Assembly: GCA_902776565.1 (NCBI GenBank)
Contig: CACYQN010000002.1
Span: forward strand, 62,001 to 126,000
DNA from: an uncultured Bacteroidia bacterium
Lineage (GTDB): Bacteria > Bacteroidota > Bacteroidia > Bacteroidales > ML635J-15
Direction: 5' to 3'
DNA: 64,000 nt
The notes beneath the pieces were generated by a model. The model was not told the origin of the DNA and did no database searches. It saw nothing but the letters and a program-made list of their open reading frames with translations. This document shows positions 1 to 64,000 of this stretch, in pieces; the stretch's first letter is position 1, and each line of letters starts with the position of its first letter. A program made the position numbers and the translations under genes.

Positions 1-1
1 A

Positions 2-316
2 TGGCTGTTCTCGCACTCGCTTGCCGACTCGGCTCGTCAGGTAAACCGAAACGTTCCGATTGACAACGCCACAATGGAACTCGCCTACAAGAACCTTGAC
101 AAGAGCAGTACCCACTTCAAGGTAGTTGACCCAAATCCTCAGGCTTACTCTTACGTTCCCGACGACCCAAACGCCACCTATTATGTAATAAAGAAAGGCG
201 ACACCCTTAGCCACGTTGCACGAATGTACCACACCTCTGTCGCAAAGCTCTGCCAGATAAACCACCTCAGCGAAACAAGCATATTGCAGATTGGCCAGAA
301 GATATATCTGAAATAA
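2..316 (+). CDS. C-terminal part of a LysM-domain protein (5' end outside window)
   Basis: The frame is open from the first bases of the window to the TAA at 314-316, so the gene begins upstream. An internal ATG at 74 is not taken as the start because coding continues unbroken before it. The last 45 or so residues form one LysM module: YVIKKGDTLSHVARMY, then KLCQINHL and ILQIGQKIYL. LysM modules bind the N-acetylglucosamine backbone of peptidoglycan, so a cell-wall protein acting in the periplasm or envelope is likely. The catalytic part, if any, lies outside the window, so no enzyme function is assigned. Confidence 0.8.
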   Translation, partial: WLFSHSLADSARQVNRNVPIDNATMELAYKNLDKSSTHFKVVDPNPQAYSYVPDDPNATYYVIKKGDTLSHVARMYHTSVAKLCQINHLSETSILQIGQKIYLK

Positions 317-367
317 TTGCAATTGCCACACACATCACTACACAATGCATTTGTGCAGTTGAAAATA

Positions 368-411
368 TTTTTCATTTTTTCCAGAATTTGCTACCTTTGC
401 CAATACTTTTG
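368..411 (+). promoter_or_regulatory. Probable Bacteroidota-type promoter of the transglutaminase-like gene
   Basis: TACCTTTG at 392-399 fits the -7 element TAnnTTTG, with a T-rich stretch near 368-372 in the -33 position. A second match, TACTTTTG, lies at 404-411. Either would give a leader of roughly 55-75 bases before the ATG at 473. Confidence 0.45.
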
Positions 412-472
412 AATCTGACTCAATGATAGTCAGAGTTACTTATTATAAAATTCTAGATTGAGAAATAACACC

Positions 473-3094
473 ATGAAAAGACTTATTTCACTAGCTATCG
501 CAGCAGCAATAATATCTTTTGTTTCCTGCAAAAAGCAAAACGACCAGCATTTCATTACAGACGAGGCATACCGCGCTCAGGTAGAAACCGACTTCGAGGC
601 ACGCAAGGAACTTGCCCAAGGTCGCAGCACGGAACTATTCTCGGTTTTCGACGAGAAACTTACGCTCGAGGAAACCGAAGCACTGAAATTCCTGTACGCC
701 TACATGCCCTACAGCGACCTTGCCGACTACGACGGCAAGTTTTTCCTTGACCAAGTGAAATACGCATTCAAGGCACGCGACTTTTTCTCGTGGGGAAAAA
801 CTGTTCCAGAAGATATTTTCCGTCATTTTGTACTTGTTTACCGTGTCAACAACGAAAACCTTGACACGGCCAGAATGTTCATTTTCAACGAGATAAAAGA
901 CCGTATAAAAGATTTATCAATGTACGATGCTGCCTTGGAAGTAAACCACTGGTGCCACGAAAAGGTATGCTACAGGGCTGCAGATGCGCGAACTTCCGCT
1001 CCATTGGCAACAATACGAACTTCGTTCGGTCGCTGTGGCGAAGAATCAACATTCACCGTTACAGCACTGCGAGCCGTAGGCATTCCAGCTCGCCAATGCT
1101 ACACACCGCGCTGGGCACACACCGACGACAACCACGCCTGGGTTGAAGTGTGGGTCGATGGCAAATGGTATTTCCTTGGTGCCTGCGAACCCGATGCCAA
1201 ACTCGACATGGGATGGTTTTCGGCACCTTCAACCCGTTGCATGATGGTACACTCAAACGCTTTCGGCAAGTACAAGGGCAACGAGGAAATAAACTTCAGA
1301 GGAGAATTGTTCTCGAAAATCAACATGCTCCCCAACTATACCGATACCAAGAAGATAACCGTGACAGTAGCCGACGAAAACGGAAATCCGGTGGAGAACA
1401 CCAAGGTAAAATTCAAGCTATACAACTATGCCGAATATTATCCGATTTCGTCTGGTGAAACCGACAAGGACGGCAAGGCAAGCCTAACTACCGGACTTGG
1501 CGACCTGCTCATCTGGGCAAGCAAGAACAGCAAATACGACTATGCCAAGATTGATGTTAGGAAAAATGATGCTATAACATTGAAACTCAACCGTAAATCG
1601 GGAGAAGAATACGAAGAGGACATCGACATTGTCCCGCCAGCAGGACGCCCCGTGACAACCAGCGTCACCCCCGACGAAGCCGACAAGAACAACAAGCGTC
1701 TGTCGTACGAGGACTCGCTGCGCAACGCCTATCTCAAGACTTTCCCGACCGACGAGGAAATTGCAAAAATCGAAAACAAGAACCTTACACCAGAGCTAAT
1801 TCACGAAATTGTGAAGAAAAGCGAAGGCAACTACAAGGAAATCACCGCATTCTTGAACGCCCACAAGGAAAAGAATGAAAATCTATTCCTTTATAGTTTC
1901 CTAAGTTCATTGTCTGACAAGGATTTACGCGACTGCGAAGCCGAAACTCTCAACCAGCATTTAGTGGAATACGACGGCAAATATCCTGTCAGTGTTTTCC
2001 AGAAGGGCATTCTGCCAGCACGCATCGAGGTAGAGATGATTCGTCCGTGGCGACAGTTCCTAAGGAAAAATCTCGGTAAGATTCTTGGTACAACTCCCTC
2101 CTACTCAGCAATTTTGGATTGGACTAAAGCCAACATCCAGACCGACACCGAAGGCAATTATTTCAACTGCCCCATTTCGCCACGCGGAGTATTTGAACTT
2201 CGCCACGCCGACAACCGCTCACGCGACATTTTCTTCGTTGCAGCCTGCCGTTCGATGAATATTCCAGCATACTTGGACAATGCAACACGCCAGATTTTTG
2301 TTTACGACAACAACGAATGGCAGATTGTCGCAATGGAAGATGCCAAACCTGTTGCAAAAACTGGCAAACTTATTCTTAAATACAATGGTCCGGCAGAACT
2401 TAAGCCTCAATACTGGACACACTACACTATAGCCAAGTTTGAAGACGGCGACTTTACAACCTTCGACTATGAAGACGACCCGCGAGTTGCCGAATTCCCT
2501 GTAGAACTTGAACTTGAAGAAGGCTACTATATGCTTTCCACCGGCAACCGCTACAGCGACGGAGAAGTATTGTCGCACCTCGAGTTCTTCAACATCAAGC
2601 AAGGCGAAACCATGGAACGCGAAGTGAAGATTCGTCCATTGGTTCAGCGCGAAAAGGAATTCTACGGATTCATTTCCAGCGACAGCCAAATAGAAGCAGA
2701 CGGTAAAAACATAAAACTTAACGACTTGGCAAAAGACAAACCATTGGTTCTCTGCTTCATCGACCCAATCCGCGAACCTACTAAGCATACCTTGAAGGAA
2801 TTTGGAGCAATGCGTGAAACCTACGAAAAATGGGGCGGTAACATACTGATGGCTGTGCCAGCTGATAAACTGACAGAACCTTTTTCTGCCGAAAAGTGGA
2901 ACCTTCCAAAGCAAACCATTGTTACAACCGACACAAATGGACTTATGGAAAAGATTCTAACCGACACCAAGCAGCAATTCAACGACAATCTTCCGCTAAT
3001 CTTCATTGTTGAAGCCAACGGCAAGATAACCTTCCGTTCCGACGGCTATAGAATTGGAACAGCTGAATTGATATACAAAAGTTTAAACGACTAA
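473..3094 (+). CDS. Transglutaminase-like lipoprotein with degenerate second half and thioredoxin-like tail
   Basis: The ATG at 473 is chosen over an in-frame TTG at 458 because it begins a clean lipoprotein signal (MKRLIS... ending FVSC, Cys19). A transglutaminase-core domain follows with a full triad: Cys188 in GRCGEE, His221 in DDNHAWVEVW and Asp241 in ACEPD. About residues 295-385 form a carboxypeptidase-regulatory-like beta domain (VADENGNPVENTKV). Near residue 585 a stretch (RDIFFVAACRSMNIPAYL) resembles the core of a second transglutaminase domain but lacks the catalytic Cys. The last 120 or so residues look like a thioredoxin fold (KPLVLCFIDP) without a CxxC motif. Periplasmic or outer-membrane location is inferred from the lipobox. 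Substrate is unknown: a peptidase or amidase role is as plausible as cross-linking. Confidence 0.85.
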   Translation: MKRLISLAIAAAIISFVSCKKQNDQHFITDEAYRAQVETDFEARKELAQGRSTELFSVFDEKLTLEETEALKFLYAYMPYSDLADYDGKFFLDQVKYAFKARDFFSWGKTVPEDIFRHFVLVYRVNNENLDTARMFIFNEIKDRIKDLSMYDAALEVNHWCHEKVCYRAADARTSAPLATIRTSFGRCGEESTFTVTALRAVGIPARQCYTPRWAHTDDNHAWVEVWVDGKWYFLGACEPDAKLDMGWFSAPSTRCMMVHSNAFGKYKGNEEINFRGELFSKINMLPNYTDTKKITVTVADENGNPVENTKVKFKLYNYAEYYPISSGETDKDGKASLTTGLGDLLIWASKNSKYDYAKIDVRKNDAITLKLNRKSGEEYEEDIDIVPPAGRPVTTSVTPDEADKNNKRLSYEDSLRNAYLKTFPTDEEIAKIENKNLTPELIHEIVKKSEGNYKEITAFLNAHKEKNENLFLYSFLSSLSDKDLRDCEAETLNQHLVEYDGKYPVSVFQKGILPARIEVEMIRPWRQFLRKNLGKILGTTPSYSAILDWTKANIQTDTEGNYFNCPISPRGVFELRHADNRSRDIFFVAACRSMNIPAYLDNATRQIFVYDNNEWQIVAMEDAKPVAKTGKLILKYNGPAELKPQYWTHYTIAKFEDGDFTTFDYEDDPRVAEFPVELELEEGYYMLSTGNRYSDGEVLSHLEFFNIKQGETMEREVKIRPLVQREKEFYGFISSDSQIEADGKNIKLNDLAKDKPLVLCFIDPIREPTKHTLKEFGAMRETYEKWGGNILMAVPADKLTEPFSAEKWNLPKQTIVTTDTNGLMEKILTDTKQQFNDNLPLIFIVEANGKITFRSDGYRIGTAELIYKSLND

Positions 3095-3100
3095 TGATTT

Positions 3101-3161
3101 GCTTGTCGTAGGCCCAGGTTATTGAGCTTCTCGAAGTATCGAAGTACAGCCTACGACAAGC
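3101..3161. repeat. Inverted repeat with 13-bp perfect arms, possible bidirectional terminator
   Basis: GCTTGTCGTAGGC at 3101-3113 is perfectly complementary to 3149-3161. The loop contains TGAGCTTCTCGAAG (3123-3136), a variant of a motif that recurs at 48510 and 60286. The core TGTCGTAGGC recurs in a palindrome at 10083. It sits between convergent genes, so it may terminate both. Confidence 0.7.
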
Positions 3162-3265
3162 CCCCCAATCCACCAAATTATTCTTTTTTGGTAATTCTAT
3201 TTTGGTAATTGAAAATTAATAATTATAATTTGTTGATTATCATTATACCCGAAAAAGATTGGCAT

Positions 3266-4384
3266 CTATTTATTGCTCTCTTTCAGGTATTGTGATGGCG
3301 ATACCCCGTACTTTTTGACAAACTGGCGCAAGAATGTGGAATAGGAATTGAAGCCCGACATTGCCGCAAGGTCTTCCATCGAATGCTCGTTCCCGTTGCT
3401 CCAGCCGTCAAGCAAATGCTTGGCTGCCTCTACGCGAAAATCGTTTATATACTCATAAAAAGTCTTCTGCTTCTCGCGGTTGATGAAATTGCTCAGGTAC
3501 TGACGGTTTGTCCCTAGGTGTGTTGCCAGCTTATGTAAAGTCAAGGCGGTATCCAGATAATATTGCTTTCCCCTAATAAGATTATCTATATCAATGGTAT
3601 TCAATACCTTATAATATTCTTCCGTAGTCTCGTCCGGTAATAGACTGTCTTTTTCAGAGCTAGTCTGGCTTGGTGAAGGCTCATCAACCAGCACCTGCTG
3701 CTGTACGATTTTCCGCAGTATAAACAGCACATATACAATGGTAATGAAGCACCACAGAGTGTCGAAAAGCAAATTGCTGTCGGCGGTAGGCACGGTAAAC
3801 CAGCTTTGGTTCGACAGGCTTTCCACAGCCCATAGCAACTGAACAACATAAAGCAGAACTATCAGAATGACAGCCCAATTAAGGTTGAGATGCTCGATGT
3901 CGCCGACATTGTCGAGCAGCATGCGGTTGTACCTTTTTATGGAATACAGCATCCATACCAGCAGTACCGATGAAGCGGCAAGCGTATAAATCTGGACTAT
4001 TGGATATACCAGCGGACTTTGCGTGATGGCAAACATGGCTATGGAAAGCATATACGGAACCTCGAACAGCGAAAGTTTCAAGGCACTAAACCGACCAGGG
4101 AAAACCAATGTCACGACAAAAATCATATACCCACCCACCACAACATAGTCGTAAAGGATTAGCAGCATATTGATAAAAACGGCGGTGTCATCATCACTGA
4201 AGGCTAATACAATAAAGTTGTTGAGGAAACCTATCGACAGCATAAGCATCACCACTGCAAAAGCCAGCTGAAACTGATAGGTATTGTTGCGTCGCAACAA
4301 GTATATGCCTATAACAGCAAGCAGGCACATCGTAAAGCCGGAAGCCAAACAAAGTAGCAATGGGTAAAATTGTGCAGAGTTCAT
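3266..4384 (-). CDS. Membrane-anchored AraC-family transcription regulator
   Basis: The N-terminal 225 or so residues contain about seven hydrophobic segments. A charged linker follows, then a C-terminal AraC-type double helix-turn-helix of about 100 residues (LHKLATHLGTNRQYLSNFI; second helix pair AAMSGFNSYSTFLRQFVKKYGVSP). The second motif matches the AraC/XylS signature well. The protein is predicted to sit in the inner membrane and bind DNA on the cytoplasmic side, as known for other membrane-bound AraC regulators. It is divergent from the C10 peptidase gene, and the shared intergenic region carries four direct repeats suited to an AraC protein. Regulation of the peptidase and of itself is inferred. 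The signal sensed is unknown. Confidence 0.85.
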   Translation of the reverse strand: MNSAQFYPLLLCLASGFTMCLLAVIGIYLLRRNNTYQFQLAFAVVMLMLSIGFLNNFIVLAFSDDDTAVFINMLLILYDYVVVGGYMIFVVTLVFPGRFSALKLSLFEVPYMLSIAMFAITQSPLVYPIVQIYTLAASSVLLVWMLYSIKRYNRMLLDNVGDIEHLNLNWAVILIVLLYVVQLLWAVESLSNQSWFTVPTADSNLLFDTLWCFITIVYVLFILRKIVQQQVLVDEPSPSQTSSEKDSLLPDETTEEYYKVLNTIDIDNLIRGKQYYLDTALTLHKLATHLGTNRQYLSNFINREKQKTFYEYINDFRVEAAKHLLDGWSNGNEHSMEDLAAMSGFNSYSTFLRQFVKKYGVSPSQYLKESNK

Positions 4385-4389
4385 GGTCG

Positions 4390-4397
4390 CAAAAATA
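4390..4397 (-). promoter_or_regulatory. -7 element close to the AraC-type gene start
   Basis: On the minus strand TATTTTTG fits TAnnTTTG and ends only five bases before the ATG at 4384. If used, the transcript would have almost no leader. No clear -33 TTTG is seen at the usual distance, which fits a promoter that needs an activator. Confidence 0.4.
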
Positions 4398-4445
4398 TAA
4401 AATATTCACACCATAAAGCCTAATGTAGTGTATTTTAGCGACTAT

Positions 4446-4529
4446 TTTTACGCAGTGCAAGTCAGTTTTACGCAATGGAAGATTTGTTTTACGGGATGGC
4501 AAGTCGCTTTTTACGCGATGGAAGTTCGG
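4446..4529. repeat. Four 20-22 bp direct repeats, probable regulator binding array
   Basis: Units start at 4446, 4466, 4487 and 4509 and share TTTTACG followed by a TGGAAG-like core (TTTTACGCAATGGAAG in unit 2). Spacings of 20, 21 and 22 bp place all units on nearly the same face of the helix, about two turns apart. The last unit touches the -33 region of the C10 peptidase promoter. AraC and LytTR proteins are known to bind direct repeats with this spacing. The regulator at 3266-4384 is the obvious candidate. Confidence 0.75.
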
Positions 4530-4545
4530 AGCGAATAGGGTCAAC

Positions 4546-4553
4546 TAAATTTG
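4546..4553 (+). promoter_or_regulatory. -7 element of the C10 peptidase promoter
   Basis: TAAATTTG fits TAnnTTTG and lies 31 bases before the ATG at 4585. The -33 region (about 4523-4528) overlaps the fourth direct repeat and is a poor TTTG match, consistent with activator-dependent initiation. Confidence 0.5.
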
Positions 4554-4584
4554 CAAATAAAAAAAATTAAAAACAAAATTCACT

Positions 4585-7500
4585 ATGATTAGAAAATTAT
4601 TTTTTGCAGCACTTGTGCTGATTTTTGCCCTGCCAGCGTTTGCGAAGCGGGTAGATGTCGAGACTGCCAAAAACGTGGCACGGACATTCTGGACTCAGAA
4701 CCTTGGAAAACAGACACGCGCAACATTCAGCGATGTTACTTCGCAAACCGAGTTTACCAAGTTTTACATTTTAAACACAGGCGACGGTTTTGTAATAGTT
4801 GCTGCCGACGACATTGCATCGCCAATCCTCGGCTATTCCGACGAAGGCAACTTCGACCCGCAAAACATTCCCGTAAACATGCTCGGTTGGCTTCGTGGCT
4901 ACGAGAACGAAATCAGCCAAGGCATTAGCAACGGCATTACCGCCTCGGAAGAAATTGCCACCAACTGGGAAAAACTGAGCAACGGACAAGGCATCCAGCA
5001 AAAGCGCAGCAGGTCGGGAAATCCGCTCATTCAAACCAGATGGAACCAAAATGCTCCGTTCAACGACCTTTGTCCCTACGACAGCGGTGAAGGTAAGCGT
5101 ACGGTAACAGGTTGCGTAGCCACCGTAATGGCCCAGATAATGAAATATTGGAACTATCCTACAAATGGAACAGGTTCTCATTCATATAACCACCCAATAT
5201 ATGGAACCCTGAGTGCCGACTTTGGAAATACAACATACGACTGGAACAACATGCCCAATGCCTTATACAACGCAAGTTCGGCACAAAGTACCGCTGTTGC
5301 AACCCTGATGTATCACTGCGGTGTTGCTGTTGAAATGTGGTACTCCGTTGAAGCAAGTGCCGCACTAATCATTTCAGATGGTAATCCCGACACTTATTGC
5401 GCCGAAAATGCACTAAAAAATTTCTTCGGTTATTCAACATCAATACAAGGACTAGAAAAAAGTGACTACTCCGACAACGACTGGAAAAATATTCTGAAGG
5501 CAGAACTTGATGCCGGCAGACCTACTATGTATAGTGGCAGAGACCCTGTAGATGGTAGACACGTCTTCATCTGCGACGGATACAACAGCAACGACTATTT
5601 CCACTTCAACTGGGGATGGGGCGGTTATATGGACGGTTTCTTTACGCTTGATGCCTTGACACCAGGCAATGGCATAGATGATGTAAATGTCAACTACACC
5701 AACGACCAAAATGCACTTATCGGAATTGAACCTAATGCAGGTCTTTTTGCTATTCCGAATGCACTTACTTTTTCGGGGGTTGGCGAAAGCAAGACATTTA
5801 TGGTTCGCTCAAGTACATCTTCACAGCAGTGGTCGGCAACTTCCAACCAGACTTGGCTGACTGTTTCACCATCTACAGGCGAAGGCAACGTAACATTCGC
5901 AACCGTTATAGCCACTGCGACACGCAACACCACCGACAGCGAACGCACAGCAACCATAATCATTACTCAGGGAAGTGAAACTGCAACCGTAACGGTCGTA
6001 CAGCCAAGCGGCATTCCTAATGCCCCCGGATGCTTCGGAGAAACATACGAATACAACTCCTTGATAGACCTTGATTCCAGTATGGTCGTTATTTGCAGCG
6101 AAGGTTTCGGCTGTTATACCACAGGACATCAAGTTACATCGGTCAAGTTCACCACCATTGATCCTGAATTAAATCCTTGGGTCAACGAATACAACAATAA
6201 CAGTTTTACCATAAAGATTTACGAAAATGGAAGCGCCGAATCTGGCTTAGGTACCTTGGTGTATTCTCAGGATTATACACAGACTCACTATGGAGAGAAT
6301 GAAGCAACGCTCGACACTCCATATACAATAAATGAAGCTACCAATTTCTGGATTGCCGTAATGGCTAATGGTCCGTCGCTGTTTCGTGGGAATCTCAACG
6401 AACACGGAACCATCCCTGCCGATGAGTACAATGGAAGTTCGGAAGCCTTCGAAGGCAAATATCTGTATTTCGGCAGCGAAGCAGGTCCGTGGTTCGATTT
6501 AACTTCGTATGAATACACCGATGAAGACTCAACAGCCATACAGCTCTACGATTTCGACAATTTACTGTCGTTCTGCACCATAAATCCCGAGTTGCTTTTA
6601 GTAAATCCAAGTTCTCTTAATTTCGAGCAGTCTGGTGGCAACTTGAACTTCACCGTAAAGGCGAACAACAATGTTGCTGAAAATTGGACTGCAGTATCAA
6701 GTGCCGATTGGCTCACTCTTTCGGCGACTTCGGGCGAAGGCAACGGCGCAATCACAGCAGTCACAGCTACCGCGGAAGAAAATACGACTGGCAGCAACAG
6801 ATATGCAACAATAACCGTTACTCACGGTTCCGAGACCAAGGTAATAAATGTTGTATCCGAAGGCAGATATGTTTCGTTCGACTTCTATCTCAACCTTACC
6901 GTCAACGACACATCCTTGGGCTATTTGCCCGATTTCAGCGGATGGTATAACGATTTCGCCGACTATTTCAATCCAAACCCTTATTCGGAAATGGGAAGTT
7001 ATGAATATTATGAAAATATATTTCCGATAACCACAGACTTACAACTAACCGACATTCCCGAAGATGACCTATTTAACCATTACCACGTTCTCAAGGTTAA
7101 TCCATATCCAAACGCAAGATTTTTAGGATGGAACTCGAATATCGGTATTGATCATGATTATGCATTTAGTAATATTAAAGAACTATTGAAAGTAAGCGTA
7201 ACCAATCCGATAGATACGGTTAACATTGAAGCCTTGTTTGCTCCAGTACACAACGGCGACACGCTCCACTACTGCAACAACACAAATTGGAACACCAATG
7301 GAACACGCGAACGCTGCCGCTTTACCGACACAACAACATACTACCGATGGGGTGTGAAATTCGACCCGAGCGCATTGGTCGGAGTGACACAGATACCGCA
7401 GATAGAAGCACTGCTTGACCCATACTCAGACCAGTCGAATTTTATTCCTTGCACCTATAACATACAGCTTTGGCAAGGCGGAGACGACAGTCCGCAAACA

Positions 7501-9318
7501 CTAATCCACACCCATACATATACCGAAGATGGAAACCATAATTCCGTATGGAGTTTAATTCGTTTCAACAGTCCTGTAGCCATCGACAACACACAACCGC
7601 TATGGGTGATAATTAGCACCACCGTCCCCGTAGTTAACGTCGGCTGGACACCGCTCTATACAAGAGATTACTGCGGAAATCCCAACAGCAACTACATTTG
7701 GACATCAGAGACAGGCTGGACACACTACAAGAAAAACTATAGTTTGACACAGAACGGCATCCAGCAGTTCGACCCGGAAGTAAATAATTTCAACGAAGTT
7801 CAAAATTCGTGGGCAATCCGTGTCTATACAGCCATACCTACCGGTTTCCATGTCGATACTGAAGTTGCGGGCTGGAACGGTGCCGAGATTGGTGACGACC
7901 ATGTCATTGGCGGCGGCGCTTACAATGCAGGTAGCAACGTAACCCTAACTGCCGTTCCCGATAGCGGACACGCCTTCGTGTACTGGCTGTGGAGAAATGG
8001 AGACGACTCAACTGCCGAGTGGCAACAGGTATCAGACAACCCCGTGACATTCACCGTCAACAGAAATGTACTCTATATGGCATATTTCGCCGATACCGCG
8101 TCATTGAATGTTCGAGAAGTCACGACAGAGATTGCAGGCTGGAACGGAACCGAAATTGGTGACGACCATGTCATCGGCGGTGGCACCTACGCTGTAGGCT
8201 CCAGCGTTACGCTCACTGCCGTTCCCGACAGTGGACACTGCTTCAAGTACTGGCAGTGGAGAAGCAGCGACATCCCTAATGCCGAATGGCAACGTGTTAA
8301 TGACAATCCTGTAACATTCACCATCGACGGCGATGTAACCTACAAAGCCTATTTTGCCGACAATGCTTACATACAAATCCGGACAAACAACTTCTCTTTA
8401 GGCAGAGTACATGGCTCATGGTCCGATTATACATCCGAATATTTAGCAGTTGGCAGCACCGCAACCATTACCGCAGAGCCTATCAACAATGGTGTATTCA
8501 GACGTTGGGAGTGGTATTACGAATGTAATCCTTCCGTAGTATATCAAACCACAGAAAACCCATACACCTTCACCATCGAGAGCGATGCAAAATATACTGC
8601 TTATTTTGAAGAAATCGGAAGGCCAGTTGTTACTGTAAACGTCAATGATATGAGAATGGGAAGTGCCTGGGGCGGCGGTGGCTTTGAACCTGGAAGTACA
8701 GCGGTTTTGACCGCTATGGCTGTCGAAGGTTGCATCTTCACCCACTGGGAATGGTATTACGACTCCGAACCAGCTACTGTATATCAGACAACCGAAAACC
8801 CAGTGATATTCACGGTAGAAAGGAGCGTTACTTATACTGCATTTTTTGAACCGGGAACAACAGTTACTTCATGCCATGTCTCGGTGCGCTCCAACAATAA
8901 TGCATGGGGTACAGTCGCTGTCAATGGCAACAGCAGCGGCGACTTCCAGACTGGCGAAACAGCAGTTCTCTCCGCCACGCCTAACAATGGCTACCAGTTT
9001 GCATATTGGGTTCTCGAAGAAGAAGGTATGATGTATCCACAATACAATCCATTATACTTTGAAATATATCCAGGAATGGAAGGAAACTATTCGTTTACTG
9101 GCTACTTCGAGCCTATCTCTGGTATCGACGACAACACCGATGACGACATCGTCATTTATTCGCTCGACGGCTGCATAATAGTCGAAGGCGCCGATGGCGA
9201 AACCGTAACGATATATGACATGACTGGTCGCATAGTTCGCGATTGCGGATTGCCAAACGGTGTCTATATGGTAAAGGTCGGCGACCGCGCACCACGGAAG
9301 GTAGTTGTGGCAAGGTAA
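4585..9318 (+). CDS. Secreted C10 (streptopain-like) cysteine peptidase with BACON and InlB-like repeats and T9SS signal
   Basis: Signal peptide at residues 1-20, then a Spi-like propeptide (residues 25-130; VIVAADDIASPILGYSD) and a C10 peptidase domain. The catalytic Cys177 lies in VTGCVATVMAQIMKYWNYP and His326 in GRHVFICDGY; FHFNWGWGGYMDGFF follows. Two BACON-type beta domains occupy about residues 390-475 and 672-760. Residues 1090-1510 hold about five copies of a divergent InlB-type repeat (GSNVTLTAVPDSGH, NPVTFTVN.. YxAYF). The last 55 residues resemble a T9SS type A sorting domain (VTIYDMTGRIV, GVYMVKVGDRAPRKVVVA). It should cross the outer membrane through T9SS and act at the surface or outside. 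Protein substrates are inferred from the family. Regulation is probably by the divergent AraC protein. Confidence 0.9.
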   Translation: MIRKLFFAALVLIFALPAFAKRVDVETAKNVARTFWTQNLGKQTRATFSDVTSQTEFTKFYILNTGDGFVIVAADDIASPILGYSDEGNFDPQNIPVNMLGWLRGYENEISQGISNGITASEEIATNWEKLSNGQGIQQKRSRSGNPLIQTRWNQNAPFNDLCPYDSGEGKRTVTGCVATVMAQIMKYWNYPTNGTGSHSYNHPIYGTLSADFGNTTYDWNNMPNALYNASSAQSTAVATLMYHCGVAVEMWYSVEASAALIISDGNPDTYCAENALKNFFGYSTSIQGLEKSDYSDNDWKNILKAELDAGRPTMYSGRDPVDGRHVFICDGYNSNDYFHFNWGWGGYMDGFFTLDALTPGNGIDDVNVNYTNDQNALIGIEPNAGLFAIPNALTFSGVGESKTFMVRSSTSSQQWSATSNQTWLTVSPSTGEGNVTFATVIATATRNTTDSERTATIIITQGSETATVTVVQPSGIPNAPGCFGETYEYNSLIDLDSSMVVICSEGFGCYTTGHQVTSVKFTTIDPELNPWVNEYNNNSFTIKIYENGSAESGLGTLVYSQDYTQTHYGENEATLDTPYTINEATNFWIAVMANGPSLFRGNLNEHGTIPADEYNGSSEAFEGKYLYFGSEAGPWFDLTSYEYTDEDSTAIQLYDFDNLLSFCTINPELLLVNPSSLNFEQSGGNLNFTVKANNNVAENWTAVSSADWLTLSATSGEGNGAITAVTATAEENTTGSNRYATITVTHGSETKVINVVSEGRYVSFDFYLNLTVNDTSLGYLPDFSGWYNDFADYFNPNPYSEMGSYEYYENIFPITTDLQLTDIPEDDLFNHYHVLKVNPYPNARFLGWNSNIGIDHDYAFSNIKELLKVSVTNPIDTVNIEALFAPVHNGDTLHYCNNTNWNTNGTRERCRFTDTTTYYRWGVKFDPSALVGVTQIPQIEALLDPYSDQSNFIPCTYNIQLWQGGDDSPQTLIHTHTYTEDGNHNSVWSLIRFNSPVAIDNTQPLWVIISTTVPVVNVGWTPLYTRDYCGNPNSNYIWTSETGWTHYKKNYSLTQNGIQQFDPEVNNFNEVQNSWAIRVYTAIPTGFHVDTEVAGWNGAEIGDDHVIGGGAYNAGSNVTLTAVPDSGHAFVYWLWRNGDDSTAEWQQVSDNPVTFTVNRNVLYMAYFADTASLNVREVTTEIAGWNGTEIGDDHVIGGGTYAVGSSVTLTAVPDSGHCFKYWQWRSSDIPNAEWQRVNDNPVTFTIDGDVTYKAYFADNAYIQIRTNNFSLGRVHGSWSDYTSEYLAVGSTATITAEPINNGVFRRWEWYYECNPSVVYQTTENPYTFTIESDAKYTAYFEEIGRPVVTVNVNDMRMGSAWGGGGFEPGSTAVLTAMAVEGCIFTHWEWYYDSEPATVYQTTENPVIFTVERSVTYTAFFEPGTTVTSCHVSVRSNNNAWGTVAVNGNSSGDFQTGETAVLSATPNNGYQFAYWVLEEEGMMYPQYNPLYFEIYPGMEGNYSFTGYFEPISGIDDNTDDDIVIYSLDGCIIVEGADGETVTIYDMTGRIVRDCGLPNGVYMVKVGDRAPRKVVVAR

Positions 9319-9341
9319 GAATATAAACCAACAATAATAAG

Positions 9342-9367
9342 GGACGGTTTGAAGCCGTCCTTTTTTT
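9342..9367 (+). terminator. Rho-independent terminator after the C10 peptidase
   Basis: GGACGG at 9342 pairs with CCGTCC at 9355-9360 around a short loop and is followed by seven T. It lies 24 bases past the stop codon. Confidence 0.85.
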
Positions 9368-9458
9368 GTGAAATTCGTAAAAAAAGGAAAATTGAGATTT
9401 AAGATTTTACAAAAAAAGCTATATTTTTGCTTCTAATATCAAACTATATTATTAGGCT

Positions 9459-10031
9459 ATGCCAACCGACAAATCATTTATCCCATTACGAGGCAATTAT
9501 CGTGCATTGATAGTGTACCAGAAGGCTGAATGTATCTACGATGTGACCTACTATTTTGCTCACAAATATTTGGAAAAAGGCGACCGCACCATAGACCAAA
9601 TGGTACAGGCTGCCAGATCTGGCAAACAAAACATAGCAGAAGGAAGTGCAGCGAGTACCACATCGCGAGAAACTGAACTGAAATTAATAAATGTTGCAAA
9701 AGCCAGTTTGCAGGAATTGCTGATCGATTACGAAGACTTCCTTCGAGTCCGCGAATTGGAGCAGTGGCAACCAGACGATGCTCGCTATCAGCAAACTCGT
9801 GCCGTACTTGCCAAACATAACGATTCTGCCTACTATCGCGAAGCTATAAAGATTCGCTCTGCCGAAACTATTGCTAATATTGCCATTACCCTAATTCATC
9901 AGACTGACACAATGCTAGTAAGGCTCATCGAAAAACTGAAGCAGCAGTTTGTTGAGCAAGGTGGTATTCGTGAAGAAATGTCAAAAGCAAGACAAAACTA
10001 TCGAAATAACAAGAAAGAGGGTGAGGCTTAA
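9459..10031 (+). CDS. Four-helix-bundle suffix-domain protein (S23 / 23S rRNA intervening-sequence-like family)
   Basis: The 190-residue protein is almost wholly helical. It contains the family pattern LIVYQKAECIYDVTYYF, then QMVQAARSGKQNIAEGSAA and ETELKLINVAKASLQELLIDYEDFL. These match the four-helix-bundle proteins first met as products of 23S rRNA intervening sequences, which also occur as free-standing chromosomal genes in Bacteroidota. Biochemical role is unknown. The gene stands alone: TATTTTTG at 9422-9429 is a candidate -7 element, and the gene is followed by repeats before convergent lepA. Confidence 0.85.
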   Translation: MPTDKSFIPLRGNYRALIVYQKAECIYDVTYYFAHKYLEKGDRTIDQMVQAARSGKQNIAEGSAASTTSRETELKLINVAKASLQELLIDYEDFLRVRELEQWQPDDARYQQTRAVLAKHNDSAYYREAIKIRSAETIANIAITLIHQTDTMLVRLIEKLKQQFVEQGGIREEMSKARQNYRNNKKEGEA

Positions 10032-10070
10032 GACTTATAAGGCTTATACGACTTATAGGTCTTATAAGCC
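10031..10070. repeat. Cluster of ACTTATA/TTATAAG repeats
   Basis: Short units such as GACTTATA, GGCTTATA and TCTTATAAGCC follow each other, partly as inverted copies (GGCTTAT and TTATAAGCC). It looks like a small intergenic repeat without coding sense. Confidence 0.6.
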
Positions 10071-10082
10071 TTTCAACACATT

Positions 10083-10106
10083 TGTCGTAGGCTGAAGCCT
10101 ACGACA
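10083..10106. repeat. Perfect 24-bp palindrome between convergent genes
   Basis: TGTCGTAGGCT, two bases, then AGCCTACGACA. The arms repeat the core of the inverted repeat at 3101-3161. The site lies between the end of the S23-like gene and the end of lepA. A shared terminator or a dispersed palindromic element are both possible. Confidence 0.7.
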
Positions 10107-10157
10107 TAACTATCCCAAGGCTTTGCCTTGAAAAAATTTTGTTTCTCGTCTGTCTCT

Positions 10158-11948
10158 CTAATCTAACTTCAACACCGCCAAGAACGCCGACTGCGGCACT
10201 TCAACCGAGCCAATCTGACGCATACGCTTCTTTCCTTCCTTCTGTTTTTCAAGAAGTTTGCGTTTACGGGTAATATCACCGCCATAGCACTTAGCAGTAA
10301 CATCCTTGCGGACAGCCTTGACAGTTTCGCGGGCAATAATTTTTCCGCCAATAGCAGCCTGAATTGCAACATCGAACTGATGGCGCGGAATGAGTTCCTT
10401 CAACTTTTCACACATCCGACGGCCAAAAGTCTGCGCATTGCTGACGTGAGTCAATGTTGACAGAGCATCAACCATTTCTCCATTCAACAGAATGTCAAGA
10501 CGGACAAGTTTCGACAGTTTATATTCCGACTGGTAGTAGTCGAACGAAGCATAACCCTTCGAGATGCTCTTAAGTTTGTCGTAGAAGTCGAAAACGATTT
10601 CACCCAAAGGCAAATCGAAATGCAACTCTACCCTATCGGCACTCAGATAAACCTGATTCAAGAAAGTTCCTCGCTTGTCGATACACAATTTAATAATAGG
10701 CCCAACATAATCAGCCTTGGTGATGATGGTTCCGCGAATAAACGGTTCCTCGACATGGTCAAGATAGTTTGGACCTGGCATTCCCGACGGATTGTGAACC
10801 TCGACTTTCTCGCCCTTGGTAGTATATGCAAGATACTGAACATTAGGCACTGTGGTTATTACATCCATCTTGAACTCGCGGTCGAGACGTTCCTGAACAA
10901 TCTCCATGTGAAGCAATCCAAGGAAACCGCAACGGAAACCGAATCCCAAGGCAGCCGACGATTCAAGGTCGTATGTGAGTGAGGCATCGTTGAGCTGCAA
11001 CTTTTCAATCGAAGCACGCAACTCTTCGTAGTCATCGGCATCGACAGGGTAAATACCGGCATAGAGCATAGGCTTTACCTCGGAGAAACCAGCGATAGCC
11101 TCGGCGCAGGGACGGTCAACATGAGTGATTGTATCACCGACCTTGACTTCCACAGCCGTCTTGATACCCGAAATTATATAGCCTACATCACCAGCCGACA
11201 AGGTCTTGCGTGGAGAGTAGTCCATCTTCAGGACACCGATTTCCTCGGCATTGTACTCGCGACCTGTATTTACAAACTTAACAAGGTCCTTTGTATTAAC
11301 CGTGCCGTTGAAAATACGGAAATAAACGACTATTCCACGGAAAGCATTGAAAACCGAATCGAAAATCAACGCCTCGAACGGAGCTTCTGGGTCACCTTTA
11401 GGCGCAGGAATCCTATTTACAATAGCCTCAAGCACCTCCTCTACCCCTTCGCCAGTCTTTCCGCTGGCACGAAGAATATCCTCGCGGTCGCAACCAATCA
11501 GGTCAATAATCTGGTCTTCAACCAATTCGGGCATAGCAGCATCGAGGTCAATCTTGTTCAGCACAGGAATTATCTCCAAATCGTGGTCAATTGCCTGATA
11601 CAGCACCGAAATTGTCTGAGCCTGAACACCTTGCGTTGCATCAACCACCAGCAAAGCACCCTCGCAGGCAGCAATAGAACGGCTCACCTCGTACGAAAAA
11701 TCCACATGCCCTGGAGTATCGATAAGGTTGAGAATGTATTTCTGTCCATCCTTTGCCTCGTATTCCATCTGAATGGCGTGGCTCTTTATGGTAATTCCGC
11801 GTTCGCGCTCCAAATCCATGTCGTCAAGAACCTGATTCTGGAAATTTCTTTCCGAAACGGTGCCCGTATATTGCAGAAGACGGTCGGCCAAAGTGCTCTT
11901 TCCGTGGTCGATATGTGCTATGATGCAAAAGTTGCGTATATTCTTCAT
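10158..11948 (-). CDS. lepA: Elongation factor 4 (LepA), ribosome-bound GTPase
   Basis: Full length at 596 residues. The G1 loop AHIDHGKST is near residue 10, G2 RERGITIK and G3 [12 protein letters not shown] follow, and [11 protein letters not shown] gives G4. The LepA-specific C-terminal domain ends in [20 protein letters not shown], a hallmark that separates it from EF-G. LepA acts on the ribosome in initiation and translocation. It is transcribed alone from a promoter just upstream and ends facing the palindrome at 10083. Confidence 0.97.
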
Positions 11949-11977
11949 TAACTGATTAATTTTCGAAAATCAAGGTG

Positions 11978-12008
11978 CAAAAATACACAAAAATCACGAC
12001 TTCCGAAA
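11978..12008 (-). promoter_or_regulatory. lepA promoter
   Basis: On the minus strand TTTC (12005-12008), 19 bases, then TATTTTTG (11978-11985), one mismatch from the Bacteroidota consensus and about 30 bases before the lepA start. Confidence 0.6.
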
Positions 12009-12189
12009 GTCCACACCGAACAAAATAGGGAAAATACTTTACAATTAACAATTTGTCATAATTTATCAATCTAATAATCAAGGCATTGCCACCGACCAAC
12101 ATTTCTATTGATAATAATCAAAAAAAATATGTGGCATTTAAAAATTATTGCTTATCTTTATCTCCGAATTTGGATAAATATTTTCGATT

Positions 12190-13347
12190 ATGAGGAGAAC
12201 AATAATATTACTAATGGTCGCTGCAATAATGGCTCTGCCAGTTGCCGCGCAAAACATTACACGCGTTGACGACAACGGCAATACGTTGTATTTTGGACTT
12301 AGGTCGAACAAAGCAAACAAGTACGACAAGGTAAAAACTCCACCTTCATACGAAGTAATTGCCCCGCTTACGCCAGCTGTCGGCAAGTCGGAGACCGTAA
12401 AGAACGCCATCGATACGGCTTGGATACCATTCGTTTACGAAACAATACAGAAGTATAACAATGCAATCAACGGCACAGTTACCGTACCGAAGCGCATTAC
12501 TTACCAAGGCGTAAATTACCCGATAACTTGCATCGGCATACAGGCATTCAAGGATTGCAGGAAGTTAAAAAAGGTTCTGCTGCCATTGTCGGTTACAGAA
12601 ATCGGAATCGATGCATTCAGCGGATGCTCGGAACTTGAAGCCATCATACTTCCTCCCGAAATGAAAAAGATAAATTCGGGAGCTTTTGAACACTGCAAAA
12701 AACTAAAGACCATTGAGTTATACAGCGAAACACCACCAGAATTCGCACCTCATTCCGACTTTTACCTATATGGTGTTACCCTCATAGTTCCGCCAAAGAC
12801 AGCCGACATATACGGCACAAAAGAACCTTGGAGCGACGCAAAGGCCATAGTAGAACGCGCTGTTGACAAATCAACAGCAAACACGTTCTGGGTAACTGCC
12901 GAAACAGGACAAAAATTCATCTGCAACATCACAAATGAAGACGAAGGCACAGCATCAATTATCTCATACGGAATACAAACTCCATACATCAAGAGCGAAG
13001 AATCGTACGATGATGTCAGCGGTGAAATGAAACTCCCATATTCGGTGACCAAGGAAAACATTCCCTACACTATAACTGCATTAGAACAGAATGCATTCAA
13101 CAGTTGCGACATAACAAACGTAAGAATCCCGGCGACAATCCTAAGAATAGAAAAAGGCGCATTCAAGAACTGCAAGAACCTGACTTACGTCAGAATCGAC
13201 GGTGGCAAAGTTGAAATTGCCGACGACGCATTTGATGGACTTCCTGAAGATGCAGTCCTCTCTGTTCCAAAACTTTGCGGAGCATACTACAAGCAACTGC
13301 CAGCCTGCAAGCGGTTCAAGGAAGTAAAGGAATCGATGTCGAAATAA
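12190..13347 (+). CDS. Secreted BspA-like leucine-rich-repeat protein
   Basis: A signal peptide of about 20 residues (ends LPVAAQ) is followed by a unique region and then LRR_5 / BspA-type repeats. One block is near residues 115-190 (IGIQAFKDCRKLKKVLLP, IGIDAFSGCSELEAIILP, INSGAFEHCKKLKTIEL). A second block is near 290-350 (LEQNAFNSCDITNVRIP, IEKGAFKNCKNLTYVRI). Such proteins are usually surface or secreted binding proteins. No T9SS sorting domain is seen at the C-terminus. The ligand is unknown. It is monocistronic and converges on dxr. Confidence 0.88.
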   Translation: MRRTIILLMVAAIMALPVAAQNITRVDDNGNTLYFGLRSNKANKYDKVKTPPSYEVIAPLTPAVGKSETVKNAIDTAWIPFVYETIQKYNNAINGTVTVPKRITYQGVNYPITCIGIQAFKDCRKLKKVLLPLSVTEIGIDAFSGCSELEAIILPPEMKKINSGAFEHCKKLKTIELYSETPPEFAPHSDFYLYGVTLIVPPKTADIYGTKEPWSDAKAIVERAVDKSTANTFWVTAETGQKFICNITNEDEGTASIISYGIQTPYIKSEESYDDVSGEMKLPYSVTKENIPYTITALEQNAFNSCDITNVRIPATILRIEKGAFKNCKNLTYVRIDGGKVEIADDAFDGLPEDAVLSVPKLCGAYYKQLPACKRFKEVKESMSK

Positions 13348-13361
13348 AACTACGTCTCTAA

Positions 13362-14525
13362 TTATATCATTTCCATAGCAATACGTCTTGCCTCCTTATC
13401 GGTGGCAAAGCACGACTCTACGGTTATCGCAGATTGAAATGCAACCTTATTGAGAGCATTCTCTATAATTTCTGGTATTTGCATAAATCCAATCTTTCCC
13501 TTTAGAAAAGCATCGACAGCAACTTCGTTGGCTGCATTCATTATGCACGGGGCATTTCCGCCATGCGACAGACAATCGTAAGCGATTTGCAAACAACGGA
13601 AAGTATTGGTATCTGGCTTTTCGAATGTGAGGGAGCATCCTTTTTCAAGAAACGAAAAACGATTCTTTGGAGAATACGACCTGTTTGGATAGTCGAAAGC
13701 ATATTGTATTGGAATTCGCATGCTCGGAGCACCAATCTGCGCCTTTATGGAAGCATCGGCAAACTCGACCATCGAATGCACAACCGACTGACGATGCACA
13801 AGCACCTCTATCCTATCGGCTGGAATTCCGAAAAGCCAGTGAGCTTCAATCATCTCAAAGCCCTTGTTCATCAGCGATGCCGAATCGATAGTAACTTTGC
13901 TTCCCATTTTCCAGTTGGGATGGTTCAAGGCCTGCTCGGCTGTAACGTTCTTCAGAAAATTGACATCTTTTCCAAAAAAAGGTCCGCCCGAGGCTGTAAG
14001 AATCAGCTTCTCAACATCGTCGATGTTCTCGCCACGCAGACACTGGAAAATTGCCGAATGCTCCGAATCGACAGGCAAAATGCACGATGTTGCACTTTCC
14101 TTCAGCTTGTCGCAAATAATCTTGCCACCGACCACGAGCGTCTCCTTGTTTGCCAACGCAACAACCTTGCCAGCCTCTATTGCCCTGATTGTCGGCAGAA
14201 GTCCAGCAAATCCAACCATTGCGGCAAGAACCATATCAACGCAGTCCATTGCTACAACATCGAGAATCGCTTCCGAGCCAGCATAAACCTTTATAGGCAA
14301 GTCGGCAAGAGCATCGCGCACTTCTGCAAATTTGTCCTTGTTGGCAATCACAACGAAATTGGGTTCGAACTCGCGAGCCTGAGCAATAAGCAACTGCGAA
14401 TTATTGTTGGCAACAAGCACCTCGGCAGAGAACTTGTCTGGATAGTCGCGGATTATATCAAGCGCCTGAGTTCCTATTGAACCGGTAGAACCAAGAATTG
14501 CTATGTTTTTACGTTTAGTTTCCAT
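13362..14525 (-). CDS. dxr: 1-deoxy-D-xylulose-5-phosphate reductoisomerase
   Basis: The N-terminal NADPH-binding motif ILGSTGSIGTQALDII, the metal-binding PVDSEHSAIFQCL and the active-site loop DSASLMNKGFEMIEAHWLF are all present. The length of 387 residues is normal. The enzyme converts DXP to 2-C-methyl-D-erythritol 4-phosphate in the MEP isoprenoid pathway. Its ATG overlaps the stop of the M23 peptidase gene by one base (TAATG), so the two are translationally coupled. Confidence 0.97.
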   Translation of the reverse strand: METKRKNIAILGSTGSIGTQALDIIRDYPDKFSAEVLVANNNSQLLIAQAREFEPNFVVIANKDKFAEVRDALADLPIKVYAGSEAILDVVAMDCVDMVLAAMVGFAGLLPTIRAIEAGKVVALANKETLVVGGKIICDKLKESATSCILPVDSEHSAIFQCLRGENIDDVEKLILTASGGPFFGKDVNFLKNVTAEQALNHPNWKMGSKVTIDSASLMNKGFEMIEAHWLFGIPADRIEVLVHRQSVVHSMVEFADASIKAQIGAPSMRIPIQYAFDYPNRSYSPKNRFSFLEKGCSLTFEKPDTNTFRCLQIAYDCLSHGGNAPCIMNAANEVAVDAFLKGKIGFMQIPEIIENALNKVAFQSAITVESCFATDKEARRIAMEMI

Positions 14526-15364
14526 TAGAATTCAATATAATCGGTCGGATTCAACGGCTCACCGTTCTGCCACAATTCAAAATGCAAATGCGGACCGCTG
14601 GTATTTTCACCCGAATTTCCATAAACGGCAATCTGCTCTCCCTGGCGCACTTTCTGACCTTCCTTAACTGTCGGTGTCTCGCAATGTTTATACACAGAAA
14701 GAATACCTCGCGGATGCTGCAAAATGATGGAATAGCCATTTTCGATAGTATAATTGCTTTCAATCACAATGCCCTGAAGGACAGCAAATACAGCCACATC
14801 CGACGATGGCGCAATATCAATTCCAAAATGCCTATGCGTCTTGTCAAACCCGTTAACAATCACACCTTTAAGTGGGACAAAAAGGTTCGGCACAATGTCG
14901 TTCTTGTCCACCACATTCACATTTTCCGATTCGTCGTAACGCTGACGAGGCTTTGTCGGGTCGTTGAACTCACGAATCTGCTCTTCGGTAAGATTTCCAA
15001 CCGGCACTGCAAAATCGGCATCGACAGGCACTTCAGAAAAAATTATGTCGCGAATCATATTCAGATATTCCTCTCTGGCAGCAAGTTCTGCAGAAAGGCT
15101 GTCAACACGTTCTGCATTTTCATATATCAATTCCAAAGTCTTGTGGTCGGGATAGCCAGGCACAAGATATTTCAGCGGAGTGTAAACCACAAGCAGTGAT
15201 ATTACCGCGAAGAAAATCACGAACATAGACACAATTACCAACGAAAATGTAATCTTGTTCATACGTATTTTCTTCAGCACCTCGAAATTGCCGTCGCGAT
15301 ATATCACGAACTGGTATGGCCGTGTAAGCCAAGCCCAGAACCTATGTTTTTTCTTTTCCGCCAT
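14525..15364 (-). CDS. Membrane-anchored M23 (LytM-type) peptidase
   Basis: A basic N-terminus is followed by one membrane segment near residues 35-60, a short coiled linker, and an M23 domain in the last 120 residues. Zinc and active-site residues are visible in HFGIDIAPS, VYKHCETP and GPHLHFELW. The fold normally cleaves peptidoglycan peptide cross-links, and no residue of the HxxxD/HxH set is missing. Active-site retention suggests a true endopeptidase rather than an EnvC-like activator. It shares an operon with dxr, which is common in Bacteroidota. Confidence 0.92.
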   Translation of the reverse strand: MAEKKKHRFWAWLTRPYQFVIYRDGNFEVLKKIRMNKITFSLVIVSMFVIFFAVISLLVVYTPLKYLVPGYPDHKTLELIYENAERVDSLSAELAAREEYLNMIRDIIFSEVPVDADFAVPVGNLTEEQIREFNDPTKPRQRYDESENVNVVDKNDIVPNLFVPLKGVIVNGFDKTHRHFGIDIAPSSDVAVFAVLQGIVIESNYTIENGYSIILQHPRGILSVYKHCETPTVKEGQKVRQGEQIAVYGNSGENTSGPHLHFELWQNGEPLNPTDYIEF

Positions 15365-15375
15365 TGCTAAATCAA

Positions 15376-16056
15376 TTAGATATTTTCCAAACTCCAGTCA
15401 ATCGGAGTGATACTGTGAGCTTTCAGGTAATTGTTTGCCTGCGAGAAATGCTTGCAACCAAAAAATCCACTATGTGCGCTTAATGGCGACGGATGAGCCG
15501 CAGTCAGGACAAGATGCCTGTTATGGTCTATCAGACTCGACTTTGCCTTTGCGTAGTTGCCCCACAAAAGGAACACCAGATTGTTCTTCTGTTCGTTCAA
15601 TACAGAAATGACCTTGTCGGTAAACCTCTCCCACCCTTTGTTCTGGTGCGAACCTGCCTGATGAGCGCGGACTGTCAGAGTTGCGTTGAGGAGGAATACT
15701 CCCTGCTCTGCCCAGCGCGTAAGGTTGCCGTGGTTGGGAATCTGGAATCCGATGTCGCTGTTGAGCTCCTTGTAGATGTTCTGCAACGACTTTGGAATTT
15801 GAACGCCATACTGCACAGAAAAACACAATCCGTGAGCAAATCCGGGCGTATGGTATGGGTCTTGCCCAAGAATCACGACTTTCACCTTGTCGAAAGGTGT
15901 GGTATCGAAAGCATTGAAAATCTGGCTTCCCGGGGGAAACACAACATACTGCTGCTTTTCGGCGACAAGGAATTTCTTCAGTTCGGCAAAATATTCGCTC
16001 GAAAATTCATCCTTGAGCCTCTCGTACCACGAATCTTCTATCTTAACTGTTTTCAT
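15376..16056 (-). CDS. ung: Uracil-DNA glycosylase, family 1
   Basis: The ATG at 16056 ([10 protein letters not shown]) gives a 226-residue protein of normal size; an upstream in-frame start at 16095 would add an unlikely extension inside the preceding gene. Diagnostic motifs are [18 protein letters not shown] (catalytic Asp, water-activating loop), [16 protein letters not shown] and the leucine-loop motif [13 protein letters not shown]. It excises uracil from DNA in base excision repair. The start overlaps the end of the upstream 244-residue gene by 14 bases, suggesting coupled translation. Confidence 0.96.
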
Positions 16057-16777
16057 CGGAATCAAACATTTTGTCAAGTGCCTCTCTCGACACAAGTTTC
16101 TCGTTAGTTATGAATATGCTCTGCATAATAAAGCCACCATACTGGTTCACCTCGTCGATTATGCTCTGGACAAGTTCGACAATGTCCTCGTGCAAAGGTA
16201 CCAAAGCCGTGCAAATAGCATAGTTGCCGTCGTATTGTATTGTTTCGCAGACCGAATCGCTCTTTTCAAGGTAATACTTGGCTTCATTTTCCATAACCTT
16301 CTTCTCGAAGTCGGAAAACGGCTCCTTCTTTTTTCCTGCCAAGACAAAGATATACCTCAGGCGATGATCTTTCCCGCCAAGCCCCGAAGCAACATATATC
16401 TTCGACTCGTCGAGCAGCGACGATTCAAGGAACATCTGGCACTGCTGGCAAGCAAGCAACGCCCATTTCTTTATGTCGTCGTCGCAAGTCTCCAAATACT
16501 TCTCAAGGAAACGGTAGGCCTCGATTTCGCCCGTACTTGCTATGGCGACAAGAAGTTTCTTACGATGCTGCATATCATCACAATCGGATAGTTGAGCAAA
16601 AATCTCAGGCAAATCCATATCGTGATACGACTTGTCAACATCCTGCATCATCGAGTAGAACTCCAGCTGCACCTCGGCATTGACATTAGTCTCCACTATC
16701 CGAATCTTTTCCGGATGCTTCAGCGCAATCTGGCGCATCTGTGCCAATATTTTCTCGTGACTGCCAGTTAACTTCAT
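16043..16777 (-). CDS. Conserved-looking protein of unknown function, 244 residues
   Basis: No signal peptide or membrane segment is visible. The N-terminal half is helical with HEAT-like features ([39 protein letters not shown]). The C-terminal half has alternating strands and helices ([29 protein letters not shown]). I do not recognise the family. It starts within the SlyD-like gene's stop (ATGA overlap) and overlaps ung, so the three form a tight operon. A cytoplasmic role is inferred from the absence of export signals. Confidence 0.75.
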
Positions 16778-17238
16778 TTTGCGTTTCTAACGTCAAGAAT
16801 CTTACCTATAAAATACAGGTCTTCGCCAGCATATATCGGATTGAAATCCAAAATAACGTGGTCGTCGGTGATTTCATTAACAACAGCGTTCATCACAATG
16901 CCGTCCTCGTCTTCCATAGGAACAATGTCGCCTTCCTCGGGCATATCCTCGGCACCAGTCTCGTCAATGAACTCCGATTTCGGGAAACCAATGAACAAAT
17001 CCTCATCGATGTCGCCGTATGCCTCATCCTTCGGAATCATAAACTTGAACTCCTGTCCAGGCTCCATTCCGACAAGTTTTGCCTCCATAGGCTCCAAAAG
17101 TTCACCCTTGCCACATTCAAATTCAATGCAACCTGAACCGTCTTCTTCATTCTTCGTAGAGTATGCAAGTTCCTTATTATAACCATCAAGGAACAAGTCG
17201 TATGCGACTTTTACCAACTTTCCTTCTGCTACTTTCAT
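16774..17238 (-). CDS. SlyD-like FKBP-type peptidyl-prolyl isomerase
   Basis: The N-terminal strand VAEGKLVKVAYDLFLDG, the GKGELLEPMEAKLVGMEPGQEFKF segment in two halves (GKGELLEPMEA; LVGMEPGQEFKF) and the following PKDEAYGDIDEDLF match the SlyD group, with the IF (insert-in-flap) domain in the second half. The histidine-rich metal-binding tail of the Escherichia coli protein is absent, as is common outside the Proteobacteria. It is a cytoplasmic folding helper. First gene of the operon with the 244-residue protein and ung. Confidence 0.85.
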   Translation of the reverse strand: MKVAEGKLVKVAYDLFLDGYNKELAYSTKNEEDGSGCIEFECGKGELLEPMEAKLVGMEPGQEFKFMIPKDEAYGDIDEDLFIGFPKSEFIDETGAEDMPEEGDIVPMEDEDGIVMNAVVNEITDDHVILDFNPIYAGEDLYFIGKILDVRNAK

Positions 17239-17408
17239 ATCGAATATTTTAAATTTGTAATTTTAGTAATAATTATTGGAACGGCAAAGACTTATTTTAT
17301 TTTTCTGAATTTTGAAGTGAAACAGGAAGAAAAAGCAATGCCAAGTTTCAGCCAAAACGGGAAAAATAATTCATTTTTAGCTGAAAGTCAGATTATGTAC
17401 AAGTTGAT

Positions 17409-18413
17409 TTATTGCTTTTCGATATGCCTTTTCCAAAATTCCTTTGTCATAAACATACGAGCAAACTTTTTGTCATCCAGCTTTTTGGTAATCAACACAA
17501 AAGCAAATGTCACGGCAAAGGCAAAAATCGCACGCACAAGTATCACACCTGTCCAGTGCCCTCCTGCACCTATAATTAATATGGTATCCTCGAAAATGCT
17601 ATGGAACAAGCCCATAAGCGTCATTGCAAAGAAAATATCCTTTGGCTTCACACCCTCCTTCCTGCCCTCGTCAACAATAAGTCCGCCACCGTAGGCAAGC
17701 CCCATTGTCATACCGATTACCGTCAGCGGCAACATACGCTCGCTTATGCCAAGCCAGCCAAGCAAAGGCAGGAACATCCGATTTATAAACTTCATAAAGC
17801 CAATGACTTCGAGCAAATGCACAAACACCACAAGCGTAAATATCACAGCGATTATAAGTCCGTAGTTTTTCAGTTCGTTCAACGCCCACTCGCCCCAACC
17901 GAGATGTCCAGGGACAAGAAATTCCGGCATTTCAACAGTTTCCTGCAATGTTCCCGTGAGCGAATATATACCATTTAATATTGCTCCTATCGCAATCGCA
18001 CCAAGGAAACGAATGAGGAACATTATCCAGAATTTTACGCCAGTTTTTTTTGCAATGCCGACTTCTACGGGAATCGTATGCGCCAAAAGGACCATCGTAA
18101 GCAGAATGGTAAGCTGTGAATGCGTAAGTGGTTCACTTAGTGAGGGATAAATCGAAAACAGCGACAAAAGTCCGCCATAAATGTTGACGACCATCGCCGA
18201 AAGCCACACTATTGCGGTCTCGGCTGGCAAACCCACAATGCCCATAACAGGTTCGAGCACACCGCTGATATACGGCAGAACGCCAAATTCCTGAATCAGA
18301 CGAATCACAATGGAAACTGGAATCATCAGCTTGAAAAGAATCCAGCACGATGATGCCGTCCGTTTCAGACAGTACTTGAAAAAATCGGCTATACCAGCAA
18401 AACTCACAGCCAT
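17409..18413 (-). CDS. Nucleoside-recognition (Gate) domain membrane protein
   Basis: ATG at 18413 preferred to the TTG one codon earlier. About eight membrane segments are seen, with the duplicated Gate domain: one half near residues 15-150 (IRLIQEFGVLPYISGVLEPVM) and the other near 190-330 (LEVIGFMKFINRMFLPLLGWLGIS). This arrangement is shared by spore maturation proteins SpmA/SpmB and by parts of FeoB and nucleoside transporters. The transported substrate cannot be told from sequence. It begins seven bases after the dnaX stop and is probably co-transcribed with it. Confidence 0.8.
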   Translation of the reverse strand: MAVSFAGIADFFKYCLKRTASSCWILFKLMIPVSIVIRLIQEFGVLPYISGVLEPVMGIVGLPAETAIVWLSAMVVNIYGGLLSLFSIYPSLSEPLTHSQLTILLTMVLLAHTIPVEVGIAKKTGVKFWIMFLIRFLGAIAIGAILNGIYSLTGTLQETVEMPEFLVPGHLGWGEWALNELKNYGLIIAVIFTLVVFVHLLEVIGFMKFINRMFLPLLGWLGISERMLPLTVIGMTMGLAYGGGLIVDEGRKEGVKPKDIFFAMTLMGLFHSIFEDTILIIGAGGHWTGVILVRAIFAFAVTFAFVLITKKLDDKKFARMFMTKEFWKRHIEKQ

Positions 18414-18420
18414 CAATGAC

Positions 18421-20178
18421 TTATACCTGCGTAAAATCGCCGTCGCTTAACATTCCGGCAACCTCGGGATTGTTTTTCTTGAGTTCGTCGAGACGCTCCG
18501 AAGTTGTCTTTGCCACCTCGGTGTTTTTCTCTACAAGGTTTTCGTCAACTACAAAATTAAAATTGAAACTGCCATTGTCGAGTTTTGTGCGTACAAAGTT
18601 CAGAATCACTTCCTTGCGTTCAGCCAAACGTATCTGCATGGCAGAATCCTCAACTTTCAGGACGTAAGCTCCAGATTCATCAACTTCGGGAATATGGTTT
18701 CTAAAATAGCTGTTCCAACGCGTTCCTGCAGGACATTTCTCAGCCACGAAAGCCAACCAAGCCTCCGTAACATCGGAACTGGAAAATTCCTTATTGCCCC
18801 AGTTTGCCACCGAAGTAGCAACTTGAGCCGTCTTTTCTGCATTGGAAGCATTGGGCGTTCCGCCAAGACCTACAATCTTGTTGAGCAAGCCCGACTTTGT
18901 GCCATCAGTCTGCGGAATATTGCTAACTGATTGCGGTTTAGGTTGCTCTGGCTGTATAGGCTTTGGTGCAACTGGTGCCGGTGCAGGCTTCTGCTCCTGT
19001 GCAACTGGCTTTGACACAACTGGTTGTGGCTGTGATTGCGCAACCGAAGGTTTCGGTGCCTGCTGCTGCGGAAGAGCAAATACCGATGACGAAATATTGC
19101 AAATCTTGAGCAACGACAACTCCACCAGAAGCCTCTTGTTCTGCGAAGTCCTGTAGCTCATATCGCAGGAGTTAGCAATCTGTATAGCATTGAAAAGGAA
19201 CGGAACCGAACACTTCTGTGCAAACTGAAGATATTTTTCCTTGGTCTTGTCGCCAACTTCAATCAAATTTATCGTATTGGGGTCCTTGCAAACCAGCAAA
19301 TCGCGGTAATGCGAAGCTAGTCCGTTTATGAAATATCCGCCTTCAAAACCTTTCTTCAACACATCGTCGAAAATGTTAAGAGCCTCGGCGTAATTGCCTG
19401 CCAATAATGCATCGGTAATCTTGAAATATATCTCATAATCAAGCACATTCAAGTTCTTGATTGTATCCTGATAAGTTATATTCCGTCCGCAGAAACTTAC
19501 TATCTGGTCGAATATTGAAAGTGCGTCACGCATAGCGCCGTCGGCTTTCTGCGCTATCACATGCAACGCATCCGACTCAGCCTCAATGCCTTCCTGCTTT
19601 GCCACATACTCCAGTTGCTTACGGATGTCCTCGACACTGATGCGGTTGAAATCAAAAATCTGGCAACGAGAAAGGATAGTCGGCAAAATCTTGTGTTTTT
19701 CGGTAGTTGCAAGTATGAAAATGGCGTGCTTTGGCGGTTCTTCCAGAGTCTTCAGGAATGCGTTGAAAGCAGCCTGCGACAACATGTGAACTTCGTCGAT
19801 GATATACACGCTGTACGAACCGAGCTGCGGCGGTATGCGCACTTGGTCAATAAGGGCGCGGATGTCTTCCACCGAGTTGTTTGAAGCGGCATCAAGTTCG
19901 TGAATATTGAACGACCTCGACTCGATAAATGCACGGCACGACTCGCACTCATTGCAGGGCTCGTGGTCGGGCGTAGGATTGCTACAGTTTATGGTCTTTG
20001 CGAAAATTCGCGCACAAGTAGTCTTACCAACGCCACGCGGACCGCAAAAAAGGTATGCCTGACCGAGCTGGTTGTTCTTTATGGAATTTTTCAGAGTTTG
20101 CGTAATAGCATCCTGTCCCACAACCATTTCAAAGGTATCGGGACGGTATTTTCTGGCTGATACAATGTATTCGTCCAT
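18421..20178 (-). CDS. dnaX: DNA polymerase III subunit gamma/tau
   Basis: The ATG at 20178 (MDEYIVSARKYRP) is preferred to a TTG at 20199, since the family starts at this motif. Walker A is GPRGVGKTTCARIFAKT, the zinc ligands are in CSNPTPDHEPCNECESC, the Walker B/DEVH motif is IIDEVHMLSQ and the sensor 1 region has LSRCQIFDF. A Gln/Pro-rich linker lies at about residues 375-440, followed by a tau-like C-terminal region. It loads the sliding clamp and organises the replisome. I saw no clear slippery site for a programmed frameshift. Confidence 0.96.
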   Translation of the reverse strand: MDEYIVSARKYRPDTFEMVVGQDAITQTLKNSIKNNQLGQAYLFCGPRGVGKTTCARIFAKTINCSNPTPDHEPCNECESCRAFIESRSFNIHELDAASNNSVEDIRALIDQVRIPPQLGSYSVYIIDEVHMLSQAAFNAFLKTLEEPPKHAIFILATTEKHKILPTILSRCQIFDFNRISVEDIRKQLEYVAKQEGIEAESDALHVIAQKADGAMRDALSIFDQIVSFCGRNITYQDTIKNLNVLDYEIYFKITDALLAGNYAEALNIFDDVLKKGFEGGYFINGLASHYRDLLVCKDPNTINLIEVGDKTKEKYLQFAQKCSVPFLFNAIQIANSCDMSYRTSQNKRLLVELSLLKICNISSSVFALPQQQAPKPSVAQSQPQPVVSKPVAQEQKPAPAPVAPKPIQPEQPKPQSVSNIPQTDGTKSGLLNKIVGLGGTPNASNAEKTAQVATSVANWGNKEFSSSDVTEAWLAFVAEKCPAGTRWNSYFRNHIPEVDESGAYVLKVEDSAMQIRLAERKEVILNFVRTKLDNGSFNFNFVVDENLVEKNTEVAKTTSERLDELKKNNPEVAGMLSDGDFTQV

Positions 20179-20262
20179 CTCAAAAATTTTAGGAGACAAA
20201 GGTAAGAATTATTTACGATTTTTGATTTACGACTTATGATTTATAGGTATTTTTTGTAACAA

Positions 20263-20292
20263 AAAAGGTCGTCCCCGTAGAAACGACCTTTT
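20263..20292 (-). terminator. Terminator downstream of rocD
   Basis: AAAAGGTCGT (20263-20272) pairs with ACGACCTTTT (20283-20292). The symmetric A/T flanks let it work in either direction. It lies 20 bases past the rocD stop. Confidence 0.8.
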
Positions 20293-20312
20293 GATATAAT
20301 CCGGAAAAAATC

Positions 20313-21533
20313 TTAGCAGAACGAAAGTATCGACTTCTTGATTCTTTCGATAGCATCGCGCAATTCTTCTTCGCTGATAACCAGAGGAGGAGCGAAGCGG
20401 ATGATGTGCTGGTGTGTCGGCTTTGCAAGAACGCCGTTTTCGGCCATCTTCAAGCAAACATCCCATGCTTCCTTGCCGTTCATAGGCTTAATGATAACTG
20501 CGTTCAACAGACCTTTACCACGAACCTTTTCAATCATCGGAGATTTAATCTTCATGATTTCTTCGCGGAAAATCTTGCCGAGGTATTCTGCTCTTTCGGT
20601 GAGCTTTTCTTCCTTGATAACTTCCAAAGCAGCGATACTTACGCGGGTTGCCAATGGGTTACCACCGAATGTTGAACCATGTTCACCCGGCTTTATTGTC
20701 AACATGATTTCATCGTCTGCCAATGCTGCCGAAATCGGGAATACGCCACCGCCGAGAGCCTTACCGAGGATAAGGATGTCGGGACGAACGCCTTCGTGGT
20801 CGCAAGCAAGCATCTTACCTGTACGAGCGATACCGCACTGTACTTCGTCTGCCATGAACAATACGTTGTACTTCTTGCAGATGTCGTAGCATTTCTTGAG
20901 GTAGCCTTCGTCTGGAACATAAACACCAGCTTCGCCCTGGATAGGTTCAAGAAGGAAACCAGCAACCTTGTCACCCTTTTCTGCGAGTACCTTTTCCAAA
21001 GCAGCAGGATCGTTGTAAGGTATGCGGATGAAACCAGGAGTCAAAGGACCGTAGTTTGCGTATGAATCTGGGTCGTTCGACATGGTGATGATGGTGATTG
21101 TACGTCCGTGGAAGTTGCCTTCGCAGCATACTATCAAAGTTTCATCGTTTGGAATACCCTTAACAACAGTACCCCAGCGGCGAGCGAGCTTAAGAGCTGT
21201 TTCGTCAGCTTCTGCACCTGAGTTCATCGGGAGAACCTTGTCGTATCCGAAGTATTTGGTTACGTATTCTTCCCATTCGCCAAGGCAGTCGTTGTAGAAT
21301 GCTCTTGAACTCAATGTGAGCTTCTGAGCCTGGTCGGTGAGAGCCTTAACGATTTTCGGGTGGCAGTGACCCTGGTTAACTGCTGAATATGCAGAAAGAA
21401 AATCATAGTATTCCTTTCCTTCAACGTCCCAAACCTTTGCGCCTTTAGCCTTTGCAAAAACTACTGGTAGCGGATGATAGTTGTGTGCTCCGTACTTTGC
21501 TTCCAGTTCGATGTAATCTTTTGAAGTCTTCAT
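20313..21533 (-). CDS. rocD: Ornithine-oxo-acid aminotransferase
   Basis: A class III PLP aminotransferase of 406 residues. The PLP lysine is in [12 protein letters not shown] and the Asp of [13 protein letters not shown] contacts the pyridine nitrogen; [14 protein letters not shown] follows. [30 protein letters not shown] is typical of ornithine aminotransferase (seen here as two pieces, [14 protein letters not shown] and [12 protein letters not shown]). It converts ornithine and 2-oxoglutarate to glutamate semialdehyde and glutamate. It follows the C69 dipeptidase gene by 39 bases with no terminator between, so the two may be co-transcribed for amino-acid use. Confidence 0.93.
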
Positions 21534-21572
21534 TTTACTAATTTGTTTTTAATTTTGATTATGTTAATAAGT

Positions 21573-23288
21573 TTATTTTGCTTCCAATAGGTGTTTTGTG
21601 TCATCCTCGACAATGTGCTTGTACCAGTCGTTGCCATATTTTGGCTGCTTAACTTCCGGTGAGTAGTACTTGTAGCCTTCAGGAACTTCGCGTTCGGTCT
21701 TGATGTTGCCGTCAACATACTTTACGAACAAGCTTGCAAAGAGGTTCTGCCATGTTTGCATTGTGTTTTCCGAAGCCTTAGCCGAATATTCGGTAAGTTT
21801 CTTTGCTACATTCTGCGGATTGTTGGCTGCTTCTTCGCGAAGGTCGCCTTCAATCTTTGCGGTCTCATCCTTGAAGTTTCTGTGCAAGTCTCTTCTGACT
21901 GTTTCAATTTCAGGGTAGATGTCGCAGTAGCGTGTGTAAGCGAAGTTTGATACGAGGTTGAAAATCCAGAAAGCTGCATCCGGTTTGAATTTCATCATCG
22001 AGCCGTTGCCTTCGCGGTAAGCGTAAGGAATTTCGGTGATTGATGCGTACATAGGAACATAAACTGTTGTTGCGCAGTCGTCAACGCCAAACCAGTTGAT
22101 AGCACCAAGTACATCGGGCAAATTGCCACGCAACTGAGCTACAAACGAGAAACCGGTCTGCTGTGTTCCTGTTGCTCTTTCGTGGATGTAGTTCTTTCCG
22201 TTGTATTCCCAAGTCATTGGTCTCCAGCGATAAGGGCAGTTGAAAGGACCTGCGCCCATTCCCTTGCTCATATCGAGTTCGGTACCTTCGAGGTGGTTGC
22301 CCATGTTGTGCATAACGGTTTCGAGAGTTACTGGCTTAGCAGGCTTTACCCACAGAGGCATTCTGTTGGTTGCATAGCCGTTGGCATCGTATTCTATCTT
22401 GGTGCCCTTTGCATATTCCCAGTACTGGTCCATACCTTCGGCAACATCGTTGAAGAAAGCCCAAACGCGGATTTCGCAGAAGCGAGCGCCGCTGAAATCA
22501 ACTGGTGCGTAAGTGTCGGAGAAACTGAAATCGGCATCGTTGCCCTTGAAGTAACCCTTTTCGCGAGCAAAAGTGATAACATCGTCGGAGTAAACGCAGG
22601 TGATGTTCTTGTCGGTTAGGAGCTTGTCGATGTTCTTGAAAGTAACGACATCCTTGCTCTTCTTTGTTGCCTGCGGGAAAGTGGTGATTCTTGCCTGATT
22701 GGCGTGAGCCGAAACATATCCGTCGGGAATCATCCTTGCAACCCAAACTGCACCTTTCTGACCTTTGCCCTTGCCGATAACTTCGAGAATCCAAGCCTCG
22801 TCCTTGTCAACGATTGAGAACGATTCGCCTTCGCTGACATATCCGTACTTGCTCATAAGTTCGGTCATGACCTTTATGGCTTCGCGGGCGTTCTTTGCGC
22901 GCTGCAAAGCAAGGTAAATAAGGCTTCCGTAGTCGATGATGCCATCGCCTTCCCAGAGTTCCTCGCGACCTCCGTAAGTGGTTTCGCCGATTGCAAGCTG
23001 GTGTTCGTTGACGTTTCCAACTACATTATAGGTATGGAGAACCTGCGGGATGTCGCCGAGATATTGTCCTGTATCCCAGTTGTATATTTTCATCATTGTG
23101 CCTGGCTGGTAGTCGGCAGCAGGACGGTAGTAGAGTTCACCGTAGAGAACGTGGCTGTCGGCGGCGTAGCTGAGGAAAGCAGAACCGTCGTTTGATGCGC
23201 CCTTGGTAACAATGAAGTTCGTGCAAGCGAAACTTGCACTTGCGCTGAACATAAGCGCGATAGTCAATAGTGCGAATAATTTTCTCAT
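21573..23288 (-). CDS. Secreted C69-family dipeptidase (PepD-like)
   Basis: The ATG at 23288 (MRKLFALLT) is chosen because the signal peptide begins there; the frame's upstream extension to 23399 is non-coding in character. After a 21-residue signal the mature protein starts with Cys22 (ACTNFIVTKGAS), the N-terminal nucleophile of the C69 (Ntn-hydrolase) family. SFSIVDKDEAWILEVIGKG and the ENTMQTWQNLF tail fit the family. It probably cleaves dipeptides in the periplasm. With rocD downstream it suits peptide and amino-acid catabolism. Confidence 0.92.
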   Translation of the reverse strand: MRKLFALLTIALMFSASASFACTNFIVTKGASNDGSAFLSYAADSHVLYGELYYRPAADYQPGTMMKIYNWDTGQYLGDIPQVLHTYNVVGNVNEHQLAIGETTYGGREELWEGDGIIDYGSLIYLALQRAKNAREAIKVMTELMSKYGYVSEGESFSIVDKDEAWILEVIGKGKGQKGAVWVARMIPDGYVSAHANQARITTFPQATKKSKDVVTFKNIDKLLTDKNITCVYSDDVITFAREKGYFKGNDADFSFSDTYAPVDFSGARFCEIRVWAFFNDVAEGMDQYWEYAKGTKIEYDANGYATNRMPLWVKPAKPVTLETVMHNMGNHLEGTELDMSKGMGAGPFNCPYRWRPMTWEYNGKNYIHERATGTQQTGFSFVAQLRGNLPDVLGAINWFGVDDCATTVYVPMYASITEIPYAYREGNGSMMKFKPDAAFWIFNLVSNFAYTRYCDIYPEIETVRRDLHRNFKDETAKIEGDLREEAANNPQNVAKKLTEYSAKASENTMQTWQNLFASLFVKYVDGNIKTEREVPEGYKYYSPEVKQPKYGNDWYKHIVEDDTKHLLEAK

Positions 23289-23392
23289 CTCTATGTTTTT
23301 TAGTTTGACTGCAAATTTAATATTTATTCCAATACCAAAAGAAAATAATTTGAGGATTTGAAAATTTGAGGATTCCCGTGTTTGAATATTGA

Positions 23393-23488
23393 TTTGCATT
23401 TCAATAAAATTTATTACTTTTGTTGCAGTGTTTTGGCTAGGTGTTCGAAAGAAACTTAGCCGGCCCCTTCGGGGGCATTTTTATTTTA
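23393..23488 (+). ncRNA. Candidate short plus-strand RNA with promoter and terminator
   Basis: TTTG (23393-23396), 18 bases, TACTTTTG (23415-23422) is a strong Bacteroidota promoter. Downstream, GGCTAGGT (23435) pairs with ACTTAGCC (ends 23461), and GGCCCC-TTC-GGGGGC (23462-23476) is followed by ATTTTTATTTT, a good terminator. The transcript would be about 60 bases with no ORF. It faces the minus-strand units that follow. No RNA family is recognised. Confidence 0.45.
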
Positions 23489-23522
23489 TGCTATGTTTCG
23501 CACCACCATATAAAAGGGCTAA

Positions 23523-23607
23523 ACCATCCACAAGGGATGGTCTAGGTGACGGCTTGATTAATTCATCGCGCCGATGCAAAAGTAGTAATAAATATTTGAT
23601 TAACAAA
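23523..23607 (-). ncRNA. Candidate small RNA, unit 3 of minus-strand array
   Basis: Perfect promoter on the minus strand: TTTG (23604-23607), 19 bases, TACTTTTG (23577-23584). The RNA would start near 23570. A hairpin ACCATCC-CTTGT-GGATGGT (23523-23541) follows, then a weak T-rich stretch. The -33 TTTG lies inside the T-run of the terminator of unit 2. No ORF of note. Confidence 0.4.
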
Positions 23608-23695
23608 AAAAGTGGGCGTTACCCCACCATCCCGGCACTGCTTGAAGTTATCGCGCCACCATCGACAATCCTTAATGGAAAGCGGAGCAAAAGTA
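23605..23695 (-). ncRNA. Candidate small RNA, unit 2 of minus-strand array
   Basis: The -7 element TACTTTTG (23688-23695) sits in the same surrounding sequence as units 1 and 3. The start is near 23681. The transcript of about 77 bases ends in a compact terminator: GTGGG-loop-CCCAC on the minus strand (23612-23627) followed by seven T (23605-23611). No clear -33 match. Confidence 0.4.
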
Positions 23696-23730
23696 GTGAA
23701 AATATTTGAATGACAGATGTGTTTTATAAG

Positions 23731-23850
23731 AAAAAAGACTTCAAAACTGCCTCGTTGAACTACAATCAACGCTCTCGTTCCGAAGTCATACCTTGCCAAC
23801 CTGCCAGTCTAGGACCCGAAAGCCCTAGTCCGATTGACATCGCAAAAGTA
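23731..23850 (-). ncRNA. Candidate small RNA, unit 1 of minus-strand array
   Basis: The -7 element is TACTTTTG (23843-23850) and the start near 23836. The transcript of about 105 bases carries CTAGG...CCTAG and CGTTGA...TCAACG hairpins. It ends in GACTTC...GAAGTC (arms at 23782-23787 and 23737-23742) plus six T. A seven-codon ORF beginning ATGACTTCGGAA lies within the final stem but has no support as a gene. Confidence 0.42.
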
Positions 23851-23866
23851 GTGAAAATATTGGAAC

Positions 23867-24045
23867 AAAAAAATGTGGGCTGCTTACAATATGTAAGCAC
23901 AAATACCCACACAGCAAAAAACTGGAGGGGGAAGAGGGACTTCCCAAGCCTTGCCCAATTTTTTGCAAAAAAGGAGGCCAACGTGGGTCTCCAGTGCTTT
24001 TTGCATCGAGTCATTGCTAACCCCATACTAGGCATTACAAAATTA
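23867..24045 (-). ncRNA. Candidate small RNA, unit 0 of minus-strand array
   Basis: TAATTTTG (24038-24045) fits the -7 element. The transcript of about 165 bases could form CTGGAG/CTCCAG and GGAG/CTCC stems before T-runs. It ends in a strong terminator in which TGTGGG...CCCACA encloses TGCTTAC/GTAAGCA, followed by seven T (23867-23911). Open frames through it look like chance. Confidence 0.4.
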
Positions 24046-24087
24046 TAGATAATAATATTGTCTTGCAAGCAAATAAGTTGATTTTTT

Positions 24088-24255
24088 TCAGAACCCGAGA
24101 ATTTTTCGGATTAACCACAGAAGTAATTCAAAGCCGACTTCTCCTAAAATAAATATAATCAAGATAATGCCCGTTATAATGGAATTGTTGAAAAGACATG
24201 CTGCCAGAATGGCAACTATCGTATCTGCAACTATGTAAAATATCAGGCGTTCCAT
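24088..24255 (-). CDS. Small membrane protein, 55 residues
   Basis: ATG at 24255, stop at 24088. The product starts MERLIFYIVADTIVAILAAC and continues with a second hydrophobic stretch (SIITGIILIIFILGE) and a basic end (LLWLIRKILGF). It looks like a two-segment membrane protein. It begins 12 bases after the stop of the SYPD-repeat gene, so a two-gene operon is likely. No family recognised; the support is frame, hydropathy and position. Confidence 0.5.
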   Translation of the reverse strand: MERLIFYIVADTIVAILAACLFNNSIITGIILIIFILGEVGFELLLWLIRKILGF

Positions 24256-24267
24256 AATCGCAGAACA

Positions 24268-24576
24268 TTAATAAAGTCCGGGGTATGAATCAACAAACCT
24301 AATAGTAACGTCAGGATATGAATCCACGAAACGAATTTTGACATCGGGGTACGAATCAACGAATTTCCACAATCCGCATCTGTCAGGATAAGAGTCAACG
24401 ATTTTCACTTCAAGGTCAGGATATGAATCAACAATCTTAACATCCAAGTCGGGATATGATTCCACCACCTGTACTCGTCCATACAGCGGATGTCCCTTGC
24501 AGGTGCATTTTTCCTTGTCTATCTTCGGGGTTGCTGCCATTACAAGCGGCATAACAAAAAGCAGAATCCATTTCAT
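24268..24576 (-). CDS. Exported SYPD-repeat protein, 102 residues
   Basis: A short signal peptide (MKWILLFVMPLVMAA) leads into KCTCKGHPLYG and then six copies of a unit of about 11 residues: V-[ED]-SYPD followed by alternating hydrophobic and charged residues (VVESYPDLDVK, IVDSYPDLEVK, then FVDSYPDVKIR and FVDSYPDVTIR). The third unit carries an insert (SYPDRCGLWKF). The pattern predicts stacked beta strands. Cys residues near the N-terminus and in the insert could form a disulfide. I have seen related SFPD/SYPD repeats in other bacteria but cannot name a family or function. A promoter-like duplicated sequence lies just upstream (24599-24640). Confidence 0.8.
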   Translation of the reverse strand: MKWILLFVMPLVMAATPKIDKEKCTCKGHPLYGRVQVVESYPDLDVKIVDSYPDLEVKIVDSYPDRCGLWKFVDSYPDVKIRFVDSYPDVTIRFVDSYPGLY

Positions 24577-24598
24577 AAGACCGAATTTATTTTGATAA

Positions 24599-24640
24599 TC
24601 GAGTGCAAGTTAATGAAAATTGATGAAAGGACAAAGGAAA
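24599..24640 (-). promoter_or_regulatory. Promoter-like 42-bp sequence, copy 1 of a duplication
   Basis: This 42-bp stretch recurs at 24990-25031 with two mismatches. On the minus strand it reads TTTG (24632-24635), 19 bases, TAACTTGC, a two-mismatch version of the -7 element. The SYPD gene starts 28 bases beyond. Confidence 0.55.
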
Positions 24641-24679
24641 TGCTGATTTTTCTGTTTGAAAAATGGAAAATTGAAAGTA

Positions 24680-24802
24680 TTAACGCTTGCTGTAACGCCT
24701 TTTGAATGCATCCCACGAACTATTCTTGTCGTATTTTCCCGGATGTTTAATCCAGTCGATTGTGATATATAGTCCAACAATTATGATGATAATCGTAAGC
24801 AT
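24680..24802 (-). CDS. Small membrane protein, 40 residues
   Basis: ATG at 24802. The product is one membrane helix (MLTIIIIIVGLYITIDWI) followed by a basic tail (KHPGKYDKNSSW, FKRRYSKR). The longer open frame upstream is not used, since a perfect promoter lies inside it with its -7 element 18 bases before this ATG. The family is not recognised. The short helix plus basic tail is typical of small inner-membrane regulators, but function is unknown. Confidence 0.55.
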   Translation of the reverse strand: MLTIIIIIVGLYITIDWIKHPGKYDKNSSWDAFKRRYSKR

Positions 24803-24820
24803 AATCGAAGTCGTTTGTTG

Positions 24821-24851
24821 CAAATGTAGAAATAAAATTTGAAGCCGCAAA
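24821..24851 (-). promoter_or_regulatory. Consensus promoter of the 40-residue membrane protein
   Basis: On the minus strand TTTG (24848-24851), exactly 19 bases, TACATTTG (24821-24828). This is a perfect match to the Bacteroidota consensus. Confidence 0.75.
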
Positions 24852-24884
24852 AGGAAATTTAGGAAAAGAATGTGCGAAAAAGAC

Positions 24885-24974
24885 CTAACGGGAGTTTTTT
24901 TTCTTCCTTTCGTCCACGATAAGGAATTTGTACCCAAAGTAAACAATCAATATTAAGGCGATAAGTTCAAGCAT
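24885..24974 (-). CDS. Very small membrane protein, 29 residues
   Basis: ATG at 24974, TAG at 24885. The product MLELIALILIVYFGYKFLIV plus a charged tail (DERKKKNSR) is one membrane helix with a basic end, the same plan as the 40-residue protein next to it. It lies 21 bases after the second copy of the duplicated promoter-like sequence. Its shortness leaves chance open. Confidence 0.42.
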   Translation of the reverse strand: MLELIALILIVYFGYKFLIVDERKKKNSR

Positions 24975-24989
24975 ACCATAAAGTATTTA

Positions 24990-25031
24990 TCGAGTGCAAG
25001 TTAATGAAAATTGATGAAAGAGCAAAGGAAA
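24990..25031 (-). promoter_or_regulatory. Promoter-like 42-bp sequence, copy 2 of a duplication
   Basis: Near-identical to 24599-24640, with the same TTTG-N19-TAACTTGC layout on the minus strand. It stands in the same place relative to the ATG at 24974 as copy 1 does to the SYPD gene. Flanking bases up to about 25070 also resemble 24846-24895. Confidence 0.5.
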
Positions 25032-25092
25032 ATTTAGAAAAAGAATGAGAGGAAGATTCTAACAGAAGTTGTAATGCGGAAATAACATTTAT

Positions 25093-25268
25093 AATGTCAA
25101 CAATAGACATTACACCACAGTTGTGTCGGATTTGCAATCCGACACATGCGAGTATCAGCATTTGTAATGCGAAAACAAAATACCATTAAACGGATTAAAA
25201 ATCCTAATATTCACGTTGTCTGGATTACCGCTTGGCGCGGTGAGCTAAAGGTTGCAAATCCAGACAAC
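25093..25268. repeat. Intergenic inverted repeats in a gene-free stretch (24975-25426)
   Basis: The stretch before the next gene holds no convincing ORF. It contains AATGTC/GACATT (25093-25111), a hairpin GTGTCGGATT-TGC-AATCCGACAC (25123-25145), and GTTGTCTGGATT (25215-25226) inverted at 25257-25268. Between the last arms lies GAGCTAAAGGTTG (25242-25254), a dispersed motif found again near 33.4-33.6 kb. Confidence 0.65.
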
Positions 25269-25426
25269 CTTGTTGATTATGGGATGTGTTGATATGATGT
25301 GTTTTGCCCGATTGTGTTGTGTTTGCTTTATAAAATTTCATTTGCAAAGTTTTAACTAAATATTATGTATAAGGTACGACACCATTATATATATTTGTTT
25401 TGAAATTGATTTTAAAATTTACGGCT

Positions 25427-26287
25427 ATGAAAAAGTTGGTTTATATGCTTTCGATAGCGACAGTTGCCATTGTTATGCTATCGGCAAACGATTTGAATGC
25501 TGGCACTGCTGATTCTAATTTGTTTTCTACGAACGAAGACTTTATAGTTTCCCCCGACGGCGGAGATGCCGACCTTTATTTGGATTGTTTCGAAAACGCA
25601 GTGAAAGCCAAAGATATGGAACTTGCAGCGAAAATCGCCAATGTGCTGTACGGTTTGGATATGAACGAAGTCCAGCAGAAACGCTTCTCGAAGATTGAGG
25701 ATATGATTTCCAAGAAGGACTACCGCATTTACCGCGACAATTTGAGATACTTTTCATCAAAGTCATCTACCGTGCAGGACGACGGCTACTACGATTTCTA
25801 CGTTGAACCGTACAACGAGCAGGGAAGCACCGACTTTGACACCGACGACGATTCGGCATTTGTAGATGAGATGATTGACGCGTTCGCATCGTTTTTCAAC
25901 GATTTGGGAACTGCTGATTCTTCGTCGTACCACTACGAAAGGCACGATAGTTTGGACAATGGCGGCTTTGTAGATGTGTTTGTCGATACGTTTGGCAAAT
26001 ATTGGTTTGACGATGGTTCCGACGGTGAAATGCAACAGAAACGTTCCAACAGCAGAGCCGAAATAGATGCACTGCTCGACGACTACGAAAACTACGTCGG
26101 GCTTTCTGTGGATGCACTGCGCCGTGTGATTTCGGGTGAAGAATCAGCCTTGAAGGACTTTGAGGAATTCAGCGAAAAGGCCTCATCGGCATCGGAAAAG
26201 ATAAGCAGACAGAGCAACGAGATGACATCCGCCCAGTTCAAACGGTATCTGCACATTCTGGGAAATATGGTCACGGGAATGTTCTAA
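25427..26287 (+). CDS. Secreted acidic protein of unknown function
   Basis: The ATG at 25427 (MKKLVYMLSIATVAIVMLSA) starts a clear signal peptide; an in-frame TTG at 25400 is rejected because TATATTTG at about 25390, a likely -7 element, lies just before it. The mature protein is about 265 residues. It has a helical part near residues 40-85 (FENAVKAKDMELAAKIANVLYG), a middle rich in Asp, Ser and Tyr, and a helical C-terminus with many Ser and Glu (EFSEKASSASEKISRQ). No domain is recognised. It may be a structural or calcium-binding exported protein, but this is a guess from composition. Confidence 0.7.
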   Translation: MKKLVYMLSIATVAIVMLSANDLNAGTADSNLFSTNEDFIVSPDGGDADLYLDCFENAVKAKDMELAAKIANVLYGLDMNEVQQKRFSKIEDMISKKDYRIYRDNLRYFSSKSSTVQDDGYYDFYVEPYNEQGSTDFDTDDDSAFVDEMIDAFASFFNDLGTADSSSYHYERHDSLDNGGFVDVFVDTFGKYWFDDGSDGEMQQKRSNSRAEIDALLDDYENYVGLSVDALRRVISGEESALKDFEEFSEKASSASEKISRQSNEMTSAQFKRYLHILGNMVTGMF

Positions 26288-26411
26288 AAACATACATACA
26301 ACTAGCAAAAATCTAAGCTAAACCCACATTTATAAACTTTTCTTCAAAAATATTCTTCTGTTCAAATAAAAATCATTATCTTTAACCGATTTTTTTGCAG
26401 AGGAATTTTTA

Positions 26412-29400
26412 ATGAAGCGCATATACCTTATATTATTAGGAATACTTGCATTGATAATGCTATGCAAGCAATCGTATGCGCAGTATGAGTTCATCGAAAA
26501 CAAAGGACAGTGGCACGAAAACGTTAACTTCAAGATGGAACTTAACGATGGTGCGCTGTTCCTCGAAGACCACGGATTCTCATTCAACCTCACCGACATA
26601 AAGATGGGACACCACTCCCACGCCCACGACGAGTACGAATGGCACGACGAAAATGCCGTCGGTCGTGGTCACGCCTACAAGGTAGTCTTCCGTAACTCGA
26701 AAGAACCCAAGCAGATAACGAGCAACAATGCTACATCCGACTACTGCAACTACTTCATAGGCAAGGACGAATCGAAATGGGCTTCGCACGTGCGAAAATT
26801 CCGCGAGGTGGAATACAACGAAATTTACAACGGCACCGACATCCGATATATGTCCGATTCGCGCGGTATGAAATACGATTTCATTGTCCACCCCAACGGA
26901 AACTACAAGGACATTCAGCTTGAATACATTGGCACCGACGGAATTGAGATTAATGATGGTGTGCTCGTCGTCCACACTTCCATCCGCGACATCATGGAAT
27001 ATACGCCAAAGGTTTACCAAATCGTAAACGGCGACACCATAAACATCAGTTGCGAATATGTACTGCGCAAAAATGTCGTCAGCTACAAGATTTCGGAAAA
27101 CTACGACAAAAGCCACGACCTAATAATAGACCCGTCGCTTGTGTTCTCGACATACACAGGCTCCACTGGCGACAACTGGGGTTTCACCGCCACCTACGAC
27201 TACAACGACAACGTTTTCTCTGGCGGAATAGTCTTTTCGACAGGCTACCCTACTTCAACTGGCGCATATCAGGTCATTTATGCTGGCGGTACTCCGTGGG
27301 CGGACAATGCCACAAGTTATCTCGAAGGCTGCGACATCGGTATAATCAAGTATAACTCAACAGGCACAAGCCGCATTTACGCTACCTACCTTGGTGGAAG
27401 CAACGGACAGGAAATGCCACACAGCCTTGTCGCCACCGAAAGCAACCAACTGGTAATCATGGGAACAACAGGCTCGCCCGACTTCCCGACCACACTCAAC
27501 GCCTACGACCGCACATTCAACGGCGGCACAAGCGTTACCTACGACAACGTAATCGGATTCCACAACGGCGTTGACATTTTCGTATCGAAACTTTCGGAAG
27601 ACGGCTCGCAACTTATGGGTAGCACCTATGTCGGAGGAACCGGCAACGACGGACTTAACTTCAAGGCTTCGTACACACAACCCGACCCGACAACAGGCAT
27701 CAACTATGTCGAGATGCACGGCAACGACTCGCTTTACTACAACTATGGCGACGGCGCACGCGGAGAAGTCGTTGTAAGCAGCAAATCTTACATATATGTC
27801 GGCACAAACACTTTCTCGTCCGATTTCCCAATGGGCATAAACGAAGGATTCCAGCCTACAGCCGGCGGAGGACAGGACGGCGTTGTATTCGCGCTCAGTC
27901 CCGACTTGTCGCAACTGGCTTGGAGTTCATATCTCGGTGGTTCTCAAGACGATGCAATTTTCAGCATTTCGCTTGACAATGAAGAAAATGTCTTTGTTAC
28001 AGGCGGAACAACTTCAACCGACTACCCTACCACCGCCAATGCATACAACACAACACACAATGGCGGTAGTACCGATGCTTTCATAGCAAAAATTGCACAC
28101 AACGGCACATTCCTGCTAACATCGTCGTTCTTCGGCTCGCCAGCCTACGACAACGCCTACTTCGTCCGCACCGACCACAACGACAATGTATATATCTGCG
28201 GACAGACAAAATGCGGAGGAACTGCCCTTGTGCAAAATGCAGGCTATTATGTGGCAAACAGCGGTCAGTTCATCACAAAGTTCAACAACGACATTACCAA
28301 TGTGGAATGGTCAACCCAATTCGGCACAAACACAGGCAAACCAAACATTTCAATAACCGCCTTTGCCGTCGATGTGTGCAACCGCGTATATCTTTCGGGA
28401 TGGGGACGCGAATGGCCGTTCAACTACTACGATGCACAGGCTCACTACTACACCTGGGACCAGGAATTTGGCACAAAGAATATGCAAGTTACGCCCGATG
28501 CAATTCAGGACACGACCGACGGAATGGATTTCTATGTGCTTGTGCTCAACGAAGATGTCAGCGCATTGGAATACGCAACTTTCTTTGGCGAACTGCGCTA
28601 CACAACTTGCAGTGCGTCGGGACGCGACCACGTTGATGGTGGCACAAGCCGTTTCGACAAGAAAGGGCACATAATACAGTCTGTTTGTGCAAGTTGCGGC
28701 GGCTGCCAGATGTTCCCGATAAGTCCGTCCGATGTTTGGTCAACAACCAACAACTCAACGAACTGCAACAATGCCGTATTCAAGATACGTATAATTGAAA
28801 ATTTGGCGGAAGCCAACTTCAATCCTGTACCTGTCGGCTGCGCACCCTACAACGTGCAGTTCGAAAACACTTCGCAAGGAACATCATTCCTTTGGAATTT
28901 CGGAGACGGCACCACATCAACACAGACAAATCCATCCCACACCTACACCAATGGGGGCACATACACAGTAACCCTTATCGCCAACGACCCGGCAAGTTGC
29001 AACCGCAGCGACACCGTCAGCCGAAACATAACCGTGGTTTCACCAAGCCCATCAACCCTTGCCGACATCACAAGTTGTCCTGGCGAAAGTGTAATCATCG
29101 GACCCGAAACCGACTACCCGGAAGGCACTACATTCGAATGGATACAAGGAAGCGGATTCAGCAACCAATATGCACAAAATCCAAGCGTAACACCAACCCA
29201 TACAACAACCTACACGCTTGTTGCACAAGGCGTCTGCAACGATACCGTAACACAGACCGTCAATGTCATAACACCCGATGTTGGACTTAGCACATCAAAC
29301 GACACAACAATATGCCCCGGCGGAACAGCAACACTGCAAGTTTTCCCCACAGGAAATGCCGTGGCTTGGGAATGGTCGGTTGACCCGAATTTCAGTTCCA

Positions 29401-31427
29401 TATTCTCCACAGAGCAAACAATTGATGTTTCGCCCGAAAACAGCCTAACATACTATGTCAGGGTGCGCGAATCAGAATGCAACACCTACGCCACCGACTA
29501 TGTAAGGGTAACAATCCACAGGTTCAACTATACCCTTGAACCATCGCACATCATCTGTCCGAACTCTCAAATACAACTTACTGTCACCAATAATAGCAGC
29601 GACAACCTATCATACCACTGGCAAGGTGCCGGAATCGTAAGCGGAGGAAACACCAGTTCACCGACCGTAGCTCCAACGACAGCAACGACATACACAGTCA
29701 CAATAACAAACCAGATGGGCTGCACCACTACCGACCAGGTTTCGATAACAATTGATGATATTGGAAGTAGCATTGGCGACATTGTAAACAACATCTGCCA
29801 TGGCAGTTGCGAAGGATCGGCGAGTGTAATTCCAAGAGGAATAGAGCCATTCTCCTACTCGTGGAGCAATGGACAATCGAACCAGACAGCAACAGGGCTT
29901 TGCGCCGGAGGATACACGGTAACAATAACCGATGGCAACTCTTGTACTACAACAAATTCCGTAACGATTTCCGAACCGCCAGCAATAACGATAAATTTCA
30001 CGAACGTACAGGAACCTATTTGCGACGGTATAGGCTATGGTTCTGCAACAGCAAACGTTTCGGGAGGTACGCCAGGCTACACCTACCAGTGGAACATCAA
30101 CGACAACACCACTGCAACAAACAACGAATGTCTTGTCGGCAACAATATCGTAACCGTCACCGACCATAACGGCTGTACTGCATCGGCGACAATAAATATG
30201 CCAGCCCCCGGAACATTAACATCGCAGACCGAATCGGTAACACATGTATCGTGCAACGGATTTTGCGATGGTGCAATACAAATATCGGCAAGCGGCGGAA
30301 CTTCACCATATAGCTACAACTGGTCGAACGGAGAACACGGCACCGAAATACACGGACTTTGCGCAGGCCGTTACATAGTTACAGTAATTGATGCTGAAAA
30401 CTGCGTATCGCACCAACTCGCAAACATTACCGAGCCATCGGTACTAATCACAACCATATCTGAAACTACCCCGATAATGTGTCACGGCGGACTTTCTACA
30501 ATAAGCTCAATAACATACGGAGGTACACCGTCTTACGTCTTCCTTTGGTCAACTGGAGAAACAATGAACACGCAAATTTCAGTGCCAGCCGGTTCATATT
30601 CGATATACGTTACCGACAGCCACGGGTGTACTGCGGAAGCACAAATTACAATCACTCAACCCGACACGCTCATTCTTAGGCATACCCTTAGCGACCAACT
30701 GTGCAACAATAACTGCAATGGAAGTATCGAAGCCTTTGTAAACGGTGGCGTGCAACCTTATAGGTACAGATGGTCAAACTCGGAAACGACAAGCGCTATC
30801 GAAAATCTTTGCCACGGAGATTATTCGCTCACAATCAATGATGCCAACGGCTGTTCGCTTACGGAAAATTACGAGATACATAATATAGGTTATGTCCCCG
30901 AACTCGACGCTCAGATTAGTTCGCCAGTCATCTACAGAGGCGAACAAGTAAGATTGGTTGCAGTAACCTCATCGTCGGGAACTTTCCTTTGGGACAACGG
31001 CAGGATTCTCAGCAACGACAAAATATATAACCCCATTGCCACACCTTCCGAAAATACACTTTTCACAGTTGAGTTCCGCGATGGCAACAAATGCATAGCC
31101 ATCGACACGGTTTCGGTAATAGTCAAGGAAGTTATTTGCAGCGACCCGTACATTTTCGTACCTAATGCATTCACGCCCAATGGCGACGGACAAAATGACT
31201 TTTTCAAGCCATTCTACCCCGAAACTTTGGTTACAGAGGTCTATTTCGCAGTTTACGACCGCTGGGGAAGCATAGTTTACGAAACCGACAACATCCGCGC
31301 CGACGGCTGGAACGGAACCTACAAAGGCAAGCAACTTGCACCCGACGTGTATGTCTTCTGGCTGAAAGCCAAATGCATAAACGGTGAAGAATACGAACAT
31401 CGCGGTAATGTGACATTAATCAGATAA
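26412..31427 (+). CDS. Giant T9SS-exported adhesin with SBBP, PKD and SprB repeats
   Basis: Signal peptide at 1-23, then an N-terminal domain common in T9SS adhesins (FIENKGQWHENVNFK, DUF7948-like). Residues 250-700 carry SBBP-type beta-propeller repeats (YLGGSNGQEMPHSLV, GTTGSPDFPTTLNAYD). A PKD domain is near 805-885 (FLWNFGDGTTSTQTNPSHTY). About five SprB repeats follow at 1125-1490 (GGTSPYSYNWSNGE, GLCAGRYIVTV). The end from residue 1575 is a type B / CHU_C sorting domain (FVPNAFTPNGDGQNDFFKP, GWNGTYKGKQLAPDVYVFWL). SprB is the mobile gliding adhesin of Flavobacterium; here a surface-attachment role is inferred. The symporter gene starts eight bases later. Confidence 0.92.
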   Translation: MKRIYLILLGILALIMLCKQSYAQYEFIENKGQWHENVNFKMELNDGALFLEDHGFSFNLTDIKMGHHSHAHDEYEWHDENAVGRGHAYKVVFRNSKEPKQITSNNATSDYCNYFIGKDESKWASHVRKFREVEYNEIYNGTDIRYMSDSRGMKYDFIVHPNGNYKDIQLEYIGTDGIEINDGVLVVHTSIRDIMEYTPKVYQIVNGDTINISCEYVLRKNVVSYKISENYDKSHDLIIDPSLVFSTYTGSTGDNWGFTATYDYNDNVFSGGIVFSTGYPTSTGAYQVIYAGGTPWADNATSYLEGCDIGIIKYNSTGTSRIYATYLGGSNGQEMPHSLVATESNQLVIMGTTGSPDFPTTLNAYDRTFNGGTSVTYDNVIGFHNGVDIFVSKLSEDGSQLMGSTYVGGTGNDGLNFKASYTQPDPTTGINYVEMHGNDSLYYNYGDGARGEVVVSSKSYIYVGTNTFSSDFPMGINEGFQPTAGGGQDGVVFALSPDLSQLAWSSYLGGSQDDAIFSISLDNEENVFVTGGTTSTDYPTTANAYNTTHNGGSTDAFIAKIAHNGTFLLTSSFFGSPAYDNAYFVRTDHNDNVYICGQTKCGGTALVQNAGYYVANSGQFITKFNNDITNVEWSTQFGTNTGKPNISITAFAVDVCNRVYLSGWGREWPFNYYDAQAHYYTWDQEFGTKNMQVTPDAIQDTTDGMDFYVLVLNEDVSALEYATFFGELRYTTCSASGRDHVDGGTSRFDKKGHIIQSVCASCGGCQMFPISPSDVWSTTNNSTNCNNAVFKIRIIENLAEANFNPVPVGCAPYNVQFENTSQGTSFLWNFGDGTTSTQTNPSHTYTNGGTYTVTLIANDPASCNRSDTVSRNITVVSPSPSTLADITSCPGESVIIGPETDYPEGTTFEWIQGSGFSNQYAQNPSVTPTHTTTYTLVAQGVCNDTVTQTVNVITPDVGLSTSNDTTICPGGTATLQVFPTGNAVAWEWSVDPNFSSIFSTEQTIDVSPENSLTYYVRVRESECNTYATDYVRVTIHRFNYTLEPSHIICPNSQIQLTVTNNSSDNLSYHWQGAGIVSGGNTSSPTVAPTTATTYTVTITNQMGCTTTDQVSITIDDIGSSIGDIVNNICHGSCEGSASVIPRGIEPFSYSWSNGQSNQTATGLCAGGYTVTITDGNSCTTTNSVTISEPPAITINFTNVQEPICDGIGYGSATANVSGGTPGYTYQWNINDNTTATNNECLVGNNIVTVTDHNGCTASATINMPAPGTLTSQTESVTHVSCNGFCDGAIQISASGGTSPYSYNWSNGEHGTEIHGLCAGRYIVTVIDAENCVSHQLANITEPSVLITTISETTPIMCHGGLSTISSITYGGTPSYVFLWSTGETMNTQISVPAGSYSIYVTDSHGCTAEAQITITQPDTLILRHTLSDQLCNNNCNGSIEAFVNGGVQPYRYRWSNSETTSAIENLCHGDYSLTINDANGCSLTENYEIHNIGYVPELDAQISSPVIYRGEQVRLVAVTSSSGTFLWDNGRILSNDKIYNPIATPSENTLFTVEFRDGNKCIAIDTVSVIVKEVICSDPYIFVPNAFTPNGDGQNDFFKPFYPETLVTEVYFAVYDRWGSIVYETDNIRADGWNGTYKGKQLAPDVYVFWLKAKCINGEEYEHRGNVTLIR

Positions 31428-31434
31428 AATTGAC

Positions 31435-32883
31435 ATGGAAGAAATAATATCTACGATAAGTTCATACGTTTGGAGCGCACCGCTTGTGATATTGTGCTTA
31501 GCAGCAGGACTTTACTTCTCGTTCGGCACACGTTTCGTGCAGGTAAGACGGTTTGGCGAAATGGCAAGACTGCTTTTTTCCACCGACAAGACGCAAAAGA
31601 CTGGCATTTCATCGTTTCAGGCATTCGCAATGGCTCTGTCGGGACGAGTAGGCACAGGAAACATCGTTGGAGTAGCTACCGCAATAGGCTATGGAGGACC
31701 AGGAGCAATAGTATGGATGTGGATAATCGCCTTCCTCGGAGCAGGTTCCGCCTTTGCCGAAGCGACTTTGGCACAAATCTACAAGGATGAACATAACGGA
31801 CAATTCCGTGGTGGCCCCTCCTACTACATCGAGAAAGGTCTGAAATGCAAGTGGCTGGCAATCATCTTTGCCGTATGCTCGGTGCTTGCCTGCGGATTTT
31901 TCCTTCCGCCAGTCCATTCAAACGGCATTTCAACAGCCTTTTCCAACGCTTTCGGCATCGACACTATGTATGTCGGAATTTTTGTCGCACTACTTATCGG
32001 ACTGGTAATCATCGGCGGTGTAAAGCGAATTGCAAACGTGGCGCAGATAGTTGCTCCGCTTATGGCTGTAATCTACATCATCCTTTCCATAGTTGTGCTA
32101 ATTTGCAATGCCGAAGCCGTCCCCGCCGCATTCAAGGATATGATTAGCAGTGCTTTCGGAATGAACGAAGCACTAGGCGGAATACTCGGCAGCACAATAG
32201 CGTGGGGCGTAAAACGTGGCATTTACTCCAACGAAGCAGGACAAGGTACAGGTCCAATCGTAGCAGCAGCCGCAAAAGTTTCACACCCTGTGAAACAAGG
32301 ACTTGTACAGGCATTTTCGGTATATATCGACACCTTGCTGGTTTGTTCGGCAACGGCTGTAATGATTCTCGCCACCAAGACCTACAACATCTACGACGGC
32401 GACGGCGGAATGCTTTTCACCTCGACGGTAGCACAACTCGGAGCACCCGATGTGTCATACACATCAACCGCATTGGGAACTTTGGTCGGAACCTCTTGGG
32501 GCAACATAATAATCTCTGTGGCACTGTTCTTCTTCGCCTTCACGACGGTAATGGCTTACTATTACTATGCCGAAACCAATGTCGTTTATCTTTTCGGCAA
32601 CGGCAAAAAGGAAAAGATTGCAATCTGGTGCGTACGAATATCGGTGATTGGAATGGTGTTCTTCGGTTCGCTTCACGAAGCAAAAACGGTATGGGACTTG
32701 GGCGACATAGGCGTAGGCTCGATGGCTTGGATAAACGTAATTGCAATTCTTCTGCTCTCGCCAAAGGTTTTCAAGTTGCTAAAATCGTATGAAAAACAGA
32801 AGAAACAAGGCAAGGAACCCGAATTTCACCCCGAAGAAATGGGCATAAAGGAGGCAGACTTCTGGGAAAAGAAACAGGAATAG
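31435..32883 (+). CDS. Sodium:alanine symporter (AGCS family)
   Basis: 482 residues with about 10-11 membrane segments. The AGCS signature is clear: GRVGTGNIVGVATAIGYGGP, FAEATLAQIYKD, then GGVKRIANVAQIVAPLMA, and GIYSNEAGQGTGPIVAAAAK. It takes up alanine or glycine with Na+ across the inner membrane. The gene starts eight bases after the adhesin stop and is followed by ogt after four bases, so it is likely part of one transcript. A functional link with the adhesin is not apparent. Confidence 0.94.
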   Translation: MEEIISTISSYVWSAPLVILCLAAGLYFSFGTRFVQVRRFGEMARLLFSTDKTQKTGISSFQAFAMALSGRVGTGNIVGVATAIGYGGPGAIVWMWIIAFLGAGSAFAEATLAQIYKDEHNGQFRGGPSYYIEKGLKCKWLAIIFAVCSVLACGFFLPPVHSNGISTAFSNAFGIDTMYVGIFVALLIGLVIIGGVKRIANVAQIVAPLMAVIYIILSIVVLICNAEAVPAAFKDMISSAFGMNEALGGILGSTIAWGVKRGIYSNEAGQGTGPIVAAAAKVSHPVKQGLVQAFSVYIDTLLVCSATAVMILATKTYNIYDGDGGMLFTSTVAQLGAPDVSYTSTALGTLVGTSWGNIIISVALFFFAFTTVMAYYYYAETNVVYLFGNGKKEKIAIWCVRISVIGMVFFGSLHEAKTVWDLGDIGVGSMAWINVIAILLLSPKVFKLLKSYEKQKKQGKEPEFHPEEMGIKEADFWEKKQE

Positions 32884-32887
32884 AATT

Positions 32888-33403
32888 ATGCAAAGCTTCT
32901 GTTGCACATACGATTCGCCAATAGGACGACTTTCAATACAAAGCCACGGGCAATCAATCTGCCGCATAGAAACATTAACACCCGAAACAAAAGTTACACA
33001 ACACGACAATCTTCCAATATTCAAAGAAACAAAACACTGGCTCGACATATATTTTTCGGGCAGAAAACCAGACTTCACCCCACAAATTGAACTTTGCGGC
33101 ACCGACTTCCAGAAAAAAGTATGGGAAGAACTATTGCATATAGATTTCGGACATACAGCAACTTACGGTGATATTGCAAAGCGTATCGGATGCCGTTCTG
33201 CTCAAGCTGTAGGACAAGCGGTCGGTAAAAATCCAATATTGATAATCGTTCCTTGTCACCGAATTATAGCATCGGGAGGAAAACTTGGCGGCTTCTCGGC
33301 AGGGATAGACAGGAAAATATGGTTGGGGAAGAATGAAGGATTTGAAAATTTAGCTTACGCTGAGCTAAAGGTTGAGAATTTGAAAAATGTACATTATCAA
33401 TAA
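32888..33403 (+). CDS. ogt: Methylated-DNA-protein cysteine methyltransferase
   Basis: The acceptor motif PCHRII (IIVPCHRIIASGGKLGGFSAG) and the helix-turn-helix segment (FGHTATYGDIAKRIG, AQAVGQAVGKNP) identify an Ogt/Ada-type suicide enzyme that removes alkyl groups from O6-guanine. At 171 residues it is near usual length. The last 15 or so residues (AYAELKVENLK) come from a dispersed repeat (GAGCTAAAGGTTG at 33362-33374) read in frame. The original C-terminus was probably altered by repeat insertion. Four bases separate it from the symporter gene. Confidence 0.94.
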   Translation: MQSFCCTYDSPIGRLSIQSHGQSICRIETLTPETKVTQHDNLPIFKETKHWLDIYFSGRKPDFTPQIELCGTDFQKKVWEELLHIDFGHTATYGDIAKRIGCRSAQAVGQAVGKNPILIIVPCHRIIASGGKLGGFSAGIDRKIWLGKNEGFENLAYAELKVENLKNVHYQ

Positions 33404-33405
33404 TA

Positions 33406-33693
33406 ATTATCCGCAATTTTCACCAATTGGAGATTGCTTCGCGAGGCTGCAAGCAGCGTTCCGCATAAGCGAACTCACAAGGCCCGTACCTGCGCCTGTT
33501 CGTTCAGCTTTACTCGCAAGCTTCGTGAGCTAAAGGTTGTGGAATGACTCCAGAGTCGTCATTTCGGAAGTTATGATGAACCAGCGATACGGAACGGGGA
33601 GCTGTGTGAATCAAACTGTCCGATACCTTTAGCTCGCGAAACAAAGTGAGCAATCTCCTTCGGGTTCATTATTATGTGATTATTGCGGATAAT
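33406..33693. mobile_element. MITE-like element with inverted ends
   Basis: ATTATCCGCAAT (33406-33417) is inverted at 33682-33693. Inside it GGAGATTGCT (33429-33438) is inverted at 33649-33658, and GAGCTAAAGGTTG (33527-33539) is partly inverted at 33625-33635. No ORF spans it. Nested inverted ends without a coding gene are typical of a miniature non-autonomous element. I cannot identify the parent transposon or clear target-site duplications. Confidence 0.5.
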
Positions 33694-33700
33694 CATTTTA

Positions 33701-33777
33701 TCAATTGTCCATTATCAATTGTCCATTATCAATTGCCCATTGTTAATTGTCCATTGTCAATTGCCCATTGTTAATTA
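33701..33777. repeat. 14-bp tandem repeat, about 5.4 copies
   Basis: Units of TCAATTGTCCATTA with variants (T/C and A/G changes) run directly into the promoter of the glycosyltransferase gene. Unit length 14 bp with no spacers, so it is not CRISPR. Copy number is likely to vary between strains. Confidence 0.85.
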
Positions 33778-33783
33778 CCTTTG
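33757..33783 (+). promoter_or_regulatory. Promoter overlapping the tandem repeat
   Basis: TACCTTTG (33776-33783) matches TAnnTTTG and ends only four bases before the ATG at 33788. An ATTG from a repeat unit stands 19 bases upstream in the -33 position. The gene may be leaderless or nearly so. Confidence 0.45.
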
Positions 33784-33787
33784 CCCT

Positions 33788-34966
33788 ATGAAACTTCTCG
33801 TGCTAAACTACGAATATCCCCCGCTTGGTGGCGGTGCCGGCTTCATCTGCAAGAACATCGCAGAAGGACTTGCCGTCCTCGGACACGACATAACCGTCCT
33901 CACAACATACTACGACGGCACAGAAACAACTTGCATTGAGAACGGAGTTCGTGTAATACGCCTAAAATCAAGACGTAAGGATATATTCCAGTCAAACGTA
34001 AGGGAGATGCTTTCGTGGATGATTACGGCACGCCGTTTCCTGAAAAAACATTTGCAAACCGAAAAGTACGACCTTTGTTTCGCCAATTTTGCCCTTCCAT
34101 GCGGCGAAGTTGCCTACAGCATGAAGGAAATGTACCACCTGCCCTACACCATCATTTCGCACGGACACGACATCCCTTGGTTTTTCCCCGAACAGATGAT
34201 GTGGTATCACGCGGCCTGCTACCATTGGATTCGCAAAATTTGCATGCAGTCGGAACGTAACTATGTGCAGTCTAACGAAATGCTCACCAACATAAATGCT
34301 TTCCTAGGTGGCACAACTGGCAAGAACAAACTTATATACAACGGTTGGAACCGTGACAAGTTCTTCCCCGACGAAAGCAAACGAGCAGAAAAATTCACAA
34401 TTTTGTTTGCAGGAAGGCTCGTCTTGCAGAAAGACCCGATGACTTTCCTAAAAGCCGTAGAGATTGCAAGACACAAGATTCCAAACCTTGAAGTTCACAT
34501 TGTCGGTGATGGAAAAATGCGACCGAAAATGGAAGAATTCGTCAAGAAAAACGGTATGGAAAGTATGCTTTTGTTCAAAAATTGGCTTTCAAAACCAGAA
34601 ATAATCGCCGAATACCAATCCGCATCGCTAACCGTAATGCCGTCGCTTGCCGAAGGAATGAGCATGGCTCTGCTCGAAGCTCTTGCCTGCGGCCAGTATG
34701 TAATCGCAACAAAGGTAAGCAACAACGAGACACTAATCGAAGCCGGCACAAACGGAGATTTCATCGAAAAGAGAGATTTCAAGTCACTTGCCAACAAAAT
34801 TATTGATTTTCACGACAATAAGTTCTTGAAAAATTATATCGTTCCACAGGAACATTTTGAAACTTTTGCAGGCAAGTTCGACTGGGCAAATATCGTCAAG
34901 GAATACGCGGAAGATTTTGAACGTATAATTGAAAGGTGCAGAATTAGCGGTCGCACACAAATATAG
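33788..34966 (+). CDS. Family 4-type glycosyltransferase (GT-B fold)
   Basis: The ATG at 33788 (MKLLVLNYEYPPLGGGAG) is preferred to an earlier in-frame start inside the tandem repeat, because it opens the family's N-terminal glycine-rich motif. The C-terminal donor-binding half shows TILFAGRLVLQKDPMTFLKA, then VGDGKMRPKMEE and PSLAEGMSMALLEALACGQ, with the usual E-x7-E pair. It adds a sugar from an activated nucleotide donor, probably to a surface polysaccharide or glycan. The acceptor is unknown, as no other glycan gene is adjacent. Confidence 0.9.
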   Translation: MKLLVLNYEYPPLGGGAGFICKNIAEGLAVLGHDITVLTTYYDGTETTCIENGVRVIRLKSRRKDIFQSNVREMLSWMITARRFLKKHLQTEKYDLCFANFALPCGEVAYSMKEMYHLPYTIISHGHDIPWFFPEQMMWYHAACYHWIRKICMQSERNYVQSNEMLTNINAFLGGTTGKNKLIYNGWNRDKFFPDESKRAEKFTILFAGRLVLQKDPMTFLKAVEIARHKIPNLEVHIVGDGKMRPKMEEFVKKNGMESMLLFKNWLSKPEIIAEYQSASLTVMPSLAEGMSMALLEALACGQYVIATKVSNNETLIEAGTNGDFIEKRDFKSLANKIIDFHDNKFLKNYIVPQEHFETFAGKFDWANIVKEYAEDFERIIERCRISGRTQI

Positions 34967-34972
34967 GCGACA

Positions 34973-35392
34973 CTATCTCCTTGTAAAAGTCAAATAAGTT
35001 TTCTTATCATACTTGAATTTCAGAGTATCACCTTGCATCTCGTACGAGTTGACCATCAGCATATTGTTGATAAAGACGATGTTGTCAGTGCTATCTTCGG
35101 CTGCGGGCAAATAAGTAAAGCCCGACCATGTCATCTTGTTTTTCTTCTTTATGTTGTAAACAGCAGAAAAAGGCGTTGTTACCGATTCGCCAATCAAAGA
35201 ATTATTTTTCATAAAATGCAGGTTGAAACAAGTGTCACCTCCCGGTTTCGGAGAACGGTATTCACCATTTGCATTTATGCGGAACAAATGCCAGTCGCCG
35301 ATAAAACTATTGTACGTTTCCTCGTTAGCCTCGCACGACGACATTGCAACACACATTGCCACAACCGAAATCAGAACAAATATTTTTTTCAT
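34973..35392 (-). CDS. Small lipocalin-like lipoprotein
   Basis: Lipoprotein signal MKKIFVLISVVAMCVAMSSC with the lipidated Cys at residue 20. The 120-residue mature part begins with GDWHLFRINANGEY and continues as alternating strands (FMKNNSLIGESVTT, KNKMTWSGFTYLP, GDTLKFKYDKKTYLTFTRR), which fits the lipocalin-like eight-strand barrel common among Bacteroidota lipoproteins. Ligand and role are unknown. It converges on the glycosyltransferase and follows the aldolase gene by 16 bases, so it might be the last gene of that operon. Confidence 0.72.
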   Translation of the reverse strand: MKKIFVLISVVAMCVAMSSCEANEETYNSFIGDWHLFRINANGEYRSPKPGGDTCFNLHFMKNNSLIGESVTTPFSAVYNIKKKNKMTWSGFTYLPAAEDSTDNIVFINNMLMVNSYEMQGDTLKFKYDKKTYLTFTRR

Positions 35393-35408
35393 AACATCAA
35401 TTTAAAGT

Positions 35409-36032
35409 TCATTTGCCAAAATTGTCAATCTCTGTGATTTCCGCCCCAGTCATCCGAACATTACAGCCCATTGTCCGCAGATTGTAATTTATATTTGCCG
35501 TATTCTCAAGCACTTCCATCCTATCGAAAGCCTCAAACAATGTTTTGCCAACCGTAATTGCTCCGTGCTTTGCCATAATTGCCGAGTTGCTATTAGCCAT
35601 AACCTTTGCACATGCCTCTGCAAGTTCCACTGAACCCATAAGATGATAACCGACAAGCCCGACCTCGCCAAGCATATAGCGAGCCTCACCAGTTATTGCC
35701 GAATCGACAGCCTCGCCAGCCACAGCAAACGTAGAAGCATAAACAGGATGAGAATGCACTATTGCCATAACATCTGGACGGCATTTGTAGATATTTATGT
35801 GCATCTGCGTCTCCATGCTTGGTTTCAGCTTTGGAGTAAGGTTCTCGCCATCGGGCGAAATTATTATCACCTTGCGCATATCAATGCACGACTTGTCGCT
35901 CTGGCTTGCCGTAATGAAAACATAACCTTCAGCATTGCGCTGGCTTACATTTCCACCGCTGACAGTAGTCAACCGCCTTTCGTACAGACGGCGCATAGTC
36001 TCGGCAACGCGTATTCGTTCAAGTTCAAACAT
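35409..36032 (-). CDS. Class II aldolase (probable methylthioribulose- or deoxyribulose-1-phosphate aldolase)
   Basis: A 207-residue class II aldolase/adducin-family protein: GGNVSQRN, PSMETQMHINIYK, the zinc ligands in IVHSHPVYASTF and a third His in MAKHGAITVG. The family includes fuculose-, rhamnulose- and methylthioribulose-phosphate enzymes. Because its ATG overlaps the mtnA stop (ATGA), the likely substrate is the ketose phosphate made by MtnA: 5-methylthioribulose-1-P or 5-deoxyribulose-1-P, split to DHAP and an aldehyde. This is inference from context. MtnB dehydratase, a relative of the same fold, is the main alternative. Confidence 0.82.
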   Translation of the reverse strand: MFELERIRVAETMRRLYERRLTTVSGGNVSQRNAEGYVFITASQSDKSCIDMRKVIIISPDGENLTPKLKPSMETQMHINIYKCRPDVMAIVHSHPVYASTFAVAGEAVDSAITGEARYMLGEVGLVGYHLMGSVELAEACAKVMANSNSAIMAKHGAITVGKTLFEAFDRMEVLENTANINYNLRTMGCNVRMTGAEITEIDNFGK

Positions 36033-37066
36033 CAGAAAAGTTTTTTCAGTTCGTTGGGCTTTACGATGCCCTTTTCGGTAATTATTCCTGTAATCAGTTC
36101 TGCTGGCGTAACATCGAAGGCTGGATTCTTTGCGTGAGAAGTCGGGTTTGCCATACGGAAGGTTTCAATAGTTCCATTTTCTGCAAGTCCCGAATACTTC
36201 AAGACCTCGTCCTCGTCGCGCTCCTCGATGTTGATGTGCTTGCCATCGGGTGTAGAAAGGTCGATTGTTGACAACGGAGCCGCGACATAAAACGGCACAC
36301 CATAGTATTTTGCAGCAATGCCTTTCTCCAAGGTTCCTATTTTGTTGGCGGTATCACCATTTGCAGCAATGCGGTCGGCACCGACAATCACCATATTTAT
36401 CTTGCCCAACGACATATAGTAGGCACCAGCATTATCGGGAAGTATCGCGTGTGGAACACCGGCAGAAGCCAGTTCCCAAGCCGTTAGACGTGCGCCCTGA
36501 TTACGAGGACGGGTCTCGTCGGCATAGACGAAAATCTTTTTGCACGATTCGTGCGCAGCATATATCGGAGCAAGCGCACTTCCGTAATCAACAAGGGCAA
36601 GCCATCCAGCATTGCAGTGAGTTTCGATGCCAAAGCCATCCTTTATCAAGGTATTGCCATATTCGCCAATCATACGACCAGCCTCGGCGCACTCGTCAGC
36701 AACGGCGAAAGCCTCGCTAATGGCAAATTTGCGCGAAACCTTGGCTGCTTTCAGCACCCTGTCGGTAGCATAGAAAAGATTTACCGCAGTCGGTCGTGTA
36801 GAATCAATCTTCTTTTTCGCAACAACAAGATTATCAACAAGATGTTCGTCATCAGAAGTACAAATTGCCTGATACATTCCGTATGCAGCTGCCGCACCAA
36901 TCGAACCTGCGCCACGGGTTATCATCGTCTTGATAGCCATGCAAGTATCGTCCAATGTTTCTGCCTTGAAAATCTTGAAATCAAATGGCAAAAGATTTTG
37001 CTCTATCATACAGACGGTAGTTCCGTCCATCCATATAGCCCTGTAGTGTATTCCGTTTACATTCAT
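36032..37066 (-). CDS. mtnA: S-methyl-5-thioribose-1-phosphate isomerase
   Basis: 344 residues, normal for the family. Motifs include TRGAGSIGAAAAYGMYQA, the catalytic-Cys region IETHCNAGWLALVDYG, DETRPRNQGARLTAWELA, and GADRIAANGDTANKIGT with the catalytic Asp. It isomerises methylthioribose-1-P to methylthioribulose-1-P; some members also use 5-deoxyribose-1-P. Start and stop overlap the neighbours on both sides by four bases (ATGA), giving a coupled operon LytTR regulator-mtnA-aldolase. No mtnK kinase or mtnP phosphorylase is in the window. Confidence 0.95.
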   Translation of the reverse strand: MNVNGIHYRAIWMDGTTVCMIEQNLLPFDFKIFKAETLDDTCMAIKTMITRGAGSIGAAAAYGMYQAICTSDDEHLVDNLVVAKKKIDSTRPTAVNLFYATDRVLKAAKVSRKFAISEAFAVADECAEAGRMIGEYGNTLIKDGFGIETHCNAGWLALVDYGSALAPIYAAHESCKKIFVYADETRPRNQGARLTAWELASAGVPHAILPDNAGAYYMSLGKINMVIVGADRIAANGDTANKIGTLEKGIAAKYYGVPFYVAAPLSTIDLSTPDGKHINIEERDEDEVLKYSGLAENGTIETFRMANPTSHAKNPAFDVTPAELITGIITEKGIVKPNELKKLF

Positions 37067-37992
37067 TGCAACAGCGAATGTTTTGAAAACAAATTAATTA
37101 CCGACTCAGCGTATGTCTTAGAAACTGGAATTTCGGGAGCCTTGTCGAAATCTAGGTCAAGGAACAAGCCCATCTTTTCCTTTCGCAAAACTTTAACCTT
37201 GTTGAAGTTAACGACATACGACCTATGACAGCGCACAAGGTCGCAATCCGAGAATGTATCCTCTATTGACTTCAAAGTTGACCTAAGCATAAAGCGCGAG
37301 AACTTTCCCTTGTTGGAATAGTAGATGTTCACATAGTTGTCGGCCGACTCGATGTACAGCAAATTATCAATGTCAACAGAAAGTTTCAACTGTCCCTTTT
37401 CGTCGCTAAAGTTAACGATATTATGTTTTGTTTCTGGCTGTTCCTTCAAAAGAAGTTCGGTTTCTGAAATCGACTTCGCCATATCCGACTTGGTGTCATC
37501 CGTTTCAGATGCTTTCGTATTCACAACAGCATCATCCTCGACATCCCGCTTTACCTTCAATGCCACATACATCCACGAAATGATATAAGGCACCAAAAGC
37601 AACAGGGATATGTACATGAAAATTCTCGGTAAAATATCAAAATAGCCCTGTCCTATATAATTAGGGTCGTATTCGTGAGCGAACAAGGTATAGAAAGCCG
37701 ACAAAACGGCAAGTTCTCCAGCGACCCAAATCAAGAAGCCCTTAAAATTCAAGACCACTTTGTTACGAAGAATATACATCAGCGAACGGCTTACAAGCAA
37801 CACAAAGAAGCCAATCCCCACAACGGACAAAACCGTTATTACATAATCGTCCGTATCCTCCCAGTCAACCCACGACTTTACATTAAAAGGATTCACAAGG
37901 AAGATAAAACCGATAGCAAAAGCATAAACAAAAACCAAGAATGCGGCTATATTCCTTTTGCGGTTGAAGTATTTTATTATCGTATCTTTCAA
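37063..37992 (-). CDS. Membrane-bound LytTR-type DNA-binding regulator
   Basis: Starts with TTG at 37992: an in-frame stop lies just upstream and the next ATG would delete the first membrane segments. Four membrane segments occupy about residues 15-155, then a charged linker and a LytTR domain in the last 110 residues (IDNLLYIESADNYVNIYY, LVRCHRSYVVNFNKV). No receiver domain is present, so it senses through the membrane part or a partner. Its stop overlaps the mtnA start. It probably controls its own operon, but no repeat pair was found in the promoter. Confidence 0.88.
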   Translation of the reverse strand: MKDTIIKYFNRKRNIAAFLVFVYAFAIGFIFLVNPFNVKSWVDWEDTDDYVITVLSVVGIGFFVLLVSRSLMYILRNKVVLNFKGFLIWVAGELAVLSAFYTLFAHEYDPNYIGQGYFDILPRIFMYISLLLLVPYIISWMYVALKVKRDVEDDAVVNTKASETDDTKSDMAKSISETELLLKEQPETKHNIVNFSDEKGQLKLSVDIDNLLYIESADNYVNIYYSNKGKFSRFMLRSTLKSIEDTFSDCDLVRCHRSYVVNFNKVKVLRKEKMGLFLDLDFDKAPEIPVSKTYAESVINLFSKHSLLQ

Positions 37993-38020
37993 ATCAAAAT
38001 CCTATTCAAAAATTAGGGTG

Positions 38021-38050
38021 CAAAGATATATCTTTTTTGGCAAATACAAA
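38021..38050 (-). promoter_or_regulatory. Promoter of the LytTR-mtnA-aldolase operon; gap 37993-38292
   Basis: On the minus strand TTTG (38047-38050), 18 bases, TATCTTTG (38021-38028), about 29 bases before the TTG start. The rest of this 300-base gap is very A/T-rich and holds the candidate promoter of the acyl-CoA ligase; nothing else was seen. Confidence 0.7.
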
Positions 38051-38212
38051 CATACAAAATCAACGATGTACAATTCTGTGATCTATCTACTTTAATCCTT
38101 ACTATAACCATATAAATATAAATATAAATCAAATTTATATAACATTCAAACATATCAACATTTAAGGTTAATACATTAACAAAAAATAAAATTATGGTTC
38201 AAAAATTTGACT

Positions 38213-38220
38213 TACCTTTG
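38213..38220 (+). promoter_or_regulatory. -7 element of the acyl-CoA ligase gene
   Basis: TACCTTTG fits TAnnTTTG. The -33 region has no clear TTTG. It would give a leader of about 65 bases. Confidence 0.4.
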
Positions 38221-38292
38221 TAGAATTGGAGTGGTATTGTAAAGTCGGCTCCAAATAAAATAAAGCGATTATTTGAAACAAAATTTAAAGAA

Positions 38293-40065
38293 ATGGAAGT
38301 AACAAGACTTTTTGACATACTGGACAGATACTTACAGGAGTATCCCGAACAGAAAGTTGCCCTTGCTGGCAAAGTAAACACCGAATGGAGAGAATATAGC
38401 CCTAAAGAATACTACGACCTCGTTAACAGCATCAGCTGCGGTCTGTTGGAAGACGGCATAAAGCCAGGCGACAAAGTTGCTCTCATCAGTGGCAACAAGC
38501 CAGAATGGAATATGGTAGATATGGCTGTAATGCAGCTCGGTTGCATAATAGTGCCCGTTTACCCGACAATTTCGGCTGCCGACTACGAATATATTCTCAA
38601 CCACAGCGAGGCTAAAATAGCAATAGTCGAAGGCGCAAAAATCACTGAAAAAATCAAAGCCGTTTCGGCAAACTTGCAGCATTTACAGAAAATGTATACC
38701 TTCTCACCTGTCGAAGGTTATCCAGAATTTACCGAACTCATTGAAAATGGCAAGAATCATCTCAACCTCGACAAGCTCAAGGAACTGAAATCTGCAGTAA
38801 AGCCCGAAGACTGCTCTACGATAATCTACACATCGGGAACCACCGGCACTCCAAAAGGTGTAATGCTGTCGCACAAGAACATAGTACACCAGATTATGGG
38901 TATCATAATGACACCTTCGCCCTGGTCGAAACGCGCATTCAGTTTCCTGCCTCTGTGCCACGCATACGAAAGACTTCTGGTATTCATGTACCAATACTTG
39001 GGAATGTCGGTTTACTACGCACAGAACCTCGGCACGATTGCTGAAAATCTCAGGGAAGTCCATCCCACAATGATGACGGCTGTTCCTCGCGTTCTGGAAA
39101 AGATGTTCGACAAGGTTTACAACAACGGCAAAAAGCTGTCTGGAATGAAGAAAAAAATCTTCTACTGGGCAATAGATCTCGCTCAGCAATACAAGATTCA
39201 GGACTTTGAACGCTCGGCTTGGTACAATTTCAAACTGAAGATTGCCGACAAACTGGTTTACAAGCAAATACGTGCGGGCATCGGAGCTGAAAATTTCGAC
39301 ATCATAGTATCGGGGGCAGCAAGCATACAGCCACGTATAGCTTCATTCTTCTCCGCAATAAAGATGCCTGTGTTCGAAGGATACGGACTAACCGAAACAT
39401 CACCTGTCATCTCGGTCAGCTGCCGCAAGAAATATGGTCGCGAAGTCGGCACTGTTGGCTTCCCCTTGCCAGGAATCGAAGTGAAGATTGACAAGGACAC
39501 AAACGAGGTTATGTGCCGTGGCAACAACGTGATGATGGGCTACTACAAGAACCCTGAACTCACCAAGGAAGTCATCGACCCCGACGGCTGGTTCCACACC
39601 GGCGACTGCGGATACCTTACCGAACACAACCAGCTTGTGCTTACAGGCCGTCTGAAAAACATATTCAAGACCTCATTCGGCAAATATGTTAACCCGCAGG
39701 CAATCGAAAACAAGTTCGAGGAATCGCCGTTCATTGAAAATATGGTAGTCTTTGGAGAAAACCAGAAGTTCCCTGCAGCACTTATCTACCCCGACTTCTC
39801 GTTCCTGAAACTCTGGTGCTCACGCCACGACGTTGAATACACCGACCCTGTGGACATAATAAAGAACCCGACAATCATTGCCCGTTTCAACCGCGAACTC
39901 GACAAGTACAATGCATTTTTCGGCGATACTGAAAAGGTCAAGAAAATAAAACTCATCTCCGACGAATGGTCGCAAGCAACTGGTATCCTCACTCCTACAC
40001 TGAAAGTTAAGAGAGGCGTTGTAGCAGAAAGGTACAAGAAGGAAATAGAAGGACTTTTCGCATAA
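38293..40065 (+). CDS. Long-chain acyl-CoA synthetase (AMP-forming)
   Basis: 590 residues. ATP-binding motif YTSGTTGTPKGVMLSHKN, then FLPLCHAYERLLVFM, the A5 motif FEGYGLTETSPVISV and the hinge region GWFHTGDCGYL; the C-terminal lysine region is TLKVKRGVV. The FadD/ACSL group matches best. It activates fatty acids as CoA thioesters through acyl-AMP, in the cytoplasm or at the membrane. A closely following gene (11 bases) encodes a small exported protein, so it may lead a transcript that runs on to dacB. Confidence 0.93.
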   Translation: MEVTRLFDILDRYLQEYPEQKVALAGKVNTEWREYSPKEYYDLVNSISCGLLEDGIKPGDKVALISGNKPEWNMVDMAVMQLGCIIVPVYPTISAADYEYILNHSEAKIAIVEGAKITEKIKAVSANLQHLQKMYTFSPVEGYPEFTELIENGKNHLNLDKLKELKSAVKPEDCSTIIYTSGTTGTPKGVMLSHKNIVHQIMGIIMTPSPWSKRAFSFLPLCHAYERLLVFMYQYLGMSVYYAQNLGTIAENLREVHPTMMTAVPRVLEKMFDKVYNNGKKLSGMKKKIFYWAIDLAQQYKIQDFERSAWYNFKLKIADKLVYKQIRAGIGAENFDIIVSGAASIQPRIASFFSAIKMPVFEGYGLTETSPVISVSCRKKYGREVGTVGFPLPGIEVKIDKDTNEVMCRGNNVMMGYYKNPELTKEVIDPDGWFHTGDCGYLTEHNQLVLTGRLKNIFKTSFGKYVNPQAIENKFEESPFIENMVVFGENQKFPAALIYPDFSFLKLWCSRHDVEYTDPVDIIKNPTIIARFNRELDKYNAFFGDTEKVKKIKLISDEWSQATGILTPTLKVKRGVVAERYKKEIEGLFA

Positions 40066-40075
40066 ACAGCTCTTT

Positions 40076-40672
40076 ATGAGGAACATTGCTTGGGTTATAA
40101 TACTTTTTTTCGCGCTTGGTGAGGCTTTTGCAATAAATCCTCCCGGCACGAAGAAGGTAAAGATTGACAACGAAACATTATACATCGACCAGAATGAAAT
40201 CTGTGTTGCCGACTGGCTGGAATACATCAATTCCATCGAACATAGTTACGGTAAAGATTCTGAGGAACTTAAAGCAACTTTTCCAATGGGCATCGACACA
40301 AAGGAAGCGCTTGCAAAATTTAAGCTCACCAAGTCGATTACCGGCATAAGCCTGGAACAAGCACAGAAATACTGCGAATGGAGAACGGTGGTTGTCAACT
40401 CAGTAAACGAGGAAACTGGACTCGGCAAGGTGAACTACACAATTCCAACCGAAGAGCAATATACCAAGCTAATAAGGACATTCGGCTCATACGAGATACT
40501 ATCGGACAAGAACAAGACCGAACGCATAACAGGACTGCAAAGCAGTGTTTATGAACTGACAAACGAAGGTTCTGTGCTGAAAAACAATGGAGTGTTCTCA
40601 AATGAGGAAGTTGTCCCCAGCGAAAACATAGGTTTCAGGTGCATTGCAACCGTTATAAAGCAAAAGAAATGA
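40076..40672 (+). CDS. Exported protein resembling a reduced SUMF1/GldK-type domain
   Basis: Signal peptide ends near EAFA (residue 19). The rest has hallmarks of the formylglycine-generating-enzyme-like fold: an opening strand with ICVADWLEYIN, GISLEQAQKYCEWRT, then YTIPTEEQYTKLI, SVYELTNEG and the closing ENIGFRCIA. At 198 residues it is shorter than true FGE, and the active-site Cys pair is not seen. A structural or ligand-binding role, as for the gliding proteins GldJ and GldK, is more likely than catalysis. Its stop overlaps the dacB start (ATGA). Confidence 0.7.
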   Translation: MRNIAWVIILFFALGEAFAINPPGTKKVKIDNETLYIDQNEICVADWLEYINSIEHSYGKDSEELKATFPMGIDTKEALAKFKLTKSITGISLEQAQKYCEWRTVVVNSVNEETGLGKVNYTIPTEEQYTKLIRTFGSYEILSDKNKTERITGLQSSVYELTNEGSVLKNNGVFSNEEVVPSENIGFRCIATVIKQKK

Positions 40673-42108
40673 AAACTACAAAATCAATCATAGCAGTCAT
40701 TGCTCTGATATTCATCAGTATAAATGTTTTTTCGCAAAAGCCTAAATGCGAAAACCTGCAAAACGACTTCCTGAACAACAAGGAACTGAAAAATGCAGCA
40801 GTAGGACTTTATGCCGAAAACCTCACCACAGGAGAAATCGTACTTGATTACAATTCAAACGCTTCGCTTACACCAGCTTCGATACAGAAACTTTTCACAA
40901 CCACAATGGCAATGGAAGCACTTGGCTCTACCACTCGCTTCAAGACAAAAATCGCCTACAGCGGCACGCTCGAAGACAGTGTTGTAAATGGAGACCTTTA
41001 TATTATAGGTGGTGGCGACCCTTGCCTCGGCGCAGAGCGTTATTCCAGCATTTATGGAGAAGACATCTTCGATACTTGGACAGAAAAAGTCAAGGAAGCT
41101 GGCATAAAAAAGATTAACGGCAACATTATCAGCGATGTAACCTATTTCGGTGCAGTTCCGACACCTGGCAAATGGGTTTGGGAAGACCTCGGCTCGTACT
41201 ATGGCTCGCAGGGTTTCTCAATAAACTATATGGACAACACCTACGAACTTTACTACAACACTGGCAGCGACAAGGATACGGCAGTGCTCGTTAGAGTTGT
41301 CCCCGACGACCTTGAACTTAATGTAGTAAATAAAGTTACAGCATCGTCGAGCGTCAGCGACGACAACACCCTGATATACCGTGGCTATGGCGAGAACGAC
41401 ATCGTGGTATGTGGCACACTTCCCTGCAACAAGACCGAATACAAGGTAAAGGGTTGTTTTCCAAATCCGCCGCATTATGTAGCAAGGACGTTGTATTATC
41501 GCCTGAGAAACAATGGAGTTGCTGTAACTGGCAACTACTTGGTTAGCAACAAGAAATACGAGGGCGAAGAAGAACGGACTGTTATACATACATTCTCGTC
41601 GCCAAATGTAGGCACAATCGTAAACTACACCAACCTTGTGAGCTATAACCTTTATGCCGAAGTGCTGGCACTACAGATTATGCGCAAAACAGGAAAATCA
41701 CTTGCCGACTATGGAAAGAAATTCTTAAGCGAAAGAGGTATCGAAAGCGGAGGCTTCTACCCTGTCGATGGTAGCGGTCTGAGCCATTTTGATGCGATTA
41801 ACGCCAAGCAGACGGCACAACTGCTAAAGCACATCAACAAAAGCAAATATGGCGAAAGTTTCATTTCTGGAATGGCTGTGGCTGGCAAAAGCGGAACTCT
41901 GAAAAGCTACAAGTGCAGTGCCGACGGCAAAATCAAAGTTCAGGCAAAGACTGGCAGTATGACGCGCGTCCGTTCGCTTGCAGGCATCATAACCAACACC
42001 CGCAACGAAAAGATTGTCTTCTGCATAATAATCAACAACTACGACGGCAAAAGCCCGCAGATAAGGAATGTCATCGACAACTTCATAAAGGCGGTGGGAC
42101 ACGCATAA
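40669..42108 (+). CDS. dacB: D-Ala-D-Ala carboxypeptidase/endopeptidase (PBP4 type, family S13)
   Basis: The ATG at 40669 overlaps the previous stop and opens a signal peptide (ends NVFSQ). The S13 motifs are present: SxxK in LTPASIQKLFTT, a SYN-type second motif in SYNLYAEVLAL, and KSG in VAGKSGTLKSY, where KTG is usual. IIGGGDPCLG and the long insert between the first two motifs are typical of PBP4. It trims or cleaves peptidoglycan peptides in the periplasm. Coupled to the SUMF1-like gene, which suggests a joint envelope role. Confidence 0.93.
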   Translation: MKTTKSIIAVIALIFISINVFSQKPKCENLQNDFLNNKELKNAAVGLYAENLTTGEIVLDYNSNASLTPASIQKLFTTTMAMEALGSTTRFKTKIAYSGTLEDSVVNGDLYIIGGGDPCLGAERYSSIYGEDIFDTWTEKVKEAGIKKINGNIISDVTYFGAVPTPGKWVWEDLGSYYGSQGFSINYMDNTYELYYNTGSDKDTAVLVRVVPDDLELNVVNKVTASSSVSDDNTLIYRGYGENDIVVCGTLPCNKTEYKVKGCFPNPPHYVARTLYYRLRNNGVAVTGNYLVSNKKYEGEEERTVIHTFSSPNVGTIVNYTNLVSYNLYAEVLALQIMRKTGKSLADYGKKFLSERGIESGGFYPVDGSGLSHFDAINAKQTAQLLKHINKSKYGESFISGMAVAGKSGTLKSYKCSADGKIKVQAKTGSMTRVRSLAGIITNTRNEKIVFCIIINNYDGKSPQIRNVIDNFIKAVGHA

Positions 42109-42181
42109 CCCACAATAAATATCGCTATAAAACGTTTCTTTGCAAAAGAAAATATACTTTTGCAACATCAAACAAATTCAA

Positions 42182-43663
42182 ATGAAAAAACGAGTATTCA
42201 TAACAGGTGCCACAGGCACAATGGGCTGGGCTGGACTTCAAGAACTTTTACAGCGCTTAGACCGTTTTGACATAACCGTACTTGCACGACCAAGCAAGAA
42301 AAACAAGGAAAAACTTGCACCCTACGCAGACCGCATTCGCATAGTGTGGGGCGACCTAACAAAATACGAGGATGTACTCGAAGCTACCAAAGGTGCCGAC
42401 TATGTTTTGCACGTTGGTGGAATGGTTTCGCCGGCAGCCGACTATTTTCCAAACAAGACACGTCGTGTAAATGTGCTTGCTGCCGAGAATGTCGCCAAGG
42501 CCGTTCTTGCTCAGCCAAACGCCGACAGCATAAAGGTTTGCTACATTGGTTCGGTAGCGCAGACCAGCGACCGCAACGAACCAATTCACTGGGGACGTAC
42601 CGGCGACCCAATCTGCATAAGTGTTTACGACCACTACGCCATCAGCAAGACCATTGCCGAACGCACAATAGTGGAATCGGGAATACGCAACTGGGTATGC
42701 CTGCGCCAATCGGGAATACTCTACCCCGAAATATTGAAAAACTACGACCCGATAATGTTCCACGTGCCTCTGCGCGGAGTGCTCGAATGGGCAACCGTGG
42801 AGGACAGCGGCCGTCTGCTCGCCAACCTTTGCGAAGACAATGTTCCTGACGAATTCTGGAACCGATTCTACAACATCGGCAGTGGCAAGGAATACCGACT
42901 GAGCAACTACGAATTTGAGTGCAAGCTGCTGAAAGCCATACATTGTCCGCCACCGCAGAAGATTTTCAGACCCGAATGGTTCGTACTGCGCAACTTCCAC
43001 GGACAATGGTACCTCGACTCCGATATTCTTGAAAACTACCTGCATTTCCGCGCCAATATACCTGTGGATGAATATTTTACCAATATGGGCAAGCAGTTGC
43101 CATGGTTCTTCAATCTTGCTGCTATTGTTCCCGGATTTATAATAAGGTGGGCAATGCGCCCGATGGCAAACAAGAAGAAATGGGGAACTCAATGGTGGAT
43201 TAAGCACAACGAAAAACAAAGAATATCAGCCTACTACGGTTCATTGGAACGCTACAAGGCAATCCCCGACTGGAAACACCAGAACCTCTCCCACCCGAGC
43301 GAAACAGACATCGTTAAAATTGACCATGGTTACGACGAGCAGAAACCGCGCAGCGAATGGACCATCGACGATATGCGCAAGGCTGCCGAATTTCGTGGTG
43401 GCAAATGCTTGAGCGAAACAATGGTAAAGGGCGATTTCCGCACTCCCCTCGAATGGGAATGCCAGTTCGGACACAAGTTCAAGGCATCACCAGTTTTGGT
43501 ACTCGAAGGCGGGCACTGGTGTCCAGAATGTCTGCCATCGCCGTGGAACTACGATGAAATTGCCAAGGGAAATCCGTTCTTCGCACAGGTATGGAAACCG
43601 CTTCACGGCGAAAACGAACACAACGTTTATGGCGAAGAGATATTTGACGGCTGGGAAAAATAG
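42182..43663 (+). CDS. NAD-dependent epimerase/dehydratase-like protein with zinc-ribbon-like tail
   Basis: The ATG at 42182 starts the Rossmann motif (RVFITGATGTMGWAGLQEL). The extended-SDR catalytic pair is in YAISKTIAER, with SVAQTSDRN as the Ser region. Residues 1-330 make a complete extended SDR. The remaining 160 residues are unusual: WECQFGHKFKASPVLVLEGG then HWCPECLPSPWNY, a C..H..CxxC set that could bind zinc. The substrate is unknown. It stands alone, 73 bases after dacB. Confidence 0.85.
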   Translation: MKKRVFITGATGTMGWAGLQELLQRLDRFDITVLARPSKKNKEKLAPYADRIRIVWGDLTKYEDVLEATKGADYVLHVGGMVSPAADYFPNKTRRVNVLAAENVAKAVLAQPNADSIKVCYIGSVAQTSDRNEPIHWGRTGDPICISVYDHYAISKTIAERTIVESGIRNWVCLRQSGILYPEILKNYDPIMFHVPLRGVLEWATVEDSGRLLANLCEDNVPDEFWNRFYNIGSGKEYRLSNYEFECKLLKAIHCPPPQKIFRPEWFVLRNFHGQWYLDSDILENYLHFRANIPVDEYFTNMGKQLPWFFNLAAIVPGFIIRWAMRPMANKKKWGTQWWIKHNEKQRISAYYGSLERYKAIPDWKHQNLSHPSETDIVKIDHGYDEQKPRSEWTIDDMRKAAEFRGGKCLSETMVKGDFRTPLEWECQFGHKFKASPVLVLEGGHWCPECLPSPWNYDEIAKGNPFFAQVWKPLHGENEHNVYGEEIFDGWEK

Positions 43664-43681
43664 TGTTTGACTTATCAAGCA

Positions 43682-44272
43682 CTATTTATCTCCAAAATCA
43701 ATGTCTTTAAGATAGTCTGCAGCAACGCACATTTCCTTGTACCATTCCTCGCCGTATTTTCGGATGAGAGGCTCTTTCAAATACTCAAAAATTTTGATAT
43801 TCTTCTCGTTACCGAGTTTTACAGCATCCTTGCAGATGTTCCACACGTCGTAGTTTACTGCCTCGAACGATGAATACCTTTTAACCCTTATCGGGTATAA
43901 ATGGCAGGAAATCGGCTTGCGGAAATCGACAAGTCCTTCCTCCCAAGCCTTTTCAATCTCACAGTAGATTATACCGTCATCGTTTCGGTTGGCAAAAACA
44001 CAGGCACCTGCCTTGCCAATGATGGAAGTTGTAAGCTCACCCTCTATATCAAGCATAGATACGCCCTTTTCATCAATCACGACTTTTGCTTCTTCGGTAA
44101 GGCGATTGTATATTTTCGGCAGAATCTCTTTCAGTTTGTCTTCCTCCGCCTTTTCCAACGGGGCACCCGAATCGCCTTCCACACAGCAAATTCCCTTGCA
44201 TTTGGCAATGTCGCAGGCAAAGCACTTCCTGAAGACATCAAAATGGACAACCTTATCGTCAATTTCAATCAT
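43682..44272 (-). CDS. DUF3109-family cysteine-rich protein
   Basis: The ATG at 44272 is preferred to a TTG two codons earlier. The N-terminus KCFACDIAKCKGICCVEGD carries a dense Cys set that may bind a metal or an iron-sulfur cluster; more Cys and His follow (KISCHLYPIRV appears here as PISCHLYPIRVKRY). The pattern fits DUF3109, conserved in Bacteroidota and of unknown function, related to YkgJ-type zinc or iron chelating domains. It starts two bases after the rnz stop, so it belongs to that operon. Confidence 0.85.
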   Translation of the reverse strand: MIEIDDKVVHFDVFRKCFACDIAKCKGICCVEGDSGAPLEKAEEDKLKEILPKIYNRLTEEAKVVIDEKGVSMLDIEGELTTSIIGKAGACVFANRNDDGIIYCEIEKAWEEGLVDFRKPISCHLYPIRVKRYSSFEAVNYDVWNICKDAVKLGNEKNIKIFEYLKEPLIRKYGEEWYKEMCVAADYLKDIDFGDK

Positions 44273-44274
44273 AC

Positions 44275-45183
44275 TCAAATTTCTATTTCAAGACCATCAC
44301 GAGCCTCTATGGCATCGGGGAAAATTGTTCTTGCTTCCGACATTATATCTAACGAAGGATAACGCGTTGAAAAATGCCCCAAGATTAGTTTTTTTGCCGA
44401 CAACGACTTTGCAAGTTCTGCCGCCTGAATTGCCGTGGTATGGCAAGTGAGTTTTGCAAGTTCGGCATCCTTAGCCATAAAAGTCGCCTCGTGATAGAGC
44501 AAATCGACGTTCTGGGCAAAATCTGACAGACGTTTCAACGGCAAAGTATCAGAGCAATAGACGTATGTTTTGGGCGAGGGCGGCAATTTGGTAACCTCGT
44601 CGCTTTTCAACAGCTTGCCATTGTCAAGTATAACATCTTCGCCACGTTTCAAGCTAACAATCTGTGCTATCGACAAACCATATTCCTCTATGCATTCCCT
44701 AATGATGTTCCTCTCCTTCTCCACCTCACGGAAAAGAAATCCCCAAGTAGGTTTAGTATGCACAAGTGGGAAACTATATACTTCAAGGTTTTTGTCGTTG
44801 TGAATGAGCTGGCACCCATCTGGCTGCAAATACTTGTAGTTTACCTTGAAGCCCAAGTCGTGGTTAAGCGAAGCGAACAATGAAGTACATATTTCCTCTA
44901 ACTTTTCTGGACAATAAATGTTAAGTTCGGTCTTGCGACCAAGCATAGAGAATGTCGAAAGCAGTCCGAACAATCCGAAAATATGGTCGCCGTGAATGTG
45001 CGAAATAAAAATATTCCTCAACCTTCCGAAAGGCAAGGAATATTCTCGCATTCTAATTTGTGTAGCCTCGCCGCAATCGACAAGGTATGGGGTTCCGTTG
45101 TACAGGACTACTTGAGCCGAAGTCTGCCGCTTTACCGTCGGCAAGGCACTGCTGCTACCAAGTATCCTGACAGAAAATGACAT
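44275..45183 (-). CDS. rnz: Ribonuclease Z
   Basis: 302 residues. The metallo-beta-lactamase motif is FISHIHGDHIFGLFGLLST; DCGEATQIRMREY, YHEATFM and the C-terminal LGHFSTRYP supply the other metal ligands. It cuts the 3' trailer from tRNA precursors. Its ATG overlaps by one base with the stop of the membrane-protein gene (TAATG). Confidence 0.96.
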   Translation of the reverse strand: MSFSVRILGSSSALPTVKRQTSAQVVLYNGTPYLVDCGEATQIRMREYSLPFGRLRNIFISHIHGDHIFGLFGLLSTFSMLGRKTELNIYCPEKLEEICTSLFASLNHDLGFKVNYKYLQPDGCQLIHNDKNLEVYSFPLVHTKPTWGFLFREVEKERNIIRECIEEYGLSIAQIVSLKRGEDVILDNGKLLKSDEVTKLPPSPKTYVYCSDTLPLKRLSDFAQNVDLLYHEATFMAKDAELAKLTCHTTAIQAAELAKSLSAKKLILGHFSTRYPSLDIMSEARTIFPDAIEARDGLEIEI

Positions 45184-45839
45184 TATTCACCAGCAGGTTT
45201 ATCCTCGTCAATGACTTCCGCCTCAGCCTCTACGGTTTCAACTTCTGCGTTTTGTCCGTCAGTAAGCAGATTGTCGTTGAACAACTTTATAACTTTGCGT
45301 ACCATAAACGATTCGAACAACAAGAGCAAACCGAGCAGAATCATCAGTATGCCAAGCACAATTGCCATCACCTTGTTGCCAAATTCGGGGTCGCGGATGA
45401 ATAAGAAGCCGAGTATGCCGACAGCAATAAGCACAACTATCGACGAAATCAAGTAAACCACCGAAAGTTTTGAACCTTTCTCGCGATACATCAAGGTCAG
45501 TATTATCATCATAACTGCTCCGAGCAGGATTATTGCACCGAGTATTACGGCAAAAATCCTTGTCAACTGTTCGGCAAAGCAGAACAGCAGAACGCCACCT
45601 ATAAGAGCAAAAGCGAACATTATTATCATCAACGACTTTTCGAGTTTAGAATCGCCGTCCTTACTTTTTGCGATACGCATTACCAGCATAAACAAACTCA
45701 TAAGAGCGATTGCTCCACCGGCAATCTGAATCAGATGTTCAAAAAAATCCTCACCGCAAACTATTGCTACAACACCTATTATTGCAAGGACAATACCACT
45801 GATTGTCATTGAGTTAGCAACAAATAACGACTTTTTCAT
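45183..45839 (-). CDS. Integral membrane protein with acidic tail (DUF308-like)
   Basis: Six membrane segments in the first 185 residues, in pairs joined by short loops (TISGIVLAIIGVVAIVCG, IMILLGLLLLFESFMV), followed by a Glu/Asp-rich tail of about 30 residues. The hydropathy pattern resembles DUF308/HdeD proteins, whose function is not settled. First gene of a run with rnz and the DUF3109 gene; separated from rplS by a terminator. Confidence 0.7.
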   Translation of the reverse strand: MKKSLFVANSMTISGIVLAIIGVVAIVCGEDFFEHLIQIAGGAIALMSLFMLVMRIAKSKDGDSKLEKSLMIIMFAFALIGGVLLFCFAEQLTRIFAVILGAIILLGAVMMIILTLMYREKGSKLSVVYLISSIVVLIAVGILGFLFIRDPEFGNKVMAIVLGILMILLGLLLLFESFMVRKVIKLFNDNLLTDGQNAEVETVEAEAEVIDEDKPAGE

Positions 45840-45871
45840 CTTTTTAAAATTTAACTATGTTATAATCAACG

Positions 45872-45903
45872 AAAAAAGCCCCAAAGACATTCATCTCGGA
45901 GCT
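45872..45903 (-). terminator. Terminator downstream of rplS
   Basis: On the minus strand AGCTCC (45898-45903) pairs with GGGGCT (45877-45882, one G-U pair) and is followed by a T-run (45872-45877). Confidence 0.6.
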
Positions 45904-45928
45904 ATGTATCTTTATCACGCAACAAGGA

Positions 45929-46276
45929 TTAGAATCTCTTTTCTTTGATTCTAGCCTTCTTACCGGTAAGTTCACGCAGATAGTAAATCTTTGCTCTGCG
46001 AACCCTACCATACTTATTAACATCAATCGAGTCAATAAATGGAGATGCAAACGGGAATACTCTTTCTACACCGAAAGTACCCGACATCTTACGTACTGTG
46101 AAAGTTGCTGTACGTCCAGTTCCATTAAGCTGTATCACTACGCCTCTGAACTGCTGAATTCTTTCCTTATTACCTTCCTTAATCTTATAACTTACAGTAA
46201 TAGTATCACCTGCCTTGAACTTTGGGAACTCTCTTACCTGTTCCAAATTCTGTTCAACAATATTCATTAAATTCAT
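45929..46276 (-). CDS. rplS: 50S ribosomal protein L19
   Basis: The ATG at 46276 is preferred to the GTG before it. Family motifs: [49 protein letters not shown] and the C-terminal [18 protein letters not shown]. Length 115 residues is normal. L19 sits at the 30S-50S interface. Transcribed alone. Confidence 0.98.
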
Positions 46277-46427
46277 CACGAAAACTTTTTATTATTCCTT
46301 AAAATTTTGGACTGCAATATTAGTACATTTTTTTCACATACGGCAATTTTTTGTCCGCTTTTTTGAAAAATGTTACTAACAATATCACACCAAGCATAAA
46401 TCATTAATTATCAATAATATAATCCGA

Positions 46428-48467
46428 CTATTTCATAAATTTTATTATCAGCACTTCACACAAAATGAATAACAATGCCAGCAATACGAAGAATTTCCAC
46501 AGTGGTTTTCCTTCAGAAATTTCCTTGAAATCTGAAAAAGTTTGCTCAACATCGTCGAACCTGAAGATGGATGCACGTCCCGAAAATTTCTGTGCATTCA
46601 TAGCCTCGAGTTCCTCCTCCGACAAGTAGTCCTGCATCGACTCGTTGCGGTTGTAGTTGAGGGCAAGCAGCGCGATAGTATCATTGTTTTCGCAAAGGCC
46701 ATACACGCCTGCCGATTTTAGGTTGGCCGGCATAAAGACATTCAGCAAGCCAGAATTGTACCTCACATCGACGAGGTACGACTCGTCTTTCGCTACATAT
46801 ATATTATAGGTATTGCCAATTTCGTAACTATCGACCCTAGCCTGAGCAATGGTCTCTGTGTTGATTGTCGCGTAAAGCGAATTTGCCAGCTGACTGTTCA
46901 TCGCCATATTGTACATTGCCGGCGAGAAGACAACGCTCTTTGCAAAATCGACATTCACATTGTCAATCGGCGAAGCGAAGACATAAAGTTTTCCATTGCC
47001 ATAGTCGCCTGCGACAAGCACTGGAGCCGAATTTTCGAGCGTCAGCACCGACGAGAACGATGCACGCGAAAACAAGTTCAACTTATGCGTAAGCTCCATG
47101 TTCGGAAGGCTGCCCTGCTTTTCCTCTTTCGAGAAGACATTGCGATACAAATTGTTCTTATAGTCGATTCCATAAAGCTTTGTATCGTGCTGCGTCAAAC
47201 CTTCAAACTTTCCAATGGCAAACAATTCAAGGAAACTGTTGAGCGAAGCGTAATTCACCGACGAAGCCGGAATAAGGCAAACAGAACCGCCATTGTTGAC
47301 GAAAGTCTTGAGCCTTTCAGCCAATCCCGACGATATTTCCGACACCGAATTTAGCACAACAAGGTCGAAGTCGTTTATGTTCATATCCGATTCGTGTCCT
47401 TGGCGCACCTGCTCGAACTTGAAAGTTTCTTCATCGTTGCCAAACAAGGCCGTCAGATAACGGCTTTCGTCCTTCGCATTGATTGCCAAAACCTTAGTTT
47501 TGTCGGATATGGCATAGCTGAAATACAAAACATTGTCGTAAACAATAGGATAATCGGAAATTTCAAGCCTTGCAGCAACATTTCCTGCGCTTGTGTTCTG
47601 ATAATCAACGTTCACTTCCACAAATTCCCCTGCCTCGACATTGAAATTTGTCATTGCCTTGAGCGAATCGTTCAGATAAAGCTGCATTGGAATGTCGTAG
47701 AAGCCTTCGCTCGACTTGTTTGTAATGCGAACCGTGAGATGCTCGTTCTGTCCCACGCGATGCACAGGGCTGTCGAACCAACAAGTATCAACATACAGGT
47801 TGTTTATTTTCACAGGATTAAGTGACATCAGAACGGCATTTATATTTTCTGCCAACTCGGCTTCAACATCCTCGAACATATATTTCTGCATATCAGAAAT
47901 TATGTAGAGCGAAGCGTTCTTGCCATTTCGAGCTAAAGCATTTGTCTTTACTATCAAGTCATTAATTTTCATCGAGTTGGCACTTATCTTGCAATCGTCG
48001 ATGCTTGTTATGACCTGGTCGCGGTTGAGAGTAGCACGGAAATCTGAATAAAAGTCGTTGGAAATGAATATGTAGTTCATCGACGGGTCGCTTGCATACA
48101 CCAAGTCCTTAGCAATCTGCTTTGCATGGTCGAACACCTTGCCCTTCGCTGCATCGGCATCCATGCTAAACGAGTTGTCGATGTATATTATTGACAAATC
48201 AGATGGCTCGTCGTTTGCCTTATCGTTATTGGGAACAAATGGACCAGCAAACACGAACACTAGCATTGCAATCGTCAGCATTCGGGCAATAAGGATGAGG
48301 ATTTGCTTCAACTTGGTCTTTGTGCGCGTTTCCTTTTTAACATCCTCGATGAATGCCGTATTGCTGAAATATACGACCTTAGGCTTGCGAAAGTTTATCA
48401 GGTGGATTATCACCGGAATAGCCATCGCAAACAAAGCCCAGAGGAAAGATGGATTAAGAAATGACAT
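46428..48467 (-). CDS. BatA-domain vWA membrane protein
   Basis: The N-terminal BatA domain is clear: FLNPSFLWALFAMAIPVIIH, LINFRKPKVVYFSN and TKLKQILILIARMLTIAML. A von Willebrand A domain follows with a MIDAS-like DNSFSMD (residues about 97-103). A long extracytoplasmic beta-rich region leads to a second membrane helix at the end (FFVLLALLFILCEVLIIKF). Such proteins are linked to aerotolerance and stress operons, where they usually sit beside MoxR; here no moxR or other bat gene is present. Substrate or partner unknown. Confidence 0.88.
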   Translation of the reverse strand: MSFLNPSFLWALFAMAIPVIIHLINFRKPKVVYFSNTAFIEDVKKETRTKTKLKQILILIARMLTIAMLVFVFAGPFVPNNDKANDEPSDLSIIYIDNSFSMDADAAKGKVFDHAKQIAKDLVYASDPSMNYIFISNDFYSDFRATLNRDQVITSIDDCKISANSMKINDLIVKTNALARNGKNASLYIISDMQKYMFEDVEAELAENINAVLMSLNPVKINNLYVDTCWFDSPVHRVGQNEHLTVRITNKSSEGFYDIPMQLYLNDSLKAMTNFNVEAGEFVEVNVDYQNTSAGNVAARLEISDYPIVYDNVLYFSYAISDKTKVLAINAKDESRYLTALFGNDEETFKFEQVRQGHESDMNINDFDLVVLNSVSEISSGLAERLKTFVNNGGSVCLIPASSVNYASLNSFLELFAIGKFEGLTQHDTKLYGIDYKNNLYRNVFSKEEKQGSLPNMELTHKLNLFSRASFSSVLTLENSAPVLVAGDYGNGKLYVFASPIDNVNVDFAKSVVFSPAMYNMAMNSQLANSLYATINTETIAQARVDSYEIGNTYNIYVAKDESYLVDVRYNSGLLNVFMPANLKSAGVYGLCENNDTIALLALNYNRNESMQDYLSEEELEAMNAQKFSGRASIFRFDDVEQTFSDFKEISEGKPLWKFFVLLALLFILCEVLIIKFMK

Positions 48468-48509
48468 TGACGATTTACGATTTTAGATTGACGATTGTTT
48501 TTTCGCCGG

Positions 48510-48562
48510 CTGAGCTTGTCGAAGCCAAGAAATTACGGAGACCTTCACTTCGACAGGCTCAG
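48510..48562. repeat. Inverted repeat of the CTGAGCTTGTCGAAG type
   Basis: CTGAGCTTGTCGAAG (48510-48524) pairs with CTTCGACAGGCTCAG (48548-48562) with one wobble; outer GCCG/GCGGC bases extend it. The same motif occurs singly at 60286-60300 and as a variant at 3123. On the plus strand a T-run follows (48571-48579). Confidence 0.75.
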
Positions 48563-48569
48563 TGTGCGG

Positions 48570-49304
48570 CTATTTTTTTATCAACAAATTCTCAATTCCG
48601 CAGCTATCATTGAACGTACTTATGTCAACACCGCCATCAATACCATCGATGTGACCAACATACGAATCGGTTTGCCAGAGAGTATATTTTGCCGTGCTTG
48701 GAATTGTCGGATTCGACATCCAGAACATATAATCTGCAAAATCCTTTTTCAGTCGCTTATGGTAAACACCTACAGAACAACATATTATAGGTCTTACACC
48801 GCAATATTCCTCAACCTTGTCCAAAAACGACTTCAGTGCAGCCGAAAATTCCTCCTTCGACGAGCGTTTGAACTCGCATTCTGCATAAACAGCAGGTATA
48901 AGGTTCTGGTCGTCAACTTTGACAGTTTTCTTAAAGTTCTTGAACTGGTCTTCTGGCTTTGAAGTCATACGAAAATAATGTGCCGAACCGACCTTCAATC
49001 CTGCCTTGCGGGCAGCCTTGAGCGACTTCTTGTACTTGGAATCCTGCACCGAAGCGCCATCGGTTGCCTTCAGATATACAAATTGCACCAAGGAATCCTG
49101 AGCCACCTTGTCCCAATCAACGACATTGTTTTCGTGCGACAGCACAATGCCGTCGTAAATAGTCGAATCACCCATATAGTTAGGTTCTTCTTCCCTAATC
49201 TCAGCGTATGACTTTGATTCGGAAGTGCTTGTTTCCGAGGAACTTCCGCACGAAACACCCAGAACAGCAAGGCAAAATGCCATAAATATCAAAATGTTCT
49301 TCAT
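48570..49304 (-). CDS. GH25 lysozyme-like lipoprotein with altered catalytic residues
   Basis: Lipoprotein signal ends GVSC (Cys19). The fold is GH25-like: VVDWDKVAQDSLVQFVYLKA, TDGASVQDSKYKKSLKAARK, AGLKVGSAHYFRM and the closing WQTDSYVGHIDGIDGGVDIS. The usual first catalytic-site motif GIDVSH reads GIVLSH, and the DxE pair (PVLDIE in active enzymes) reads AVYAECE, so two Asp residues are replaced while the Glu remains. A peptidoglycan-binding rather than cleaving role is likely. Single gene with its own strong promoter. Confidence 0.8.
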   Translation of the reverse strand: MKNILIFMAFCLAVLGVSCGSSSETSTSESKSYAEIREEEPNYMGDSTIYDGIVLSHENNVVDWDKVAQDSLVQFVYLKATDGASVQDSKYKKSLKAARKAGLKVGSAHYFRMTSKPEDQFKNFKKTVKVDDQNLIPAVYAECEFKRSSKEEFSAALKSFLDKVEEYCGVRPIICCSVGVYHKRLKKDFADYMFWMSNPTIPSTAKYTLWQTDSYVGHIDGIDGGVDISTFNDSCGIENLLIKK

Positions 49305-49320
49305 CGCAATAATTTTTGTG

Positions 49321-49352
49321 CAAAGATAAGGTAAAGATATGGATTTGACAAA
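49321..49352 (-). promoter_or_regulatory. Promoter of the GH25-like gene
   Basis: On the minus strand TTTG (49349-49352), 20 bases, TATCTTTG (49321-49328), 16 bases before the ATG at 49304. Confidence 0.75.
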
Positions 49353-49357
49353 AAGGA

Positions 49358-49715
49358 GTGTTCACAAACTTTGATGCTAATATCTGCTTGACGACCCGTC
49401 AGAAATCCGTGCTAATACCTACGACATTTTATAAACGACAGCGAATTCGTCGGTGGTTCATCAGAATCCTCGACCACATGTCACAGAACAAAATGTTCCA
49501 CACTATCTATTTCTCCGACAAACTGGCACAGGAACAAGTCGGCTTCGTGATGGGTGCATTCGAATATGGTGGTCTTGCATTCAGATTGCTCAACAGTTGG
49601 CACTCACGATTTTATCGTCTTCCCGAAGAACAAATCCAAACACGATGTAATGAGCATCTTCCTGCCCAATGAACAACTTGATGAACTGAAAATTAATCCC
49701 AATTTAGAATCTTAA
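49358..49715 (+). pseudogene. Frameshifted remnant of an unidentified gene
   Basis: The 429-base gap 49305-49733 holds an open frame from 49358 that reads protein-like in its middle (MFHTIYFSDKLAQEQVGF, GAFEYGGLAFRLLNS). It then loses sense near 49600, while another frame becomes protein-like (FPKNKSKHDVMSIFLPNEQL, ending LKINPNLES at 49715). Joining the two with one frameshift gives a plausible C-terminal fragment. There is no credible N-terminus. The family is not recognised. It could also be chance coding character. Confidence 0.35.
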
Positions 49716-49733
49716 TAGCATAACAATTATTTA

Positions 49734-50393
49734 TCATTGAAATTTTTCGGGATATAAAAAAGGATAGTTAGGAGCCTTTGGTCCATTACTTACTTTGACA
49801 TTAAATGGATTCAACCCTAATAAGAATTGATCAATGGCATTTCCATAGGTAATATTATGAATTCTAATCCATTCCACCCCTTGTCCGCCTGGATGTTTCA
49901 GATGATTATACCGGACAACACATACTTCATTTTTAGTTGCAATTTCCCTCACTATAAGTTCTCCTGTAAGAATTGCTCCACCCTTCCATGCAAGTCCAAA
50001 AGCTGCGCCAACATTGCCACAATCCAAGGTGTCTACACGCAAATACAATTCATACTTTGCGTTTTCCGGAGAATCTACAAAAGTAATCGAGTGATCACCT
50101 CTTTTAACATACTTGTTTGATAATTTTATTCCCAATTTGTGTAGTTTGCGCAAATCTTCATTCCATTCTTCAGGATTTCTATCTACAAAACGACCTACGA
50201 CCCCATCTACGCGCATGTTATCCGACTTATACCTTACTTGTACTGCATTGGAAAAATCCAAATTAACATATACGTTTACAGGTTCATCAATAAATTTAGC
50301 ATCACCCTTTATCAAAACAGCTTCAGGTTTATATTGTGCACATATTACATTAACAATCAATAATGCGATTACCAGAAAAAATATTTTCTTCAT
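49734..50393 (-). CDS. Exported protein of unknown function, 219 residues
   Basis: Signal peptide of about 20 residues (MKKIFFLVIALLIVNVICAQ). The mature protein is mainly beta strands with a central helix (NEDLRKLHKLGIKLSNKYV), and a Gly-rich middle (LDCGNVGAAFGLAWKGGAIL). Two features suggest a periplasmic lipid- or ligand-binding fold, but no family is recognised. The gene is visibly more A/T-rich than its neighbours, hinting at later acquisition. It is bounded by the remnant on one side and a terminator on the other. Confidence 0.7.
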   Translation of the reverse strand: MKKIFFLVIALLIVNVICAQYKPEAVLIKGDAKFIDEPVNVYVNLDFSNAVQVRYKSDNMRVDGVVGRFVDRNPEEWNEDLRKLHKLGIKLSNKYVKRGDHSITFVDSPENAKYELYLRVDTLDCGNVGAAFGLAWKGGAILTGELIVREIATKNEVCVVRYNHLKHPGGQGVEWIRIHNITYGNAIDQFLLGLNPFNVKVSNGPKAPNYPFLYPEKFQ

Positions 50394-50512
50394 TGTCTTA
50401 TGTGCCGGTTATATCCCATCGGCGCATCGGTTTTATTGAATACCTAATTAATAATATTGTTGTGAAATGTTTTGTCGTAGCAAAAATATTAATTTTTATT
50501 ATAAAAAACAAA

Positions 50513-50538
50513 AAAAACGGAAGGAATCTTCCGTTTTT
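50513..50538 (-). terminator. Terminator downstream of iorB
   Basis: AAAAACGGAAG-GAAT-CTTCCGTTTTT, a perfect 11-bp stem with T-runs on both strands, 22 bases past the iorB stop. Confidence 0.9.
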
Positions 50539-50559
50539 TTATCCTCTGCTAACTAACAT

Positions 50560-51129
50560 TTATTTCTTTGCAAATTCGTAGCCTGCGCGTATTGCAGCGA
50601 GGTTCGAATTTACAACAGCCTCGCCCTTGCGTCCGAAGATGCGCTGGATAGAAGCTTCAAGTTCTGCCAAGTCGATTCCGAGGAACGGAACTGTTGCTCC
50701 AAGCAGAACCATGTTCGAACGAGCATTTACCTTCTTTGCCATGTCGTTTGCATTGAAAGCAACGGTGTTCTTTACCTTGTTCAATTCTGCCATAACCTTT
50801 TCCATATCAGGATAGTTCTTGATATTTACGAAAGGCTCGGAGTTGGTGATTATGCAACCGTCGGCAGCGAGGAACGGCAAGTAGCGCAATGCTTCCATAG
50901 GTTCGCTCGAAAGGATGATGTCGGCCTGACCTTCGGGAATAACGTCTGCATAAATCGGCTTGTCGGAAATGCGAAGGTGCGAGAAAACCGAACCACCACG
51001 CTGCGACATTCCGTGGATTTCAGACTGCTTCAAGTACAAATTTCTGTTGAGTGCTGCATCAGAGATGATTTTGGCTACCGATACGATACCGTCACCACCT
51101 ACACCGCACAATATTATATCTTTCTTCAT
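50560..51129 (-). CDS. iorB: Indolepyruvate ferredoxin oxidoreductase, beta subunit
   Basis: A 189-residue 2-oxoacid oxidoreductase gamma-type domain: IILCGVGGDGIVSVAKIISD, the SEIHGMSQRGGSVFSHLRI motif and LLGATVPFLGIDLAELE. With IorA it forms the two-subunit enzyme that turns aryl pyruvates into aryl-acetyl-CoA with reduction of ferredoxin. It starts 25 bases after the iorA stop. Confidence 0.95.
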   Translation of the reverse strand: MKKDIILCGVGGDGIVSVAKIISDAALNRNLYLKQSEIHGMSQRGGSVFSHLRISDKPIYADVIPEGQADIILSSEPMEALRYLPFLAADGCIITNSEPFVNIKNYPDMEKVMAELNKVKNTVAFNANDMAKKVNARSNMVLLGATVPFLGIDLAELEASIQRIFGRKGEAVVNSNLAAIRAGYEFAKK

Positions 51130-51154
51130 GATAATTTCTCCTATTATTAAAAGG

Positions 51155-52738
51155 TTATTTCTTTTCGCCTATGTGCTTCTTGAGTTCTACGATACAAGTT
51201 CTGCGCGGAATGATTACCGAAACGCCGTTGTAGTTGATTTCTTCTTCGAGAATCTTTACAAACTCGTCGTGGTTCTTTGGCAGCGGAACAATTTCGCGGA
51301 TATGTTCAGGCTCAACGCCGAGACCTATACATATCTGAGCAATCTTGCAGTGTGCCGATGAAGGCTGACCACCTGTCATTGCGGTGATGTCGTTGTCGAG
51401 AATCATGATGACAACATTTGCCTTTTCGTTTACGCAGTCCAGGAGACCAGTCATACCGCTATGACCGAAAGTACCGTCGCCGATAACTGCAACCGACGGG
51501 AAGATACCTGCCTCGGCAGCACCCTTAGCCATTGTGATTGATGCACCCATACATACGGTAGTGTCGATAGCCTTCATGTTGAAGCCCAAGGTGTAGCAAC
51601 CAATGTCGCCGAATACCTTGCCGTGATACTTAGCCATAACATCGTTCAATGCAGTGTAGCTGTCAACGTGAGGACAACCCTGGCACAATGCTGGCGGACG
51701 GTTGGTTACAACTTCGGGAACTGGCATACCCTTTGCAGGAGCGAGTTTCAGAGCGGCTGCTATCTTTTCGGCATTCATTTCGCCGTCGCGACGGATGGTT
51801 TCGTCCAAGCGACCCATAACCTTCTTGCCCTTGCCGAGGAATCCCTTGATGTGTTCCTCGATGAACGGCTGACCGTCTTCGAGAACAAGGAGTTCGTCGC
51901 ACTCGTCGTACAACTTGCTGAGCATATTGTATGGCAACGGATACTGGGTAATCTTAACAACCGGATACGGGCATTTGCCATCCTTGAAGTTTTCCATCAA
52001 GTAGTTGTAAGCGATACCGCTGGTGATGATACCGAGCTTCTTGTTTTCGCCTTCGAAATACTTGTTGTATCCCGATTCTTCCGACGACTTTGTGAACAAC
52101 GGCTGCTTGTCGATAAGATTTCTGTACAAGCGCTTTGCATTTGCCGGCAACAAAACGAACGAACTTGCATCAGCAGGTTCTGTCAATGGGTTCTGTGGCA
52201 GCGGATTGCGGCGTTCAACACCAGCACGGCTGTGAGCCAAACGGGTTGGGATTCTGTAGAGAACCGGAGTACCAAGCTTTTCGGAAAGTTCGTAGCCGAA
52301 GAAAACCATATCGTAGGCTTCCTGCTGATTCGACGGTTCGAGCATTGGAATCATTGCCCAGTGACCGTAGAAACGGCTGTCCTGTTCGTCCTGCGACGAG
52401 AACATGCTCGGGTCGTCGGCAACAACTACGAGAACGCCCTTGGTACCGATGATTGCTGCGTTCATGAACGGGTCACCACAAACATTGAGACCAACGTGCT
52501 TCATACAAGTCATTGCACGCTTGCCAGCGTATGCTACGCCGATAGATGCTTCGAGAGCAGTCTTTTCGTTTGCACACCAGTTGGCGATAACGCCTTTTTC
52601 CTTTGCTTCCTTCGATTTGATTACATATTCGGTAATCTGAGTTGACGGAGTGCCAGGATAGCTGTTGATTGCGCTTCCACCAGCATCGATGAATGCCTGA
52701 GCTATCGCTTCATCTCCTAACAATAATAACTTCTGCAT
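51155..52738 (-). CDS. iorA: Indolepyruvate ferredoxin oxidoreductase, alpha subunit
   Basis: 527 residues. An N-terminal pyrimidine-binding domain (GDEAIAQAFIDAGGSAINSY, PGTPSTQITEYV) and a C-terminal TPP-binding domain (GDIGCYTLGFNMKAID, GDGTFGHSGMTGLLDC, NDITAMTGGQ). The CQGCPHVDSY motif is present. The protein ends soon after IIPRRTCIVELKK, without the C-terminal two-[4Fe-4S] ferredoxin domain of the archaeal enzyme, so electron transfer needs a separate partner or the remaining Cys. Shares a promoter and operon with iorB. Confidence 0.94.
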   Translation of the reverse strand: MQKLLLLGDEAIAQAFIDAGGSAINSYPGTPSTQITEYVIKSKEAKEKGVIANWCANEKTALEASIGVAYAGKRAMTCMKHVGLNVCGDPFMNAAIIGTKGVLVVVADDPSMFSSQDEQDSRFYGHWAMIPMLEPSNQQEAYDMVFFGYELSEKLGTPVLYRIPTRLAHSRAGVERRNPLPQNPLTEPADASSFVLLPANAKRLYRNLIDKQPLFTKSSEESGYNKYFEGENKKLGIITSGIAYNYLMENFKDGKCPYPVVKITQYPLPYNMLSKLYDECDELLVLEDGQPFIEEHIKGFLGKGKKVMGRLDETIRRDGEMNAEKIAAALKLAPAKGMPVPEVVTNRPPALCQGCPHVDSYTALNDVMAKYHGKVFGDIGCYTLGFNMKAIDTTVCMGASITMAKGAAEAGIFPSVAVIGDGTFGHSGMTGLLDCVNEKANVVIMILDNDITAMTGGQPSSAHCKIAQICIGLGVEPEHIREIVPLPKNHDEFVKILEEEINYNGVSVIIPRRTCIVELKKHIGEKK

Positions 52739-52771
52739 ATTTCTATATTTTATTTTACAATTTTAAGTTCA

Positions 52772-52802
52772 CGAAGATACAAAATCTTCAGCAGTTAGCA
52801 AA
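52772..52802 (-). promoter_or_regulatory. iorAB promoter
   Basis: On the minus strand TTTG (52799-52802), exactly 19 bases, TATCTTCG (52772-52779, one mismatch), 33 bases before the iorA ATG. Confidence 0.65.
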
Positions 52803-52957
52803 ATGTTTCAAAGCATATTTTACACCTATTTATTCACGGACAAAAATCTCACATAAACACCTATTATCCAATAACATAACAAAACACTTATGCCCTTTTG
52901 TTAAAAAAGAGCCTCATCGAAAGCCAGAAAACAGAATGATTATGAATAAAGTTTCTT

Positions 52958-54391
52958 TTACCTGAACACCTGCAACCTGTCGGCATCGAGCCTAACGAAA
53001 ATGAAAAGCAGAATCGTAAATGCCCACAGCGACGAACCGCCGTAGCTAAAGAACGGAAGCGGAATTCCAACAACAGGAGCCAATCCGATTGTCATACCAA
53101 TATTTATAGCCACATGGAAAAACAGAATCGATGCCACACCGTATCCATATATTCGCGAGAATGTTGACCGTTGTCGTTCCGCCTTATTTATTATCCTGAA
53201 TATCAACGCACCAAACAGCACAAGAATTACAGTAATCCCAGCAAGTCCCCACTCCTCGCCAATAGTGCAGAAAATAAAATCGGTACTCTGCTCGGGCACA
53301 AACTTGTACTTCGTCTGTGTGCCATGCAAAAATCCCTTGCCTATGAATCCGCCAGAACCTATTGCAATCTTCGACTGGTGGACATTGTAGCCCGTTCCAA
53401 GCACATCCTCGTTCTTGCCAAGCAAGTCCATAATCCTCGACCGCTGATGCTCCTGCAAGACATTGTTGAAAATATAGTCAACCGAATAGACAAATCCGCC
53501 CATTCCAACCATCAGTATCATTGCAAAAATCATTGGCTTCATCTTGCTGATGAAAAACATCACAAGCATCAGCAACGACATAGCTGCGTAGCCAATCATT
53601 GCAAAGTAGATGCTCATCTCTGCCAACTCCGGCGAAATAGTGCACAATACCACCGAAACTGCCGAAAGTACAACAGCAGAATACAAGACAATGCGCGTAA
53701 ACTTGTTCCTTCCACTAACGACGACAAGTCCAATTACACACAACAATCCCACTATCAGCATCAGCAATGAGATATTAACGATAAGAGCCAATATGAACAG
53801 GAATATCAAAGCAAAAGCTGCGACAAAAAGTATGTTGTTGAGGCCCTCCCTGAACATCACGAAGATGAACGTACAGAACACTAATGCCGAACCAGTATCG
53901 TTCTGCAAAAGAATCATTATCATCGGAATGCCAAGGATAAGTCCCGCCAGAAAATAGTTTTTCACGACCTTAAACGAGAAATCCTCCGAACTCATTAGCC
54001 TTGCCATTGCAAGGCAGACGGCAATCTTGGCAAACTCAACAGGCTGCATTCGGAAAGACCCAATCTCAAACCACGACTTAGCACCGTTAACCTCACGCCC
54101 AAACAAAAGCACCGACATCAGCAACACACAGCCTATGCCATACATAACGTATGCAAATGTAGAATAGAACTTACTGTCAATCAGTAGCACTATGATGATA
54201 ACCAGTATTGCCGCACCTATCCATATCAACTGTTTTCCGTACTGACAACTCACATCGAGAATGCTCTGGTGGGTATCGTCGTAAACAGCCGAATAGATGT
54301 TTATCCATCCCATAAACACAAGCACCAAGTACAGGATGACGATGAACCAGTCGATGTTTGCCAGTAAACTATTTCTCCTACCTTGTTGCAT
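52958..54391 (-). CDS. rodA: Rod-shape peptidoglycan polymerase RodA (SEDS family)
   Basis: 477 residues with about ten or more membrane segments. Signature segments: FRMQPVEFAKIAVCLAMARL, GIPMIMILLQNDTGSALVF and the C-terminal PLPFFSYGGSSLWAFTILL. It polymerises glycan strands with PBP2. It is longer than many RodA proteins (about 370-420 residues), with extra hydrophobic sequence in the middle (near residues 195-290). Its start overlaps the mrdA stop by 14 bases. Last gene of the mre operon. Confidence 0.95.
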   Translation of the reverse strand: MQQGRRNSLLANIDWFIVILYLVLVFMGWINIYSAVYDDTHQSILDVSCQYGKQLIWIGAAILVIIIVLLIDSKFYSTFAYVMYGIGCVLLMSVLLFGREVNGAKSWFEIGSFRMQPVEFAKIAVCLAMARLMSSEDFSFKVVKNYFLAGLILGIPMIMILLQNDTGSALVFCTFIFVMFREGLNNILFVAAFALIFLFILALIVNISLLMLIVGLLCVIGLVVVSGRNKFTRIVLYSAVVLSAVSVVLCTISPELAEMSIYFAMIGYAAMSLLMLVMFFISKMKPMIFAMILMVGMGGFVYSVDYIFNNVLQEHQRSRIMDLLGKNEDVLGTGYNVHQSKIAIGSGGFIGKGFLHGTQTKYKFVPEQSTDFIFCTIGEEWGLAGITVILVLFGALIFRIINKAERQRSTFSRIYGYGVASILFFHVAINIGMTIGLAPVVGIPLPFFSYGGSSLWAFTILLFIFVRLDADRLQVFR

Positions 54392-56192
54392 TGGGCAAAA
54401 TTGAAGTTGTTAATATTCTTTGTTCAAGATTCGGGTCGGAAATTTCTCCCTTGATGTACTTTTCCATCATCAGACGAGCAATTGGAGCCGCCCAAGTACC
54501 CCCGAATCCTGCATTTTCAACATACACGGCAATTGCAATCTTCGGGTCTTCCTTCGGAGCAAAAGCCATAAATACAGAATTATCCTTTCCGTGCGGATTC
54601 TGTGCTGTTCCAGTCTTTCCGCACACCGTAATTCCCGGAATATAAGCATTATGTCCCGTACCACCCGGCTTGTTCACAACCCAGTCCATACCTTCCACGC
54701 AAATGTCGAAATACTTTCTGTCGAATGGAGTTACGACTTTCTCCGCCATCTCACCCTTGTAGTCCTCACCATTTATCTGCTTGAGCAAATGAGGAGTTAT
54801 GTAGTAGCCTCGGTTTGCAAGTATCGAAGCATAGTTTGCCATCTGCAATGGCGACACAAGCACCTCTCCCTGACCGATACTTACCGAATAAATGGTACTG
54901 AATGCCCAGCGGTTTTCGCCGTAAAGTCTGTTATAGTAGTCGGGACCAGGGATTTGTCCTTTGTTTACGCCAGGCACACCGACATTGAAGGCATGGTTAA
55001 AACCCAGAGTTTCAATCTTTTCCTTCCAAAGTCCCAGTCCGATGGCAGCATCCTTGTAAAGATTCTTGTCAATTCCTCGTTGCACAAGTCGGCGGAACAC
55101 AAAATAGAAGTACGGATTGCACGACATCTGTATTCCCATCGACACCGATGTTGGCGTTGGATGGTTGTGGCAGCCGACTTTCGACTTGTCGCACGGAAAC
55201 GACTGGTTTGGTGTAATCACACCTTCCTGCAAGGCCACCAGTGCCTGCGCCACCTTGAAAGTTGAGCCCGGCGGATAAGTGGACGACACAGCCCTGTTTA
55301 GCAAAGGCTTATATGGAGCTTTAAGCAGACTGTCGTAATTTTTTCCGCGCACACGACCAACCATCAGCTGCGGGTCGTAGGTCGGCATCGAGACCATAGC
55401 AAGCACCTCGCCCGATGACGGCTCAATAGCCACTACCGCGCCGACCTTGTTAGCCATCAACTTTTCGCCATACGCCTGCAAATCGCTTGATATGGAGAGT
55501 GTTATATCATTACCTTGAATTGCTACAGTATCATATTTCCCATCTTCGTAGTTACCTTGCACAACGCCCTTCACATTGACAAGATAAAACGAAACACCCT
55601 TTTCGCCACGAAGAATTTTCTCGTAACCGCGTTCCACACCGCTTTTTCCAACATAGTCGCCACTTTGGTAGTACGGGTCGGCTTCTATCTGCGCTTCCGA
55701 AACTTCGCCGATGTCGCCAAGCACATGTGCAGCAATTCCACCATTGTACTTACGGAGAGTTCTGTTCTGCACATAAAATCCAGGATAACGGTACAGATGT
55801 TCCTGCATTTGCGCATATACCTTTGAATCAATCTGTTTCATAAAAACAGACGGCCTGTACATCGAATATTTCTTGGCTTTCAGTATCCGAGCCTCGACAT
55901 CCTCCTTGCTTATTCCTAGGTCGTTGCACAACATCACGGTATCGAACTCGAATGTCTGGTGAGGCACAATCATCAGGTCGTAGGCAGCCTCGTTGCACAC
56001 AAGAATGTTTCCTTCTCGGTCGTAAATTATTCCACGCGAAGGATACTGCACAACCCGACGCCGTGAATTGTTCTCAGCCGAATGCTTCAGCGAATCGTCA
56101 AACATCAGGAACAAAGCCTTCACCCAGATGGCGATTAGCACCACAAGGATTATGCCCATTATCGGATATTTGCGAATCTTGTACTCAATCAT
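54378..56192 (-). CDS. mrdA: Penicillin-binding protein 2 (transpeptidase)
   Basis: One N-terminal membrane helix, the PBP dimerisation region, then the transpeptidase domain with SxxK at Ser310 (PPGSTFKVAQAL), SCN in MSCNPYF and KTG in CGKTGTAQNPHG. SRGIIYDREGNILVCNEAAY is typical for class B PBPs. It cross-links peptidoglycan during elongation with RodA. Start overlaps the mreD stop by four bases. Confidence 0.96.
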   Translation of the reverse strand: MIEYKIRKYPIMGIILVVLIAIWVKALFLMFDDSLKHSAENNSRRRVVQYPSRGIIYDREGNILVCNEAAYDLMIVPHQTFEFDTVMLCNDLGISKEDVEARILKAKKYSMYRPSVFMKQIDSKVYAQMQEHLYRYPGFYVQNRTLRKYNGGIAAHVLGDIGEVSEAQIEADPYYQSGDYVGKSGVERGYEKILRGEKGVSFYLVNVKGVVQGNYEDGKYDTVAIQGNDITLSISSDLQAYGEKLMANKVGAVVAIEPSSGEVLAMVSMPTYDPQLMVGRVRGKNYDSLLKAPYKPLLNRAVSSTYPPGSTFKVAQALVALQEGVITPNQSFPCDKSKVGCHNHPTPTSVSMGIQMSCNPYFYFVFRRLVQRGIDKNLYKDAAIGLGLWKEKIETLGFNHAFNVGVPGVNKGQIPGPDYYNRLYGENRWAFSTIYSVSIGQGEVLVSPLQMANYASILANRGYYITPHLLKQINGEDYKGEMAEKVVTPFDRKYFDICVEGMDWVVNKPGGTGHNAYIPGITVCGKTGTAQNPHGKDNSVFMAFAPKEDPKIAIAVYVENAGFGGTWAAPIARLMMEKYIKGEISDPNLEQRILTTSILPNATR

Positions 56193-56695
56193 TTCCTTGA
56201 CATTAGCAAAAGATGGAACAGCATAATGACAGCAAGTGAAGTCAGCGAGCTCAAACCGACCTTAGCCAAGGTAAACAGTATGTTTGCAAAACTGAAGCTT
56301 TCAAGGAAGAATATCCAAAGGTGGTGAATTAAGATTAGTGTTATGGCATACCTAAAGAACCAGTAGTAGCCATAGTTGCGTACATTAAGCTGTTTGTTCG
56401 ACTCGTATCCGTCGTGCGGAGAATAAAGGTCAAGGGCAAACGTCCTTACAAACGCCACCAGCAGTCCCGCCGAAGCATGAAGTCCCAACGTTGAGCCGAA
56501 AAGGTCAACGCACAATCCCATCAGAAGTCCCAACAGAAGCACAAGATACTTGTTGGTTTCAATCGGCAACATCATGATAAACAGGATATAAACGAAAGCA
56601 TTGACATACACGCTCACACAAATCTGGTCGAGAATCAGCGTCTGCACAAGCAACAGCACTATAAAGTACAATATGTATTTCAGTTTGTCAATCAT
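56189..56695 (-). CDS. mreD: Rod shape-determining membrane protein MreD
   Basis: 168 residues, about five membrane segments, with little conserved sequence apart from the pattern LGLLMGLCVDLFGSTLGLHA. The assignment rests mainly on its place between mreC and mrdA, with ATGA-type overlaps on both sides. Confidence 0.88.
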   Translation of the reverse strand: MIDKLKYILYFIVLLLVQTLILDQICVSVYVNAFVYILFIMMLPIETNKYLVLLLGLLMGLCVDLFGSTLGLHASAGLLVAFVRTFALDLYSPHDGYESNKQLNVRNYGYYWFFRYAITLILIHHLWIFFLESFSFANILFTLAKVGLSSLTSLAVIMLFHLLLMSRK

Positions 56696-57501
56696 TTATT
56701 TTTCTGCGCCTTATCGTCGGAAGCCTTAAGTTCCGTCTTGTCCTTATTCCTTATTGCATATATATACTTTATGTTATGGAAGTCGGTATATAGCTCAACG
56801 TCAATGGTATAGAAATCAGTTGAAAGGTCTTTCTCGAAACTCTTGACATACCCAACAGGAACACCTTCGGGGAAAATAGCGGAAAATCCGCTTGTCACGA
56901 CTTCATCGCCAATCCGAACATCAACATAACCAGGAACTTCCGAGAATGTTGCGACCCTTACATTGCGACCGTCCCACGACAGCGAACCGAAATAACCGTT
57001 TTCGGCAAGCTTAACGCTTATTCGCGCATCGGGATGTATGATTGGCATAATTACAGCATATTTGTCCGACACAGAACTGACTATACCAACCACGCCGTCG
57101 CGACCGATTACACCCATCTCGACTTCCATTCCAGCATTACGTCCGGCATTTACCGTTATGGAGTTTTTCTCCCTGTTTGTTGTCGCGGAAATTACCGAAG
57201 CAGGAATATATTCAAATTTCTTGTTAAGTACAGGAATACTGCTTCGTCTATAAGCCTCGAGACGGTTGCGCAAGTCGGCATTTTCCTTTTTCAAAGCTTC
57301 GTTTTCTTCCGACAAGTTCATATACTGCACAACGCCAGCCCATTTTTCGGCAATTGCACCAGTAACCACATTGGCGGAAGAGGCAAAGCCATACCTCTGA
57401 AATGGATTTGACGAAAAAAACAGCACGAGGCACAAGACCTCGAGCAGTATAAAGAGAATGAAATATGCGTATTTAACGACAAAGTCGAGCAGATTTCTCA
57501 T
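56692..57501 (-). CDS. mreC: Rod shape-determining protein MreC
   Basis: One membrane helix near residues 10-30, a coiled coil (NLSEENEALKKENADLRNRL, residues 62-81) and the MreC beta core (VNAGRNAGMEVEMGVIGRDG, VVGIVSSVSDKYAVIMPI, GDEVVTSGFSAIFPEGVPVG). It links MreB to the periplasmic synthesis enzymes. Five bases separate it from mreB. Confidence 0.95.
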   Translation of the reverse strand: MRNLLDFVVKYAYFILFILLEVLCLVLFFSSNPFQRYGFASSANVVTGAIAEKWAGVVQYMNLSEENEALKKENADLRNRLEAYRRSSIPVLNKKFEYIPASVISATTNREKNSITVNAGRNAGMEVEMGVIGRDGVVGIVSSVSDKYAVIMPIIHPDARISVKLAENGYFGSLSWDGRNVRVATFSEVPGYVDVRIGDEVVTSGFSAIFPEGVPVGYVKSFEKDLSTDFYTIDVELYTDFHNIKYIYAIRNKDKTELKASDDKAQKNK

Positions 57502-57506
57502 CGCAG

Positions 57507-58529
57507 TTATCTCAGCAAGAACTGGAACTTGTCAACATTCTTCAAGGCTATGCCTGTACCGCGTGCAACTGCGTGTAGCGGGTCCTCGGATACGTGAACC
57601 GGAATGTTAGTCTTGTCGGACAGACGCTTGTCGAGACCTCTCAGCAAAGCACCGCCACCGGTAAGGAAAATACCTTTATTATATATGTCGGCATAAAGCT
57701 CAGGTGGAGTCTTTTCGAGCACCGACATCAGAGCCTGTTCAATCTTTGAGATGGAACGGTCGATGCAGTGTGCGATTTCCTGATGCGAAACTGGTATTTC
57801 GAGTGGCAATGCCGTCATCTGGTGAGGACCACGTACTATGAATTCTGCCGGAGGATTATCGAGTTCGGGAATAGCAGCACCGACATTTATCTTGATAGCC
57901 TCGGCTGTTCTTTCTCCGACCCTGATATTATGCTGACGGCGCATATACTCCATGATGTCGTTGGTAAAGTCGTCGCCTGCAGTACGCACCGATTCCTTTT
58001 CAACGGTACCGCCAAGCGAAATGACAGCGATTTCGGTAGTACCGCCACCTATATCTACCACCATATTTCCCTGCGGAGCCTCAACGTCCATGCCGATACC
58101 GATTGCGGCAGCCATAGGCTCGTATATCATATAAACCTCGCGTCCGCCTGCATGTTCCGACGAGTCGCGTACAGCACGAAGCTCAACTTCGGTACTACCC
58201 GACGGCACGCCGATGACCATCTTCAGCGAAGGGTTTATCCAATTCCTATTCTTGTTCACCATCTTAATCATTCCACGAATCATAAGTTCGGCAGCGTTGA
58301 AGTCGGCGATTACACCGTCGCGAAGCGGACGAATGGTCTTCAAACCTTCATGCGTCTTGCCGTGCATCTGCCGAGCCTTGTCGCCGACAGCCACCAACTT
58401 GCCTGTCTTTTCTTCAATAGCAACAATAGACGGTTCGTCAACAACTATCTTATCGTTGTGGATTATTATGGTGTTTGCAGTTCCGAGATCCATTGCAATC
58501 TCCTGCTGTAAAAACGAAAAAAATGCCAT
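57507..58529 (-). CDS. mreB: Rod shape-determining actin-like protein MreB
   Basis: 340 residues. Actin-fold motifs: phosphate 1 in MDLGTANTIIIHND, VGVPSG-type loop GVPSGSTEVELRAV, phosphate 2 in VVDIGGGTTEIAVISLGG and the adenosine motif LTGGGALLRGLD. First gene of the mreBCD-mrdA-rodA operon, which directs lateral cell-wall growth; a rod or short-rod cell shape is inferred. The A/T-rich gap upstream (58530-58801) must hold its promoter; TAGCTTTG at 58584-58591 is a weak candidate. Confidence 0.98.
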   Translation of the reverse strand: MAFFSFLQQEIAMDLGTANTIIIHNDKIVVDEPSIVAIEEKTGKLVAVGDKARQMHGKTHEGLKTIRPLRDGVIADFNAAELMIRGMIKMVNKNRNWINPSLKMVIGVPSGSTEVELRAVRDSSEHAGGREVYMIYEPMAAAIGIGMDVEAPQGNMVVDIGGGTTEIAVISLGGTVEKESVRTAGDDFTNDIMEYMRRQHNIRVGERTAEAIKINVGAAIPELDNPPAEFIVRGPHQMTALPLEIPVSHQEIAHCIDRSISKIEQALMSVLEKTPPELYADIYNKGIFLTGGGALLRGLDKRLSDKTNIPVHVSEDPLHAVARGTGIALKNVDKFQFLLR

Positions 58530-58775
58530 ACCTCTTACACATAAAATTTAGCATTGCAAGTTACTGCTTTTGTTTTTCACAGCCAAAGCTACAAACATTT
58601 TTTTTTACCATATATCACTTTGAGTATCAAAATAATATTCGCATTGTTAATAAAAAATAAGTGCATTTTGCTTACCAGTCAAAAAAAAACGACAAAATTT
58701 CCAAACGAAAGCAAAAAAATCGTAAGCCGTAAAGCTTGTTTTTGCAAAAAATCATTCCCTTGAAATAATATTTTT

Positions 58776-58804
58776 TTTGCATATCCGTTTTTTAACTACC
58801 TTTG
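58776..58804 (+). promoter_or_regulatory. Promoter of the 58823-60229 gene pair
   Basis: TTTG (58776-58779), 17 bases, TACCTTTG (58797-58804), slightly short spacing, 18 bases before the ATG at 58823. Confidence 0.6.
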
Positions 58805-58822
58805 TCAAATTTTACATCCGAG

Positions 58823-59716
58823 ATGAAAAGGATAATGTTTGTCATATTACTGATAGTCACGCCGTTCCTCGCACAGTCGAAGAACGACCAGAATTTTAAG
58901 CCTGTAGTTGACACGCTCAACAGCCTTTTCTCCGAAATTTCACTAGCCAGGTCCGACACAAAAAAGGAAGACCTAAACAACGAAATCATAGAAACCCTGA
59001 ACAAGTTCCTGCACTCAGCCGGCTCGTTTGACCACGCAATCGACACCGTGAAAAATCTTTCGTGCCTCAAGTCAAGCGACAACGCACTTAGAATCTACAC
59101 ATGGAACCTCTGCTACACCGACGGTTCGTTCAAGTATTTCGGTTTCGTGCAACAAAAAGCCGGCGGAAAAATAAACGTGTACGGACTCCACGACCGACGC
59201 AACAAGAACAGCATAGACCCCAACAAGGCACTTGAATATTACACGACCTCGGAATGGTTCGGATGCATTTATTATGAGTGCATAACAACCTCGTGGAACT
59301 CACGCACATACTACACGCTAATAGGCTGGGATGGTGCCGACAACCTCATCAACAGGAAGATTATCGAGGTGCTTGCCTTCACAAAAAGGGGAATTCCCGT
59401 ATTCGAGAAAAAGATGTTCAAAGCCGACAGAGTAATTTCAAGCCGTCTAATCTTCGAATACGCCGACCGCGCCACTATGCTGCTGCGCTACAACGACAAG
59501 CACAAGATGATTATAATCGACCACCTATCTCCCTCCGAAGACAGGTTCAAGGATATGTACCAGTACTATGGTCCCGACATGTCGTACGATGCACTCGAAT
59601 TCAAGGGCGGACGATGGCTGCTCGAAAGCAACATCGACCCCGAAATTGCAATAAACTACCAGAAGAACCCGATTGTCAACCGAATCAAGCGACACGGCGC
59701 TTCTCACGATTTCTAA
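58823..59716 (+). CDS. Exported protein of unknown function, 297 residues
   Basis: The ATG at 58823 (MKRIMFVILLIVTPFLAQS) opens a signal peptide; the earlier TTG at 58802 overlaps the -7 element. The mature protein contains IYTWNLCYTDGSFKYFGFVQ, LIGWDGADNLINRKIIEVL and KADRVISSRLIFEYADRATM. These fragments look like a conserved Bacteroidales envelope protein, but I cannot give a function. No lipobox or membrane segment after the signal. The receiver-domain gene begins three bases after its stop. Confidence 0.8.
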   Translation: MKRIMFVILLIVTPFLAQSKNDQNFKPVVDTLNSLFSEISLARSDTKKEDLNNEIIETLNKFLHSAGSFDHAIDTVKNLSCLKSSDNALRIYTWNLCYTDGSFKYFGFVQQKAGGKINVYGLHDRRNKNSIDPNKALEYYTTSEWFGCIYYECITTSWNSRTYYTLIGWDGADNLINRKIIEVLAFTKRGIPVFEKKMFKADRVISSRLIFEYADRATMLLRYNDKHKMIIIDHLSPSEDRFKDMYQYYGPDMSYDALEFKGGRWLLESNIDPEIAINYQKNPIVNRIKRHGASHDF

Positions 59717-59719
59717 ACT

Positions 59720-60229
59720 ATGAAAAACACAAAGGAAATCGAAATATATCTGGTTGACAACGACCCATTGTTCCTAATGGAGTTCTACGAAAATTTCGCT
59801 TACGACCACAAATACAAGATTACCACAGAATCTTCGGTGCAGAATTTCCTGTCTAAACTTCGCAACCAGAAGAACGACAACTACACAATAGTAATCATCA
59901 ACGACATGATTATAAGCCGTGGACTTAACACAAAGTCTGTAGTTGACATTTTGCCGATGATAAAAAACATAGACAAGGAAATTTCCGTAATCGTACTGAC
60001 CGACAGCGACAACCGCGAACTGAAACTTTCATCGAGCGACCTGCGCCCCGATGCATTTGTAAAGAACGACAAAATGCTATACTTCAAACTGCCGCCAACA
60101 CTCAACAGAATTGTCAGCAAATACGAAGTCAAGAAAAACAAGTTCCAACTACGCATCGTATTCATAATTGCAGCCATTGTCATCGCCATAACAATAATCC
60201 ACATTGTAATAGCAACAATAATAAGCTAG
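59720..60229 (+). CDS. Receiver-like domain with C-terminal membrane anchor
   Basis: Residues 5-135 follow the CheY-like pattern: acidic pair in YLVDNDP (Asp13, Asp15), a candidate phosphoacceptor Asp62 in IVIINDM, a Thr in VIVLTDSD and a Lys in FVKND. Instead of an output domain there is a basic linker (KYEVKKNKFQLR) and one hydrophobic helix (about residues 148-168). It would be held on the cytoplasmic face of the inner membrane. No histidine kinase is nearby. Coupled to the exported protein before it. Signalling role is inferred. Confidence 0.7.
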   Translation: MKNTKEIEIYLVDNDPLFLMEFYENFAYDHKYKITTESSVQNFLSKLRNQKNDNYTIVIINDMIISRGLNTKSVVDILPMIKNIDKEISVIVLTDSDNRELKLSSSDLRPDAFVKNDKMLYFKLPPTLNRIVSKYEVKKNKFQLRIVFIIAAIVIAITIIHIVIATIIS

Positions 60230-60285
60230 GGACAAAAGCTCGTTTAACTTCGTTGAGGGCTTCGCCGTTCAATGGCTGGCGGTTG

Positions 60286-60389
60286 CTGAGCTTGTCGAAG
60301 TACGCCGTTTGAATGCCTGCGGCATTTCTAATTGTCGAACAGAAGGTCAGTCTGGCTGTTAGCCTGTTAGCCTACGAGACTGTTAGCCT
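60286..60389. repeat. Short intergenic repeats upstream of htpG
   Basis: The gap 60230-60478 has no gene. It holds CTGAGCTTGTCGAAG (60286-60300, shared with 48510), a hairpin AATGCC-TGC-GGCATT (60312-60326) and three copies of GTTAGCCT (60358, 60366, 60382). No clear htpG promoter or heat-shock operator was seen. Confidence 0.6.
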
Positions 60390-60478
60390 TCTTGCCCCCC
60401 CATTATGACAAATTGTCACCTTTTTCCCGATGGCACAACATTTGACAAATCTGCGACATAACTAAAAAAATTAAAACT

Positions 60479-62539
60479 ATGGCTAATAAAGGAAATATTG
60501 GTGTTACCACCGAAAACATCTTCCCAGTAATAAAGAAGTTCTTATACTCAGACCACGAAATTTTCCTCAGGGAACTGGTATCAAACGCAGTAGATGCAAG
60601 TCAGAAACTCAAAACCTTGTCGCAGTCGGGCGAATACAAAGGAAATACCGACGACATTAAGGTAAAGGTATCGGTTAACAAGGACGCAAAGACCATCACC
60701 GTCAGCGACAACGGCATAGGTATGACCGCCGAAGAAGTTGACAAGTACATCAACCAGATTGCATTCTCGGGTGCAGGCGACTTCCTCGACAAGTACAAGG
60801 ACATCGCCAATTCCATAATCGGACATTTCGGCCTTGGTTTCTACTCGTCGTTTATGGTTTCCGAAAAGGTCGAAATCATCACAAAATCGTACCGTGATGG
60901 CGCTCAGGCTGTTCGCTGGGAGTGCAACGGCGACCCCGAATACACTCTCGAAGAAACCGAAAAGCCCGAAATCGGTACCGACATCATCCTGCACATCGAC
61001 AGCGAATCGGAAGAGTTCCTCGAAGAGAACAGAATCAAGGAAATGCTTGAAAAATATTGCAAATTCCTGCCTGTACCAGTAGTTTTCGGAAAGAAAAAGG
61101 AATGGAAGGACGGCAAGGAACAGGAAACCGCCGAGGACAATATCATTAACGACACAAACCCAGCGTGGAAGAAGAAACCGACCGACCTCAAGGACGAAGA
61201 CTACATGAAGTTCTACCACGAACTCTACCCGATGAACTTCGAGGAACCGTTGTTCTACATCCACCTGAACGTCGATTACCCGTTCAACCTGACAGGTATC
61301 CTCTACTTCCCGAAACTGAAGTCGAACCTTGATGTAAACAAGAACAAGATTCAACTTTACTGCAATCAGGTTTTCGTTACCGATTCGGTCGAAGGCATTG
61401 TTCCTGAATACCTTATGTTGTTGCACGGCGTTCTTGACTCTCCAGACATCCCGTTGAATGTTTCAAGAAGCTACCTGCAGAGCGATTCCAACGTAAAGAA
61501 GATTTCGAGCCACATTACCAAGAAGGTTGGCGACCGTCTTGCCGAGATTTTCAAGAACGACCGCAGCGAGTTCGAAAAGAAATGGGACGACATAAAATTG
61601 TTCATCGAGTTCGGTATGATGTCGGACGAAAAGTTCTACGAAAAGGCTGAAAAGTTTGCTCTTATCAAGAACACCGAAGGCAAATACTTTACATTCGAGG
61701 AATACAAGAAGAAGATTGAACCAGAACAGACCGACAAGGACAAACAGCTCGTTTACCTCTACGCAACCGATGTCGAAGACCAGTATTCGTACATTCAGGC
61801 AGCCAAGGGCAAAGGCTACGATGTGTTGCTGATGGACGGTCAACTTGACATTCATTTCATCAATTTCCTTGAACAGAAGTTCGGAGAGTGCCATTTTGTC
61901 CGTGTCGATTCAGACATTATCGACAACCTTATCCGCAAGGAAGAAAAGATTGAGTCGGTTCTTGGCGCAAACGAGCAGGACGACATCAAATGGGCATTCC
62001 AGGGCGTAACTCCCGAAGACAAGCGTTTCTACGTCGTAAGCGACAGCATGTCGCCCGAAGATATGCCAGTCGTAATTGTCCGCGAAGAATTTATGCGTCG
62101 TATGAAGGATATGTCGGCTTTCAGTGGCGGAACAAACTTCTACCGCGACATGCCCGACGACTACAAGGTTATCGTCAACACCAACCACCCGCTCATCGTT
62201 GGCATCAGCAAGGACTTGGAAAAAGCAACCGCCGACAAGCGCAGCGAAATCAACGCCGAGGCCGACAAGCTGAAAGCCGAGAAGGATGCCCTCGATGAAA
62301 AGATGAAGCAGTACAAGACCGAGGACAAAAAGCCTGTTGAGGAAAAGAATCGTCTCGACGACCTGCGCAAGCAGATTAACGAGAATGACGACAAGCGCAG
62401 GGACTTGTACAAGGAATACGGCAAGAGCCAGAAGATTGTCAGCCAGCTGTTCGACCTTGCTTTGCTTGCCAACAATCTACTCAAGGGCGAATCGTTAAGC
62501 AAGTTCGTTGAACGTAGCGTCGATTTGCTGAAGAAATAA
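60479..62539 (+). CDS. htpG: Molecular chaperone HtpG (bacterial Hsp90)
   Basis: 686 residues. GHKL ATPase motifs: LVSNAVDASQKLKTL, SDNGIGMTAEEVDKYI and GHFGLGFYSSFMV. The middle domain contains LNVSRSYLQSDSNVKKI. Two Lys/Glu-rich insertions are visible, one near residues 610-650 (KMKQYKTEDKKPVEEKNRL) forming a charged coil before the C-terminal dimerisation segment (SQLFDLALLANNLL). It is an ATP-driven cytoplasmic chaperone. Monocistronic. Confidence 0.97.
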   Translation: MANKGNIGVTTENIFPVIKKFLYSDHEIFLRELVSNAVDASQKLKTLSQSGEYKGNTDDIKVKVSVNKDAKTITVSDNGIGMTAEEVDKYINQIAFSGAGDFLDKYKDIANSIIGHFGLGFYSSFMVSEKVEIITKSYRDGAQAVRWECNGDPEYTLEETEKPEIGTDIILHIDSESEEFLEENRIKEMLEKYCKFLPVPVVFGKKKEWKDGKEQETAEDNIINDTNPAWKKKPTDLKDEDYMKFYHELYPMNFEEPLFYIHLNVDYPFNLTGILYFPKLKSNLDVNKNKIQLYCNQVFVTDSVEGIVPEYLMLLHGVLDSPDIPLNVSRSYLQSDSNVKKISSHITKKVGDRLAEIFKNDRSEFEKKWDDIKLFIEFGMMSDEKFYEKAEKFALIKNTEGKYFTFEEYKKKIEPEQTDKDKQLVYLYATDVEDQYSYIQAAKGKGYDVLLMDGQLDIHFINFLEQKFGECHFVRVDSDIIDNLIRKEEKIESVLGANEQDDIKWAFQGVTPEDKRFYVVSDSMSPEDMPVVIVREEFMRRMKDMSAFSGGTNFYRDMPDDYKVIVNTNHPLIVGISKDLEKATADKRSEINAEADKLKAEKDALDEKMKQYKTEDKKPVEEKNRLDDLRKQINENDDKRRDLYKEYGKSQKIVSQLFDLALLANNLLKGESLSKFVERSVDLLKK

Positions 62540-62565
62540 CCCTCACCAATACCTCATAAAAAAAC

Positions 62566-62591
62566 AAAAAGGCGGAGAAATCCGCCTTTTT
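62566..62591 (+). terminator. htpG terminator
   Basis: AAAAAGGCGGA-GAAA-TCCGCCTTTTT, perfect 11-bp stem with a GAAA tetraloop. It lies between convergent genes and could act both ways. Confidence 0.92.
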
Positions 62592-62609
62592 TGTATTTGT
62601 TTCTACAAA

Positions 62610-63272
62610 CTAATCCTTTACGCATCGTACCGAAAATCCATCGCTCTTGCTACTGTAGTTCGACACGACACCAGTATAATTATAATATATGTATCGATAA
62701 TATGCGTTTCCACTGTAGTATTCATACTCGGTAGCCGACCAGAAATACGCAAAAGAGCCGAAATTGCCGTATGTCTTCACAGCAAAACTTCCCGCCGGAA
62801 GTACAGAAAAACCCGACTTTCCAAACACCGAAGTGCGTTCCAAAGCGCCATCGTTCCATAACTCAGGACGAGTTGCAAGCTGAGAACCTGCATTGTCTCC
62901 GCCAATATCATTCTTCAACTGCTTCCAGTCGGAATTTGTAGGCAGATGCCATCCTTCGGGACAAGCATTTACCGCAGCCTGCCAATTATAAAGATAGCCA
63001 TATTCCTGCACATTATTTTGATTTCCATTCGGATAATAGATTTGGGGCTTATTGCTCTTCGCCGTTCCTATGCTTATTCCATTGGCATAGCGCAGATTCT
63101 CAGCCATCCACACCTTGTCCCCTATCTTTACGGTCTTGTACGAATTGCCGTCGCGCGAATCAACCATCCGCCCTGTATCCGGCACTGCCGATGTTTCATA
63201 AACAAAACCATTGCCTGCATACGTTAGCACACAAATCAACATTGACAATATTACCGACACAAACCGTATCAT
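62610..63272 (-). CDS. Exported FISUMP-domain protein
   Basis: Signal peptide of about 19 residues, then the Fibrobacter succinogenes major paralogous domain: VKIGDKVWMAENLRYANG, GYLYNWQAAVNACPEGWHLP, DWKQLKNDIGG, GFSVLPAGSF, FAYFWSATEYE and the closing SDGFSVRCVKD. Domain and protein length agree (220 residues, one domain). The family is common in secreted proteins of Bacteroidota and Fibrobacter; its function is not known. No lipobox and no T9SS sorting domain. Confidence 0.9.
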   Translation of the reverse strand: MIRFVSVILSMLICVLTYAGNGFVYETSAVPDTGRMVDSRDGNSYKTVKIGDKVWMAENLRYANGISIGTAKSNKPQIYYPNGNQNNVQEYGYLYNWQAAVNACPEGWHLPTNSDWKQLKNDIGGDNAGSQLATRPELWNDGALERTSVFGKSGFSVLPAGSFAVKTYGNFGSFAYFWSATEYEYYSGNAYYRYIYYNYTGVVSNYSSKSDGFSVRCVKD

Positions 63273-63287
63273 AAGAATATATTAGTG

Positions 63288-63321
63288 CAAATATAAATTA
63301 ATTTTCAAATTCGCACACAAA
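63288..63321 (-). promoter_or_regulatory. Promoter of the FISUMP gene
   Basis: On the minus strand TATATTTG (63288-63295) fits the -7 element, 15 bases before the ATG; a TTTG about 22 bases further upstream is at slightly long spacing. Confidence 0.5.
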
Positions 63322-63359
63322 AAATCGTTTTTATTTTTTCAGCAGATTGCCAACAAATC

Positions 63360-64000
63360 CTAATTCGAAATGGAAACATCCAATTCCAAAATGTCTTCAT
63401 AAAGATTTTTAACCGATGTTACTCCATAATAATCAAGAAGTTCACTAACAACGATTTCAACTTCTACTGGCGCAAAATCCGACTGTTCGTCAAATCCATT
63501 CAAGAACCTAATCATAAAGAAAACATCGAACTTTGCGAACATCCGCTTCACAAAACTTTTGCGGTCGGAAGTATTTTTGCGACATTCGTCAACCAAAGAC
63601 TTGAATTTCTGCTCACCTACAAACTCAATAATCTCGCGTGGAATCGTCGAATCACCATCGTAAAGACTTGGAAATGCCGAATAGAACTCCTTGAGTAGCA
63701 AAAACAATCCGAAATTATACACCTTGCACGAACCTGTCTCAATTATTTTCTTCACCGAACGGCCAGTCCCGAAAGGCACACGCTCCGACACCGACGGCGA
63801 GGGAAAAACTATCGGCTTGTCAACAGAAGCGACCTTCGACTGCAAAGCCAGTTTCTGCAAGAAATAAAAGTCCTCGCCAGCCTGACGACGCGCCATCCCT
63901 CCCATCCGTGCGTATGTTTCCGGCGTAACCGCCAGACACGAACCAATTGTATGAAGGCATTGTGGAATACCTGCAACCTTCTGTGCAAGACGGAAATAGC
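63360..64000 (-). CDS. C-terminal part of a family 2 glycosyltransferase-like protein (5' end outside window)
   Basis: The frame stays open past an internal ATG at 63905 to the window edge. TIGSCLAVTPETYARMGGM then RRQAGEDFYFLQKLA matches the acceptor-side motif (ED near a Gly-rich turn) of GT2 enzymes that Bacteroidota use for surface or lipid-linked glycans. The last 120 residues are a helical extension with no recognised domain (FVKRMFAKFDVFFMIRFL). The donor-binding GT-A half lies outside the window, so the assignment is partial. Confidence 0.75.
   Translation of the reverse strand, partial: YFRLAQKVAGIPQCLHTIGSCLAVTPETYARMGGMARRQAGEDFYFLQKLALQSKVASVDKPIVFPSPSVSERVPFGTGRSVKKIIETGSCKVYNFGLFLLLKEFYSAFPSLYDGDSTIPREIIEFVGEQKFKSLVDECRKNTSDRKSFVKRMFAKFDVFFMIRFLNGFDEQSDFAPVEVEIVVSELLDYYGVTSVKNLYEDILELDVSISN

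Follow-up and report, generated by a model that had tools for sequence, protein, structure and literature searches.

Organization of the locus

The window analysed here is a stretch of 64,000 nucleotides (G000:C2:62001-126000) from a genome of 3.36 Mb in 31 contigs. It contains, between the gene for a C69 peptidase and a small open reading frame termed ORF A (24255-24088), an array of short units of candidate small RNA (sRNA) genes, with further small ORFs beyond ORF A.

23288-21573, minus: C69 peptidase gene
23312-23319, minus: the peptidase gene's own promoter, TAAATTTG / TAAATTTGC, just before the gene start; kept in relatives without the array
23393-23484, plus: plus unit; promoter TTTG-18-TACTTTTG, hairpin GGCTAGG..CTTAGCC, terminator GCCCCTTCGGGGGC and T-rich tail
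23487-23584, minus: u3; promoter TACTTTTGC, two hairpins with compensatory changes
23604-23695, minus: u2; promoter TACTTTTGC, invariant core GGCGCGATAACTTCAAGCA, terminator GTGGGGTAACGCCCAC and T7
23731-23850, minus: u1; promoter TACTTTTGC, two-hairpin body, T-run at 23736-23731
23867-23913, minus: u0x; strong hairpin TGTGTGGG...CCCACA and T7 (folding z -4.8); window only
23965-24045, minus: u0; -7 box TAATTTTG at 24045-24038, body, terminator hairpin at 23992-23973 and T-run
24088-24255, minus: ORF A; 55-aa hydrophobic protein
24268-24576, minus: ORF B; signal-peptide-like start, then VDSYPD-type repeats
24680-24802, minus: ORF C; 40-aa hydrophobic protein with a basic tail, identical in the relative G021
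24885-24974, minus: ORF D; 29-aa hydrophobic peptide MLELIALILIVYFGYKFLIVDERKKKNSR

The array was carried by three of the 26 genomes of the genus, namely the window's genome, G014 (MAG RUG13712) and G021 (MAG RUG10760), RUG denoting rumen genomes. A scan of species genomes for the u2 core returned two records, both labelled 'uncultured Bacteroidia bacterium', isolates RUG10760 and RUG13712. The peptidase gene was present in all 26 genomes, and in all three carriers the array lies directly upstream of this same gene on the same strand. No array was found upstream of the peptidase in nine close relatives, where the stretch ends in other genes, and the DNA upstream of the peptidase is hypervariable across the genus. 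Judged by eye, the far flank of the array differs among the carriers: the window has a gene at 25421 there, G021 the gene that adjoins the peptidase in G016, G005 and G002, and G014 the gene that adjoins it in G022 and G023. REP-like palindromes occur at 25115-25270 of the window (TGTGTCGGATTTGCAATCCGACACA, plus a TTGTCTGGATT...CCAGACAA pair), and similar DNA adjoins the array in G014 (L038:4678-4774).

Promoters, terminators and junctions

A sequence-only reading of this stretch had proposed four minus-strand -7 elements and one plus-strand promoter, and these were confirmed at 24045-24038 (u0), 23850-23843 (u1), 23695-23688 (u2) and 23584-23577 (u3) and, on the plus strand, as TTTG at 23393-23396 separated by an 18-nt spacer from TACTTTTG at 23415-23422. 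The sigma-ABfr promoter consists of TAnnTTTG at -7 and TTTG near -33 (PMC7366714). The four TAnnTTTG boxes of this Bacteroidota type in the minus strand from 24045 to 23487 compare with 0.54 expected from dinucleotide shuffles (P(>=4) = 0.001), and five terminator-like sites were found on both strands of 23200-24300, one of them inside ORF A, compared with 1.2 +/- 1.1 in shuffles. As had also been described, the promoter surroundings GCAAAAGTAGTgAaAATATTtGA are common to u1, u2 and u3, a hairpin with a T-run ends each of u0, u1 and u2, and the plus unit closes with the terminator GCCCCTTCGGGGGC and a T-rich tail. The plus unit is present in the window only and is convergent with u3. An extra strong hairpin with a T-run, u0x, lies between u0 and u1, and the T-run of u3 itself is lost in the window and kept in G014.

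The overlap noted earlier between the T-run of u2 (TTTTTTTG) and the -33 TTTG of u3 was confirmed, with a spacer of 19 nt, and is seen again in both G014 and G021. A TTTG closing a T-run at this same distance was found for u3a, u2b and u3b of G014 and for u3 of G021, as for u3 of the window. Overall, TTTG at 19 nt was present for u3 in all three genomes, for u2b and for u4 of G021, and was lacking in the window for u1 and u2. A -7 box was found for u0 to u4 and uB, and u5 has only the variant TAACTTCG; the TAnnTTTG scan gave no clear -7 box for uC and u0x.

Gain and loss of cassettes among the carriers

The order of units is u0-u0x-u1-u2-u3 in the window, u0-u4-u1-u5-u2-u3 in G021 and u3a-uB-[ORF A]-u5-u2a-uC-u2b-u3b-u4a-u4b in G014, and the pieces common to the carriers are 86-99% identical. 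G014 holds two copies each of u2 and u3 and G021 one of each; u0 recurs in G021 with its stem kept and an indel in its loop, and u1 is 98.5% identical in G021. Since the unit orders differ among the three carriers, the cassettes were duplicated and lost as wholes, and the comparison shows duplication, loss, insertion and swapping of entire promoter-body-terminator cassettes.

The bodies that follow the similar promoters differ, as previously remarked, and those of different unit types are not significantly alike. Among 45 pairs of bodies compared, P fell below 0.02 only for u4-u4a (P 0.003), u2-u3 (P 0.007) and u4a-u5 (P 0.017), and only u4-u4a, which also shares the ends GCrGTGCGggg and CCCGTTCCTTTTTT, is convincing given 45 tests. 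The unit types share promoter/terminator junctions and not bodies, and they are therefore not one diverged family. The idea of a family with diverged bodies thus holds for the true duplicates within the u2, u3 and u4 types, and fails between unit types, which share junctions without convincing similarity of their bodies.

Long BLAST matches to the array were confined to G014 and G021 among 100 relatives, the others being short and mostly covering the promoter part; unit bodies matched only in the carriers among all 26 genus genomes, and elsewhere in the window's genome the units are absent except for promoter-like matches. In Rfam 15, no family exceeded the gathering threshold over the whole window, and a relaxed search gave chance-level hits only. 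No array unit matched the phage and plasmid collections. A 15-mer of u2 occurred in 67 stretches of viral contigs, which by our own estimate is about chance for a collection of that size, and no longer u2 pattern was found there. Covariance models of u3 and u2 run on 248 genomes gave weak hits only outside the three carriers, the best of 29 bits. The two best outside hits of the u2 model had no adjoining TAnnTTTG box and four hits of the u3 model showed no array by eye, and all were taken as chance; these searches point to no credible relative of u2 or u3 outside this group. A search for the spacing pattern of three promoters matched 97 of the 248 genomes as well as controls, mostly in coding or repetitive DNA, and was not discriminating.

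Elsewhere in the same genome, tandem cassettes at G000:C1 62020-65549 (L040:2021-5550) each combine an SSB paralog (Pfam PF00436), an unknown protein of 136-140 aa and a divergent promoter, TATTACTACTTTTGC, a 15-base sequence also present in u3. This promoter leads into an RNA-like hairpin of 80-126 nt with a long closing stem and a T-run. The RNA-like bodies differ, one recurring in G002 and several containing TTGGCA...CAGGCTG, and the promoter match is likewise accompanied by SSB genes in G002, G007, G013 and G016.

Folding, covariation and coding potential

In the window, folding was far more stable than that of shuffled sequences for u1 (z -4.2), for the plus unit (z -3.6) and for u3 (z -2.2), and folding of u0 (z -1.2) and u2 (z 0) was not clearly better than that of shuffles; u4, u5 and u3 of the relatives also fold strongly. 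Compensatory changes, for which the earlier reading had recommended comparative folding, were present at two pairs of u3, in an alignment limited to four sequences because only three genomes carry the array. Each of the four sequences has standard pairing at all 18 named pairs of u3. Pair 14-24 is U-A in one sequence and A-U in the others, pair 43-55 is C-G in two and A-U in the other two, and one copy has a 1-nt insertion in a loop. Structures slid by 1-3 columns gave zero pairs changed on both sides, and the shuffle control was modest (19/500 by score and 106/500 by pair count). In u2, the copies in the carriers showed one-sided changes only and no double change; its 19-nt core is invariant.

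The helices of u3 were kept through changes on both sides at two pairs, and the unit therefore represents an RNA and not an ORF. A reading frame for u3 and u0 was ruled out by indels. A 24-codon frame runs from the 5' end of u1, for which two nearly identical copies cannot decide coding. The statement that the array holds no convincing ORF was borne out in that no ORF of it is conserved in the carriers, and predicted RNAs of about 50-110 nt agree with the sizes anticipated earlier. The proposal of a cluster of putative small RNAs is thus well supported by the duplication and loss of cassettes, the double changes in u3 and the lack of a conserved ORF; its suggestion of one family is only partly right.

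Small ORFs beside the array and complementarity of u2 to ORF D

The array is part of a small island that also carries genes for tiny hydrophobic proteins, and ORFs A, C and D are all small and hydrophobic with charged ends. In all three carriers ORF A adjoins the array or, as in G014, lies inside it. Its protein, found in three of 149 genomes, is 91-93% identical among them, and its codon changes are mostly synonymous (synonymous:non-synonymous, 7:5, 6:4 and 7:3). ORF B has no Pfam match and is degraded in both relatives, with a short remnant in G014. A 42-nt stretch that contains TTTG-N19-TAACTTGC occurs before ORF D (24989-25031) and before ORF B (24598-24640) of the window and also in G021, as a further promoter-like module employed again ahead of different small genes.

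The u2 core GCGAUAACUUCAAGCA is complementary to 15 of the 16 bases of UGCUUGAACUUAUCGC, which starts at the second base of the ORF D start codon (AUGCUUGAACUUAUCGCC). The antisense score of this pair was 13, compared with 9 for the next best combination of any unit with the ORF part of the island in the window, and none of 600 shuffles scored over start regions reached 13 (maximum 12). With at most one mismatch, the 16-mer occurs in G000 at u2 itself, at ORF D and at a single C7 site; the other near-matches of the core inspected in the three genomes appear to fall within genes. ORF D was not found in G014 or G021, though both keep the u2 core unchanged; it is therefore not a general target, and the pairing cannot explain the conservation of u2 there. 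The complementarity is thus seen in the window only and is not conserved as a pair. No other unit had a convincing target nearby, and the conserved ORFs A and C are without a matching unit. Whole-length duplex energies were driven by base composition and were uninformative. The only functional lead is a tentative one, that u2 may regulate ORF D as type I antitoxins do.

Discussion

Considering these results, we propose that the stretch is probably an array, specific to this lineage, of independent intergenic sRNA genes that stand head to tail and evolve by cassette exchange. Each cassette would comprise a sigma-ABfr-type promoter (TAnnTTTG, in several cases with TTTG at -33), a body of 50-110 nt and an intrinsic terminator. 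The T-run of a terminator doubles in several of them as the next -33 box, and the cassettes therefore fit end to end. The units share an AT-rich junction of some 35 nt, which would be a likely substrate for unequal recombination, and RNAs of this kind would most likely base-pair with mRNAs. A wider version, to be held only as a possibility, is that the locus is a modular island of RNA genes whose junctions serve as exchange points, at which unrelated sRNA bodies and tiny membrane-protein genes under the second repeated promoter may be shuffled into lineage-specific sets of regulatory or antitoxin RNAs.

It is fairly unlikely that the units are functionless promoter and terminator debris of a recombining repeat region, being transcribed noise or REP-like selfish DNA. 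The hypervariability upstream of the peptidase across the genus, the REP-like palindromes nearby and the lack of the array in most relatives are consistent with such an origin; however, the rest of the genome has only promoter-like matches to the units, u1 is nearly identical between genomes and the u2 core does not change, in contrast to the variable terminators and loops, and the stems of u3 are preserved by double changes. We also consider it unlikely that the array consists mainly of type I antitoxin RNAs, with ORFs A, C and D as toxins whose start regions are blocked. The small size, hydrophobicity and charged ends of these ORFs, their staying with the array, the complementarity of u2 to the ORF D start codon above 600 shuffles and the putative type I pairs reported in B. 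thetaiotaomicron (PMC7366714) agree with this reading, but one unit pairs with one ORF only, ORF D is missing in both other carriers of u2, and ORFs A and C are conserved without a matching unit. A cis-regulatory leader, in which serial promoters and attenuators control the downstream peptidase gene, would suit the position of the array directly upstream on the same strand in all three genomes and is nevertheless rejected as highly improbable, since just before its start the peptidase gene carries a separate TAAATTTGC promoter that array-less relatives keep, ORF A lies inside the array in G014, and a convergent unit separates array and peptidase in the window.

To our knowledge, the origin of new bacterial sRNA genes is an open question. 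The array of independent sRNA genes that we favour displays duplication, loss and replacement of cassettes within one small locus of three close genomes, and if the RNAs are expressed, it would be a compact natural test bed for how sRNA genes are born and lost in Bacteroidota.

The Ldr/Rdl and Ibs/Sib systems of E. coli are type I loci in which very small hydrophobic ORFs adjoin repeated small-RNA genes and the antisense RNA overlaps its toxin gene. The present locus differs from them in that only u2 and ORF D are complementary, and this pair is not conserved. FopS and GibS of Bacteroides thetaiotaomicron are multicopy intergenic sRNAs whose spread by phages is suspected (PMC11697453). The array resembles them as a set of multicopy intergenic units in Bacteroidota, theirs being about 65-145 nt (PMC11697453). 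However, FopS members have a conserved 5' seed (PMC11697453), and the units here are arranged head to tail with unrelated bodies among types; comparison of the bodies with one another, rather than with the FopS sequence, revealed no conserved 5' seed shared by the unit types, and the word 'tandem' is absent from the FopS/GibS paper (PMC11697453). It is also absent from the transcriptome map of B. thetaiotaomicron, which describes no head-to-tail cassettes sharing promoter/terminator junctions and in which 27 of the 49 high-confidence intergenic sRNAs are strain-specific (PMC7366714). Those intergenic sRNAs were chosen by a start site with a sigma-ABfr-type promoter together with a Rho-independent terminator (PMC7366714), and the array units are like them in combining these two elements.
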